DNA of 64,000 nt from Loxodes magnus. Taxonomy: Eukaryota > Ciliophora > Karyorelictea > Loxodida > Loxodidae. The stretch is taken from contig CAMPDV010000202.1 in assembly GCA_946699065.1 (NCBI GenBank), positions 62,001 through 126,000 of the forward strand. Direction: 5' to 3'. The notes beneath the pieces are model-generated. The model did no database searches. It was not told the DNA's origin and worked only from the letters and a program-made list of their open reading frames with translations. The translations under genes were made by a program, and so were the position numbers. Shown here one piece after another: positions 1-64,000 of this stretch (its first letter is position 1; each line of letters begins with the position of its first letter).

Positions 1-1130
1 TTGCTTAAAATATTAGTGACATTAATGATCTAAAAAATACCCTTTTTAAGAAATAAAAGCTAAATATGAAGAATCAAAAGAAGGAAATGGATTATCAAAT
101 GTAGTGCTATGTTAGGAGTATTTTGTATCTATTTACTATCTACAATTTTAATTATGCTCTTATTATATTAATCTATTATCTCTAAAATAATCTTGTGTTG
201 AAGTTACTATCAAAATACCTTTTTAAGGGAATTAAGCCAAATTAAAATTCTTCATCTTTTCTTAAATAATTTGGTTATTTTCCTTTAACTATAATTAGTG
301 ATAACTAATTTATTTTTACCTTTGAGAAAGAATTAAGCTTTGCATGAAATATTTCTTAATATTTCCCTTTATTTAAATAAGATAAATTTCCAACTCGTAT
401 GAGAATAAATAAATCTGGGTAACTAAAATGAAGATTATTTCCTAATATTTTAGCTATACAAGCAAGCAATAAATTATCATACTTCCATTATACTTTCTAC
501 TAACGAAAAGATATTAATAAGCCTTATTATGCTAAAAGTGTACTATGAATTCTGATATATTTGCTTATTATTAGATTTAGCAATAACGAAATACTGTTAC
601 AATGTAATTTAATTCTTTTATAAGCTTCCTTAAATTACTATTTTACTTAGTTCACTTTTTCTTTAATTACCCTAATTGAATTATTTTATATTATTTGACT
701 ATCTCTACTTCAATACACGCTATTAATGCTTTAATTCTTTGGAAATTATAAAAATTCTAATTTTTATTTTAAATAATATTCCTATCTGTCTTTATTAAAT
801 TGCTTTTATAGAATAACTACTTTCCTATAACTAAAAAGGAAACTTAAAAGCAAGAGAAATAGAATTAGCTTATAATGATAGTAAAGGTAATTGATATAGA
901 ACAGAGAAATTATGTTAAGATAGTTTTATAGGTTTGGACCGTCAATGAAGGTACCTAAACTAGTTTTTGATAACTATTTAATCTGCCATTATAGATCTGA
1001 GATAAATATAGAGTTCATCTATAATTAATTAATTAAAATATAATAGTTTCAATATTTAAGAATATTGAGACATAGTGTAATAAATATAGCTTAGACTATA
1101 AATATTACAAATATGTTGAAAGATAAAAGT
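1..1130. other. AT-rich spacer, no gene recognised
   Basis: Very AT-rich sequence with long T and A runs. I see no homology and no protein-like stretch on either strand. It ends at the 3' end of the LINE that follows on the minus strand. Confidence 0.5.
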
Positions 1131-1149
1131 TTGTAAATGTCAATCAAGC

Positions 1150-4100
1150 TTCTTCTTGTTCTTTCTTTATCATATATTTTTATTTATTGTCTTAATGAAA
1201 TTTGTCTTTTTTTCTTTCTTGAAACTCTTCTAAAAGCTCATCTTGTAGTTCAAACATTTCAATACGCCTTTTTAGTAATTTAGAATGAAAATTTTCGATT
1301 AATTTGTCTATTTTAGGAATTTGATTCTTTGAAAAATGTTTGTTTATATAGTTTTAGTCATAAACAATTAGTTTCTTCTTGTCTTTTTCTTTAAAAGCTT
1401 TATGACTTTCAAGTTCCTCAATAATATCTGCACAGTATTAGCAATCAAAAATATGATCAGTTTCATCAAAGTCTTAACCACATAAGCAAATAATGCTATA
1501 TCTAACGTTAATGTGGCGATTACTAAATTCTTATTGAAAATTATAAGAAAAAGTCCTCAGTTTATAGATAGAAATAGTCTCTCTAATATAGTGTTTATTA
1601 TATTTGGTATAAGTAATTTCAGGAAATACACTTTAATTATTTTCTATTTAGTCTATAATTCTTTTTGCTGTTGGCATAAGTGTATTCCTAGAGAGACATT
1701 CCATTAAGAATTTATGTTTTATTTTTTATTCTGTGAGTTTATAAAAATCCATCTTACTCTAAACATGTAACATGTCAAAATTATACAAATCGATACATTT
1801 CTTTATATGTTTCTAGTATGGTAAATTAAATTTAGTGCATTTTTCTAATAAAAAAGCAGTGTCTGAGTTAGGATTTTCTTTGCTGTATTATATCAATTTT
1901 TAATAAAAGTGCATTAACTTTTGAGCTAAATTATGTGTAAAAAGAAGCCAGTTTAGATCAATAAAGCATGAATCATTGAATGTGAATTCTTAAGATCTAA
2001 ACGCCTATCTTGAGATAAGTTTTTACGATTTTGTTTTCTTGATTTTTTATTCCTTTATCTCCAGAAATAGTAGCTCACGGAGTAATATCTTTTCCATATT
2101 CAACTTTAGGCAAAATAAAAGTTCTACAAAGAGTTTTGAAGCTGAGAGGGAATACTAATCCATATTTAGAAAGTATTGCAGTAGCTTTTTAAATAGCTAC
2201 TCTGTATTTGGTAGCTACTGCTGTACAATGTAATTTGTAATTTTATTTTATTCCTAACTAATATCCTAAATAGGTAACTTCATCTTTTTAAGCAGTTGGA
2301 ATTCCATTGAGCTTTATATTAATAGAAGGTTAGCTTTCTTTTCATTTATTTTTTTTCAAGAATTCTATTACTTCACATTTGGCTACATTAATTGTAAGTT
2401 TTACTCAATCAAAAACTGTAGATGTAGCTTGTAATAATTTTTAGGCATTTTTCTAGGAAGAGGACAATTGGATTAAGTCGTTAGCAAAGGTATGTACTAC
2501 GAAAGTTTTAGATAATATTTGAAATCCTAATTTCCTCTGATTATCTTCTTAATATCTTATTACAATATCATAGTATAAAATTCTCAGTACAGGTACATGG
2601 CTACTTCCTTATAATACTCCATTGTTATATTTAATTGTTCTTGTAAGATATCCATCAATTATAAACTTAGCATCAACATTATCGTAAAAAGATTCTAGTG
2701 CCAATATTAGGTCCAAAGGTAGCCTAAGTCTTCTAAGATGATCAAAAAGTAATTTCCTAGATATGCTATCAAACATTTTTTCTACATCTATTAAAGTAGC
2801 AATTAATTACTTTTTATGAGATCATCTACGATGTAAGTCTATAATTTACTAAATAGTTCAAATTTGCTAATTAGTGGAGCGTTTACGAATAAATCCAAAT
2901 TAGGCTGGATGTAAAATGTTTCATTCATAAATATAATTATAAAGTCGTTATGTTAGTGCTTTATCATAAATTTTAAGTAGATAGTTCAATAAAGCGATAG
3001 GTCGTCAATTACATCAATTACTTTTGCTTCCTTTTTTGAAAATCGGAAGAATGCTTATTTTTTTCATTGCATTAGGTATTTTAAATGTTCTAAGCCTGTT
3101 ATTAATGAAACTTGTAATAATTTGATGTAAATCTTAACCTCCATATTTAATAAGTTCAGCTTTTAGACCATCATTACCTGTAGCTTTATTATTTGCAAGC
3201 TAAGATATAATGTTTTTAATTTCAAATCACGTAAAAAGAGGTATATTTTATAAATGACTTAATTTCTAATTTAAGATAAAAGATTTATTTCTAAATATTC
3301 CCTCTATTTTTCTATTTGAGAAGTAAAACTCTATCTTACTTATTTTCTAATGTTTATCAAAAACGTTAGTTTCCCAATTTTCAATAAATTGCTGTTGTTA
3401 GTTAAAGTTAAAATTAATCTAATTACGAATTTTAGGGTTTATTAGATTTTTAGCTTGTTTAAACATTATTTAAGCATTTTTGTTAAGATCTTTATATTTT
3501 TCCTTAACTTTTTACTTTTTTCATTTTCGAAATTTGTGAAGTTAACTCTTATAAGATTAAATTTTAAGCTAGTAAAGTTTGGTAACTTCTTAATTATGAA
3601 GTCCATACAAAACTAATGCGTTCTAATATGCAATACTATCCTTTTTTGTATGAACAAATAACGTAGCTAAGTAACTTGGCAATTGATAATAGTTTTTCCT
3701 TTGATTTTAAGATCCAAGCGCAATCTCAGCATTATAACTAATAAGATCGCAGATGAATTAGTACTAATTTTGAACATCGTTTTAATAAAGTTACTAGAAT
3801 TGATAAAATTATCCCAAAAATAGATTTTAATAATAGCTTCTCGTTTCCAAATCCTATAGTTAGAAATTTTAAAGAGTAATCGTTATTGTTAATCTTATTC
3901 ACTTCTTTTTAAATTATAATTTAATGTAATACTTAATGGAAAATGATCAGTATGCAAACCCAAATCTTGGATAACTTTATAGTCAACGAAATCATCAGAA
4001 TTTAAATGCTAAGTTGCCAAGAAGTAGTCATTACAATAGCATTAATTATTCACTCTATGAATAAATGTGTTGGACTCTTAATCATTTAAAATTATTAATT

Positions 4101-5140
4101 CATTTGCTTCTATAAAGTCTAGTAATCTTTAAGTATTATTATTGATTTATGATGAATTATTACCGTAGTTAGGAATTAAGGCATTAAAGTCGCCACAAAG
4201 GATAGTAGGGTTTTGGTCACTATTATTTATGATATTATTAAGGTATTCATATGCAATGTCCTTATAAATATTTGACTTTACGATTTTAGGCAAATAACAT
4301 GATGCTATTATTAAATTTCCAACTCTCACGCTTATAAAATGTCCAGGAAGATTTGAGAAATCTAATTCATTTTAACAAGAATCAAGTTACTTTTTTACTA
4401 ATAGACATACTCCACCTGCACGTTTATTTGCGCTTTAACAATAGGTACGATATTGTTCTATAGCAATTGGGCAATATGTTTATTACATTCATGTTTCGTT
4501 TATTGAAAAATATCAAATTCATTATCAAGGATGAATTATTATAATACCGTTTGTTTACTAGCTATTGAGCTTATATTTACATGTCCTATTTTTATTTTCT
4601 TAGATTCTTGCGCTCCATCAGGGAGCTCTCCCTAATATATGCAAATATATTTAGTCCCCTATGAATCTCTTTAAATATGTACCAGTTCTTTTTTATACTC
4701 AGGGTGCTGGTGGAAATATTATATCAAAATGTAAATTTCTCAAATAGAATAAGATTCTAGTAGTTTATTGTCTATTTTAATAACATTTTAGGTACTATCT
4801 ATAGTGCCTTGAGTTAATTCTTTATTAATTGTTATATACCTTCCTTGAACATTGCTTATTTAATATTAGTTTCTCCTTCATGAACCTTGTCTGATAAAGT
4901 TTTATAGTTGAGGAGATTGAAAATTTTTTTATCATATTATCTTTTAATTTCTCTTTCATTTTTTTCATTTAATAGTGCGTTTAGCTGGAGGATATTAAAT
5001 TCCATCTTCTTCATGTTTTCTTTTGAAAGGATTTTATTATTTGATAACAGTGCGATTCTAGTTTTCAATATAATTAATGTTTGTTTAGCTCATTTAATCT
5101 TTTTATCAAGGCTTGGTTTTTAGATCAAATAATAATAATA
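1150..5140 (-). CDS. LINE ORF2: endonuclease-reverse transcriptase, frame broken
   Basis: Makes the target nick and copies the element RNA. The endonuclease part includes LCGDFNAL (about 4195) and the later LHTDHFPLS motif. RT motifs follow in order: FKKGSKSNWCNWRPIALLN near 3000, QFGFIRKRST near 2880, motif A IDVEKMFDSI near 2770, motif B GVLQGSSHVP near 2610, motif C TFANDL at about 2477-2490. In NWRPI the Trp is UGA, matching the usual NWRPI/NYRPI of RTs. Motif C reads AND where active enzymes have ADD, so one catalytic Asp is replaced. A C-terminal CLCG...H...CQYC cluster lies near 1420-1490. The endonuclease and RT blocks are in different registers, so at least one frame change separates them. 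Confidence 0.8.
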
Positions 5141-5159
5141 ATAGTAAACTAAATGTTAA

Positions 5160-5962
5160 AAAAATGTTTTGGCATATTCTGGACTTTCAACCAGTTCCTG
5201 CCGCCATTTTTTTGACTCGGATGGATACCGCGACCATTTTTTTTATGTGGATGGTTACCACTGATTGCTTTCAAAAGAGCGCATAGGCAGTTTTTATTTG
5301 TATATTCCTGTTGGAGTTATCCATAGAAAATTCAATGCTCTTCATGTTCTTTATTATACCTTTTCATTTAATTTTTTTCATTCTCAGCATCTTCTTAATA
5401 AGTGGTAATTGGATTGGCAATATCAACATTATTTTTTAATCTTCTTTTGACTAATATGTTTTTTAAATAGCTTATTTTCAATATTTTCTAGTCTTTTAAT
5501 TAAGTTATTATCATATCTAATTTCTTTCTGTTCTTAAACACTTTATAATGGAGTGAAAGTTTTTTCAATTTCCATCTTTGATGTACGTTAAGATTTTTAT
5601 TGCGATTACATTCAAAGTTGTTCTTCCGTTATTACCTTGTTTTCTATTAGCTGATTCTTAAGGATTTCCATTTCATTATTTTGCACGTCAATGTTTGTTG
5701 TAAGTTCCCGTATTAATAATTCTTAATTATATATTGTTTCTTCGTATCGGGATATAATTTTTTACATTTGTTCGATCTTTTGTCGTAGTTCCTCTGAAAT
5801 ATCTGATTTAAATTCCTCAGCTTGCAAAGTTCCGATCATTATTTTACCTTATGAGTCGGAACTTGATTCTTCTTATTGTTTTGCTTTTTATCGAAGTACT
5901 TAAGCAGCCTTTTTCCGAGCATTTCTTATTTGATTTTTATTTAATCTAATGTTCTGCTCCAT
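5160..5962 (-). CDS. LINE ORF1: coiled coil plus CCHC zinc knuckle
   Basis: ORF1 proteins of LINEs bind RNA and form the retrotransposition particle. The reading begins at an ATG at 5960-5962 (MEQNIRLNKNQ...), followed by about 110 residues of heptad-like coiled coil rich in Glu, Gln and Leu. A zinc knuckle with spacing C-x2-C-x4-H-x4-C lies at 5387-5428; it reads CWYCQSNYHLLRRC, with the first W coded by UGA. Past the knuckle the better frame shifts by one register into a Gly/Asn/His/Lys-rich tail, which shares its frame with ORF2. The end is therefore uncertain. The coiled coil plus knuckle resembles the ORF1 relics at 15.6 kb and 60.9 kb, but the sequences are not close. Confidence 0.7.
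5200..5260. repeat. Short GC-richer tandem repeat inside the LINE
   Basis: Two imperfect direct copies of about 29 bp, each a CCATTTTTTT run followed by GGATGG(A/T)TACC. They stand out by GC content from their surroundings. On the minus strand, in the ORF2 register, they read as two related peptides (HPHKKNGRG and HPSQKNGGR), so they may be a repeated basic motif at the ORF1/ORF2 junction. Confidence 0.55.
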
Positions 5963-6563
5963 CTTTTTTTTAGTTGTTTTTAGATCAAATAATTCTTTCA
6001 TTAATTATTCATTAATTTCTTTCTATTTTCTTAAGTTTTACTCAAACTTTTAATTGCTACAAATGAAGTTTATATTTAGCTAATGAAAGAATTACTGGAA
6101 TTTTATATAATTCTCATCAAGCAAACTTGTCTAGCAAATTTGATTTTATTATTCAATTTTTATTGTACTAGATGTTAATTTCTTATTTTCTTAATATAAT
6201 TTCTTCTAATTTTCTAAGTTATTCTAGATATTTAAATTCAACTCCATATTAAGTTAATGATATGTTTATTATAGTTTTTAGTGATTTATATCTATAAAGT
6301 TTGTTTAACAAAATTTTTAACTTTATTCCAATTTTTCAGTGTTAACTTCAACTTCTGCATGTTATCATTAAACTTAAATTTCTTAATCTTATTATAAATT
6401 AATTGTTTAGATAATTTTATTTTCTACATTACACTTTATTTAAAGCTTTTAATCAGTCTAAACTTATTTATTTTAGCTTAGTAATTCTGTTTAAGTAGAA
6501 TTTTCTGCTGTTTATTAAAGTTTGAGATAATATTGATTTTATATGTCTATATTACATTTTTCT

Positions 6564-9500
6564 ATGGTTAGTTCATCTATAATCTAACTTTATTTTCCTT
6601 ACCTTTATTTTATAATATTAAAATACACTATCGATACGACCTAGCCAAGTGATGAAAATGATAATTTAAATTCCCAATCTTAATCTTCTGAGTTATAAAG
6701 CTCTCATGAACTCGATTTGAAGATTGACTTTAAAGAGGTTTTTCTATAGAAATAAAGCAGTCTTTTTATTTTAATCAAAAGAGACTAGGAAAAAGTGGAT
6801 TTGATTTCTATCGAGAAAGTATTCTAAAAATGTGAGCAAATAGAAAGAGACTCAAATCTAAGAAATTTAGTTAGGGAAGAGCTTTAAAAGAATAATCAGC
6901 TAATTTAAATTTTATGAGATTTAGTTGCTCAAGAAGAAAAACTAGATTTAAGTCAAGATGTTCTTGATACTTTGAAAAAATTCTATAATTGAGAGTTTGC
7001 ATTCCAATTTGATAGAGAATTGACTATCCAAATTTTAGATGAGGAAGATAAGAATCTCCTAAAATTAAAAGTATAGCTTTAAAATAACAGGATCTACTGG
7101 ATGAGCAACTATATTCTTCTTATCTTAATTGAGAAACTAGAAACTTAAGAATAAAAAGAATCTTCAGAATTACATCGATAAATATCAAACTGTCAAATCT
7201 TCAAAGTAACCACAAATTTTTAGATCCTTATCAAAAGAAACTAGCAGGACAAAAAAAATGAGTAAAAAGAAAAATTTTTCATTAAAAGATGGAAAAATAA
7301 GTACAAAAATGATATGTGCTAAGTCAAAGAATAGGAATAATACTTTCAATTTCTATATCAATTTGGCTTATTTAATAAAAAAGAAACTAATAAAAGCTTC
7401 AAAGTCTAGATAGAATAGCAATGATACGAAACTTTCCAAAAAATTAACGAGAAAGAAGTCTAAAAATTTAGAACTCATTAGTTTTTAAAAGACTTAAAAA
7501 ACAAAAAATAAGTGGAAAAATTAACATTCGAAGAGATTTTAGAATTGTTTTATAAAAAGAAAATGGAAGATTTAAAAGCTGAAGATGTAATTTTTCAAGT
7601 GGAAAAAGAAAAAATTTTACAAAAATAATTAATAATCCACGAAGGAAAAAAGTCAAAAGTTTATAAATGTGGTTTAATATAAAATTAAACCTCTTAAAAG
7701 AACAAATAAAATTGTTCAGCAAATGATATATAAAAAGAGAATAAAAACTTGGTTTAGTAAGCTTGTAAATAGTACTAAAAAAAAGAAGTTTAAGACTTGT
7801 AGTATTATAAAGAAATATTCAATCAATGTCAATCTAAAGATGAGCATTTTTTACCTATATAAGGTTATTACAATGATGATAAGCAGTTTTACCTAATTAC
7901 TCCTTATAAAGAAAATGAATCTCTAGAAAAATAAATTTAGGAAATTAGCAAATTAGCAGCTGATAAAAAAAATTAATACTTTAAGCTAATGATTACTGAG
8001 ATGGCTAACGGAGTCAATATTTTGAACTACTTTGAAAAAGTTGTTCATGGAAATATAACTCCAAGTAATATCCTACTTGATAATAAGAATAAACCAATAA
8101 TTTGAGGTTTTTCTTCTTCTATCAATTTCAATCCTCTCACATTTAAAGATGAATAAAGAAATAAAGAATAAAAAGAAAAGGAAAACATGAAGATAAAAGT
8201 TATAGATAATTGGTAAGCATATCAATAATTACTTGAAAAGAAAGATAAGCAGAATGCAGAAAAAAAGAAACTTGATACTTTATTTCTTACAGATGCTTAA
8301 GGATTTATTTAACTAGTGGCTGAACTTATAAATTGAACAAATCTTTAGAAAAAATTGTACAAATAAGTGTATAAAAATATTAAATAATAGCAGGAAATAT
8401 TCCATTAATACAAGAAAGTTGACATTGAAGCTAATAAAAATGGAGATAACTTGAAACAAATATTGTCGTAATGCTTTGGATTTAAATCTGATGAATTGCT
8501 AAAACAACTCTCCAAAAAATATCCTGCTTAGTAAGAAGAAATTCCATAATAATAGAAAGTTTAAGTTGCTTAAGAATCATAATTTAAAAACATTTCGTAG
8601 AGTGACTAAGGCTAAAGCAATTGCTCGTTTGATTTAATGAGTTCTAAAGCATCTGGAGTATCTGAAGTATCGGGAGTATCTTGCGATGCGGATTATTAGT
8701 CATAAGAAAGTAATGAATCTTGTCCTTAAGAAAAAAAATCAGATGAAGAAAATTAAAGCTAAGAAGAACATAAGGAAAACAATTATCCCTCTTTTGAAGA
8801 GAATTAAGGCTAATTAGATGATATTAATTAGTCAGCTCAAGAACCCACTAGTTATTAGCGAGAAAAATGACTATAAAGTTTTGAAAAGGATGGCAAAATT
8901 CATAAAGTGAGATGAATAAAGAAAAATTAGTTTAAAACTTAAGATTTATAAAAGAGAATTTGATATTAGTTAGTCTTAGAAACTTTAGTTTCAAACCCTT
9001 TCTAAAATAATTTCAAGTAACTAATATATCTATGAACCTTTTCATTTCTTATTTTTTCTGGCATTCGTTTATTTCTCCATAAGTTAAAAGATTAGGATAG
9101 CAACCATGAGCAAATATAGAATAAAATAGTATTTTAAAAAACAAAGATTAACTTTCCTTAGTTCTTTTTAACAACTTAGAGTTTGCCAACATCCTTGAGG
9201 TAAAAGTAAAAAAGCTTTGGAAAATATATTAGAAAATATATTAGAAGGAAGATTAAGTTCCAGATTGGTTCATTGCATTCAATTAGAAAGTATAAGATCA
9301 TTAGAAATTAGTTCAGGATATGTAATAAGCTCTACCATAAGAAAAATATTTTGGAAGTAAATAAATAGTTAATTGGATAATCCCTTTTAGGAAGAAGCTG
9401 AGAAAGTTTAACTTAAAAAAAATTTTGAACACTACTGTAATGTTTGGAAAAAAATAACTAAAGTCAATATTAAATTCTAAGAAATATTATTATTTTAAAG

Positions 9501-9813
9501 TGGGGAATGAATAAAAGATCAGTTTCATATTTTTATGTATGGAAAGGGAAACTTTGTCTTTTAATGATTTGAAATGAAGTCTTTCCCTTTAATACTTTAT
9601 AGTTGGAGATAGAGAGGAAACTTAAACAGCATCGACATATTTAGTTAAAATTCTTATATCCTCACCTAAGAAATCTGAACTCCGATTGGAGGTCCTATTA
9701 CAATCTTGGAGTTCAATAAATAATATTCAGATTAATTCTTAGTAAACAAAATAGTTGAAGCATGGCTAGAAGAATATTATTTCTTTCTTTCTTACTATTT
9801 AGATAGCAAGTGA
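6564..9813 (+). CDS. Pseudokinase-like membrane protein 1
   Basis: About 1,070 residues when two tiny introns are removed (8930-8943, 14 nt; 9322-9341, 20 nt). It aligns along its length with the gene at 23.0-26.3 kb. The middle holds a degenerate protein-kinase domain: VHGNITPSNILLD stands at the catalytic loop (HRD...N) and IIWGFSS at DFG, so both catalytic Asp positions are changed. An acidic, Ser/Gln-rich linker follows, then one hydrophobic segment (about 9000-9075) and a C-terminal domain of about 230 residues with IWTPIGGP, where the Trp is UGA but UGG in the paralogue. It ends at UGA 9811-9813 (YYLDSK-stop), aligned with the paralogue's stop. The start is uncertain; the ATG at 6564 is in frame, but the similarity begins nearer 6720. 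Function unknown; a catalytically dead receptor or scaffold is an inference. Confidence 0.75.
8930..8943 (+). other. 14-nt intron in pseudokinase-like gene 1
   Basis: GTTTAAAACTTAAG. Removing it joins register 0 to register 2 and gives QFIKENLILVSLRN, which matches CFIKENLIFLGLRN of the paralogue at 25.5 kb. The paralogue has no intron here. Confidence 0.6.
9322..9341 (+). other. 20-nt intron in pseudokinase-like gene 1
   Basis: GTAATAAGCTCTACCATAAG. Removing it restores the register needed for the LDNPFQEEAEKVQLKKNF segment, which matches LDNIFNEQDEQIQIKNML of the paralogue. Confidence 0.6.
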
Positions 9814-10039
9814 GCCTGATATAAGAAAAATTAAACTCTTCATTATAACTTTTAAACTATTTCCTTTTATTAATTAAATCTACTATTATTATTACTCTGA
9901 GAATCTAACTTTAACTTATCTATTATTATATTAGTATAATACAATATGATTACTCTTCTTACTACCATAATCATAAAATCTAAGTAGATTCAATTATATA
10001 CTGAGAATAATTTATCAGATAGATTAAATATTTGTAGTA

Positions 10040-11450
10040 TCATTAAACTGAAGATATTTTATAATAGCATTACTTACTTTGACTGAAGTTATTAGCTTTA
10101 AATGTACTGTATTTAGCTTAGAGCATATTACCAATTATTTTAAGCTTTAGTTTGATTTCTATTAGTTAGATTAATTAAATTTTAGATATTAGATGAATAA
10201 ATAACACTTAGAAAGTGACAGATAATGGAATATATCCTTATAAGCATACTAATTCTAGTAAAGTATTTCTATTTATCAATATCATGCTCATATTACCATC
10301 CTATACTAAAATCACTTGTGCAAAGCTTATTTGTCAAGAACACTAACTGAAGAATTCTTCGATAGGTTAATTTACAAATCTTTAATTAATAAGATATGAA
10401 TCAATCTCATTAACCACCCTATTCCATTCTATATCTAACCTTGAAAGCACTAGTTGCTGAATCATAACTTTAACATGATATTCTTCTATCCTTTAATGAC
10501 AAATGAATATAAAACTAACTTCCCTTAGCTATCTTTAGTTTTAATACTGAGATACCAATAAAATGATTTTTAAATAAATTGAAAGTAGAACTTATTTTAA
10601 TTAATAATGAACACTTAAATATAAGTATTCTATTTCTTTTTAGTTAATCAATCATTTAATTTCTCTATTTAATTAACTAAAATTAGATACATTAAAAACT
10701 CAAGATACCAGTTCTTAATGTGAGAGAGCAATTAATCTAATTATCCTATAAAATAACCAAAATTTAATTTTAGGTTAAATATGTAAGTATCTAATCATCT
10801 TTTATTTATAAGGATAGATCATCTGCTTTAAAAATAGTTAATAAGTTTTATTATAATACCCTCATCAAATTTTTACTTCTTTATACTCTCTCTTAAGTGT
10901 TCTGATTTTACTTGAAAGTTACCTCTTGCAAGGATTAAGAGAATATTTGAATGTACAAAACTTAATTAAATTTCTAGTCTTTTTATTAAAATTTGGTATA
11001 ATAGATTTGCTTAAGTAGAATGATATAATCTGTTTAGAATTAAAAATAAATCAGTAGAATGATGAAAGCCCAAAATTAAAATTAAGTGGTTTTGTATATT
11101 CTTTAATCTTAAAATCTATTTGAAAATAAGTTTGTGATGTGTTATATAATGCAGCATTATTAGATAAATATATGCTTCAATCTTAATGATTGCTTCTAAA
11201 GCTAAGATAAATTTGCTAACTTAAGTTCTTAAAGCAGAATGAAATAAATATACATAGTCAGCTTAATGCTTGAGATCTATATATATTTTTAAAGAGTATA
11301 ACTAGGTTGGAACAAGAAGTTAATATAAAACGATAAAAATCAACGAACTGACCTTATAAGAATGATTAAAATAGCAAGAAGGGGAAACAATAACAAAGGA
11401 AGAGATAAAATGGCAATAGTTATACATATAAATTTTTGAATTAATGATGA
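10040..11450 (-). CDS. Candidate helical protein, unrecognised
   Basis: On the minus strand one register from about 11450 to 10630 reads as a Leu/Ile-rich, repeatedly helical protein (for example SEHLRESIKKQKFDEG near 10870). A possible 29-nt intron (about 10512-10540) leads into a second stretch with IEEYHVKVMIQQLVLSRLD and a UGA stop at 10040-10042. The amount of Glu, Asp, Val and His is higher than in random AT-rich frames, which is the main support. I recognise no domain. The start is not defined, and a non-coding region cannot be excluded because no stop codon limits the frame. Confidence 0.4.
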
Positions 11451-14007
11451 ATAAATTTATTTGTATAATATGACAATTTTGCTATTATAACTTAAGGCAA
11501 AAGTTAAACTTTAAACCTTATAGATAGAAATAAAATAAGTTGATATAACAATCTAAACTTATTTTGCTTAGATTGTTTCTTTTTTATAAGCACTTTCTCT
11601 TGATAATGATAATTAGACACATTTTATTAAAATAAAGTTAATTTGGAAAAGGATTTGGTATAAGACAGAAAGTCATTAATTTAGTTAAAATATTGGGATA
11701 TAGTTAAAAAATACCTAGCAAAGGAATATGTCTAAATTCTAAAATTCTAGACAAACTAAATGAGCAATATCAATATTTAGGATGTAATTTCAGCTTATAT
11801 AAAATAGATATAATCAAAGCTACTCTAATATTGATATTCAAATAGATTCTTAAGGAAAAATAGAAAGTTTTAATTTTTATATACTTCAGTTTATATCTAA
11901 AGAAAGAGATTAAAATTAAGAAAATAAGCTATTTAATAAATGTAAAATCCTAAGAAAAATTTAACTATTAAATAAATTAAAATAATAGAAAGTCTTTTAA
12001 ATGTATCTATGGGTTTAGATTTGAACTAGCAAAAGAAAAATATTAAAACGTGCTTATTCATTCCTTAAGATAGTTTAATAGATTGACAGAATCTATTAAT
12101 GATTTTAGTTAAACTATTAATTAAAAAGCTTGGTTAAAAGCGAAAATATCAAAGCAAAATTATTAAAAAAGCAACCAATTTTACAAAATTTAGATTTAAA
12201 GCAAAAAGAAATATAAAGCTTATTATAAAAATTTAACAGCTTTTAGAGATTTGTGAAAAGGAAAAAAGAAAGCATTTTAGTATGATTAAAGTTCTTTAAT
12301 AAATAAGAAAAAATAATTAAAAACGATATTTATATTTGTTTAAGTGTAATATTAGCTACTATTTTTGAGCTTAGCTTAATTATTTGATGGAAAACTAATA
12401 AAATAGATATATTTTAAGTTTATATTTATTCTTTTGTGATATATAACTGAAAACTTTAAGATAATCAATTTCCCTAAAATAACCTAAAATTCTTAATTTA
12501 ACTAAATTCTTTAGTAGAAAAAGTAAATTAAAATATGTAGGGGAAATCTTAGTTTTTGGCTCATATCTAATTTATAACACCCTGTTGGAAGGATATGAGT
12601 TATTTACCAGCGATGCACTTAAGATTGTACATTTTTTTTAATTTAGCAAATTTGAACCAATGAATTTCCAAGTCATTATCTATATTAGAAAGTAAATTAA
12701 AGATCTCTTTAAGTTTTATTAATCTATCGAACCCTCACTTTAATTTAAAAAAACCTAAATTTCATCCTTATAACATTTAGCAAACTTACAATCCTATCTG
12801 TGGCTTTTATTTAAATTTAGCATTTTTTTAATGCTCAATACTCAAATTAAAATTTAGCCTCTTTTCTCAAATTAAAAAGCAAATATTTATAAAAATGCTA
12901 GAGTACCATCTAAAATTTCAAATAAAGAAGTTGTTTTGATTGCTAAGACTAAAGCTAATGTAATTTCGATAATGTTACTTACGAAATATATGCTAATACA
13001 ACACAAAAGCAAGCAAGTAAAAACCCAACTATGTTTCTTATTGAGGTTACAATTTCTTATTAAAGCATAAGTATTAATGAAGTGCTAAATTTGCAATTTA
13101 GTTTGTGCATATTTTATTATCTTTAAAAATTGGAAACCAAAATAGCCAAAATTTATATCGTTAAGCACATAGAAGTAAAAAGGCTTAAGCGATTTTAAAT
13201 TAAGTCTAAAATAAATACCAAAGATATCTAACTTGCTTAAGATATTTAAATACTTAGCAAGCTTAGAATGCTTAAGATATTCAAGATACAACACTTAATT
13301 AAAAATCAAAAAAAGAGTATGCTTATTTAAATAACATTCAACTTAACATTCAGATATGATATTATTTTGAAGAGAAGTTTAAGAAACTATTAGTAATTAT
13401 TAGTAATTATTAGTAATTCATTCTCTAAATCAAAAATTTCGGTAAGTTAATAATAGGAAGATATTGAGGTGAAAAATGAGTAATTATATGTCAACCTACA
13501 AAAATAAAAAATAAGAGAAAATAAGATAAAAGAAGCTTAATCATTCTAAATTTAAACATTTAACCAAAATTAAAAACTTAACTCCTAACCTCAAAATCTT
13601 ACAACTGAAAATGATTTTCTATAGCAAAAATAATAAAAATTAATGAATAGCACAATAAAAGCAAATAAACTATCTAATTTATTTAAAAGAAAGACATAGA
13701 AAGAGCCAGATTTGATTTTATAAAGTTTATAAGAAAAAAAAGAAAATTTAAAATAAAGTGTAAATTTAAAAGATAGAATACTAGAATAATCTAAATTATA
13801 ATAAAAATAGCTTATAAATAATGTTACTAATATAAAACAGAATGTATAAATTAACTATACTTACACTGAATAATTGTTAATTAAACACATTTATTGAAGA
13901 AGATTGTTGATTAAATATTTCAAGACAAAAAAATAATTAGACATATCAAACTTAAACTGAAGATTGTTTCTTTTATTTGGAATTACAGCATTTAAAATAA
14001 TAATTTT
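11451..14007. other. AT-rich stretch, no gene recognised
   Basis: Lys/Asn/Ile-rich readings are possible on the plus strand (about 11640-12300), but their composition is what random AT-rich DNA gives under this code, so I do not call a gene. A short tandem repeat lies inside (see 13387). Confidence 0.4.
13387..13420. repeat. 10-bp tandem repeat, three copies
   Basis: Three consecutive copies of TTAGTAATTA, perfect or nearly so, in a non-coding AT-rich stretch. Confidence 0.8.
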
Positions 14008-15124
14008 TTAGACTAATAAATAGATAAATTGAATTTTAGAGTGCGTAGAACTCTCGATGTTGCGCAGTTTTTTAAATTAATTTTATTTAATGTAAACAAA
14101 AAATTTCTCATTGGAAGTTTCCTCTAGTGCTTCACTTCCTTAGAAATTATGTCTTCTAATGGGGTATGGTTGGAGTGATGCCTTAAGAGAACTATGGCAT
14201 CTTTCATCAACCGTTACTCAGTGCCTCCAGTTCTTTCCTGATTGGCCCCTGCCAAGATATTTGTTCAGTTCGTCACTCCTGAAGTACTTTCTGGTACTCG
14301 AATTAAAGTTAATCTCAATCATAGGATTGTTCCTTCCTATTTAAAATATATATAAAATAATTTTCTAGATAAGAGCACATTTGGCAACTAACCTTAGAAG
14401 TTTCTTATTAGAAAACAAATATAGAACTTGAATTAAGCATGCTTTATAATCTAAAATAAATAACTAAAATCTAAGAATTAATAAATAGCTAAATCTAATA
14501 TTATAAAGCTTATTTGTAATTTTTAATTTAGAATGAGAGAAAACTTTATATTAGGGATCTGATTAATTTAATTACCTGTAAGAGAAGTTATTATTATATA
14601 TTTTTTAAAACCGCCATAGTTGTTCGAAGGTGAACAACAAGGTCTTCTTCATCAGAGGTTGGGGAAGTTAAGTACCCATTATCGACTTTATGTCTTCCTC
14701 TGCTTTGGTTTGACCTCGAGACATAAGATTCTTAGACCTTCGACGTTGGCTTGACTTGGCTTCGTTTATTTTTAATACTGGAACGAAAAAGAATAATATT
14801 GCGAGCTTCATCAGAGGTGGGGAATTTAAGTACCCATAATTGACACATGTCGTCCTCTGCTTTGGTGATGCAATGAGACACAATCCTGCCATGTCCTTGG
14901 AACTCCAGCAAGTATTAAAAATTACGAGTATTCTAAAATTATAACAGTATTGAACATTTTTATCAGTACTGAATAATTATACCAGTATTGAACAAGATTT
15001 ATCAGTATCTGATAATTTTATCAGTAAGAAACATTCTTGTCAGTATGAAACATTTTTTTTAAAGAGCTGCGCACCAATGAGAGTGCTACGTGCTCTATAA
15101 TCAAATTTATTTATTTATTTATAA
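14008..15124. mobile_element. 1.1-kb element with about 60-bp terminal inverted repeats
   Basis: The left end (about 14008-14073) and the right end (about 15056-15124) are inverted copies of one another over about 60 bp, including GCGTAG...ACTCTC...TGCGCAG. This is the layout of a non-autonomous DNA transposon (MITE-like). The interior is much more GC-rich than its surroundings and encodes nothing I recognise. The right half holds two diverged copies of a 65-bp unit (about 14644 and 14805; both contain CTTCATCAGAGG and CCTCTGCTTTGG) and a cluster of short ATCAGTAtTGAACATTTT-like repeats at about 14940-15055. A second copy of the right half only lies at 50970-51500. Superfamily not determined; a TA duplication is possible at the ends. 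Confidence 0.7.
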
Positions 15125-15621
15125 GAATTGAGTATTAAAGCATATTAAGTTTGAAATAAAGATAAAGCATAAAGCAGCAGCTTTTATGAATAACAGATCA
15201 AGGATTAATAAATAACTATCTAATATGAATCTTTAAAACTGAAACCTTTCTAATAGATTCTAAGCTTGCTTAAAGTATTTCTTTATATCTAGACAAGATA
15301 TTTAAATTTAAACTTAATCTAATATTTAGAAGTTTAAGTTAGCAAAAATAAAATTTAATTAAATGAGCAATCTTGCTAATAAAATAAGTTGATTAAAATT
15401 AGTTAAAACTTTAATAATGAAGCAATTATTAAATATAGAATTTATTTTAAATAATTTATAAAAGTATCAGGATTCAAACCAGGATTCTTCACAGTACCAA
15501 AAAAAGTAGGAGTTAAAGACATTCTAGAAATTCAAGGATCAGGAAAAGAGTACCAAAAAGATGACAATCATAATGTATCTCCCATCTCTAGAGAGAAACC
15601 TAGGAAATAGATTAAAATATA

Positions 15622-16320
15622 ATGCGCTATGAAGTCTCGAATTTCACCACTTAGTAATAAATAAGCTAAGATTAGCTGATTAAAGTGGTGATGGACCTCC
15701 AGGAAGAGGTCAAAAAATTGAAGAAAGACAATAAGAAGTTAATGGAAAAACTTTAAATTGCAGAGGAATTATAATCGAAATTCATGACCTAAGAAAGAAG
15801 CCTTAACGCCTTTTGAAATATTTCACAGGAATAGAACAATTAATCTCAAAACTAGCAATAAGAGCAGAAAGAGCTAATCAGCGAGTTAGAAAAAATAGAA
15901 GAAAACCGGTATAAATTGCAGCGTTAAATGGAACGGAAAGATTAAAAGAATGATCCAAAAATAATTGAAGGTGAAAATTACTGAGATTTCAACCTAAACG
16001 ACAAGTAAGAAGATGCTATTATTGTAACTCTTAATGGTATGTGTGGAAAAGGTGCTATGAATTTCTAAATTTCAAGTAAGAATAATGAAAATAATAGAAG
16101 TAGTTGGAAAACAAAAAGAAGATACAATGACAACAAAAATTATTAAGAGAAAGTAGACTATTGTAACAAATTTGGGAAAATTTACAAGAAAAAAGCACCT
16201 ACCAACTAGTTGAAAGAAGAATTAAAGGAAAACATACATGGCAAGAAGAAGAGTTGTAGAACATTTTCAGACTTTTGAACTTAGTCTCTAGAGCAATCTA
16301 GAGGTTGGCGGTAAAGAGGT
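15622..16320 (+). CDS. LINE ORF1 relic (coiled coil, damaged CCHC)
   Basis: Starts at ATG 15622 (MRYEVSNFTTQQQ...) and reads as a coiled-coil protein with QERSLNAFWNISQEQNNQS, where Trp is UGA, and NDPKIIEGEN. Its homologue at 60.9 kb reads QERDLKVFWNISQDQRNQS. The knuckle region (16014 on) lies in another register and reads CYYCNSQWYVWKRC, so the His ligand is lost compared with CYYCNSHAHLWKRC of the homologue. One frame change lies between IIEG and the knuckle here; in the homologue the change lies earlier, so the two copies decayed independently. Confidence 0.65.
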
Positions 16321-17689
16321 TGAAATACCTCCAAGAAGCCAACCATTTATTTGTATTTTATTTTAAATAATTTAAAATAATAGGAGAATATAAGAAAAGA
16401 ATAATAATTAATCAAAAATTAAATCACTATTATTTGAGCAAGCTACAAAATCTTTTTAAATAAGCAAAGCTAGACAAGCTTTAATTTAATTAAGAATTAA
16501 TCTAAATCATTTTCTGAGAATTCAAATTCTCTCAAAAGAAAATAAGACGAAGAAACTAATGGCTTTCCTCCAGTTTAATGTTCAACAGCTAAGTACAAAA
16601 TTACATAAGAGAGTATTAATCTAATAGGCGATTTTAATTTAGATGCGCATAAACTTTAAAATTTCAGCAGATAAGCCTTCTGATGAAGAAGATAATACGA
16701 AATGAATAATTTTAAAGAAATTATATAACAATTATGAAGAAATTGATTTAAGTAACTATAGTTAGTAATTAAAGCGAAAAAAATTAGAATAATATAAAAT
16801 TAATTTATTTACATTTTTTTAATTAAACTATGATAATTATGATTTGCTAAAAAGCTTAACTAGTGTTTTACTTAACTCAAAGTAGTATTACTCCTTCATC
16901 TGATGCAATCTGATTTTGATTCTTGTCATTCTCCCTTTGTATTTTTCACATTACTTTTATTATTTAATCTATTTTTCTTTTTAATTAATAGTTGTTTTTT
17001 GTTATAGAATTTATTAATATTTAGTTATATTCAAGTAATTATTTAATAACTTCTCGCATATTTAAATTAAATTTATTTTTGTTACTATTCTTTCTTTTTC
17101 TATTATATATTTTTCCATTTTCTTTATTTATAATTCTACTTTCTATGCAAATTAATAACTATTTTTGTATCTTACAGACAATTATATATTTGGTGTTAAG
17201 GATACATACCACCACATATATATTTTATTCTTTTTTATTCTTTTGTCTATCTTAAAAATCTCTATTGAAGAAAAATCGTTAAGTTCTGATTTTATATATT
17301 ATTTTGCATACTCTTATATTATTTCTTCTTAAAGTTAAATATTTTATTTGGAAATTAATTTTCATTTTATAATTAGTTTTTTATTATCGTTGCAGTTATA
17401 ATTTCCTCGTTCCTATCTTTTTTATTTCTAGTTTTTTAGATATTATTTTTATGTAATATTGGTTTGATTTTATATATAATCTCCTATGTATATTTTTTAT
17501 TACCTTTTTGATATAAATCTTGTACTTTATATTATAATATTCTTCCAAAAATGAATCAATTGTAATAAATGCGAAGAACTTAGATCCAAAATTTTATGCA
17601 ATTATTAAGTAAATTAATAGTTAAAAAATAAGTACAATTTATAGAATTAATAAACATGCTATAAAAGGTAATTAAATATTTGAATGCAT

Positions 17690-18200
17690 TGTAAGCAATC
17701 AAATTAAATTTAAATATTGGCAGTCTTAATACATGTAGATGCTATTATAACCAAAAATAGGAGCTAGTAGGGATTATCGTAAATAATGATTTAGATATTT
17801 TATTCATATAAGAAACTTAATCTGAAAAAGAATATCAGTTACAGCAATATTTTAAGCAATTCTTTACTCCAGGTAAAGGTAAATGTGCAGTTATTATGTC
17901 ATTCTTTAGATAAATTTTATAAATGGGATAAATTATTCTTGAAAGTCATCTGAATTGCATATAAGCATTTGGAAATAATAATATTATTCTCATTAATATT
18001 TGTATGTCAACAGACATTCATCCTCTGTAAATAGAAAAAGCTACTATACCGAAATAAGTTAAAAACTGATGGAGTACCACTATTATCATATGTGGAACTT
18101 ATTATTCTCACTTAGAATAATATGAGATGATTAAAGAAATAGATGAAAAACAATCTATTTTTCATAAAATTGTTATATTTGAGATAAAAATTAGTTGAAA
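17690..18200 (+). CDS. LINE endonuclease relic
   Basis: Reads KLNLNIGSLNT... then DLDILFIQET, the usual start of an AP-type endonuclease (N-x-S/N-L and D-I-L-x-x-Q-E-T), later AVIMSF and a degenerate ICG-x-Y at the place of GDFN. Gln in FIQET is UAA. It lies downstream of, and in the same orientation as, the ORF1 relic. RT motifs downstream are too worn to place with certainty. Confidence 0.6.
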
Positions 18201-19379
18201 TAAAAAACACATAGAATAAATAAAATAAAAAAGATATTTTATAAGTAATATTTTTTAATTGAAACTTTAATGAATCATTAGTTAAAGCTTTATTGTAAAA
18301 GAAATCACTAGTTTGTCGACTGATTATTTTCTTCTAGAAGCGTAAGTTTAAATAAGTATCTAACGAATTGTAATGAATGTGAAATAATGAACCAAAAAAT
18401 ATATAAAATATAAATAGGTTAAAATTAAATGCTATATTTATGGAGAATGGCACAAGGAAATAAACTCCAAGTTATTATTTTGGATACATGCGCTCTTTGG
18501 ATTGTTTTGCGAGGTGATATGTCCATTTAAAATTCCGGGAAGATGAGGCTTTGATAAGCATAATTTAAATATAATCTTTTACAATATCTGCGTTGGATTG
18601 TAGAATCGATGCCGGTTTGACATTGCCTAAAAATTGGGCAGATAAGATCAACCCTCAAACATTACTTCTTATGAAGACATTATATATTGTACTTAATGAT
18701 TTTTAGAGTCCAAAATGAGCTCTTAATCAAGATAAATTTTTTATTCTATTGTAATATCAATAATTAAAAGATTTGTTTATACTAAAATATTACAAGTAAG
18801 AGTTCTGAGTTACCTATGTTAACTTCTTAACTAAGATAATTTAGAAGACTAGCATAAATTTATAGCAAGATTATCATATAAATGTGCCCATAATTCATCA
18901 GGATTAAATGAAAAAATATAAAAATTTTCTTCTTCCTTATTTAAACAGATGCAGATTAAAATAAATGCTATATCAACTTTGATTGAGCAAATAATCTATA
19001 TAGTAGATTTAACGATTATATACTAGAAATAAAAAGAAGTTATATAAAGGAAATAAAAATATTAAAAAATGTTAAATAGCATAATAAATAATAGAATAAA
19101 ATAATTTAATTTAATGAATCCAATTAATAATTCATTTTAATAAAAAATTATTGTATAAAGATTCTGATTTAAATCAAATATTTCATTTTATTAAAGTTTA
19201 TACCTCTTTTCTCACTTCACACATCGCTTTTCTCTTTTTCTCTTCTTCTTTCTTAATATCGATTCTCAAAATATTTTGTTCTTCTATTTCTTTAATTATC
19301 TTTATGTACTTTTTCCAAATAGTAATTTTTTTACTCTTAAATCTCCTGCGTAAAATTTTTTTCTAGTTCTATTTGCGAT

Positions 19380-20000
19380 TATTATTTAAAAGAAAAATTG
19401 CCTGCTCAAGTATATTGGACTTTAAGTTATTAATTTTTCCAATTTTTCTCTAGAATATATATCGTAAGTACCACTAACAATGTCCTAATAGTAGACACAT
19501 TCTAAGATATCTAACGTGTTTTTTTCTCTACATTTACAGAGCTAACTTTTTATATAATAATGACATAATATAATCATATTTAAAACTATAAAATGAGTTC
19601 GCAAATTAAAGATTGAGATTGTTTCTTTTTTACATTTCTTGCTAAGTTTGATATAATTTGGTTCTGGAAATTTCTAAAGCTCTTAAAGTTTTTCTATGAA
19701 TATATGTGCAGTGGACATATCTCTATAGGGCGATGTTGCTTCTCAACAATATTTGATTCTTATTTATCTTTAATAAAGTTCTAAATAGAAAGTTAGTTGA
19801 TAATCATTATTTTATTATTTATTCCATAAAACTAAAATATCCTTTTTACTCACTAAAACTATATAAATTTTTAGTTCCAATTGCATTCAAAGAGTTTTCT
19901 ATATCAAATTCTGAAAAATAATATCTTCTTTCCGTATTTTAAAGTAGAAACTGGAAAAAGTGATTTGCCATAATTTGTTCAAATAGTAGTGAAATCTTTG
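19380..20000 (-). mobile_element. LINE 3' fragment, minus strand
   Basis: The minus strand reads PEISRTKLYQ...FYSFKYDYIM and then a Cys-rich patch CKCREKNTLDILEC. This parallels PEITYTKYNK...CLCG...C at the C terminus of ORF2 of the 1.1-6.0 kb LINE. It appears to be the 3' end of a related LINE inserted head-to-head or tail-to-tail with the plus-strand relic. Only about 0.6 kb is recognisable. Confidence 0.45.
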
Positions 20001-23000
20001 TAACTTGATTTATTAAAAACAGAGATAAGAAATTATAAAAACCTTTTTTGTCATTGCAAGCATGCTCTTGTTTATAAATGAATTAAATTAAGAAAGAACT
20101 AGATAAGCAAACAAAGTTCTTAATATATGAAATAAATAAAAATTTAGCTTCAGCAAATAGTGAATGAGAAAGTTTAAATCAGACTGATAAAATAATTTGT
20201 TCAATAAACATAAAATCTAGAAACTAAGCAAATATAAGAAATAAATGATAAAGTTTATAAAAGTGTAAAGATATCCTTGAATAGATTAAAATTAAAATTA
20301 TCATCATTAATACCAAAAACTATTTGATATAATGCATCATTTACCAAACTAACAAGCTACTGGATTTGATTTATATCTAATGAATTATTAAAGATGCTAA
20401 TCATGAACTACGAAACACGATAACTAAATTTTTTTATTTTTAATACTAATAAAATATTTCCATAAGAATGAACAAAAATAAAGCTACAGCGTTGTATAAA
20501 AAAGATCCAACGTTAGAATGATGAATTATGGTTATAGCTTCAAAAAGCAAAATTTAAAAGATACTTGATAAAATAATAATAAATAAATATATTGGAAGCT
20601 ATTAGAAAAAATCTACTTAATCAAAGTTAAAAAGATTTAAAATTCCTAAAGAACTGATAAATAACTTATAACAGTAATACAAAGAAATCTAGTTATTTCT
20701 TATAATTGTAGTAACTCCTTAAAATTAATAAATAAGCTATCTATTCAAATAGTTAAAATTCTTTATAAGTTTACTAAGAAAAAGTTGATATTCATTCTAT
20801 TTTCTTACCTAATTTCCTTTATAGCAGTTTAAACTTGAAAATAAATAGTTGGAGAGAAAGGATCTTAAAGTATTATGTTTAAGGCTAAACTTTATCTAAA
20901 ATCTTAAGGTATAGAAGTAAAATTTATCCTATTATCTTCATTAATTTTACCTTCATTTTGTCCTCTTTTAATATAAGTGACTTTTAGATTACTTAATAAA
21001 GGTAGTGCAAGGTAATGAAATTAACTTAAGAAGCATAGTTTAATTTATATTGCTTTAGTAAATTAATAAGCTTAGCTTTGTCTTTATCTTAGCATTTAAA
21101 TTAAATAAATAAAACTAGGAAAGCAAACAATAGGATAATTAGAGAACGCCATATGATAGAGCTAATATAAACTATTAAGGATGATATAAAGCTTAATATG
21201 TAGGTAATTATGAGAAAAGGCTATATTAAGATATTTTTCTAAATAGTAAGAACAATAATTTAAAAGAATGGGCTAAATAATAATCTTTCAAGTATAATTA
21301 AGTAATTATAAAAGACAGCTAAAGCTTTTATATTTCTTTAATTAAGATTATAAATAAAATTAATGTAAACAAATGAAATTTGCTTATTGTAGGATTTAAC
21401 TGATTATGAAAATATACCTATTAAGATACTAAGAAATTAAAGAGTGAGCTAGTAACCAAATCTAAGAGTAGAATGTATTTAAAAATAATTCTATAATAAG
21501 CAATCAAATTTGCTTTTTTAATTAAAGCATTAAAAGTATTCACTTCAATATACATCAATTTTTTCCTATCCTTTCGCTTCACTTACAAATCAACATAATT
21601 TTATAAGTTGCATATCAAATAGATATTAATTTATCTCATAAAACTAAAAGTAACTATTAAACCTAGTCAAAAAATTAAATTTAGTGATATTTATCTTGAA
21701 AACCTATTACGTTTGTTAAATCACTAACGCTAGAATAGCTTTTATAAATAAAGATTAGATAGAAAATAATAAAATTAGCTTGTATTTCTAAATATATTTA
21801 GCAAAGGTTGTTTAAATTAATAATTAAGAGAATAATAGAACTAAAGTAAACATTCAAGGAAACTTCTAGGATTATTTTATCACTCTAAAGTAATGAACAT
21901 TCATTCTAGCATAGCTAAATAGAACAAAAATTATAAAAAATTAATAATATTCATAAAAATAGCATTTTTAGAGAATTATTAACTGCTTTAAAAGACCCAC
22001 ATAGGTTCTATGGGGTTGAAGGAAAAATAGATATAACTATCTATGGAAATAAAATAAATTATATTACAACTAATAAAATATTAAATCATGCATGATTAAT
22101 ATATTATAAGCTTAGTAAACAAATAGTTAAAAGATTAAAGCTGTTTATATCAGATGCTAAAGAATGGTTATTATGCAATTACTATATAAGGATATATACT
22201 CTGCAAATGATTTAAATAGATAAAATGATTTTCTATTTAACTAAGAAGGAAGCTATTGTATAGCTTTATTTTAATCTTAAAATTCTTTACTAATTATTTA
22301 AAAAATTAGCTTACTAGTATGCTATATAAGAGAAGATTAAGTCCTCACTGCTGTATTATCGTATAATTTACAACTTATAAAACCTACAATATCTTCAATA
22401 TTACAATAACTATTACTATCTTACAAAAGAAGTGATTTTTATATCCTTCTAATAAAAGACCGAAAACAAATAGTAGACTCTCTGTATAAGCAATCAGAAG
22501 CTGAAAATATAATATCTAATTTGAATAAAAGATGGAATAAAGTATTTTCCATGATTTAATTAACTAAGAATAACCTCTTAGTCATTTAACTATTGTTCAT
22601 TTGTTACAAAGATATAGCTATTCTTAATAATTAAGTGTATTAGCTTTAACTAGAAGAGTCTCTAAACTATACTTAAATTGATATAGTACAATATTAGTTC
22701 ATTGTATATTGTTAACTAATTAGCCTAAGAGCCTATCAGGATAGCTGCTAAAGATACTCAACTAATACTTCTGAATTTTAATAGCTTTTACTTTAAAATA
22801 CATATTTAAACAAGCAAAAGCATCTAGAAAAAGAATTAGAAAAGCAACTTGAGTAGATTAATTGTATTAGAGTAAAAGGATAGCTCTGTAAGATGCTAAG
22901 CATAAATAGAAATTATTAAATTAAGAAACTAAAAAGGAGAGATGCTAGTTAATATATAGTTGACTTGCTTACAAATTTATAAGTAAATGATTTAAAAAAT

Positions 23001-23043
23001 AAACCTATTTAGCATATTTCCTAACTCTATTTTCAATTATAAA
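20001..23043. other. AT-rich spacer, no gene recognised
   Basis: Three kilobases of very AT-rich DNA on the 5' side of pseudokinase-like gene 2. Readings on both strands have the Lys/Asn/Ile/Leu composition expected of random AT-rich DNA. No repeat or RNA gene seen. Confidence 0.4.
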
Positions 23044-26000
23044 ATGTCTTATAACTAAGTTTAATCCTATAAAGTGCTTAATTAAAGTGATTGCAAAGAA
23101 TAGCTAAACTTAGATCAAACACAATAAAATGGTTTCAAAGAGTCAATCAAGGAAGTAAACTATTAGTGAATTTAATTATAAGAGATTTAAAAGGAGCAAT
23201 AAGAGGAAAATAAGGAAATAGATTTTAAAGAAGTTTTCAAATAAATGCAGAGTAATCTTTTTATCCTCATTAAAAGAGACAACTCTAAGATAGATCTTAT
23301 TTCAGTAGAAAATGTTATCTAAAAGTGTTAGGAAATTAAAAAAGATGAAAATCTAAGAAATGAAATTATAGAAAAACTACAAAAAGGAAACCTATTAATT
23401 TGAATTTTATGAGAGATAGTATTACAAAAAGAAGAGATTGATAAAGATGAAGTACTCATAAATAAACTGAAAGAGTTTTATAAAGAAGAAATAAAACTTA
23501 ATTTTGATAAAGAGTTAACAATCTAAGTAGTAAAAGATTAAGATTAGAAATACCTTAAAGAGATTGCTTTACTTTAGAACAACAAAGCTTATTGGATAAG
23601 TGATTATATTTTTCTACTTCTTATTGATAAATCATCTTCTTATCAGACTAGTAGCTCTACGGAAATTCAACTATAAATACCCACTAATTAAATCTTAAAA
23701 GTAACTAAAAACTTTTAGATTTACATAAAAAGAGAGGAAGTAATAGAACAAAAAAACAAAGAAAAGGAATTTTTCCTCAAAAGATGGTAAAAAAGCTACA
23801 TAAAATATAGAAATGAAGCATTAAAATAGCAAAAATAGTATTAGTTTATAAAGCAATTCTTCTAAAGATATAATCTAGAGACTTACTAATAGAACGAGGT
23901 TTAGATTGCTGAACATTGATATGAAACATTCCAAAAAATAAATGAGAAAGAAATTTAAAAGCTATACAATAAGTAACAATAGGGTGGGAATTAAACCAAA
24001 AATTGGTCATATGAAGAAGCTTTAGAGCAAATTTACAAAAAAAAGGTAGAAGAACTAAAATAACTAAAAGCAATTACTCAATATGAAAGGAGCAATCTAA
24101 AGATTGAAGAAAACGAACTTATTTATGATGGAAATTAATCGAAGTTTAAAAAATGTGTTGATTTAAGAAATATATATTTGGATAATTCATAAAGTGGTTA
24201 GTCCTCAGCAAGTAAAAATAGACAAGTACTTCAATAACTTGTTTGCAAAGAACATTCAGAAACTAAAGATCAAAAATTTAAGTTTTATTAATAAATAGTA
24301 AATTAGGTTCAGTCTAAATAAAATGAAGTTTTAACTGTATTAGGTTATTTTGAAGACAAAAAACTCTGTCTAATCACTCAGTACCAGGAAAAAGAGTCTT
24401 TATTTGATTGGATGGGAAAAAATTGGTAGTTGGAAGAAGAAGAAGAGAAAGGATAAATAAAGAAAATAGTGGAAAAATTAGCTGAAGGAATAAATGGAAT
24501 CAACTAATTTAACTAAATAGTCCACGGAAATATAAGTCCTAATAATATTCTTCTTGATTAAAACTTAAATCCTAAGGTTTGCGGATTTTCAACTTCAATT
24601 AATTTTAAAGCTCTGAAAATTGAAAAGAATAATTAATAAGAATTAGTAGAAAGTAAAGATATTTAAGGAGGAGAAGGATTAAACGGATATAGCAAGAAAA
24701 ATACGACAGACTATTATAGGTTATAAGAAATAGACGAAGTTAATTAACTAAAAAAAAAGAATCTAGATTTCTTATTTTTGGTAGATGCTTAAGGATTAAT
24801 TTCATTAGTAATTGAAATTTTAAACTGAGATTTCTTTGTAGGATAGAAGTATAGCAAAATACTTAAAAATATAAAAAAGTAGCAGGAAATCTTCTATTAG
24901 TATAAATAAAGCAGCATCTAAGAAAATAAAAAAGAACTAAAAATATATCAAATAATCAAAGAATACTTTGGAATAAACTTTGAAAATTTAATATATCTTA
25001 TAACCAAAAAATTTCCGATTAAATAAGAGGTATAAATTGCAGAAGAGGAAAAAAATTCAAATTAAAATAGTGAAAAATTAGTTTAAATCAATACTTCTCC
25101 GTAATCTGAAAAATTAGATTTTTTGTAGAGTTCTTAAGAGAATGAGATTAATTCTAAATCTGGTGATTTATCTGAGTAAGAAGCAAATTCTAAAGGGAGT
25201 TAAGATTTCCTTTCAAATGATTAATCATCGAATAAAGATGAAAATGAAAGCTTAGTTCACGAAAGCAACAATTTTTGCGAAGATAATGATTCAAAAGAAA
25301 ATTTTGAGGAAGAAAAATAATCTTAGATAGATTAGTTATACAGTCAGAATTCACAATAGCACCAAGAATATTAAAATTCTTAGGAAGATTAAAGACTGGA
25401 ATTTGATTAGTATAAAGAAGAAGAAATAGAAGATTCGCCGAAAAATTATGAGATAGAATGCTTTATAAAAGAAAATTTGATATTTCTAGGTCTAAGAAAC
25501 TATAAAATTAAAATTTTTCTTTAAAAGCTTCAACTATGGAGTATTTTCATGTTCTTGTTCGTTTCATACTTTTTCATGTATGCTTTTATAACACCATAAA
25601 TTAAAGTTTCAGAATCAATAGCATGAAAAATACTAAATCAAACGAGTAATTAGAAAGACGAAATCTTAACTTCCTTAATTCTATTCTAAAATTTAGAATT
25701 TTCAAGTATTCTAGAAGTTTAGGTAGATAGAGTATGGAAGACCTAGCAATAGAAAGAGAAAAGTCCTTAGTGACTCAAATTATTCAACTAAAAGATATAA
25801 GAGTATTAGAAAATAGTATAAAGCAATCCAAATATGAAGCTAAAAGAAAAGAATTTCAAAAATATAAAAATAGATAAGCTAGATAATATCTTTAATGAGC
25901 AAGATGAATAAATCTAAATCAAAAATATGTTGACTAATTATTATCTTAAATGGAAATAAATAACTAAACTTAATATTACATTTCCTGGTTAGGCTGAAAA

Positions 26001-26319
26001 CAAAAGAAATTAATGGGTATTAGATTAGAGAAAAATCTTCACTTTTAATAAAGGAAACTTTGAGCTTTTTTGATTCGAAACTAATGGTTTTCCTTTTTTA
26101 TTTTATAGTTGGAATTAAAATGGAAATCTCAATAATATCAATGTTTTTAGTTAAGATTCTAAGAAAATCATTCAGGAAATTTGGACACCTGTTGGAGGTC
26201 CAATAGCTCAACTGATTATGAACAAGGGATATTCTGACTGATGCATTGCAAGCTAGATAGCAAAAATATGGCTAGAAGAGTATTTCTACATTCTTTTATA
26301 CTACTTGGAAAGCAGATGA
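23044..26319 (+). CDS. Pseudokinase-like membrane protein 2
   Basis: One uninterrupted reading of 1,091 residues from ATG 23044 (MSYNQVQSYKVL...) to UGA 26317-26319 (YYLESR-stop). It is the paralogue of the gene at 6.6-9.8 kb. Residues about 1-330 are Glu/Lys/Gln-rich; a degenerate kinase core follows, with VHGNISPNNILLD in place of HRD...N and KVCGFSTS in place of DFG, so neither catalytic Asp is kept. A segment like LVDAQGLISLVIEILNW gives the C-lobe. Next come an acidic Ser/Gln/Asn linker, one transmembrane segment (WSIFMFLFVSYFFMYAFI) and a C-terminal domain of about 240 residues with IWTPVGGP. It has no intron where gene 1 has two. Topology suggests a single-pass protein with the kinase-like part on one side of the membrane and the conserved domain on the other. 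Function unknown. Confidence 0.8.
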
Positions 26320-27559
26320 ATTCTTTTTAAAGTTAATCGCTTATTTATTATAATTAAGAGCATCATTCATCTCATTTTTTGATATTCATCCATCTACTCA
26401 ACAATTATTTCTAATCTAAGGATTGCTGAAAACTAAAGAATATGAGTATTTAAATAAAAAATTTATATTCAAAAAGAAATTATATTATCTTAGAAAATCT
26501 AATATCTAGATATATTAATCTACACATTAAGCTATATTAAATATACCTCGTCTATTTATGCTTTATTTCAAATAATCATCAGTAAATAAATCTTACATCT
26601 CTCATGAGAATAGTCACTCCTTTACCAAAAGAATAAATAATTAAATGTTTATTCCAATTTAGATCTTACAAAAAGGATATTAGGCAAGTGATGTTAACTA
26701 ATTGTTTATTAAAGGAAGTCTATAATGAAATGCAGAATTGATATGATAGCAAATATAATTAAGATAGATTCTTTAAGCTATTCAGTTTTATAATCCTTAT
26801 AGTTCAGAATATTTTAATCTATTCTTCTATCTAAAGCATAAATATTCCTTTTTCGGTTTATAGTCATTTTTGTAAGACAATGCTACTAGAAGGGATTTTA
26901 CCAATTTTATATTCTAACTATTAATGTAAAGTAAAGAATAAGTAGCATTAGTAATTTTAATATGCTTGAAAGTGAGTGATCAGCAAAGTCTTATATACAG
27001 ATTCAAATTTAGAAAGCAAGTTGATATTCTTTCAATAGCAGAATTAAGAATTCACATATATATTGATAGTGGAGTACGATTAAAAGAAACCTCGTTTAGA
27101 TTATGAAGTTTAGTTATAGAATAATTAGCTATAAATCAACTAATGATGAACAAATGAAATGCAAGAAAAGAAATATTTGACAACACTTTTATTCTAAAAT
27201 TATTGTATCTACTTAAAATTATGACTTATATTTAATAATTTAAATAGGATTTAGCTTTTTATACATTTACCCAATTATCAAATTATTTTACTATATCTAC
27301 TCTATAAATTTTAGTATCTCATATTAATATCTCTTAGTAAAATCTATGCTACTATGAAATTTTTTTCATATATAGATTACTGAAATTTAGATAATTACTC
27401 TATAATCTAAAAATAGTATGATTTTAGTAATCTAATAAGCTTATAAATATTAAGGCTTATAAATTACTAAAAGCTAATTAATTTAATTTATATAAGAGAA
27501 AGCTAATAAGCTTCAAATAGCATGCTTTAAGTTTAACTTTTAATTCTTTTAACTAAATA
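26320..27559. other. AT-rich spacer, no gene recognised
   Basis: Follows the stop of pseudokinase-like gene 2. No homology or RNA structure recognised. Confidence 0.4.
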
Positions 27560-27790
27560 TTTTTACAGCACTGGTTGGCGATTTGCGAGGGATCTGATGA
27601 TATAAAGATTATTTATTACCCTAGTAATTACCCAACCAGGAATGGAGAAATTTATAAGAAGAAAGCAAGTTATATGAAGAGACAACCATTCCGAAAACTT
27701 GACAGTGAAGGGAGGAGAAGACCACCTAGAGATCAAATTCCTATCGGTTGGATAGGGAAGTAGGAAGCTTTTAAGTAGACGATCCTTCTT
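27560..27790. other. GC-rich island, possible structured RNA
   Basis: This 230-bp stretch is clearly richer in GC than the AT-rich DNA on both sides. It can form local stems: GGTTGG (27573) with CCAACC (27629), and a strong hairpin CTATC-GGTTG-GATAG (about 27744-27758) extended by TTC/GAA. It reads open on both strands even under the standard code, but neither product looks like a known protein. A non-coding RNA gene is the likeliest reading; I could not match it to RNase P, MRP, SRP, U-snRNA or telomerase RNA from memory. A short exon is the alternative. Confidence 0.35.
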
Positions 27791-28437
27791 TAACACTTTA
27801 ATTTAATTTAACCCTAGTAATTATCCTTTTAATTTAAAGATAAGCAACCTTATTATGTACTAATATAAAAAAAACTTAAATGCAAGTTTATTTTTGTATA
27901 ACTAAAATCTAACAAATTAAGTAAGACCAACAATCTTTTTAGATGATAAAGTTCATTTTACTTAATTGACTTTTTTAAAATACTAATATAAAATTATGAG
28001 ATAATTAGATAAATAATGCTTAGAAGTGAAATAATAATATTAAAAGCTAATAGATAAACCACAAAAAATATTAGAAATAAATTAATTTTTTTATTTATGA
28101 GAATACTAGAAGCTAGAGATACAAAAGGCTAATAGATTATTCATTTTTTATCTCTTTTAAGATTATTTATTCGAACGAATTTGCTAAGAAGCTTCTTATA
28201 AGCATATAAAGTATTATTCTATTAAATTAGAGTAGAACTTTAAGTGGATTATTTTCATAATGCTTTAGTGTTTGCTAAATGAATGTAAAGGATAATTAAA
28301 AAGCGATTTTTTTAATTTCTAGTTTGCTTTATTTTTTATATGTTTAAATCTTATAAAAGCAAGCCAATACTTTATCTCTCCTGTATTCTATTGGCTCTTT
28401 TCCTACTTTAAATTTTCTTCTCTCTGTCACATATAAA
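27791..28437. other. AT-rich spacer upstream of the ubiquitin-like gene
   Basis: No gene or RNA recognised. It presumably contains the promoter of the plus-strand gene that follows, but no motif stands out. Confidence 0.35.
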
Positions 28438-29120
28438 ATGTTCATGAATTACCCTCTGAAAACTGCTTTCGCTTTTGGAACTTCAAGTTAAATCTAAAAT
28501 AGTTAATAGATTACTACTTCTTTGACTAAAATCCACACTTCTGATGATCAGAAGCATAATACTTAGGAAGATATTTAAGTAAGGGATATTAAAATATAGG
28601 GTTAGTAGTAATAGAGAGATTAAGTAAAGCTATATATCTAAACAGCTGACTAATAACGTTATATGATAACTATCCATTAAAAATAAAAGATCCTATAACT
28701 ACAAGAAATAGTAGAGAAGAGAATAAATATTCCTAAGCAGTATTAATAGTTACTGTTTAATGGAAAAGTATTATTATGATTCAAGGAAATTTAAGATTAT
28801 TAGATTAGCAATTATGATGTTGTTTATATAAGTGGAAAGCTTAAAGGGGGAGAAATGATATTGCAAGTAAAAAGGTTGTCTGCATAGACTTATTATATAG
28901 GAGCAGAACATTGGGAAACTATAGCTACTTTGAAGGCTATTTTATCGGATAAATCTTAAATTGATGAATCAAATATTAGACTAATTTATTCAGGGAGATT
29001 TTTAGAAGACTACAAAACATGTAATGACTATGGAATAGTAAACGGGTCAGTTCTTCATATGGTAGTTAGAGTATAAACTTAAATAACTCTATAAATTAGA
29101 TTTCACAATAAATTATTTGA
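28438..29120 (+). CDS. Tandem ubiquitin-like protein with an internal Gly-Gly
   Basis: Begins at ATG 28438 (MFMNYPLKTAFAFG...). A Gln/Thr-rich leader of about 62 residues is followed by two ubiquitin folds. Domain 1 (about 63-137) has YQQLLFNGKVL, like QQRLIFAGKQL of ubiquitin, and ends LKGG, the position of ubiquitin's LRGG. Domain 2 (about 138-211) has IRLIYSGRFLEDYKTCNDYGI and ends VLHMVVR, like TLHLVLR. The layout copies a polyubiquitin precursor, but the units are diverged from ubiquitin and from each other. Either a UAA right after VVRV (29074) ends it, or a 29-nt GT...AG intron (29071-29099) leads to UGA at 29118. Processing at the internal GG would release domain 1 with a leader; this is inference. 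It converges on a tRNA gene 130 bp away. Confidence 0.75.
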
Positions 29121-29251
29121 TAGCACTTATATAGATAAAGCATAATAAATAGATTTTAAAGATACTTTACTTTTTTAATATGCTATACTAAAGAACCTTA
29201 TGCTAAGAAAAGCAAATAAGCAAATAATTTAATCTTGCACTAATAAAAAAA

Positions 29252-29323
29252 TGGTCTTACCGAGAATCGAACTCGGATCGTTGGATTCAAAGTCCAACGT
29301 GCTAACCATTACACCATAAGATC
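29252..29323 (-). tRNA. tRNA-Gln (anticodon UUG)
   Basis: A full cloverleaf reads on the minus strand. The anticodon stem TTGGA/TCCAA encloses loop CTTTGAA with anticodon TTG. The T arm has TTCGATTC, and the D arm has GTGTAATGGTTAGCAC. The acceptor stem GATCTTA/TAAGACC has one A-C mismatch at the second pair. A run of T follows the 3' end (pol III terminator). It reads CAA. The UAA/UAG-reading Gln tRNAs this code needs are not in the window. Confidence 0.9.
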
Positions 29324-29828
29324 TCTTATTTCTAACAAATCTAATATCCCTTTTGAATAGCAATTTCTCTATATCAAACTAACTAGATTCCAAATATTAA
29401 AATTATTATTAATCTTAGCTATAAAGTTAGTATTTGCTTAAGTAATTGTAATATCAGAAAGAATATTTAGATATAGATTATTCTGCCTTATTCTTGGAAA
29501 TTATAATAATCATATAAAATTAGAATAAAATAGTTTATCTAAAAATAACTATATTCAATCAAAATCCTTAACTTAAGAGATATAAAACGCTTATATTTTA
29601 TAGAGATTAATGAAATAAGATTTTTAGTACGTTTTAATAACCTTTAGTTTTATAAAGTTTGCTTAAAGAACTAAGATGAATAATATTGCTCTTCGAAATA
29701 TAAAATTTAGAGGTTTATTATATGAGTTTATTTCTTACCTCTATGTACAAATGTATATTGTGTCTCTTTTTCTTCTCCAATTAAAAAACTTAATTTATAT
29801 CTCCACAAAGCATAACAGCTTACAACTA

Positions 29829-30545
29829 TTAACGATGAATCTCATTTTTTAATTATTCTTAATTTTCAACTTTATATGTTCCAGACGAAGATGATAATTA
29901 AACCCCTTAACTTTAATCTTCTATTTTTTTTTAATTTTGAGAATCTTAAAAGTAGATTATTCTATAAGTAGATAAATAATTCATTAATGTATCATACTTA
30001 TCTTTCTTTTGATCTACTAAGCTTTATAAATTAATTTTAAATATACACTAAAAGGAATATTTTTTAATACTTCTATCGTTGCTTTTCCCAATTAATCTTT
30101 ATCCTTTAGCATATTCATTTTTTAAAAGGAATTTATCTACAAAAATAGCATTAATGTTCAAAACCCAATCGGCTTAATACAACTCTTCATTACATCAACT
30201 TGCTATTGTTTTTTATCCTTAAAACTACAAAAAACAGATAAAAGGCATTAAGTTAATATTCTTCATTTTAATTCTCTAGTATTATTCTATAAAATAGCCT
30301 AAAGCTAGATTTAGCTAATATATATAAAATTCCTTTATATCTTAAAACATTTCATTTTATGAAAAAATGTTAGTTTGATGACTTAAAGCAAGAACTGTAT
30401 TCACAGCTATTTCGCTATCAATTAAGAATTTAATTTACAGTTCTATTATTTATTTAGTTGCTTAAACAATGGCTTTTTATATCCTTTCTAGCTTTTAATT
30501 TACAATAGTAGCGTTTATCTCTTCTTCATAAGTGTTTATTACCAT
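29829..30545 (-). CDS. Candidate coiled/helical protein, unrecognised
   Basis: From an ATG at 30543-30545 one register reads 238 residues to a UAA (29829-29831): MVINTYEEEINATIVNQKLE..., later NEELYQADWVLNINAIFVDK and an acidic SSSSGTYKVENQEQ end. The Glu, Asp, Ala and Val content and the evenly spaced hydrophobics argue for a real protein. The same register stays plausible upstream to about 31000, so this may be only the C-terminal part. No in-frame UGA follows within about 80 codons, so the stop would be UAA, or a small intron is missed. No domain recognised. Confidence 0.5.
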
Positions 30546-32142
30546 AAGCTATTAACTAAGCTTAACTATAGAGTCTTATATCTATAATTTACGCTCCACT
30601 CTCGTATTTATTCTATCTCCTGTTTATTTTTAAATATAGGTGTTTATTTATATAATTGCATACACTTCTTTATATATTTAAACAAGTGAAAAGAAGATAA
30701 CCTTATATATGTAAGAATAAACAAAAGCAAAAGTTGATCCTAAGCATTAGTTTTTAGCAAGAAGAAGCTATTTAGTGACTGATCATATAAGCACCTATTC
30801 AGAAATTTGCTTATAACACTGATTTGGATCCCCCTTTAAGAATAAATGATATTACCTTCCTCTATATTAATTCCTATTTAACTAAATAGCCAGTTAGTTA
30901 ATATAAATAATTTTGATCTTAAAAGAAAATAAATGAATTGCTTAGTTATGAATACCCTATATAAGTGATTGATTAAAGGTATATTGAGTTATATTTTATA
31001 GATAGGAACTGTAAAAAACAGTTTAACTGTATACCATTTTTAACTTGTTTAAAGTGAACTTAAAGTAGATATGTGAATAAACTTTAACTCTAAGCATACT
31101 ATTTCTATTTCATTAGATTAGTAATTTAAAGCTTTAATTCATAAACTTAAGATCTATTAAGAAAAACAATGTGCAGGTATATAAAGTTCTTGAAACAGAT
31201 AGTACCAACAAAATGAGCAGAAAAAATGTAGTGAACAACTATAAAACGATAGTGAGATAACTTTGCTTATGAATATTTTATAAAACATAACTATAAGAAA
31301 ATTAAATAGTCTTATTATTTATAAAATGTACTAAAGAGATTTTTAATCCTTAGATCTTAAACTAGATTTTATATTAATTCATTTAAATCCAATGAACTAA
31401 GAAACTATATTTACTTGATTCTATTGCCATTTATTATGAAGCATAAAGTGCATTTAAGGCTTTTATAATGATAATAATAATACCAGAATGAGTAAATGAA
31501 CAAGCTCTTAAGTTTTTACCATTATTAATCCTTTTCTAAATAATCTGATTTATTATAATTAAATTGATATTCTATTTAAGTAACTAGATTTCATTTTATC
31601 TAACTCCCGGTATTTTTGTATTTCTAAAGACTTAAGAACAATTAAAAATATCTTGCTACATTCAAACAACAAAAACACCATATCTAATAACTCATTTTGT
31701 AGATAATAATGACCTGACTTATAAAATAGTTTGAACACAATAACCTAGAAAGCTTTTATTTCTCTAATAATGTGTTCATAGAAAAAGCAATTTTATTCTA
31801 TAAATTTTAGAATATATTTATACTATATGACAAATATTTCCATTATAAGCACATTTTTATATTCATTTTTCCTTTTTATATTATTTAACGCTTAAATTTG
31901 AAGCTTAATATGCATTCACTTAATACTCCTTTCATGTGATATATATCAAATGTAATTTTTATAGTGAAGATATGAAAAATATAGATGAGAGAAGCTATTT
32001 ATTTGTATTTTGAAAGATGATTCAACTTATGTAAACAGTTCCATTTTTATTTAGATCTTATTATCACTTTATACTGTATTGCCAGCTTGCTAGTCCTTTG
32101 TTATAAAATTTTATCGAAACTAAACCTTTAAAATTATCTTTG
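30546..32142. other. Mostly unassigned; possible 5' part of the minus-strand gene
   Basis: The lower part (30546-31000) may extend the preceding gene. The rest is AT-rich with nothing recognised. Confidence 0.3.
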
Positions 32143-32760
32143 TCAATGTTACATATTATAGCTACCAACAAGCAGTGTTGCTACTTTTATTTAATCTTAG
32201 TTGGTATAATAAATAAAAGGACTTCCAAATTAAATTTGAGATCTAATAGGTTTATTAGATTCTTTATAAATGATAAAGCAATAACTAAGCCAATAACTCA
32301 ATGCAAGCTTAATTCAAAGCAGCATTTTACCAACATTATTTTCACTGTTATCAAGACCATAAAAATGCATTAGCAACTTCAATAAAGATCTTAACTAGAG
32401 GATACTCTATTTTTACCAAGAAGAGTAAATAAATTAAGTTGTTAGCCTTTTTACTCCTTTCTTCAGTAATGCAAGATACATATTTAATACCAGAAAGGAT
32501 AGATATTAGATTAAAATTGATGAGATTATCTAAAGGATAAAATTACAGGAAACAAAAGAACCTTGTTTAGTGTTATATTCACATGCATAAAGCTTCTAAC
32601 TCTCATGACTGCTTCAGCAGCCTAATACTACATTGCTTTAATTTCCTTTTTTATTTAATATATAAGATTTTTTGGTTTCTAGAGTCGAAATGTATCAATG
32701 TAAGAAATATTAAGAGGAAAGAGTGGAATCAGCTCAAGAAATATAAGTTTGCTGATGCAT
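32143..32760 (-). CDS. Candidate small membrane protein
   Basis: A single register from ATG 32758-32760 (MHQQTYISWADS...) to UGA 32143-32145 gives 205 residues. Composition is mixed and protein-like, with a hydrophobic segment at about residues 72-97 and a second weaker one near 145-165. No family recognised. Support is limited to composition and to having both a plausible start and a UGA stop; the plus strand also reads open here, so a chance reading is possible. Confidence 0.35.
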
Positions 32761-33300
32761 TTTTAAACTTAAGGAATAGAATTTCGAATAAATTTCTCTT
32801 GAATAATCAAATTTTCTAAAAGTCCTCGCATATAGCTTCTCAATAAACTTTGTTCTGTCCCTATTTATAAACTTCCCTATGATTAGTCATTTTCCATAAG
32901 ACGAATTTTCTCCCTTTTGTCCTATACCTATACCATATCCTGTTTGATTGGGATATATCTTTTTATCCATACTATTTAAGTAGAATGACTAAAGCTGAGT
33001 ATTAGATAGCTCTAAGCTTAATAGATAATTTCAATTTAATCATTTAATTTAAGTTTAATTCAAAAACTCAACTAACGGCTTTTGAGAAAATTCTAGAAAT
33101 CCCACAATCTTCGTTAAGCTTGTTTAAAGGATAAAATTTTGGATCCATAAAGTATTAAGCCTCTAATTTTACTCTTAGAAGGAGTATAAATAAAGTATAG
33201 ATAGTAGGATAAAGGTTATATAGGAAGGAATCCGTTGAGATATATAATGGTAAATCCCTAAACGAATAAAATTGATTTTTACTATTTAATTATAATTAAA
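32761..33300. other. Intergenic spacer between divergent genes
   Basis: Lies between a minus-strand candidate and the plus-strand zinc-finger gene. No motif recognised. Confidence 0.35.
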
Positions 33301-35451
33301 ATGCAAACTATAAAAGAATGCTTGTCTGCTTTAATATTCACTGATTTGAACTGAGTCATGAAGGAATTCGATATTTCCAAACAAGATGTAGAAAGTATGA
33401 TGCGTGATTATAAATAACTACATAGCTTAGATTTTGTTACTCAGACTAAATAGAACATTTTGAAAATGAAAGACTCTTTTTCTAGATTCCAAATCTCCCA
33501 GGAAACCGGCTTGCCTTTGAGTACTATCAACTTCATTATTGATTCTAATAAAAATTTGGGGAAGGAAAGTGGGATGCAGAATGAGCTTATGTAATCTGAA
33601 TCTTAAGAATGCTTAGTTATGAAGATTAATAAGTAATCTCCCAGGAATTAAAGCTAAGAGAGTAATGCGAAGAGTTAAGAAAAACATAAGAGCGACAAAA
33701 TTGAGAAAGTTGAGAAAAGCGAAAAAAATGAGAAAACAGAGAAAAATGAAAAAAATGAAAAAAATGAAAAAAGTGAAAAAAATGAAAAAAACGAGAAAAA
33801 TGAGAAAAGCTAAAATGATACTAAAACAAATGAAGCTGCAAATGAGAGGAGAATCACTAGAAATATGGATAAACAAGAAAAGAAAAAATAAATTACACAA
33901 AGAAGCAAAAAAATAAAATTTCCATGAACTGAAGATCAAATAGTTCGGTTGACGGAAAGTGGAGCAGTGATAGGAAAGTCTAATAATAAGCTGCAATATG
34001 TATGCCTTCATTGTGAAAAGATATTTAAAGATGGAATAAACCTAGCGAGGCATTTCAGTGATAAGCATCCAAATTTAAAGAAGTTAATACTTTTCTGTCC
34101 TCTTTGCAAAGAGATGACTTTTAAGAATAGAAGTGAATATTTCTACCACTGAAGAAGTCATGAAGATAAGACTAAAATTAAATACACTTTAAAGTCTATC
34201 TAAGACTTCTAAAAACCTTAACCAAAATATCAAGATTCTAAATTTACTTCTAACTCTAAGAGAGTTAGGTCTTCTTAAAATGACTATAAGGAAATAAAAA
34301 ACGATAAGAATGATTAAAAAAATTAAAGGTAAAGAGTAAAGGTTCGACAAAAAAATAAGAAATAGTAAGACTCAAACGAAGAATCAGAAATAGAGATCTA
34401 AACTTAAAAGTTTGAATGCGAGAATTGTGAATAGTAATTCACAAACGAGGAACAGCTGGAGTGACATGAAAAGAGAGTACATAGTAAAAAGTCTCCTTTA
34501 TATTATTTTATCACTGATAAAACTTAAGAGGAGCTTGAAAGATTGAACTTAACAATTGCATAGGGAAAAGTTATATACAATAAAAGAGGAGTCATGTCAT
34601 TTCAATGTAAAGAATGCAAAAAGTATTTCAATTAATACTCAAAAATATCTCATCATTTTAAAAAAATTCATCCTAAGAAATAACTCAATGTAATAAGATG
34701 TTCAGTTTGCAATACTTTATTTAAGAAGAGACAGCATCTTTTACTGCATTTAGTTAAACATGAAAAAAACTAATAAAAGGATTAAAATTCTAAGACTTCT
34801 GAAAATTCTGAAGATGAGGTTGAAAGCAAGTAAAGTGAAAGCAAAAAATAGAATAGTAAAAAACAGTAAGATCAGGTAAAAAGCCAAGTTAAGAATAAAA
34901 AAAGACCAAGAGAGAGTCTTAAATCATCAGAAGAAAGCTAGTCCACAAATGCTAAGGAAAAGAACAGCAAAACACTAGAATTGAAAGTTTAAAATAAAAA
35001 ATAAAAAGATTAAAGGGAAGAAGAATAAAAGAATAAGAATAGTATCAAATAGTCAGAAACTAATAAGATATAAGAAGAAGATTCTTTGATTGTACTAAGT
35101 AATTAATTTATTATAGATAGTGAAAACAAGGAAAAAGAAATTGAAATAGAAATGGGACCTGAAGTCGAAATAGAAGTCGAAAGTACATCATAAAAAGGTG
35201 ATGAAGTAAGTAATGAATAAGATGTAAGCTAAAAGCAAGTTTTAGTTGAGTAAGCCAGTGATTCTTTATTAGTTGCAGAATAAAAAAATGAAAATTAAAA
35301 CGAACAAAGTCAAAATAATGACAAAATGACTTCATAAGAAAATCAGAATGTTTAGACATAAGAGCAGAAAGAAAATGAAATTTAAAATAATGAGTCATAA
35401 GGAAAATAAGTAGCAAGAATAAATCAACGTATAATCCATTTATCTAACTGA
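33301..35451 (+). CDS. C2H2 zinc-finger protein with EK-rich repeat
   Basis: One register of 716 residues from ATG 33301 (MQTIKECLSALIF...) to UGA 35449-35451. The N-terminal 100 residues are helical. A low-complexity run of (N/S/T)-E-K repeats covers about residues 136-170. Then comes KFPWTEDQIVRL, with Trp = UGA, like the start of a Myb/SANT helix. At least four C2H2-type fingers follow: YVCLHCEKIFKDGINLARH, FCPLCKEMTFKNRSEYFYH, FECENCEQQFTNEEQLEWH and FQCKECKKYFNQYSKISHH, then RCSVCNTLFKKRQHLLLH. The C-terminal 200 residues are very acidic and Gln-rich. This fits a nuclear DNA-binding protein; target unknown. In-frame UGA occurs at least four times inside and reads best as Trp each time. 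Confidence 0.8.
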
Positions 35452-36190
35452 TGTCTCATTAAATAATACTTTACCTATATTAAACAATTTTTTTCCATAA
35501 TCAAATAAAATTAAATTAAAAATAGATTTAATAATTAACACAAAATTAGATAAGTCATTGCTGAAAATGAATATCATTTCTCTTGGTAAACTTAATTCAA
35601 TAGTTACTTTATACTCAAATTACTCCTTATTAAATTAGGTTAAGGCAATACTTTATAAGCTTAGATCTTTCTTATTTCAATAGTCCTCTCAAAAATTTAA
35701 TAAAATGACTAAAGACTGACCGATTTTTATATAAGAGTTAAGTTAATTTTATATTTGCTTAGCAATTTTAAAATGTTTCCTTTTCACTTCTACCATATAA
35801 AGACTTATTAGTAAGTAGCCAAAATTCTAGAATTTAGAACAATTATTTCATAACTTATCTAAATGAAATGGAGCACCATATCATAAAACATAAAAGGCAA
35901 TATTAAAACTGATCCATCCTATTTCAGAAGATAAAAAAATAGAAAAATCCAAAAAAATGAAATAGAGTAATATTAAGTGAAAATACAGAAGAGTAAACTT
36001 GGCTTACAATTACTTAATCTATAAATGATTTGAACATGATAGAACTTGATAGAACGTGATATTAAATATGTTTAATTAAAAACTTTGCTATTGTTCAACT
36101 ATTGTGATATTATATGAGGAAGATGTTATGAGATGCGTACAATACAAAAAAAAAGAAAGAAAGAAATTAATATTAAACCAGAATTTTTAA
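35452..36190. other. AT-rich spacer
   Basis: Follows the zinc-finger gene. No gene recognised. Confidence 0.35.
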
Positions 36191-36194
36191 TACC

Positions 36195-36290
36195 TACTGT
36201 ATGGAGTTGGAGCGATCGCTTTAAATTCAAGGACCAGAAATGAATTGGTGTAGATGGAACGATATGTATATGGGATTTCCAGACTGTATA
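36195..36290 (+). pseudogene. WD40-repeat relic
   Basis: Reads WSWS...KDQKWIGVDGTICIWDFQT with UGA as the Trp of QKW. The second half is a classic WD40 repeat end (DGT-x-x-IWD), very like the DGTVKIWDF and DNKW repeats of the kinase-WD40 pseudogene at 55-57 kb. Only one repeat is visible, so it is a fragment of that family. Confidence 0.45.
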
Positions 36291-37008
36291 TGTATAACTA
36301 TGGAGCATTGGATATTTAAGATAAATCTGTCTTTTTTAGTATAAAATTCTTAGTATGATTGAAGGCTGAACTTAATAAAGATATCAATTATAAAAACTGA
36401 GAAGCTAGAAATCAAATTTAGAATCTAAAAAGTACATAATTTTATAATTACTAGAGAGGAATAAATAAATTTATTAATTTAAGAAGCAAGGCTTAGAAGA
36501 AAATACCCAAGAATTAATTTACAAATTTGAACTAAGAAATGATATTTAATCCCTTGAATATAGCATAAATCATTTAAGAAAAATATATGAAAGAAGAATA
36601 TAGTAATTATCATGATTATATACCATATAATTATTATAAAAAACTCTGAAAAGATTAAAAGTAAAAACAGAAGCGAAGAATAGATATAATATCATTCCAT
36701 GATTTTAATTTCTCTATTTCTCTATCTGAAATCATAATTTAATTAAAAGCCATCTGAAAATTAAATTATTGCATAAAAATTTAAAAAGCTAGCTTTAATT
36801 TAATTGAAAGCATATTATTAAATAAATTCCTATGCTCATAATTCCTTTATAAAGTTCTTTTTAAATTATAAAATACTATGGCCTTCTACTATTTTTAGTA
36901 TATTTAAGTAAATTTAAGATTTTCATTTAATTCCTATATAGTTTTTAAATGTTTTATTTATTTAAAAGTAAAGCTAAAATTAATAAAAAGCTAGAAATTA
37001 AGTTAAAG
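36291..37008. other. AT-rich spacer
   Basis: 3' side of the B-box/SPRY gene. Nothing recognised. Confidence 0.35.
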
Positions 37009-38376
37009 TTATGACTCAATTGCTGATTCTTCCTTTTCAATGATACTAAAATCATGTTGCTATAATTCTTAAAAATCTTTTTTCCCTTCAAAATTCCGTT
37101 CTCTAGAAAAAAGACTCACTTTGCCTAGGGATGTATAAACTTTTCTTACTGTTACTTGTTGGTTTGTACCTCCAAAGCTTATAAAGGGAATTAAATTGCC
37201 TGATGCTCCTTAAATTGTGACCGATTTTCCTTCTCCGTTTATAAATTATACTTTTGAATCATTAAAGTTAACAATTAGTCTTATGGTATTTCCACTATTG
37301 AACTTAAGAATATCCGCATAGTTATTTGAGCATTCTTCTTATGGATCATATAAATATCCGAATCTGTTGATTGCCCATACTCTTTCAGGTGGTTTTTCAT
37401 AACCATTAAAGCAAGTTGCATAATTTATATTTTCGTTATCCTCTAGTACTCCGACATACATATCGCCGAATTCTTCTTCTCCTACTTAATCTATTGAAAA
37501 GTCTATTTCTATAATTCCTTCTTTGAAACTCTAATTTCCTAGAACGGAAGACCAAGCGTAATGTTATCCTTATTTCTTTGCAGTAATCTCGGTCACTACT
37601 TCAATATGTTTGCATTTCCTTTCTTAACTTCATTAGAAGATTACTTCTTACTTAGGCGCGTCAGGAACTTTCCCTATTTAATATTTATTGTTAATTTCCT
37701 ACAAAATATCAGCGCTAGTTATATCTGGTACTTTGAATTTGATGATACTAGGGATATCAATCTATTATTTGTGAAATTCTGGTTCGATTGGTTCAAATTG
37801 TAGTAGTGAATCATAAAAATATTCCATTTTTTATGTTTATCTATTAATTTCATCATTCAGAGTCTTCTCTATTCTATTATCAAACATTTTATGCAGTTTC
37901 TCACAGAAATTCATGTTCTTATTTTCAATTAAGCTGTCGATGTTAACATTGATAGTTTCTTTTAACTAATTTTAGTGATTTTCCAAATTACTTTGCAAAT
38001 CTTTAATTTACTTTTACAGATTCTAGAAGAATGCCTAATCGTAAGATAAAGTAAGTTGCTACTACAGCTATGTTAATTGCTAGATCAAGCCTCTTATAGT
38101 TTCTTGCATCACATTGATCTTTTTTTCCTTTTGCTTAAATGAAATTTACTTTATATCTTCTATAAATTTTTAGTATTTATCAGCTTTCTATAAAAGATTA
38201 GTCAGAATCACTTTTTTCTCTTAAAGCTTTTTCTATTAATCTTCCCACTTCTTCTAAGGATCAACCATTGTATGATTCATATGCTACTAATCAAGATAGC
38301 ATTTAGGACAGATTTCTTTTTGGCAATGATCATCTCAAAATGAAAGAGCAACTTAATGAGCTTTGCAGAGTGACAT
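37009..38376 (-). CDS. B-box, coiled-coil, SPRY protein (TRIM-like without RING)
   Basis: A 455-residue reading in one register from ATG 38374-38376 to a UAA at 37009-37011. Residues 1-35 hold a B-box zinc finger: CKAH...CQKEICPKC...HMNH, with two UGA codons read as Trp. Residues about 45-215 form a coiled coil rich in Gln and Lys. Residues about 255-420 match a SPRY/B30.2 domain: GIIEIDFSI, DMYVGVLED, RVWAINRFGYLYDP, GNTIRLIVNF and IPFISFGG. TRIM-type proteins use this set for scaffolding or ubiquitin ligation, but no RING is present, so ligase activity is doubtful. No in-frame UGA follows for more than 100 codons, so the stop is probably UAA. Confidence 0.8.
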
Positions 38377-39718
38377 CTTTATAATTCTTTCTAAGAAGAG
38401 CTTTAATAATAAATTATTTTGCAATATAACTTTATTTTTATTTTATAAATTAGCTTATAATCCTATCATTTAGATATCTTTTATGTTTTATATCTATGTT
38501 TATATCATTTTTATGATTCAAGATACTTTCTATTTGCTCTATATTTAGTCTTCTTTTTTCTTTGTTCTTTATAAATTCGTTTTTAATCTTTTGAGATGCT
38601 TTAAAAGAATGAAGAACTATCTATAAAAAATATAATGATATATTTAGAAAGCTCTTTCGTAATCAATCAGCGATGCACTATTTTTAAATTATTAAACTGA
38701 AATAGAGCTTTTCAAAGTTAACTGTTTAGACCTTTTAACGAGATATTAGATATAATTCTAAAATTTAAAACTTCACTTTGTTTTACTCATCGCTAAGGTT
38801 TTAGTATAAAGATAGAAAAATAGATAGGGATTGGTTATTGTTAAATCTAAAACTATATGAACATTGAAAGGGATTTAATTATTTAATTAAGCTAAATTAA
38901 ATATTTCAGGTATAATTTTGGAAAAGACTTGGATTATAAATTTTATACTAGTTGAAAGATGATGAATCAATAAAAGAGATAGCATTTATAAGGAGGAAAA
39001 ATAGAAATATAATCATATGTGATGGAAACTAAAAGCAGCAAGAAAAATAAGAAAGGATCTATAAAAGTTTACTTTTAAAGGAAAATTCCTTCATTCTTTT
39101 ACTCTAAACTTATCCCTTGTTAGGAAGCTAATAAATACATTAGCTTATTGATAAAGTTCTAAAAGCTTTAAAATAAAAATGATAAAAGACTAAAATTAAT
39201 AAAATTAGAAAGAAAACAATAGAAAAGTTTTAAAGAAATTTAAGGAATAAAAAGGTAAAAATTTTGAAATATTAAAATCTAAATGATAAAGATAGAAGTT
39301 AGGAGGTATATAAAAACCTTATTTGAAACATAATGATAACCTTTATAGTAATGGTATGAGAATAGTTACTGAAATCAGAGAAAGATACTTATTAAATAAA
39401 GTGCATTAAGTAAGCAACGAAGTGTTTGATTGGGGTATAGGCTTTAATAAATTGTTTATTTCTAATTTCATTTATCGAAAATTTTTTTGAGTAGTCAAGG
39501 CTGAAATATTTAAAATAAGGCTTTTAGTTTAAAATTTATACGAGAAAGCTAAAAAAACTTAAAAAAGTAAAATTAGAAAGGCATGTTCAAATATTAAGTT
39601 CAATTGCTTGCATATTCTATTCTTTATACATTCAAACTAAGCTTATAATATAAGGATCTACTTATAAAATTGAAATTAGCCTATTTTATATATTAAATTT
39701 CATTAGATTTAGAAATTA
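38377..39718. other. AT-rich spacer between divergent genes
   Basis: Separates the B-box/SPRY gene (minus) from the MMADHC gene (plus). No gene recognised. Confidence 0.35.
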
Positions 39719-40340
39719 ATGAAGAAAAAGTCCTAAACTTATAAATGCTAAAATGTTAAAATTGAGTTTTCAATTCATAGACCGAACAAAACAATAGAAT
39801 AAGATATAAAACTTGTTTTTGCTAATGAGGTAAATGCTTTAAAAATTGGATAAGAGATTCATGTTATCTTAATAGTGCAACCTATCGAGTGCTAAAATTT
39901 CATTTCTAAAAGTTAGGAAGTGGAATAGATAAAATAAGATTGCTGAGCAACTGTAATTTATTTATCCAGAATAAAAATTTTTGCGAAAGCTTGAAGTAGC
40001 AATTAAACCCTTAGTTTTGGGTAGATTATATCGATAGTAGTACAGGCTTACCTGTAAATTATAAATATAGGTATACTCTGAACCTGCAGCATATTGATCA
40101 GATGTTGACGCGTTTGAAAGTCTTCATAAATATAAAGTTTCATTAGCATATGGATGCAAAATGTTAGTTCATCCCTAGTACTTTGAAAAGATATACCCAA
40201 CATCAATGATAACAAATGCAGATGAACTTTCGATATTAGCAGCGGTGAAAAAAATGTTTGGTCTAGAGGTAATAGAGTAAGGGACATTAAAAATTTATTA
40301 ATAATTCTATTTTAAATTTTTTTCCTAAGCAAGAAGATGA
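39719..40340 (+). CDS. mmadhc: MMADHC (cblD) cobalamin-trafficking protein homologue
   Basis: MMADHC works with MMACHC to route vitamin B12 to methionine synthase and methylmalonyl-CoA mutase. Three exons (39719-39952, 39970-40053, 40071-40340) give 195 residues from ATG 39719. The C-terminal half matches the family: EVEQIKQD, then FWVDYIDSSTGLP, then CKMLVHPQYFEKIYPTSMITNADELSILAAVKKM, corresponding to the human YWADFIDPSSGL...CCKVIRHSLWGTH...IFTNATPDSHIMKKL. The two 17-nt introns are needed to keep the register. It ends at UGA 40338-40340, or at the UAA at 40278, close to where the human protein ends. The N terminus is shorter than in animals, with no clear mitochondrial presequence. The gene stands alone. 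Confidence 0.8.
39953..39969 (+). other. 17-nt intron 1 of the MMADHC gene
   Basis: GTAATTTATTTATCCAG. Removal joins ...DCWAT to NKNFCESL, matching the register of the conserved domain on both sides. Confidence 0.8.
40054..40070 (+). other. 17-nt intron 2 of the MMADHC gene
   Basis: GTAAATTATAAATATAG. Removal joins SSTGLP to VYSEPAAYW, restoring the family alignment. Confidence 0.85.
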
Positions 40341-42091
40341 GAAATGAAAAATTCTGGCTGTTTTATTTACTTGATCATCTAAAAAATATGATATAAATAT
40401 TTTTAATCTCCTTTATAAGCTTATAGGAAGAGCTAAAAGAACATAATGTAAGAGACGAAATATATAATGACTTGGAGAAAAGGATTCAAAGCAAGCCATA
40501 AATTTAATTTTTAAATTCTTGGAAATATATTCAGAACTCAAATCTTTTTTCCATTGCAGTTTATATAAAACGGATATTTTGAAAGATAAGATATTAATAG
40601 ATTAAAGGATAAAATAAAATTTTGAAGCTAGTTCAAAATATAAAAGTAAAACACTATTAAAATTTAATTTAACTTAAGCAATTCTCTTTATTTATAGATT
40701 TAAAGTATATCACTATTTATTTTATATATGATTTTACATAACCATATTAAACTACCTGAAAAGTATCTAGTAACTACTAAAAGTCACATTATTATGATAA
40801 TAGAGGAAATTATATTAAAAATAATGGCTGATATTTTGGCATTAAGACAGCAAAACTAAAATAAATTTGACAAAAGATGAAAAAATGCTAAAAGAAGAAA
40901 ATTGAATTAAAATTTTTTCCAAGTTTAAAATGAAATATTAGTCATATGAAGTATATCTCCATAAATTTAAATATATAATATAGCTTCTTTACATTTCTAA
41001 AATATAAACATATTTGTCAGAAAGAAATCAAAATATGGGTAGAAAACTTGTGTTAATATATAAATGAAAATGTGATTAAATAATTAAATAGAATAAGCTT
41101 TTTTCTAGTATTAAAGTGTATCTATTGTTAAACTTTGGTAAAAATATAATGAACTAACATCTTAAATTTTCCTTAAAAGTTAAGTTTATTTATTTAAATT
41201 ATAAAAGTTTTGAAATGCATCATTTAATAAATTTTTATAATAATTAACTTATAGAGGTATATAACTATCAAGAACTGACATTCTTAAAAAGTCTAGTATG
41301 GTTTATTTTAATTAGCCCTACTTTAAAAATTTGATAATTGATTATGTGATAAATTTATGTACTCATATAGAGAATTGCAAGGGAAATATAATCTGATCTT
41401 AAATTCATTTTATATTCATTCGTACCCTATCAGTATGAGACTCTTCCAAATAAGTTTTAACTTTTTAGGAATTTTAGAAAATTGCAGACTAAACATTTTA
41501 TTCGAAATTAGATTTTTATTGCTTTTTATAATAAAATTAAACATCTAATATCGAATATTAATGACTCATGTTGATATAAGATATGGAAAGTGGTTAGTAG
41601 AACCAGATTACTTAATTAGAAAATAAAGAAAGAGGGAAAGTATATAATTTTTGACATGCTATAAGTAGCAATTAAAATAAATTAGACTTTAGTAATAAAA
41701 ATCATGCGTAATTTCAATCTCCTTATATAACATATGTTGAAAAGATATCTAAAGAAAAGCTTTGCTATTAAAATAGTTCTTTTATATCAATGTGAGGCTT
41801 TATAGACTTATTAATTTATCTAGATATCTATCTTCTGGCTAAATATATAGTATAATTTTAAGGAAATGAGAATTTTTTGAAAATCGATATTAGAAGAAAA
41901 TCAAATTAAACTGTTATGTTGATGATAGAAATTGAAGCAGATATAACATAACTAAGTTCTAGATTATATAGCTTAAAAGCAATAAGTTTAAATTCTTGCA
42001 AAGTGAAACTCATTCTAGTATGCTTTTTTTTTAATCTAGTTGCTTAAAGATTGCAAGATTGAAATGAAGATAGATATCTGAGTTCAAGTAT
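40341..42091. other. AT-rich spacer
   Basis: Convergent spacer between MMADHC (plus) and the GPCR gene (minus). No gene recognised. Confidence 0.35.
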
Positions 42092-43114
42092 TCATTAATT
42101 TTGATAAATGTTAAATAGATTTTGTTCTTAAGATTCAGTTGTCATTCTGTTAATTAGCAAATCCATTATTTGTTCCACTTTATCTTGCTTTATTTCTTAT
42201 TTTCGACATTTTTTACAGATCTTTACAAAAATTTGTTCATGATAGCCATATGCCAAAGTATTTAACATCCCTTAAGAAGAAGCTATACTTAGAGTTAACC
42301 CTGTAACTGATTAAGGAAGCTTTGTTTTGAGTTCGATCATTCTAACAGTACAAAGTGGTAACCAAGTTAAAAGGATAAAAGGATATCTTAACAGATATTG
42401 TATTTTTTTCTTTATTTACTCTTGTTCATGTGGCTTTAATTCTAACACGATTGGGTCATCTTGCAAGTTATACATTTTAAGAATGCACTTCCTATAAAAA
42501 ATGAAAATAATAAGGAATAAAACTAGAAAAGGACCATATAAAACTTAAAATCGCATAGCACCAAGATAGCCTCTATCACTCTCACTTTTAATTCAGCATC
42601 ATCCGTCTTCTGTTAAGTCATAGTATTCTGATAAAAGAGGAATAGTAGCAGGATAAAGAGGAGTAACATAAGCAAAGATTCAAAAAAGTCATTATACTTT
42701 CTATAAGTTTTAAGCTCTGGCTATAGAAATGCAAGACTTCCTGTTAGTGCATATTCTGATGTAAAGTCTATAGCAAATACAAAAAGACCAGCAGAAAGAG
42801 CTTAATGAAAAGTAAGATATGAAAAAGCCTTATAATACACAGAAGAAATGATCTTTCATATATGTTTCAACTATTAATCCCAATGAGAGCATAAAATCAC
42901 AGATTTAAAGATTCACTAAGAAAGAATTTTAAAAGCTTCTCAGCTCTTTTATTCACAAGCATGTTAAAATCATGAACAAAGAAGAAAGCACAGAGATGCT
43001 AGAAATAGTACATAATACAATTTCAGTTCATTCATCAAGATAACCTCTTTGAGAAGAGTTTTTAGATTCTTAGTCCCTATATGACTAGCTCACCAAAGGA
43101 TCATACTATTGCAT
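42092..43114 (-). CDS. Seven-transmembrane receptor, cAMP-receptor type
   Basis: A 340-residue, intronless reading from ATG 43112-43114 to UGA 42092-42094, in the plasma membrane by inference. Seven hydrophobic helices are evident at about residues 32-55, 66-84, 97-120, 141-161, 191-207, 239-257 and 270-290. Family hallmarks: LVNLQICDF in TM2, FFCVLQGFFISYFSLSSFCWSFCI in pieces across TM3 (conserved Cys and CxxQG), GWCWI in extracellular loop 2 (both Trp are UGA), and SSQGMLNTLAYG in TM7. This is the pattern of Dictyostelium cAMP receptors and related cAMP-like GPCRs. The C-terminal tail of 50 residues is basic. Ligand unknown. Gln of CVLQG is UAA, supporting the code. A UAA directly precedes the UGA stop. 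Confidence 0.85.
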
Positions 43115-45288
43115 TTTATTCAGAATTAATTATATTAGACATTTGTTTAATTTGCTAAAGAAAATTTCAATCTTTTCTATATGCCACAAATAAGGTTGTG
43201 AGAAGCTCTTTAATTAAGTAAATTGCATTTGAAGTTAACTATATCGAATTTGATATTTTGCACTAGTTTTTGATACTCAACCACATGAATACTAATATAC
43301 ACATAACTAAAAGATAAACCTTTAATTCTTGAGTATGATTTCATAAGATAGGTAATTCTTAAAGCGTTTAAGTACTAAGTAATTTTCAGTGAAATATAAT
43401 TAGTTTTCATTACACTTAAAAGTGAGAATTTTCCTCAAACTTAAGAGAACAATATAATCATTCAATTCCAAACCATTAATATCTTCAATTTTAATGCCTT
43501 TGATGTGATATGAAAGATAAAGCAAACGTATAAAGTTAGCAAAGCGTGAGAATAAATTTACATTATGCTTATTTAATAACAATTCTAATTCATAATTTCT
43601 TATTCAAGTAGATATTATATCCTTTCTAATAACTGCAAGATAGTCAGAAATACTAAAGGCGTTTGAATACTCCTAATAATAAAAATTAAGAAACAAGAAG
43701 AAGTTAATAAAGCAAAAGGAAATTATTAATGAATTTTTTAATTGCTCATACTTAATTCAAAAGCTAAAAGTTTTATCTTTCTTTCAGATCTATTAAATTT
43801 TATGATTACCCTAATTAGATTATCGCTAAGGTTATAGTTTCTTACATATATAAGATTATTAAGTTTTTATATATACTATGGGATTTTTTATCTCATATCA
43901 TATCTAAATATTTCCGAAGGTATTAAAGAAAGGAAATATTTTATAGTCTAACATGTTTTTAATATAAATAGAGAATACTTTTTATATAGGTATAATATAA
44001 AATGTATGCATTATGAATAGAAAGGAAACTATTATATCTTGGTATAGTTATATTATATTTTCTATATGTATAATATTAGGTATAAATTGAAGGGTATTCA
44101 TATTTTATTATTCTAGTAAGCTAAAATTCTATTTTTAGAAGCATTTCTAAGATTTTTAATCAATTGAGTATCTTAAAGTGTATGCTTAATGAAAATAAAA
44201 GGCAATTTTATTCTATTTTACATATAATTTACTAGTGCTATTTATATTTCCTTTTTAATGTGGTTTGATAGAACCTTTAAGGAACTTCTAAGTTATTCTC
44301 CTTGAAAAATCAAGAGAAAAATTTAAAAATGTAAACCGAGAAAGCTAGATTTGAGAGTTTATTTATCTTGGCTGATTTTTTTAAAACGTCTATATTTAAA
44401 GGTATTTACATATCTAAGATTTAATTGTCTTTGAAAAATTGTAAAGACTTTGAGATAAAACATTTAAACTAAAATTTAAACAATTATTTACAAAGTTAAG
44501 ATCTGAGTCTCATTTAACTTTTAGATAAAAAGAGTTCGAAAAATAATTTAAATCAAAATCAAAATAAAGTATAAGCTTTATGATAACTAGAAATGAATAC
44601 CCTCTTATGATATAATAATTTCTTAATTAAAGCTTTAAAAATTAGATCTAGATAAGATTGAATGCATCTAAAACTTCACTTTTGTTTGTTTAAAAATATA
44701 AATGATAGGAATGAGTAAATATATAAGAAATTATAGCATATGAATTTCTAAGCTCTAATATCAAGATAAAAAGAGTTTATAAGTATAAAATTGAGTTTAA
44801 ATACAAAACTTCTAGAAATGATAAATTTTATATAATAGTAGATAGATAAAAATAGAGACCTTAAGAAAGGAGATATTTCTAAGCTGAGTAGAATCATTCG
44901 GAACGTATAAAGTAAATTTACAAGACTCTAAGATTTGTTTAAATTAACTTTTGAAATTTCAAAAGATTTTTATTTAAAAATTTACATTTTTTTTCAAAGT
45001 TTGAAGATTTAAAATTAAAGCTTCAATTTTAAATTACTCTTTAATAATATGATACCCCTTTTAAAAGTTAGAAATATTTATCTAGTTATCTGGCTATGTG
45101 AAATATAATTTTTATCCTTTTCCTATTTGCTCCAGTACAGAAATCTTCCTCCAGCATGCTTTCATTTATTAAGCTAGAACACATAGCTTTCCTCTTAAAA
45201 TATTACGAATTTATCTTTAAAAATGATAAGCAGAATTAGTTTATAAGAAATAAAGGAATAATTGTATATATTCTTAAAGTGTTAAATG
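43115..45288. other. AT-rich spacer
   Basis: Two kilobases of AT-rich DNA with no recognised gene or RNA. Confidence 0.4.
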
Positions 45289-46203
45289 TTATCTCACATC
45301 TCCTCTTAATTTATTATAGCCTTCCATTGGTTCCTAGTTATTACGCCTGTTAAACAATATTTGGAAGCATAAAACAAAGCATGCCACTACCTGTACGTAG
45401 AGTAACATCACTACTGCGATGTTGTGATTTCAATCGATTTTCCACCTTCCACTGGTAACAATGTCGAACGTACCATATATCACGTAAATCAAATATAGGA
45501 CTATGAAGATGCTCCCTACTATTATCTCATTATATTCTGTAACTACTTAGCAAATTATAACTGTGATAGATGTTGTTATTACAATGACAAAGAACATGGA
45601 CCAACATCGAGTGAACTTGGAGACTTTAAAAGAGAAAAGAGTTAGAATGCCGGTTGATAATGTTACTATGCCTGAAAGACTAAATACTATTAATGAATTA
45701 GGCAAAAAGTACAAAATGCTAATATTAACCCACGCCTAACTAAGTGTCTAAATAAAAAATCTTACGAATGTAGAGAATACAATGTAATGAGTCGGAGGAT
45801 TCTTAATATATTCCTGGTTAAAGTACAAAAATACAATATGAGCAATTCATAAAATCAAAGATAATATGAAGAAAATTACATTTCCTTCTAACAAAAGGCG
45901 GAACGGTTCAATTATAAACGCTAAGAGTCCAATGAAAGTTATAATACTTCAGTGGATAGTTAAAACCAATAGAAACTTTCTGTAAAATAAGGTTTTTTCG
46001 TTTATAGTTGTAAACTCTAATTCATCAGGTGCTTCATACTCCGAAGGATGCTACTATATAGGAAAAGCTTTTGGATCATAGTACTAACCTGGAGTATTTG
46101 ATACCTATTATTAGTTCACTTATTAAAATTTCTCTTCCTCTTTAGCTGATTGATTAAGAGGAGCATAGAAGCCACCTTCAAGATCAGGATTTTATTTTTG
46201 CAT
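45289..46203 (-). CDS. TMBIM / Bax-inhibitor-1-like membrane protein 1
   Basis: A 298-residue multi-pass protein from ATG 46201-46203 with one 18-nt intron (45748-45765) to UAA 45289-45291. A Gln/Pro-rich N-terminal 60 residues precede about seven hydrophobic helices, as in lifeguard/TMBIM ion-leak proteins of ER and Golgi. Typical features are TLFYRKFLLVLTIHW, GILTLFSFKVSKFTRC, a helix SIFIVLYLIYVIYGT and the final LLYVQVVACFVLCFQIL. It shares these and the intron position with the gene at 61.8-62.5 kb. No in-frame UGA follows for more than 90 codons, so UAA is the likely stop here. Confidence 0.75.
45748..45765 (-). other. 18-nt intron in TMBIM-like gene 1
   Basis: GTAAGATTTTTTATTTAG on the minus strand. 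It sits where the paralogue has a 17-nt intron (VVF | TFCLAW there, STF | TLSQAW here). It keeps the frame, so only the comparison reveals it. Confidence 0.7.
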
Positions 46204-46704
46204 TTTTTTATTGAATTAGTTAAGAAATTGACTTATATACGTATCATATTATAAATTTTTTATTTTATAACTCAATTTACCTTTTTAATTTCCTTTTTGC
46301 TCATAAATTTAACGAAAAAAAGTGGAATGAAAGATAAACTTTTATAGATGGAAAATAATTGATTTAGTTGATTATAGTAAGGTTTTTGAATCGACAAAGA
46401 ATGGAACTAGAAAATAAAAATTATAATAAGCAATTTCAGTAGGTAGGCTTCTTATTTTGAGGAACAGCTAATAAATAAAAATTTTAGAATGAAATAAGAA
46501 ATTTCTATCCTTATTTCAATCTAAAGGTCTGCAAAATGAATATAATTCATAATAATATTTATATTGCATATATTAAAGTAGAGCTTATATATTATAAATC
46601 TAAGTTAACTTAAGCAATAAATAGAACTAGAAGAAAAAACTAAAGCTTCATTTAAAGAAAATTTATTAAAGTTTTAACTTAAAATCCAATTATAAAAACA
46701 GAGA
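46204..46704. other. Intergenic spacer
   Basis: Between two minus-strand genes. Nothing recognised. Confidence 0.35.
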
Positions 46705-49158
46705 TCAATGCACGCTATTCTCTTAATTATACTGAGTTTCTTGGCCCCGATTATTTTAATAAATGAATTCTTCCAACTGATTATCGTTCATATTTCTTAT
46801 TTCTTCATCCGAATCTTCTTCTTCACTATCTAGGTGAGAGTTTTAAATAATCAAGTTGCTTTTCACAAGTTGAAACAATATGTCATAAGAAAAAGTATGT
46901 ACTGCATATTCTTTTCTAATCTAAGGAGCTATTAATTAGTATAAGTTTCTCCTTTGCGTCTCCATGAATCCCTATTTTATACAAAGAATAAGATTAGGAT
47001 CTTATATGTTATTTACATAGTCTGTCGAGAACACTCTTATCTATTTTATCAATGCGTTAGGAAGTATTCCTCCTTAAAATACCTCAAGGATGCTCTCTAT
47101 AACTTCCTTATAGATAATTTCTTTCTTTTTAGGTACTAGAGGAAGCTTTATATCGTTTAAATTTTCCCATTAGATGTTTCACTCTTAATTATTATCTGCC
47201 ACAAAGGCTAGTTTGTACGAATTGTTAACAGCTCATATGATTTAATGTAACTCATCGTCTTTAATTATTTTTTAAATGGGATCGTTAATCTCTTGCACTT
47301 CTTTCAACCTCTATGCAACTTAATTATTCTACTATAAATTCCTAATTTACCCTTGCTGGAAATAAATGTTTTTCAGTATTTAACTTGTTTATACGTTTTA
47401 TTCAAATTCATTTGATGAAGTCATTAAATACTCATAGACATTGTTTATTTGATAGTTAAGTATCTTAAAGCAAGGAATTATCTTTTATAAGTTTCACACG
47501 AAACTATTGAAATTATATGTCCATCCTCCGTTATTCTTTACTTCTTAATAAATTTAAAATTTTGTTGGATTTTCTTGACTATATAATTACTTCACCATCA
47601 TTGCATATATTGATAAGCTTTCTTAATAATTCTACTCGAAATCATTCCAGCCTACTCTTTTTAGCAGTAGGTAATATAGACATATCTCCACTATGTTAAA
47701 CTGGAAATCAAAACTAATTTACTTTAGATATTCAAATATATTTCTAGCGAAACTTGACTGGCGATTTGTTTCTTTCATATGATCCACTGCAATGCCTTTT
47801 AGCAATCTCCTATGAGTATTTTTAAAAAGAAACTTTTAGTATTTTGTAATTTCTTTATTTTGTTCTTCTAATATGTTGTTTATAAATTAATTGCTTGCTT
47901 GGTTACTTCTTAGGCCAACATTTTGTAAAAAAATTCCCAGTTTAGTCTATTTTTCTGAAATTAATACGTGATGATTATTAAGATTTTTGTGCTTGTTATT
48001 CGCTTATTTTTTATTGTATTTTCTATGGGATTGCTTCTCATAATTATAACTCTTTTTTCTTAATACAATTTAATGTAAATTGGACGAATTCTAGTTTTAC
48101 CACTGAATCTCTTGATTGCAAATTTTACTTATCACATATCAGAACTTTTTTAGACTTTTATTAGTCTCTATTTCCCTTTCTAAGCTATGAAAGACTAGTT
48201 TAATTTTCTAAAACTATCTAAACTCTTATTTTTCCAAGATTTATCTCAAGTTAGTTTGCAGAGTATGATATAGATTAAAACCCCACTAATAACTAGAATC
48301 TCTTAAAATGGTATTAAATACCAGCATTATCATAGAAAAAGCACAGGATTCTTTCAGGTTTTCTTCGTTTAATATCATAACTTGGTTCTAAACCGCATGG
48401 GCCATAAATAAATAATTGGATTGTTTCTTGGTAAAGAAAACTGCTGTTTAGTTTTGATCATCTGAAAGCTAAATTCCTAATTAGGATAAATCTAAAGACT
48501 TCAACTAAAATTCTTCATCAACTAGAATCTTATCAGGAGTTAAGAAAGGGACGAAGTATTTGTGCTGTTCTAACTATTGTATAGATAAATAGATCTAAGA
48601 AATGAGATTTAGAAGTTACTCTTGAGTAATTTAAGATTTTGAAAGCTTTTTTTCTAAAGTTAGAACATTCTTTTCTCTAACTTCTATTTTTCAAAACGAG
48701 GAAATATGATTCAAAGAAGTGGCACATAAGATTTCTCTTTCTGTGACATGTAGTTGCTTAATTCCTTTTTCTTTGTTTCTTCGCCTCATTTCCAAATACT
48801 CCTAGTAATTTGACAAATCTTAAAAGAAGAGTACTTTAAGAACGAACTCTTCACTCTAATTTTAAGTAGCGTGTAGTATAAACTAGACTAAATTATTTAG
48901 GAGTAAATCAATTTATATAACTTCTTTGATAGCAATATTGTTCTTAGCTAGTACATTTGCTATCTCTTCATTGAAAATGTTCTCTACTTCATTTTCTAGA
49001 GCTTCTTAGTTCTTCTACTAACCACTTAGCTAGCAACCTATCATCTCATTTTTTGCCTTTTGCTATATCTTCATTCGTTCTATTCCACTTGGTAATTCAG
49101 AAAGATTTTTCCCAAAGTACATAAATCTCGCCTAACTCGCAAAGATGTTTCTACTCAT
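46705..49158 (-). CDS. 817-residue protein, possible divergent pseudokinase
   Basis: One register from ATG 49156-49158 (MSRNIFASQARFMYFG...) to UGA 46705-46707. Composition is balanced and acidic, so a real protein is likely. Residues about 150-310 have the order of a kinase fold: EREILCATSLNH (helix C Glu and the H-x-N region), LTPDKILVDEEFQLKSLDLS (place of HRD...NILLD...DFG, all catalytic residues absent) and ESCAFSMIMLVF (place of the SxGvxLxE helix). This is a weak but ordered resemblance to the two HGN pseudokinases in the window. The middle is basic and coiled; the C-terminal 170 residues hold LVPKKKEIIYKEVIESILEV and an acidic DSEEEDSDEE tail. Function unknown. Confidence 0.65.
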
Positions 49159-50969
49159 TTATAAACTCAAAATTAATTTTGGTATAAATAGCAGTTAAAT
49201 TTTCTGCTAAGATGATATGAAAATCTATCGGAATATCTAAATTCTAATAAATACAATCTTCTTAGTTTAAAGAGCTAAGTTTAATACTAAGAGAGTAAAG
49301 TAATAGCTAATTAGATATTAAAGCAATTTATTTAATATTTATTAGTTTAGTGCATTTATTAAATTAAGAGCTGTAAACTATATTTGAATCTATGAACATC
49401 ATTTATAAGAATATTTTATGAGGTATAGTGACTCACAATTATGAGGATTGAAGATATGGAAGTTGCTTATTAAAAAAATTTTGGAAGAAGTAAAACGGAT
49501 TTGGGATTTAGGTAAATTATTGGTTTAATAAGAGAAGGAAAGGTATTAAGTATTATGCTAGTTTTAGTGATGTAATTTAAGAACCATTTAGTAAAAAAAA
49601 AGCTTGTTAGATTAACAAAATTTAAGCTAATAGAATGCTTAAATCAAATATCTAATAAATCTAATAAATATATTTTCACTGATTAATGAACTAAATAATA
49701 TTTATTGTTTATATAAGTAAACGATCGAAATTAAAGGATTAAGGATGGAAATTAATATTTTAAATTATACTAGAAAAATGCTATATCTTAAATAAATGAA
49801 GCAAGGACTCAGATTCAAAATATATTTATAATTAGATAAAGCTATTTATTTACAAAAGAGTTAGATATGAAAAATCTTCAAATTTAAGTATTAGATGTTT
49901 CATTACTTCAATAGAATGATTTTTTAAGTAGAATTTTAAATAAAAAGGTGATAGAGACAAACAGAAAAAAGGGAAAAAAATTTCCTGCTAGGTGTCTAGT
50001 TTAGAAGATATTTTGAATTATGTTAGGGTCAAAAGATTTTAGTTAGCTTATGTAGAAAATTTTAATACTTTCATTTAATTTATTAAAAGTAGCCTATGAT
50101 TTTTAGTTGGAAGGATAAAAGTTTGAAACTTTAATTTTTCAAAATTAATTAGAACTTTGCAAACATTTTTCTAACTACATACTATTTTTCGAATAGCTCT
50201 TCGAAAATATTCTTTGTGCAATGCTAGCTGAAAATAGAAATTTAGCTAACTAGCTATCTATCTGCTAATAATATTTCAATTTAAAATAGAATTCAATATC
50301 ATTATAATTTCACAGCTAAAATCGAGTTTATTCATATATTTTCTTTGAACGATGTTGAAATAAATTCTCCTTTAAAATAATTAAAGCCAAGAGATATATT
50401 CTTTTATGCAGTTAAATTAAACTTGCTAAAATTATCTCAAAAAGTAAATTGATTTAAGTTAATTGTCAAAGTTCTTTCTAATAAGTTCATGACTTTTTAT
50501 CCTATTTATAAGATGCTATGAGAAGCACTTTAAAGTTATTATCATGTAAGTTTTTTCATTCTTTAATAGAAAACTCAGAAATTAAAATACAGAGAGAGAT
50601 ATAATTCATGAAGGAAAGATTTCGGTAATGTTATTAGCATAAATAAATCTTAGAAAGCAAATATCGAAATTGACATTTTTAAATACCCTGATGCTTAATC
50701 TTAAACATACCATTATTATAATTTATTTCAAATTTCTTAATGCTAAACAAGTTTCCAAATAGTAAAGCCATTTAAATTTAAGTTAGAACTCTTACTAATA
50801 AACAAAATTGTTTTGATAAAGAATAAAAAAGTGTTTTTAAAACTTGCCTTTTTATCCCCTCAATTTAAGTATCATATTCATTCAATAGCTTCTAGTGTTA
50901 ACTCATTAGAATTATTTTCTCTTTTATCACTAGCTTATGCAATAATCTAAAAATAAGACACTTTATCTA
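49159..50969. other. AT-rich spacer
   Basis: A short plus-strand reading (about 49440-49600, MRIEDMEVAYQK...) is possible but unsupported. Otherwise nothing recognised. Confidence 0.35.
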
Positions 50970-51500
50970 TATTATATTTTTTAAAACCGCCATAGTTGTT
51001 CGAAGGTGAACAACAAGGTCATCTTCATCAGAGGTTGGGGAAGTTAAGTACCCATAATCGACTTTATGTCTTCCTCTGCTTTGGTTTGACCTCGAGACAT
51101 AAGATTCTTAGACCTTCGACACTTGGCTTGGCTTCGTTTATTTTTAATTCTGGAACTAAAAAGAAATAATATTGCGAGCTTCATCAGAGGTGGGGAATTT
51201 AAGTACCCATAATTGACACATGTCGTCCTCTGCTTTGGTGATGCAATGAGACACAATCCTGCCATGTCCTTGGACCTCCAGCAAGTATTAAAGATTACGA
51301 GTATTCTTAAATTATATCAGTATTGAACATTTTTATCAGTACTGAATAAATACCAGTATCGAACAAGGTTATCAGTATCTGATAATTTTATCAGTAACAA
51401 ACATTCTTGTCAGTATGAAACATTTTTTTTTAAAGAGCTGCGCACCAATGAGAGTGCTACGCGCTCTATAATGAAATTTATTTATTTATTATTTTAACTT
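50970..51500. mobile_element. Second copy, right half of the 14-kb TIR element
   Basis: Nearly identical to 14595-15124, including the two 65-bp units, the ATCAGTA repeats and the right terminal repeat (GCTGCGCACCAATGAGAG). It lacks the left 590 bp and the left terminal repeat. Same orientation as the first copy. The high identity suggests recent movement. Either a truncated copy or the basic unit of the family. Confidence 0.75.
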
Positions 51501-52682
51501 TGCTAATATACACGCTCATTTAATTATTATAGTAGAAAATGACAAATCTAAGATCTAATTTATTTTTAGATGCCCATTTGCTATTTATTGAATGATAAAA
51601 ACTTAATAATCTCCTTCTTCAAGTTTTCTCCTATTACCTCATTTTCAACCACCAAACTAAGCAAATTTTCTTTTATTTCTATTATTACTTTCCTTATTTC
51701 ATCTCTAAACTTAAAAATCCTCTACCAAACATATATATAAGCTATCCAATTCAAAATTTTTAGCATTTAAGCTCCTTAAGAAAGAATAAAAGTGAGATTT
51801 ATTAGACCATAAAACTAATTAATTGTTATTAAATTAAAAAAGGTTCAAGAGTTAATAATCTAGGATTATGCTTTAAATCTAATGAGAAATATATAGTAAG
51901 TTTTATCATAGTCATGTATACTTTTATTATTCTTCATTAAACGGCTTTAGTTCAGGGTTTATTAGCTACTTTATCGTAAATCTAATTACTCTGCTATTTT
52001 TAAACGTATAATGCTTTTTTTATATATATGTGTGATGTTATTTCGATAATGATTGGAAGTTAGTATGCTTTAGATACTATATATTTGATGGATAAATTTT
52101 AAGAGGCTTATGTGCTTAGTGAAAAGATTAAGTTCAAAGAATAAAAGCATAATCTGGTCTCTAAGCGAAATATATTAGAAAAAATGAGGTTTGGGAGACT
52201 ATTATAAGATATTAAGATACATAATAGACAAATATTAACTCTAAGTAGTTTATAGATAAGCCTCTCAAATTAGAATATGATATGGAATAACTATTTTCAA
52301 AAGAAAAAGATACAAATTTTCAAGTTTTTTAGTAATAAATAAAAATTTAGGAATGATTAAAGAAAATTTTCGTTTTAAATAATTACTATTAAATAAAATA
52401 AGAAAGTTGGTGTTTTGTATAAAGAGTAGAAAGTTTACATTATTAAATTAAGTTTCATGTTGAAGCTGCTTTATATTATAAAATTTTAGCTATAAGCAGC
52501 TTTGAGACTCTATTCATTATATATGAAAAGATTTTGATCTGCCTAATTTATTCTTTTCAATCAAAATTTTAATTTATCTAGAAATAAATTAAAACATGTG
52601 ACTTTTAAGGTGTTTCAACATCATCCTCACTTCTTATTTAAAATAAAATAGTGGATTATAATAGTAAAATATTATAGTGGTT
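51501..52682. other. AT-rich stretch with a possible small minus-strand ORF
   Basis: From an ATG at 51764-51766 the minus strand reads MLKILNWIAYIYVW...DEIRKVIIEIKENLLSLVVENE..., Glu/Lys-rich and helical, to about 51540. It resembles a coiled coil such as a LINE ORF1, but there is no motif. The rest is AT-rich and empty. Confidence 0.3.
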
Positions 52683-53800
52683 TTACATCAATAGATTAAC
52701 CACTTTAAATTTTGCTAAAAATTTGTCATCTTCTTCCTTTTCTAGGACTATTTACTTTTTTAATAGGTATTTAATCGCTGCTCGTTGCTTTTCGTTATCT
52801 TCATATTAATAAATTACTGTTCTCCAGCCCGGTTAATCTCTAAGTATGAAATTTTTATTTCTTTTTTTTCTTTCATCACTTTTTATATTAGTCCATGCTT
52901 TAAAATTTCTTTCTTCTATATAATCTACCATCAGTTACACTATAAAATCCTTATAGAATAATAATCTGTTTTTATTTCTATATCCTTTAATTTTATATGA
53001 AAATCTACCATTTCTTACTATGTGTCATATAAGCAGTATCAACATTTCTATAGTCACTTTCTTTTTATAATGCCATCTAAAATTATAATTTCTATATTTA
53101 TGGAATCACTTGGAGCATTTTAAGATTATTTGTTTTCTTTTGTTGTTTTACCATATAAGTGAATAAGAAAGATATTTTATTGCTAAAATCTTAAATTTAA
53201 TTCCTAAAATTTTATTTTCGAGATATTTTTAAAACTCAGATTGCATACTGTGAAGTTCTTTTAAGATTTTTTGACTAAGTTTTGTCTGAGAATTAAGAAA
53301 TACAGCTTGACCCTAACTTTGCCTTTAATATTATAATATATAATAATAAGCTCTATAAATCTTTGCTTTAACATATTTAAGAACTCATTATTGGCATTGC
53401 ACACTTCCTTTCTATTATATCTGTTTATTGCTAAATTTTGGGTTTAATCTTTCTTCGTCTACAAATTTTTAGCGATTAATTTCAAAACAAATTTTAATTC
53501 TGGGCTCCAAGCTTTTACCATTAAATTCGCTTGTCTTTTTAGACTAAAATCAAATTTAAACTTTTTAAATTTTTTTCGTTCGAGTTTTTGGAAATTTTAT
53601 TGTACTTTCTATATAAACGCTATAAAGATATGTAGTGATAGCAAACATTTTAGGCTTTCGATTCATAATGTATTTTTGGTGAGTTTGTTTGATTTCCACT
53701 TTTACTCCAATGTTTTCCTTATTCGAGTTAGAAATGTTAATATTAGAAACTTATTATTGTTCAAAACCTTTTTAAACTCCTAAATTTTGACATTTACCTG
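52683..53800 (-). CDS. Candidate gene, unrecognised
   Basis: The 3' part on the minus strand reads RDQPGWRTVIYQYEDNEKQ and KKQIVLEKEEDDKFLAKFKVV, ending at LLM-UAA near 52683. Upstream, NFKAWTNIKSDERKKRN continues in the same register. Further upstream (about 53500) another register reads MVKAWSPELKFVLKLIAKN. The pieces look protein-like and would need at least one small intron between them. No domain recognised and no UGA stop nearby. Confidence 0.35.
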
Positions 53801-55299
53801 GTAATTAGTTTCTTCTGACTATATTTATCATTAAATCTAAGTTCTCTATCCTCATTATTTTTTTATTTTCTTTACTTCTTAATCTTCAATATTTATACCT
53901 ACTAACTTCAAAGAAGCTTAAACATCTAATTTATATGTAAGCAAATTCATTTATACCTTCTTAATTATTAGCTGTTATAATGGTTTCTTTTTTAATAATT
54001 ACTCTTCTCAAATAAAAATGAGAGGTTGTAACTAAGAAAGTTACTATGATTAAAGCATAATTTTTAAACTGAGACTCATTTAAGTAAAATTACTTTAGTT
54101 CCCATTTTATAAATCTTTCAGTAGTTTAGGTTAAATAGAAGTAAATGAAGCTATTTTACCTAAAGTTGCTATCAAGCTGAATAAATCAAATTGGGGAATA
54201 AAATGAAAAAGTAGCAAAGCAGTGAGAAAGTAATAAAAGTAGGGATTATTAATAAATCTTAAGGATATTAATTTTGATTCCTCTCTTATCTACTTAGCTG
54301 TAGTTTTCCTCAGATCAAAGGCGAGAAGGTAAAATCTTATTAATCATATAAGAAGTTAAATGATAGATATTTAAAAAGTCCATGAGTTGAAAAGGTAATT
54401 TGTCCGTTTTTCGAGAAAGTGCTAATCTTAGTAATTAGCTAATAAAATGAAGGATATTGAGTTTATAATATATAGTACTTATAACTTTTTCAGTTTAATT
54501 GAATACTAATAACGAAATCTATTTAGATAAAATAGTTAAATCAAGCTTATTAGAAAAGCAATTCTAAATGAATAAAGTGGCTTAAATTGGGGCTGATGTT
54601 TTTATAATGGGACTTAAAATAATCAAATTACATGGCAGCAAAGTTTATTGGTGCTTGATTATGCTTAATAATCTTAAAGAGGTAACTAGTTGGCAAGATC
54701 TTGTAGGAAACGCTTTTAGTAGATATGAATCTTGATAGAATTTGAGGTTTATGTAGATGGAATAGGCATTCTTATTCAAGATGATTTCTGCTAGCAAAAA
54801 TTGATAAATAGAATGACATGTTGACATATTATGTCTTTTAAGTGACCATTCAGAGAAAGGAATACATCAAAAACTTAACTTACTCAAGCATTCAAAATTA
54901 ATCGTGAATAATGTGACACAAACTGAAAATAAGTATAGCTAAAACTTAATTTGATTTAAGAAGCAAAATGTTTAGTAAGCATCTTACTTATATAAACTAA
55001 ACATAAAAGCAATTTCATAAGCCTATTTCATGCTTATTAAGTAATAAAATAGAGGATATTTCAAATAAAAAGAGAATATAATAACATTTCTTAAAAGGAT
55101 TATTGTATATTAAGCTGAAATAAATATTAATTGAGATGAATATTAAGTCATATTAAGGTGCTTTATTTGAATGATAGTTAAAGTACTAAAAGTTTATAAA
55201 TTAGATAAAGTTTATACTTTATTTTCTAACTGAGGAATTTAGTGCTTAGTTTGCAATTGTAAAAGTGGCTTTTAATAACTAATATGGTATCTTAGGAGG
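53801..55299. other. AT-rich spacer
   Basis: A plus-strand patch near 54655-54830 (LKEVTSWQDLVGNAFSRYES) could be an exon, but it stands alone. Nothing else seen. Confidence 0.35.
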
Positions 55300-55309
55300 T
55301 TTAAGAAAT

Positions 55310-57200
55310 TGTCATATAAAGAGCTAATCTGTAAAAGGTTGAAGAAGTGGTTAAAAACGGCATTGGAAAAGTGTACAAAGGTATGTGGAAAGGATCTTAA
55401 GAAGTGGCTATTAAAGAATTTAATTAACAGAACGTTTCTTAGTATGTTAAAAAAGTGAAGTTATGATGACATAAAAAATGAATCATCCAAATGTTGCTTT
55501 GATCTACTGATATTGCTCTTCTCCTCTAAGTTTAATCATGGAGTTTCATCCTTTAACTTTATTTCACTTATTACACAAAAGGAAGAGTTAAAATGGTAAA
55601 CTAGATATCAAATAAGCTTAGATATAATTTTGGCTTAGAATATTTGCATAATTAAAATATAAAGCACAGAAACTTGAAAAGTAGCAATGTATTATTAGAT
55701 ACCTGTTTAAAAGCAAAGATTGCTGATTTTAGAATATTTAATATGCATATTGAGTCAAAGCTATTTTAGATATAACAAGTAGTGAGTAATATTCGTTGGC
55801 TAGCTCCTAATACAAGACCAAATTCAGTAAATAGTCTGATATTATCCCTTTAGATGTGATCTTCTGGGAGATAGGAGCAAGAAAAATACCTTTTAAGGTA
55901 TCAGAAGATTTTTTATTAAAGATGAAATACTATAAGGTATAAGGGAGGAAATACCAGAAAACTGTCCTAAGGAATACTAAGAATTGATCTAAGGATACTG
56001 GTAGTAATATTCCAGCAGTAGACTAAATTTATAAAGCATGATAAGTATTTTGCAAAAACTAATCTTAAATGAAAAGTAATAGACAGAGCAAAATCCAGTT
56101 ATATAAGACTAATTAAGCTAATATGAATAATTAGGAATCTAAGAAAGTTAAAATCTGATACTGACTAGCAAATTTTAACTGAAGCAAATGTTAATAATGA
56201 AAGTAAGTATTTAAATCCAGACTAAATTTTATAGGGTCATACATCTTGTGTTTGATCTGTAGCAGTTTCAAGTGATAATAAAGGAATAGTATCAGCAAGT
56301 GAAAGTCAAAAGAAAAAAGTATAGGATTTGCTTAATAATTAGTTAAAATGAACTTTATAGGGACATACTAAATCCATAAGGTCTGTAACTATTTCTAGTG
56401 ATAGTAAGCTAATTGTACCAGGAAGTTAAGATGGAACTGTAAAAATTTGGGATTTTATGGGTGGTCTGCTGTAAAATACTTTATAGATACATTTGGTCAT
56501 GTAAATTCTATAGCTATCTCAAGTGACAATAAGTGGTATCTGCAAGCTCGGAAAAAACGATTAAAATATTGGATTTACAAAATAATAAGTTGTACCGTGC
56601 TTTATCATCAAATTCATGAGATGTATAAATTCCAAGTGATAGCAACTGAATGATTTCAGTAAGCATATTTCCTTCATGCAATGTATATTTGTGGGATATT
56701 CTGACTGGATAATGTATAAAATCCTTTTTAGAGCAACTCTCTAGTGTTTCTTGTGTTGCAATAAGCAGAGATAGAAAGTGGATAATATCGGGAAGTAGAG
56801 ATAAAACTTTTAAAGAACAAAATATTTGAATTGGACAATGTAGATAAACTCTAAAAGGAGATTAGAACTTTGTATGAAAGGCAACTATAAATCAAGATAA
56901 CAAGTGATTAATTTCAAGTGATGGAGAAAGTAAAATAATAGTCTGGAATTTCTAAACAGGTGAATGTATTAATACGTTGTAAGGACATTAAAGCTCAGCA
57001 ATGAGGAGTGGCAATGACAAGCGATAATAAATGGTTAATATCAGGTAGTTAAGATAAAGCAGTAAGAATATGGAATTTCTTAAGAATATAATTTCAAGCA
57101 TAAAAAGAGTAAATAAAGGTAAGTAAGCGTTTAAAATTAGAAGAGAGTGGGTGAAAATGATCAGCCTTAAGAAAAAGCGTGAATACTTTGATAGAAACAT
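55310..57200 (+). pseudogene. Kinase-WD40 fusion, degenerate
   Basis: The 5' part holds kinase motifs in order but in changing registers: GIGKVYKGMWKGSQEVAIKEF (P-loop and VAIK, shown here as read), MNHPNVALIY, GLEYLHNQ...HRNLKSSNVLLD, AKIADFR and SNIRWLAPNT. HRD has become HRN and DFG has become DFR. The 3' part (about 56220-57080) holds five or so WD40 repeats, for example LQGHTSCVWSVAVSSDNK, DGTVKIWDF and DRKWIISGSRDKT. Such tyrosine-kinase-like plus WD40 fusions act as signalling proteins. At least five register changes, far more than introns would explain, plus the lost catalytic residues, mark it as a pseudogene. UGA and UGG alternate at the Trp of the NKW motif between repeats. Confidence 0.7.
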
Positions 57201-58010
57201 GATAAACTAATAATATAAAAGAATTAAAAATTTAAGTTTTACAATTTATAAATTGGATAAAAACTTCTACCTAAAATAAGTTTTCAATCACTAAAGTCTA
57301 GATTGTTAAAGATCGAGATTTAAATAACTTTGCTTGGCTTTAAAAATGGTTAAGCTTTAAATACTAGTAGAAGGATTACATAGTGATTCATATGCTTAAT
57401 TAAGAGTAAAAATTTTTTAATGTTATTGCTGTCTAAACAGAAGCTAGAGCTAACTAAAAATTTCAAATTTAGTTTATCGAATAAAAAGTTAGATTGAAAA
57501 AGCAAACTTTAAAAAGAAGGATAACTTAAGTTAAATTTTCAGTCAATAAATAAACAAATTGCTTAGAAAATATCTCTATGAGTCAGACATTATAAAAGGT
57601 TAGTTGTAGGAGCATTGAAGTTATTTTCCAACTTTTCAATTTAAGTTTTTCTAAATTTGTTTAAGCAAAATATTAGTTTAAAGGAAATACAGTGCATACT
57701 ATCAAATAATAAGCAGACTCTATATTCATTAATCTCAATTATTTAAGTTCTTTTATCATAAAAATAATTAAGGCATTACTTTAATAATCATACCTGTTAT
57801 AAAGAAAGAAAACATCCTTCTTTCATAAAATTAACAAACTGTCTATTTCAAAATTTGAAATAGAATTAATATATTTATATAAAAGGCTTTGAAAATTTAA
57901 AAAGGCAATATATTCAATAAAAGAGAAGCTCCTCAAGATTATAATCAAATAATCATTTCTATATAACACTAAAAAGTATAAAATTTGAGGTTTCCTATTC
58001 CAAATTCTTA
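57201..58010. other. Intergenic spacer
   Basis: Between the pseudogene and the next minus-strand candidate. Nothing recognised. Confidence 0.35.
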
Positions 58011-60230
58011 TCATATTAACAACTGCCGGATAAGAGTATAGTTTCTCCATCTACTACTTATAGGTGCTAATGCTGTATAAAATTAAGTTTCTGCAAAGCT
58101 ACTACTAGAATTGATATTTCAATGTAACCAGAATTAAAGAAGTTAGATACAAAGCATTAGTTTGCTCTTAAAAACCTCAAGACTAATTTCAAAAAGATAC
58201 AATAGTTTGTAAAATTCCTCTAATTTCTAGAATCATAGCATTGCTTATACAGCCTAATTAATTCTACTACTGTAGCAAAATACATTTTGTTCAGCTTATA
58301 ATTTTAGGATTAAAATCTACATAGTCATAAAAAACTTTCAATAGAATTAGTCTTCAGCATATAAAGAGTTTCTTAGATTTATTATTTATTTTAGTAAAGA
58401 GTCATTTACAGTAGGCATAAAAGCTGAATAGATAAAGAAAAATTCTAGTAAAAGGATTAAGAGGAAATGATAAAACAAAAAGGATTAGAATTAACAAAAT
58501 CTGCTTATTATAAGTTAAAGTAATTATATTTTATTGCTACATCATTTCAAAAGCTTTCTTCATCTTCTTAATGCAATTATTGATGTAGGTATTAAGAAAA
58601 TCTGTATTTAGTACTTTTAATATAATTTTATATCTTTTTTCTTTAAAAGTTATAAACTAATATGTTGGTTATAGAGCATGAGTAATCAATAAGGGCCTTA
58701 GTTATTTCTTTTTTGTACTAAATTAGAATTTTGGTTGAAAGGAAATTCTGTTAAGTTGAAACTAATTTAATTAAAATAAGCAAAAGCATTAGTTTAGAGC
58801 CTAATGTTCTCTATATTAAGCTAGGAGTTAAAATCCTGGCAAAAATTTCAATGTTCAACTCCATCAATTAGGATCGAACTTTGAGGATTTTTTAACTTTT
58901 GAATTTCTTTTATTGATTCTGAAGGCTTTTTAAATAAGATCCTAGTAAATAAATAGTTCTTTTTATTAATATAAGTGCATCATTGGGGTATTGCTGGTAA
59001 AAAATAAAAGGGATCTGATTACCGTAAGCAAGTAAGTGGAATAAAATTCGGTCTAAATTAAACCTAAGATTAACGACTTGTTTTCAATTACATAGGCGGT
59101 TGAATTACAGACTATTAGTTACTAAGTTTAATTTAGACTAAATTAGCCTTTCTCTTTGGAGTTATTACAATTTGTGCACCAAGCCCTTAAGGATATAATG
59201 GTCATAATGATCATCCTATCTTTAGCTTTACTTCTGAAATGTAAATATTGATTCAGTATGACTCATCTATATCCTTAATACTTTACCAGTTTTATCTTAT
59301 TTATTAGTGTTTAAGAAAAAAGTTATAAGATTGCTCAGAGTAAACTTTACTTTAAAGTGATATCATCTCATTTTTAATAAAGGTTAAGTATAATCTATCT
59401 TACAATATTCTAACAATGCTACTTAATAATTTTAGATTAGTTACTTACTCTTATGTCGATATTAAATCTCAAATAGTACACCAAATCATAGTAAATAAAT
59501 GAGGGATGAAATAAGTTTTGTCAAGATTTAGCTAATCTATAAGAAATGAAAAATTCAAGCTAAAAACTTAAAAAGGCATCATAATTGTCTAGCGTTCCTC
59601 TGTTCATGGATTCTTTTTCTCTATTCCTTTTAAAATTTAAAGCTCCCATTTTAGTATCTTCATTTTCTTTTTGAATGAGATTACAAATAATGCATCAACT
59701 ATTTTGATTCCTTCCAAAACTCTTTTATCTTAAAGCAAGTAATAAAAAACCAAAATGAAGCTATGATTAGAAGAGAAACTAATCTTTTTTAGATAATGCC
59801 AGCATTTTATAAATTAGATTAAATTCTAGTAGCTTTAAATTTGTTTTCTTTGGTAATACACTAGCAAAAATGCAACCTATTTGAATGTTAAAAGTACTGA
59901 AATTTAGATAAAGTGAACCGAATACTTAATGAAGCAAGAACTATCAAAGGATTAATTAAATGGAAAGAAGTTAAGGTAAGAATTTCTATTATTTAGTACC
60001 TAAAATATTTTAACGATTTTATGAGGAGGAATTATAGATTTTAATAGATTAAGAAGACCGAAATAAAATTTTTATGATTGAGAGAGGTTGATTGGATGTG
60101 CTAACTAAACACAATTAAATTTAGTTAATAAGTATATAAATAAATTTTATAATATTAAAGACATTGCATCTTCATGTTTTTTAGCAAGATATAAAAATAA
60201 AAACTCTGCTTTATCTAATAAAAATTTTAG
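58011..60230 (-). CDS. Candidate large helical protein, unrecognised
   Basis: Minus strand, about 720 residues if two small introns are removed (59761-59779, 19 nt; 59986-59999, 14 nt), ending at UGA 58011-58013. The main exon (58011-59760) stays in one register for about 580 codons: LISTQEQVTNLKLLSSIVRILQD, DESYWINIYISEVKLK, NPQSSILIDGVEHWNF and HQEDEESFQNW. Upstream exons read HKIVKIFQ and IGCIFASVLPKKTNLKLLEF, giving a pattern of paired helices like an ARM/HEAT repeat protein. No family recognised. The opposite strand also reads fairly well over part of the interval, so the call rests on composition, the UGA stop and consistent splice signals. Confidence 0.4.
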
Positions 60231-60309
60231 TTAAGTAAAATTATTTTCTTACAAGATATATATCAAAATTAAATATTTGATGTTAATGGAGATATTTCAA
60301 CCTCTTTCC

Positions 60310-61085
60310 CTCAGTTTTTAGATTGCTCTAGAGGCTGAATATAAAAGTTTAAATGTCTCTACTATTCTTTTCCTTGCTATGCATACTGTCACTGAGATGT
60401 CATTTCGGCAAGATAATGATTGGTATCTTTCATCTTGTATATTTTCCAAATTTGTTGCATTATCATCTTTCTCTTTTTATTTTTAGTTGTTGCTTTATCT
60501 ATTTCTAGTAATTTAAGTATCCCTTTTTAATTTTTTGAAATTTATAGCATCTTTTCCATAGATGTGCATGAGAGTTACAATAATAGCATCTTTTTGCTTC
60601 TTGTTTATATCTAAATCTTGAGTTCCTTCCTCCTTCGATTATCATTGGGTCATTTCCTTATTCTTGTAAGTCTATTTAACACTTCAATTTTTAGTAGTTT
60701 TCTTCTATTTTTAGTGTTATGATTAATTTCTCTGGTCTTGTGAAATATTTCAAAATACTTTAAGGTCTCTTTCTTAGGCCATGAGTCTCGACTCTATTTT
60801 CTCGGCAATTTCAAGTTTATCCATCAGTCCCTTATTATCTTTAAACATCTTTCTTACCTCTTCCTGAAAGTCTAGCATCATTTTTATCAGTTAATCATAG
60901 CTTATTAACTGCTCTTTGGTGAAATTCGTAATTTCCAAGCGCATGATACTTTTAACCTTTTCCCTAGGCTTTTCTTCAGAAGTGGGAGATCAAAATGATG
61001 GATAACTTTTTGGTTCCCTTTTCCTGATCCTAGTTTCTCTAGGATGTCATTAACTCTAATCCTTTTGGAACCGCGAAAAATCCAG
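60310..61085 (-). mobile_element. LINE ORF1 relic, sister of the 15.6-kb copy
   Basis: From ATG 60942-60944 the minus strand reads MRLEITNFTKEQLISYDQL..., then QERDLKVFWNISQDQRNQS, all close to the 15622-16320 copy, with Trp again UGA. After one register change it reads NDPMIIEGGRN and an intact zinc knuckle CYYCNSHAHLWKRC (about 60549-60590). DNA similarity to the other copy runs from about 15480 to 16340 there, including untranslated flanks. No endonuclease or RT follows, so only the ORF1 end is present. Confidence 0.7.
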
Positions 61086-61751
61086 ATTTCAATCCTGCTA
61101 TAGAAAAAGCGAAATTTAATTCAACAAAACATCAGTAATTTCCTTTAAAATTTAAATCTGAAATATAAAATTCTAGAACTTGGATTTAGTTAAAAGAATT
61201 AAGAGAATAATACTCAAAACTGTATTAGTTAATGATTACTATTTATATGAAGCTAATAAGTAAGTAGATGAGCTATTTTAGTAAGAAAAAGAAATAGGAA
61301 AGCATAAAAATATTTGGATGCTGAATTTATCGAGAAAATGATTTTGAAAGAAAAAAATTAATGAGCTGATATTGGAAAATAGTATTGGAGTAATTAGTTA
61401 ATTACATGGTAGGCATTTTAATTATTTAAATATCAGTTTAATTATTTTAAGAATAAGGAAAAGGCTAATGTAACAGAGATACTTCAAATGTAATTTAATT
61501 ATTTTTTAAATTGAGCAATGTAAAGCAAGTATGTAGCCTTTCAAATGACTTTTAATGATTAGAGGAGTATATTTTAGTTATCAAAAGAGAGAAAAATAAT
61601 AAACTAAAGGATCGAATTAAATTACTTAAGGTACTTAGTTGAGATGAAATAAAGATAAGAAAGTAACTAGAAGTATTATGTATATGTATATGTATATTTC
61701 AATGATGTGGCTTGATTAATGATTTTAAAGTGTAAATAAAAGATATCAAAT
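61086..61751. other. AT-rich spacer
   Basis: Between the ORF1 relic and TMBIM-like gene 2. Nothing recognised. Confidence 0.35.
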
Positions 61752-62542
61752 TCAAACTTCTCTAACTTCTTTCTCCCACTTGGTAGTTTTAATTCGTCCG
61801 GTACTTGAATCTCCCAATTAACATATAACCTTTCAGCATAAAATGCATCCAAATAAAAAGTCAACATATAACAGCATAACTGTTAGTACATCATGACTCC
61901 AATTAATAGAATATCTCTTGCTTGTTACAATATTGAGAGTGTCTTCGATAATATAGATTAAATAGAACATTATGAAGATATTCTCAACTATAATCAAGGA
62001 TTTTTAGGAACTAAACAAGTTCACAATTCCTGTTATTACGATTGTCAAAGCGATTACGAAAGACAACGCTGCACATCTTGTGAATTTTTTGACTTTAAAG
62101 GAAAAAGCGGTCAATATACCTGTAGCTATTGCTATTGATAGAGGAAACCGGTAGACAAATGCGGCATATTCATCAAAATACAGTATGCTAGCATTCATTC
62201 ATGCCAGACAGAAAGTCTATAATTATTACTTACGAATACAACAAACACAGCATAGTTTTTAGGATATTATTTCACTTTCTCCTAATCTCTGTACAAATAT
62301 AAAACAAGTAGTATCCAAGTAACTACAGTCAGAAGAAAAATTCAAATTTCGCCTTTAACAAAATTACCAAGGAATTCTAATTAATGAGCGCAAAGGCCAA
62401 AAAAAGTGATACTACTCCAATGAACAGTTAATAGGAACAACACTTTCCTATAGAAAATGGTCTTTTAATTTATAGTTTCTTCTGAATCGCTTGTAAAATA
62501 ACTCTTCATTTGCTTATATCCGAAGCTACTGTTTTCTTCCAT
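61752..62542 (-). CDS. TMBIM / Bax-inhibitor-1-like membrane protein 2
   Basis: Two exons (62234-62542 and 61752-62216) give 257 residues from ATG 62540-62542 (MEENSSFGYKQM...) to UGA 61752-61754. The protein is the paralogue of the gene at 45.3-46.2 kb: TIFYRKVLFLLTVHW, GILTAFSFKVKKFTRC, NIFIMFYLIYIIEDT and LLYVDFLFGCILC match helix by helix. The N-terminal Pro/Gln-rich region is shorter. A 17-nt intron (62217-62233) sits exactly where the paralogue has one of 18 nt. The last helix may be truncated by a UGA at CILC-W; I read it as Trp because coding-like sequence continues to the next UGA. Likely an ER or Golgi membrane protein. Confidence 0.75.
62217..62233 (-). other. 17-nt intron in TMBIM-like gene 2
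   Basis: GTAAGTAATAATTATAG on the minus strand. Removal restores the register into TFCLAWMNASILYF; position matches the intron of the paralogue. Confidence 0.85.
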
Positions 62543-63085
62543 GCTTAAATAATTTGTTTATTTATTAAATTTTAAATGTAAGAGTTATCAACCAAAGGAG
62601 ATCTGGAATTGTGAGTATCCACTAAAATTTGAATAAAGGATATTTATAGTATTAAGGCTTTTAAGTTCAATATCTATATCTTAAATGATCGATTTGAGCA
62701 TGAAGGCATAAATAAAAGCTTTTAGTTACTAAAATAAAAGAAGGTGAGGAAAATAAATATATTAATGAACATAAGTAGCACTTATAATTTAAGTATGGAC
62801 TTATTTATTAGGAACAAAACCAATTTATTTCTATAAAGATGAGAAAAATAAAGCGTAGTAGAAGGCGATTTATCTAGGGAGAATCTTCATTAAATAAAGC
62901 TGATTATATAAGAGTCCAAATTCAGATATCCCTTTATTTATTTCTTAATATTTATAAAGACTGGAAGTAGGATTAAAAGCTATGATAGCTTAGTTCCTTT
63001 ATTATTAAGTTAGGTAAGTAATAAGATTAAAGGGAGATAAATGTATAATAGAGTTAAATAGAAATAGATTAAATGTTTATTATTT
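62543..63085. other. Intergenic spacer
   Basis: Tandem spacer between eIF4E and TMBIM-like gene 2, both minus. No motif recognised. Confidence 0.35.
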
Positions 63086-63748
63086 TCATAATGTGTGTAA
63101 AACTTCTGGTGATGAAGAATTTTTCTAACTTGAATGTGCTACGTAAGTTATTGGCTAGTTTTATACTTAGCAAAGCTTTTTAAATTCTTTTCCAATTTCC
63201 CTTACTAAAGCCTCTTCTTTTGAGTTACTGTTCCATAAACAAACTTTGATTCCTTGCTTCCTCACTCCAAGAGTCACTCCGCAAATATCATTGTAAACTT
63301 TTTCACTATCGAAATTGCATCCAATCATGCCTAGCAAAAGATTCTACCAAGCCTAGTCAATAGTTTTAGTTACTTCTGGTTTTACAGGATAGTTCTGTGC
63401 TATATACAAAGTTCAAGAACCTCCGTTGACATTATTCACATCTTCTCACTTAGGCTCTATATGGCTTTTAAAGAACCAATAGTCTTACTTAATAGTTAAT
63501 TTGCTAGGCTTCCTAACATTGTTATATACTCCTCAGAAGTCCTCCACTGTTGCAAGTGTAGCTATCTTTTTAAGTCTTTGCTCCCATTAATGTAAATCGA
63601 TGGCAGAAGACTAGGACTATTTTTGTTGTTTGGTCACAGTACACTATAGAGTCCAGGTGTTTTATAAAGGATGCAATCCTTGCCCTATTTTATCCTTTAA
63701 TTCAGATTCTTCTAATCTTTTTTCAGCCATTAAAGTAATGATACTCAT
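63086..63748 (-). CDS. eIF4E: Translation initiation factor eIF4E
   Basis: Binds the mRNA 5' cap and recruits eIF4G in the cytoplasm. One register of 220 residues, the usual length, from ATG 63746-63748 to UGA 63086-63088 (a second ATG at 63728-63730 is possible). Core motifs: HPLQNTWTLQ, HQWEQRL (first cap-stacking Trp, UGG), TVEDFWGVYNN (Trp = UGA), DYWFFKSHIEPKWED (second cap-stacking Trp = UGA, followed by the cap-binding Glu), GGSW (UGA), and GVTLGVRKQGIKVCLWN. The C-terminal ITYVAHSSQKNSSS matches the IGYQSHADTATKSGS end of the human protein, so the in-frame UAA at 63167 is sense and UGA is the stop. This is the best single witness for the code. Confidence 0.92.
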
Positions 63749-64000
63749 TCCTTAAATCAAAAAATGAAAACTTATTCTATTTAATTATTATATTTACCTT
63801 TATAGCTCTATCAGCTTACCAATCCTATATCAAACACAATGAAGCATTAATATCCATTATACAACAGCCTACAATTTTAGCTTATGCTCTAAAGAGCGAA
63901 GAAGCAAATATATGATTTAATATTTTAACTTCTATTAGCTAGTTATAAGTACTTCTATCTCTAGTAAAGAAATAGTAGGATAACTATTAAAGCCATAAGA

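Follow-up and report, generated by a model that had tools for sequence, protein, structure and literature searches.

An eIF4E gene with in-frame UGA on conserved tryptophan columns and, most likely, UGA as its stop codon

The minus strand of the window (the whole 64-kb stretch of DNA analyzed here) carries what is very probably an ordinary gene for eIF4E, from a probable ciliate that uses a karyorelict-type, context-dependent genetic code. Judged from the sequence, UAA and UAG (UAR) would encode glutamine in this gene, while UGA would encode tryptophan inside it and act as the stop at its end. Since a code already described in ciliates matches, we regard this as the correct reading of a known code and not as a new phenomenon: it is real, the first-pass annotation read it rightly, and it is already known in kind, UGA in essential translation genes having been published before. 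The accessible text of PMC4967479 reports that essential genes contain UGA in frame, TrpRS in Condylostoma and eRF1 in Parduczia being examples, and gives mass-spectrometry evidence for Trp in Condylostoma. The titles and abstract openings of the literature searched describe no eIF4E gene with an altered code, which is not to claim that none is in print. The gene and the codons discussed below are as follows.

63086..63748, minus strand: eIF4E coding sequence, 220 codons plus the last UGA, identified by Pfam, PDB matches and alignment
63644..63646, minus strand: UAG codon 35, where human eIF4E has Trp46
63533..63535, minus strand: in-frame UGA codon 72, in VEDFW, on the Trp column of human W73
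63446..63448, minus strand: in-frame UGA codon 101, in PKWED, on the Trp column of human W102
63413..63415, minus strand: in-frame UGA codon 112, in GGSW, on the Trp column of human W113
63155..63169, minus strand: UAA194, UAA196 and UAG198, just before invariant I200 and H205
63125..63127, minus strand: UAG208, probably sense, followed by 12 weakly conserved codons before UGA221
63086..63088, minus strand: UGA codon 221, most likely the stop

With UAR read as Gln and UGA as Trp, the frame is unbroken over 220 codons on the minus strand, from 63748 to 63086. The first-pass annotation had given this interval and left the strand unstated; it is the minus strand that carries the gene, and plus-strand frame 1 over the same positions contains nothing eIF4E-like by eye. 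The start may alternatively be the second ATG, at 63730. Aligned to the eIF4E family profile, as the first-pass annotation had foreseen, this translation matches Pfam IF4E (PF01652) with an E value of 4.8e-45 and 153.6 bits against a curated cut-off of 28.7, which places it in the family, and it covers positions 1 to 153 of the 158 in the profile. Chains of eIF4E in the PDB were also matched, with E values down to 3.5e-31. In a four-sequence alignment (human, wheat, melon, and this gene), identity of the translation is 32% with the human protein, 41% with that of wheat, and 38% with that of melon; the human residue numbers used here were counted on the confirmed human eIF4E sequence. Scans that detect close relatives only returned 10 pattern matches in viral contigs and 86 in contigs of prokaryote genomes, none of which was a relative, and no near-identical DNA was found in the phage collection.

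All three internal UGA codons fall on alignment columns where the human, wheat, and melon proteins all have Trp, as the first-pass annotation had observed for the motifs VEDFW, PKWED, and GGSW. With seven such columns among 187 aligned residues, the probability that three of three UGAs would land on them by chance is ~3e-5, a figure that applies to eIF4E only. The number of TGA triplets alone is unremarkable, since the other five frames hold between 0 and 6 of them; what counts is their position. Conservation thus suggests Trp at codons 72, 101, and 112, in which case the gene would use UGG five times and UGA three times for Trp, and seven of the eight Trp positions of human eIF4E would be kept. 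We take human W56 and W102 to be the Trp residues that stack on the cap and W73 to be the dorsal-face Trp that binds eIF4G. The column of W56 corresponds to codon 55, which is UGG, so that the cap-stacking columns (codon 55, UGG, and codon 101, UGA) and the dorsal-face column (codon 72, UGA) are all kept as Trp only if UGA encodes it. Of the cap-stacking pair, the statement that UGA encodes the cap-binding Trp therefore holds for codon 101 and fails for codon 55. The reading that a translation factor relies on a UGA with dual meaning is supported, and the gene is probably essential.

One usual Trp position differs from that of the aligned relatives. The column of human W46, which is Trp in all three aligned relatives, is occupied by UAG codon 35, and the stretch between the columns of W43 and W56 (codons 32 to 55) is longer here than in these relatives. 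Either this is an eIF4E with Gln at that position, or the codon reflects a mutation or a sequence error; no intron whose removal would bring Trp back at codon 35 was found by eye. This Trp was not counted as family defining.

Twelve UAR codons precede the last UGA. Three of these, UAA194, UAA196, and UAG198, must be sense, since they lie ahead of I200 and H205, two invariant residues in the last conserved stretch; sense UAR codons therefore extend to codon 198 (23 codons from the end) and probably to codon 208. The claim that a UAA in the conserved C-terminal tail is sense stands for these three codons, while for UAG208, which follows H205, a sense reading is favored by composition, short of proof: GC is 27.8% in the 12 codons after it versus 13.9% in the 36 nt after UGA221. 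The identity of the amino acid is less constrained than the sense reading itself, which is well supported. UAA29 lies on the column of human Q40, a weak test of Gln, and the assignment of UAR to Gln is otherwise taken from published codes.

The length of the alignment and the composition of the DNA indicate that UGA221 is most likely the stop. This codon is at most two alignment columns from the human C terminus. The coding sequence has 34.2% GC, compared with 10.0% in the first 30 nt after UGA221, 16.7% in the first 60, and 20.0% in the first 100. Counted back from the end of the gene, the last internal UGA is 109 codons away, the last UAA 25, and the last UAG 13. The central proposal of the first-pass annotation, that UGA carries two meanings within one gene, is upheld in this form: three times on Trp columns and once, most likely at UGA221, as the stop.

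These features agree with the karyorelict code (NCBI table 27), in which UAR is sense and UGA is both a Trp codon and the only stop; its primary paper is in Peer Community J. 2022, as cited in PMC11441545. The accessible parts of PMC11441545 assign table 27 to Loxodes magnus, where UGA encodes Trp if it is far enough from the poly(A) tail, where UGA and UAA but not UAG are depleted in the ~20 codons before the stop, and where coding sequences have 33.5% GC and 3′ untranslated regions 18.6% GC with a median length of 41 bp. Compared with the code as described there for L. magnus and in the accessible parts of PMC4967479 for Parduczia sp., the eIF4E gene shares sense UAR codons, UGA as Trp internally, most likely a UGA stop, the lack of UGA and UAA in its last 20 codons, and a coding GC of ~34% with an AT-rich 3′ flank; it shows no clear difference. 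A karyorelict source is suggested by this code together with the base composition. The nonstop code of Blastocrithidia, as far as it is set out in the available text of PMC12153298, also reads UGA as Trp and has one stop codon with dual meaning, but there UAR encodes Glu and the dual codon is UAA, whereas here the likely stop is UGA.

Two other genes of the window bear on the same question, a WD40 gene and the following zinc-finger gene.

33358-35451, plus strand: C2H2 zinc-finger gene (Pfam C2H2), its extent given for the ATG at 33358 as a putative start

Three UGAs but no UGG occur inside the C2H2 gene, whose stop is a UGA followed by a drop in GC. UGA codon 552 (P0009) lies inside a Pfam-matched finger and UGA codon 448 in what is, by eye, a finger-like motif. 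Its last internal UGA is 329 codons before the stop, in agreement with the depletion in L. magnus, while two UAAs fall inside the stretch where UAA is depleted in that species, at distances of 14 and 17 codons from the stop; this comparison covers two genes only. A UGA end is assigned, with no intron assumed, to two genes of the window: the C2H2 gene and, most likely, eIF4E. Across repeats of the WD40 gene, the Trp position of the motif D-x-K/N-W-x-I-S is UGG once (residue 232) and UGA twice (residues 188 and 274); within the stretch aligned to 2ymu, one of six UGAs (residue 264) is on a Trp and the other five are not, which counts against the favored reading. The C2H2 and WD40 genes, like eIF4E, require UGA to be read as sense. 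On the plus strand between 55400 and 57200, the coding stretches of a kinase and of the WD40 gene shift frame several times, and these frame changes may reflect a decayed gene, tiny introns, or sequence errors.

A code of the Condylostoma type (table 28) is the alternative to be taken most seriously, although we consider it unlikely. Under it, any of the three triplets may stop near the transcript end, and eIF4E might end at UAG208, after which only weakly conserved residues follow. As described in the accessible text of PMC4967479, the Condylostoma code resembles the situation here in that all three triplets are sense inside genes and position decides; there, UAA and UAG also terminate, and here the candidates for an end at UAR are UAG208 and the end of a ubiquitin-like gene. 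The three Trp UGAs of eIF4E are unchanged under table 28. Since UAG208 is only probably sense, eIF4E taken by itself would also be compatible with UAG as an additional stop, but the GC contrast between the sequences after UAG208 and UGA221 and the closeness of UGA221 to the human end argue against a stop at UAG208. The gene ends on which tables 27 and 28 can be compared elsewhere in the window involve the following features.

28440-29260 (28.5-29.1 kb), plus strand: ubiquitin-like gene, convergent with a tRNA-Gln gene
29252-29323, convergent to the ubiquitin-like gene: tRNA-Gln gene
37088-37119, minus strand: region of a candidate 17-nt intron, GTGAGTCTTTTTTCTAG, close to where a B-box-like gene ends

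The ubiquitin-like gene speaks for table 28 in that its similarity is lost at MVVRV and a UAA comes closely after the domain, with no in-frame UGA found between the ubiquitin domain and the tRNA-Gln gene. Either it ends at this UAA, as in the Condylostoma code, or a candidate 29-nt intron brings it to a UGA, though introns of that length would be uncommon in Loxodes, where the modal length is 17 bp and 93% are ≤25 nt (PMC11441545, in its accessible parts). The C2H2 gene points both ways, having two UAAs fewer than 20 codons before its stop and yet ending at UGA. The B-box-like gene, identified by a weak Pfam match (E = 0.0021) that is below the curated cut-off, would favor table 27: its candidate intron GTGAGTCTTTTTTCTAG, at ~37.1 kb, has the modal Loxodes length, in contrast to the 15 to 16 nt given for heterotrich introns in the same parts of PMC11441545, and once it is spliced out the fifth codon downstream would be a UGA, although the main fall in GC is nearer 36.98 kb. 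Whichever of tables 27 and 28 applies to UAG208, the ends of the ubiquitin-like and B-box-like genes, and the UAAs of the C2H2 gene, the reading of the three internal UGAs of eIF4E is unaffected.

How the karyorelict-type code that we favor would work in this gene can be drawn from the poly(A)/PABP model of stop recognition, as presented in the accessible text of PMC4967479. At the internal UGAs, Trp tRNA would outcompete eRF1, while near the poly(A) tail the poly(A)-binding protein would favor eRF1/eRF3, and translation would end at the last UGA. Most likely eIF4E is under no special control through UGA, which is simply one of two Trp codons in this genome: no sign of such regulation is seen in eIF4E, and further genes of the window also use UGA as sense. 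It is very unlikely, in our estimate, that eIF4E works as a sensor, coupling cap-dependent initiation to the balance between Trp and stop at UGA. If it did, eIF4E output would fall whenever termination at UGA gained on its decoding, since UGA as Trp is needed at cap-binding and eIF4G-binding residues. With the principle already published, the value of the gene lies in illustration and in its use as a handy test gene: in a short, probably essential gene, it displays the rules of an ambiguous code, with UGA at invariant Trp positions, UAR as sense near the end, and UGA as the likely stop in AT-rich surroundings.

That the gene is a decayed eIF4E copy under the standard code, its stop triplets being real stops, we find hardly credible. 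By the standard code, 15 in-frame stop triplets do precede the last one, and the WD40 region of the window, with its repeated shifts of frame, may be decayed; against this, the eIF4E frame runs for 220 codons without a frameshift, keeps most of the human Trp positions (seven of eight), places every one of its three internal UGAs on a Trp column, and contrasts with its flanks in GC. Least credible of all is the removal of the UGA triplets from the mRNA by tiny introns or their alteration by editing. The conserved residues on both sides of each UGA (VEDFW, EPKWED, and GGSW) leave no room for introns, even though karyorelict and heterotrich introns are tiny (accessible text of PMC11441545) and the stretch of codons 32 to 55, longer than in relatives, holds by eye a 21-nt in-frame GT..AG.

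The remainder of the window was surveyed against Pfam at an E value of 0.01 with 40 queries, which were extended versions of 39 of the 95 listed stretches, and an Rfam search of the 64 kb found no rRNA. No Pfam match at this threshold was obtained for 26 of the 40 queries. Apart from eIF4E, matches were to reverse transcriptase, endonuclease, pieces of protein kinase, ubiquitin, C2H2 finger, and WD40, with weak matches below the curated cut-off to B-box, NOP5NT, and others. The reverse transcriptase and endonuclease belong to one element.

2255-4311, minus strand: LINE-like element, with pieces matching RVT_1 (E = 1.2e-26) and endonuclease (E = 7.3e-11)

Its reverse transcriptase has many internal UGAs, and the UGA in the motif NWRP aligns to a Phe of the solved LINE-1 ORF2. 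Two repeats were also seen. Inverted copies of a ~600-nt repeat lie at 15510-16133 and 60469-61056 and are 70 to 81% complementary in matched pieces; the composition of this repeat looks coding, but none of its queried stretches matched Pfam above the curated cut-off. Direct copies of a ~500-nt repeat, perhaps a mobile element, lie at 14592-15119 and 50968-51490 and are 96 to 97% alike in matched pieces.
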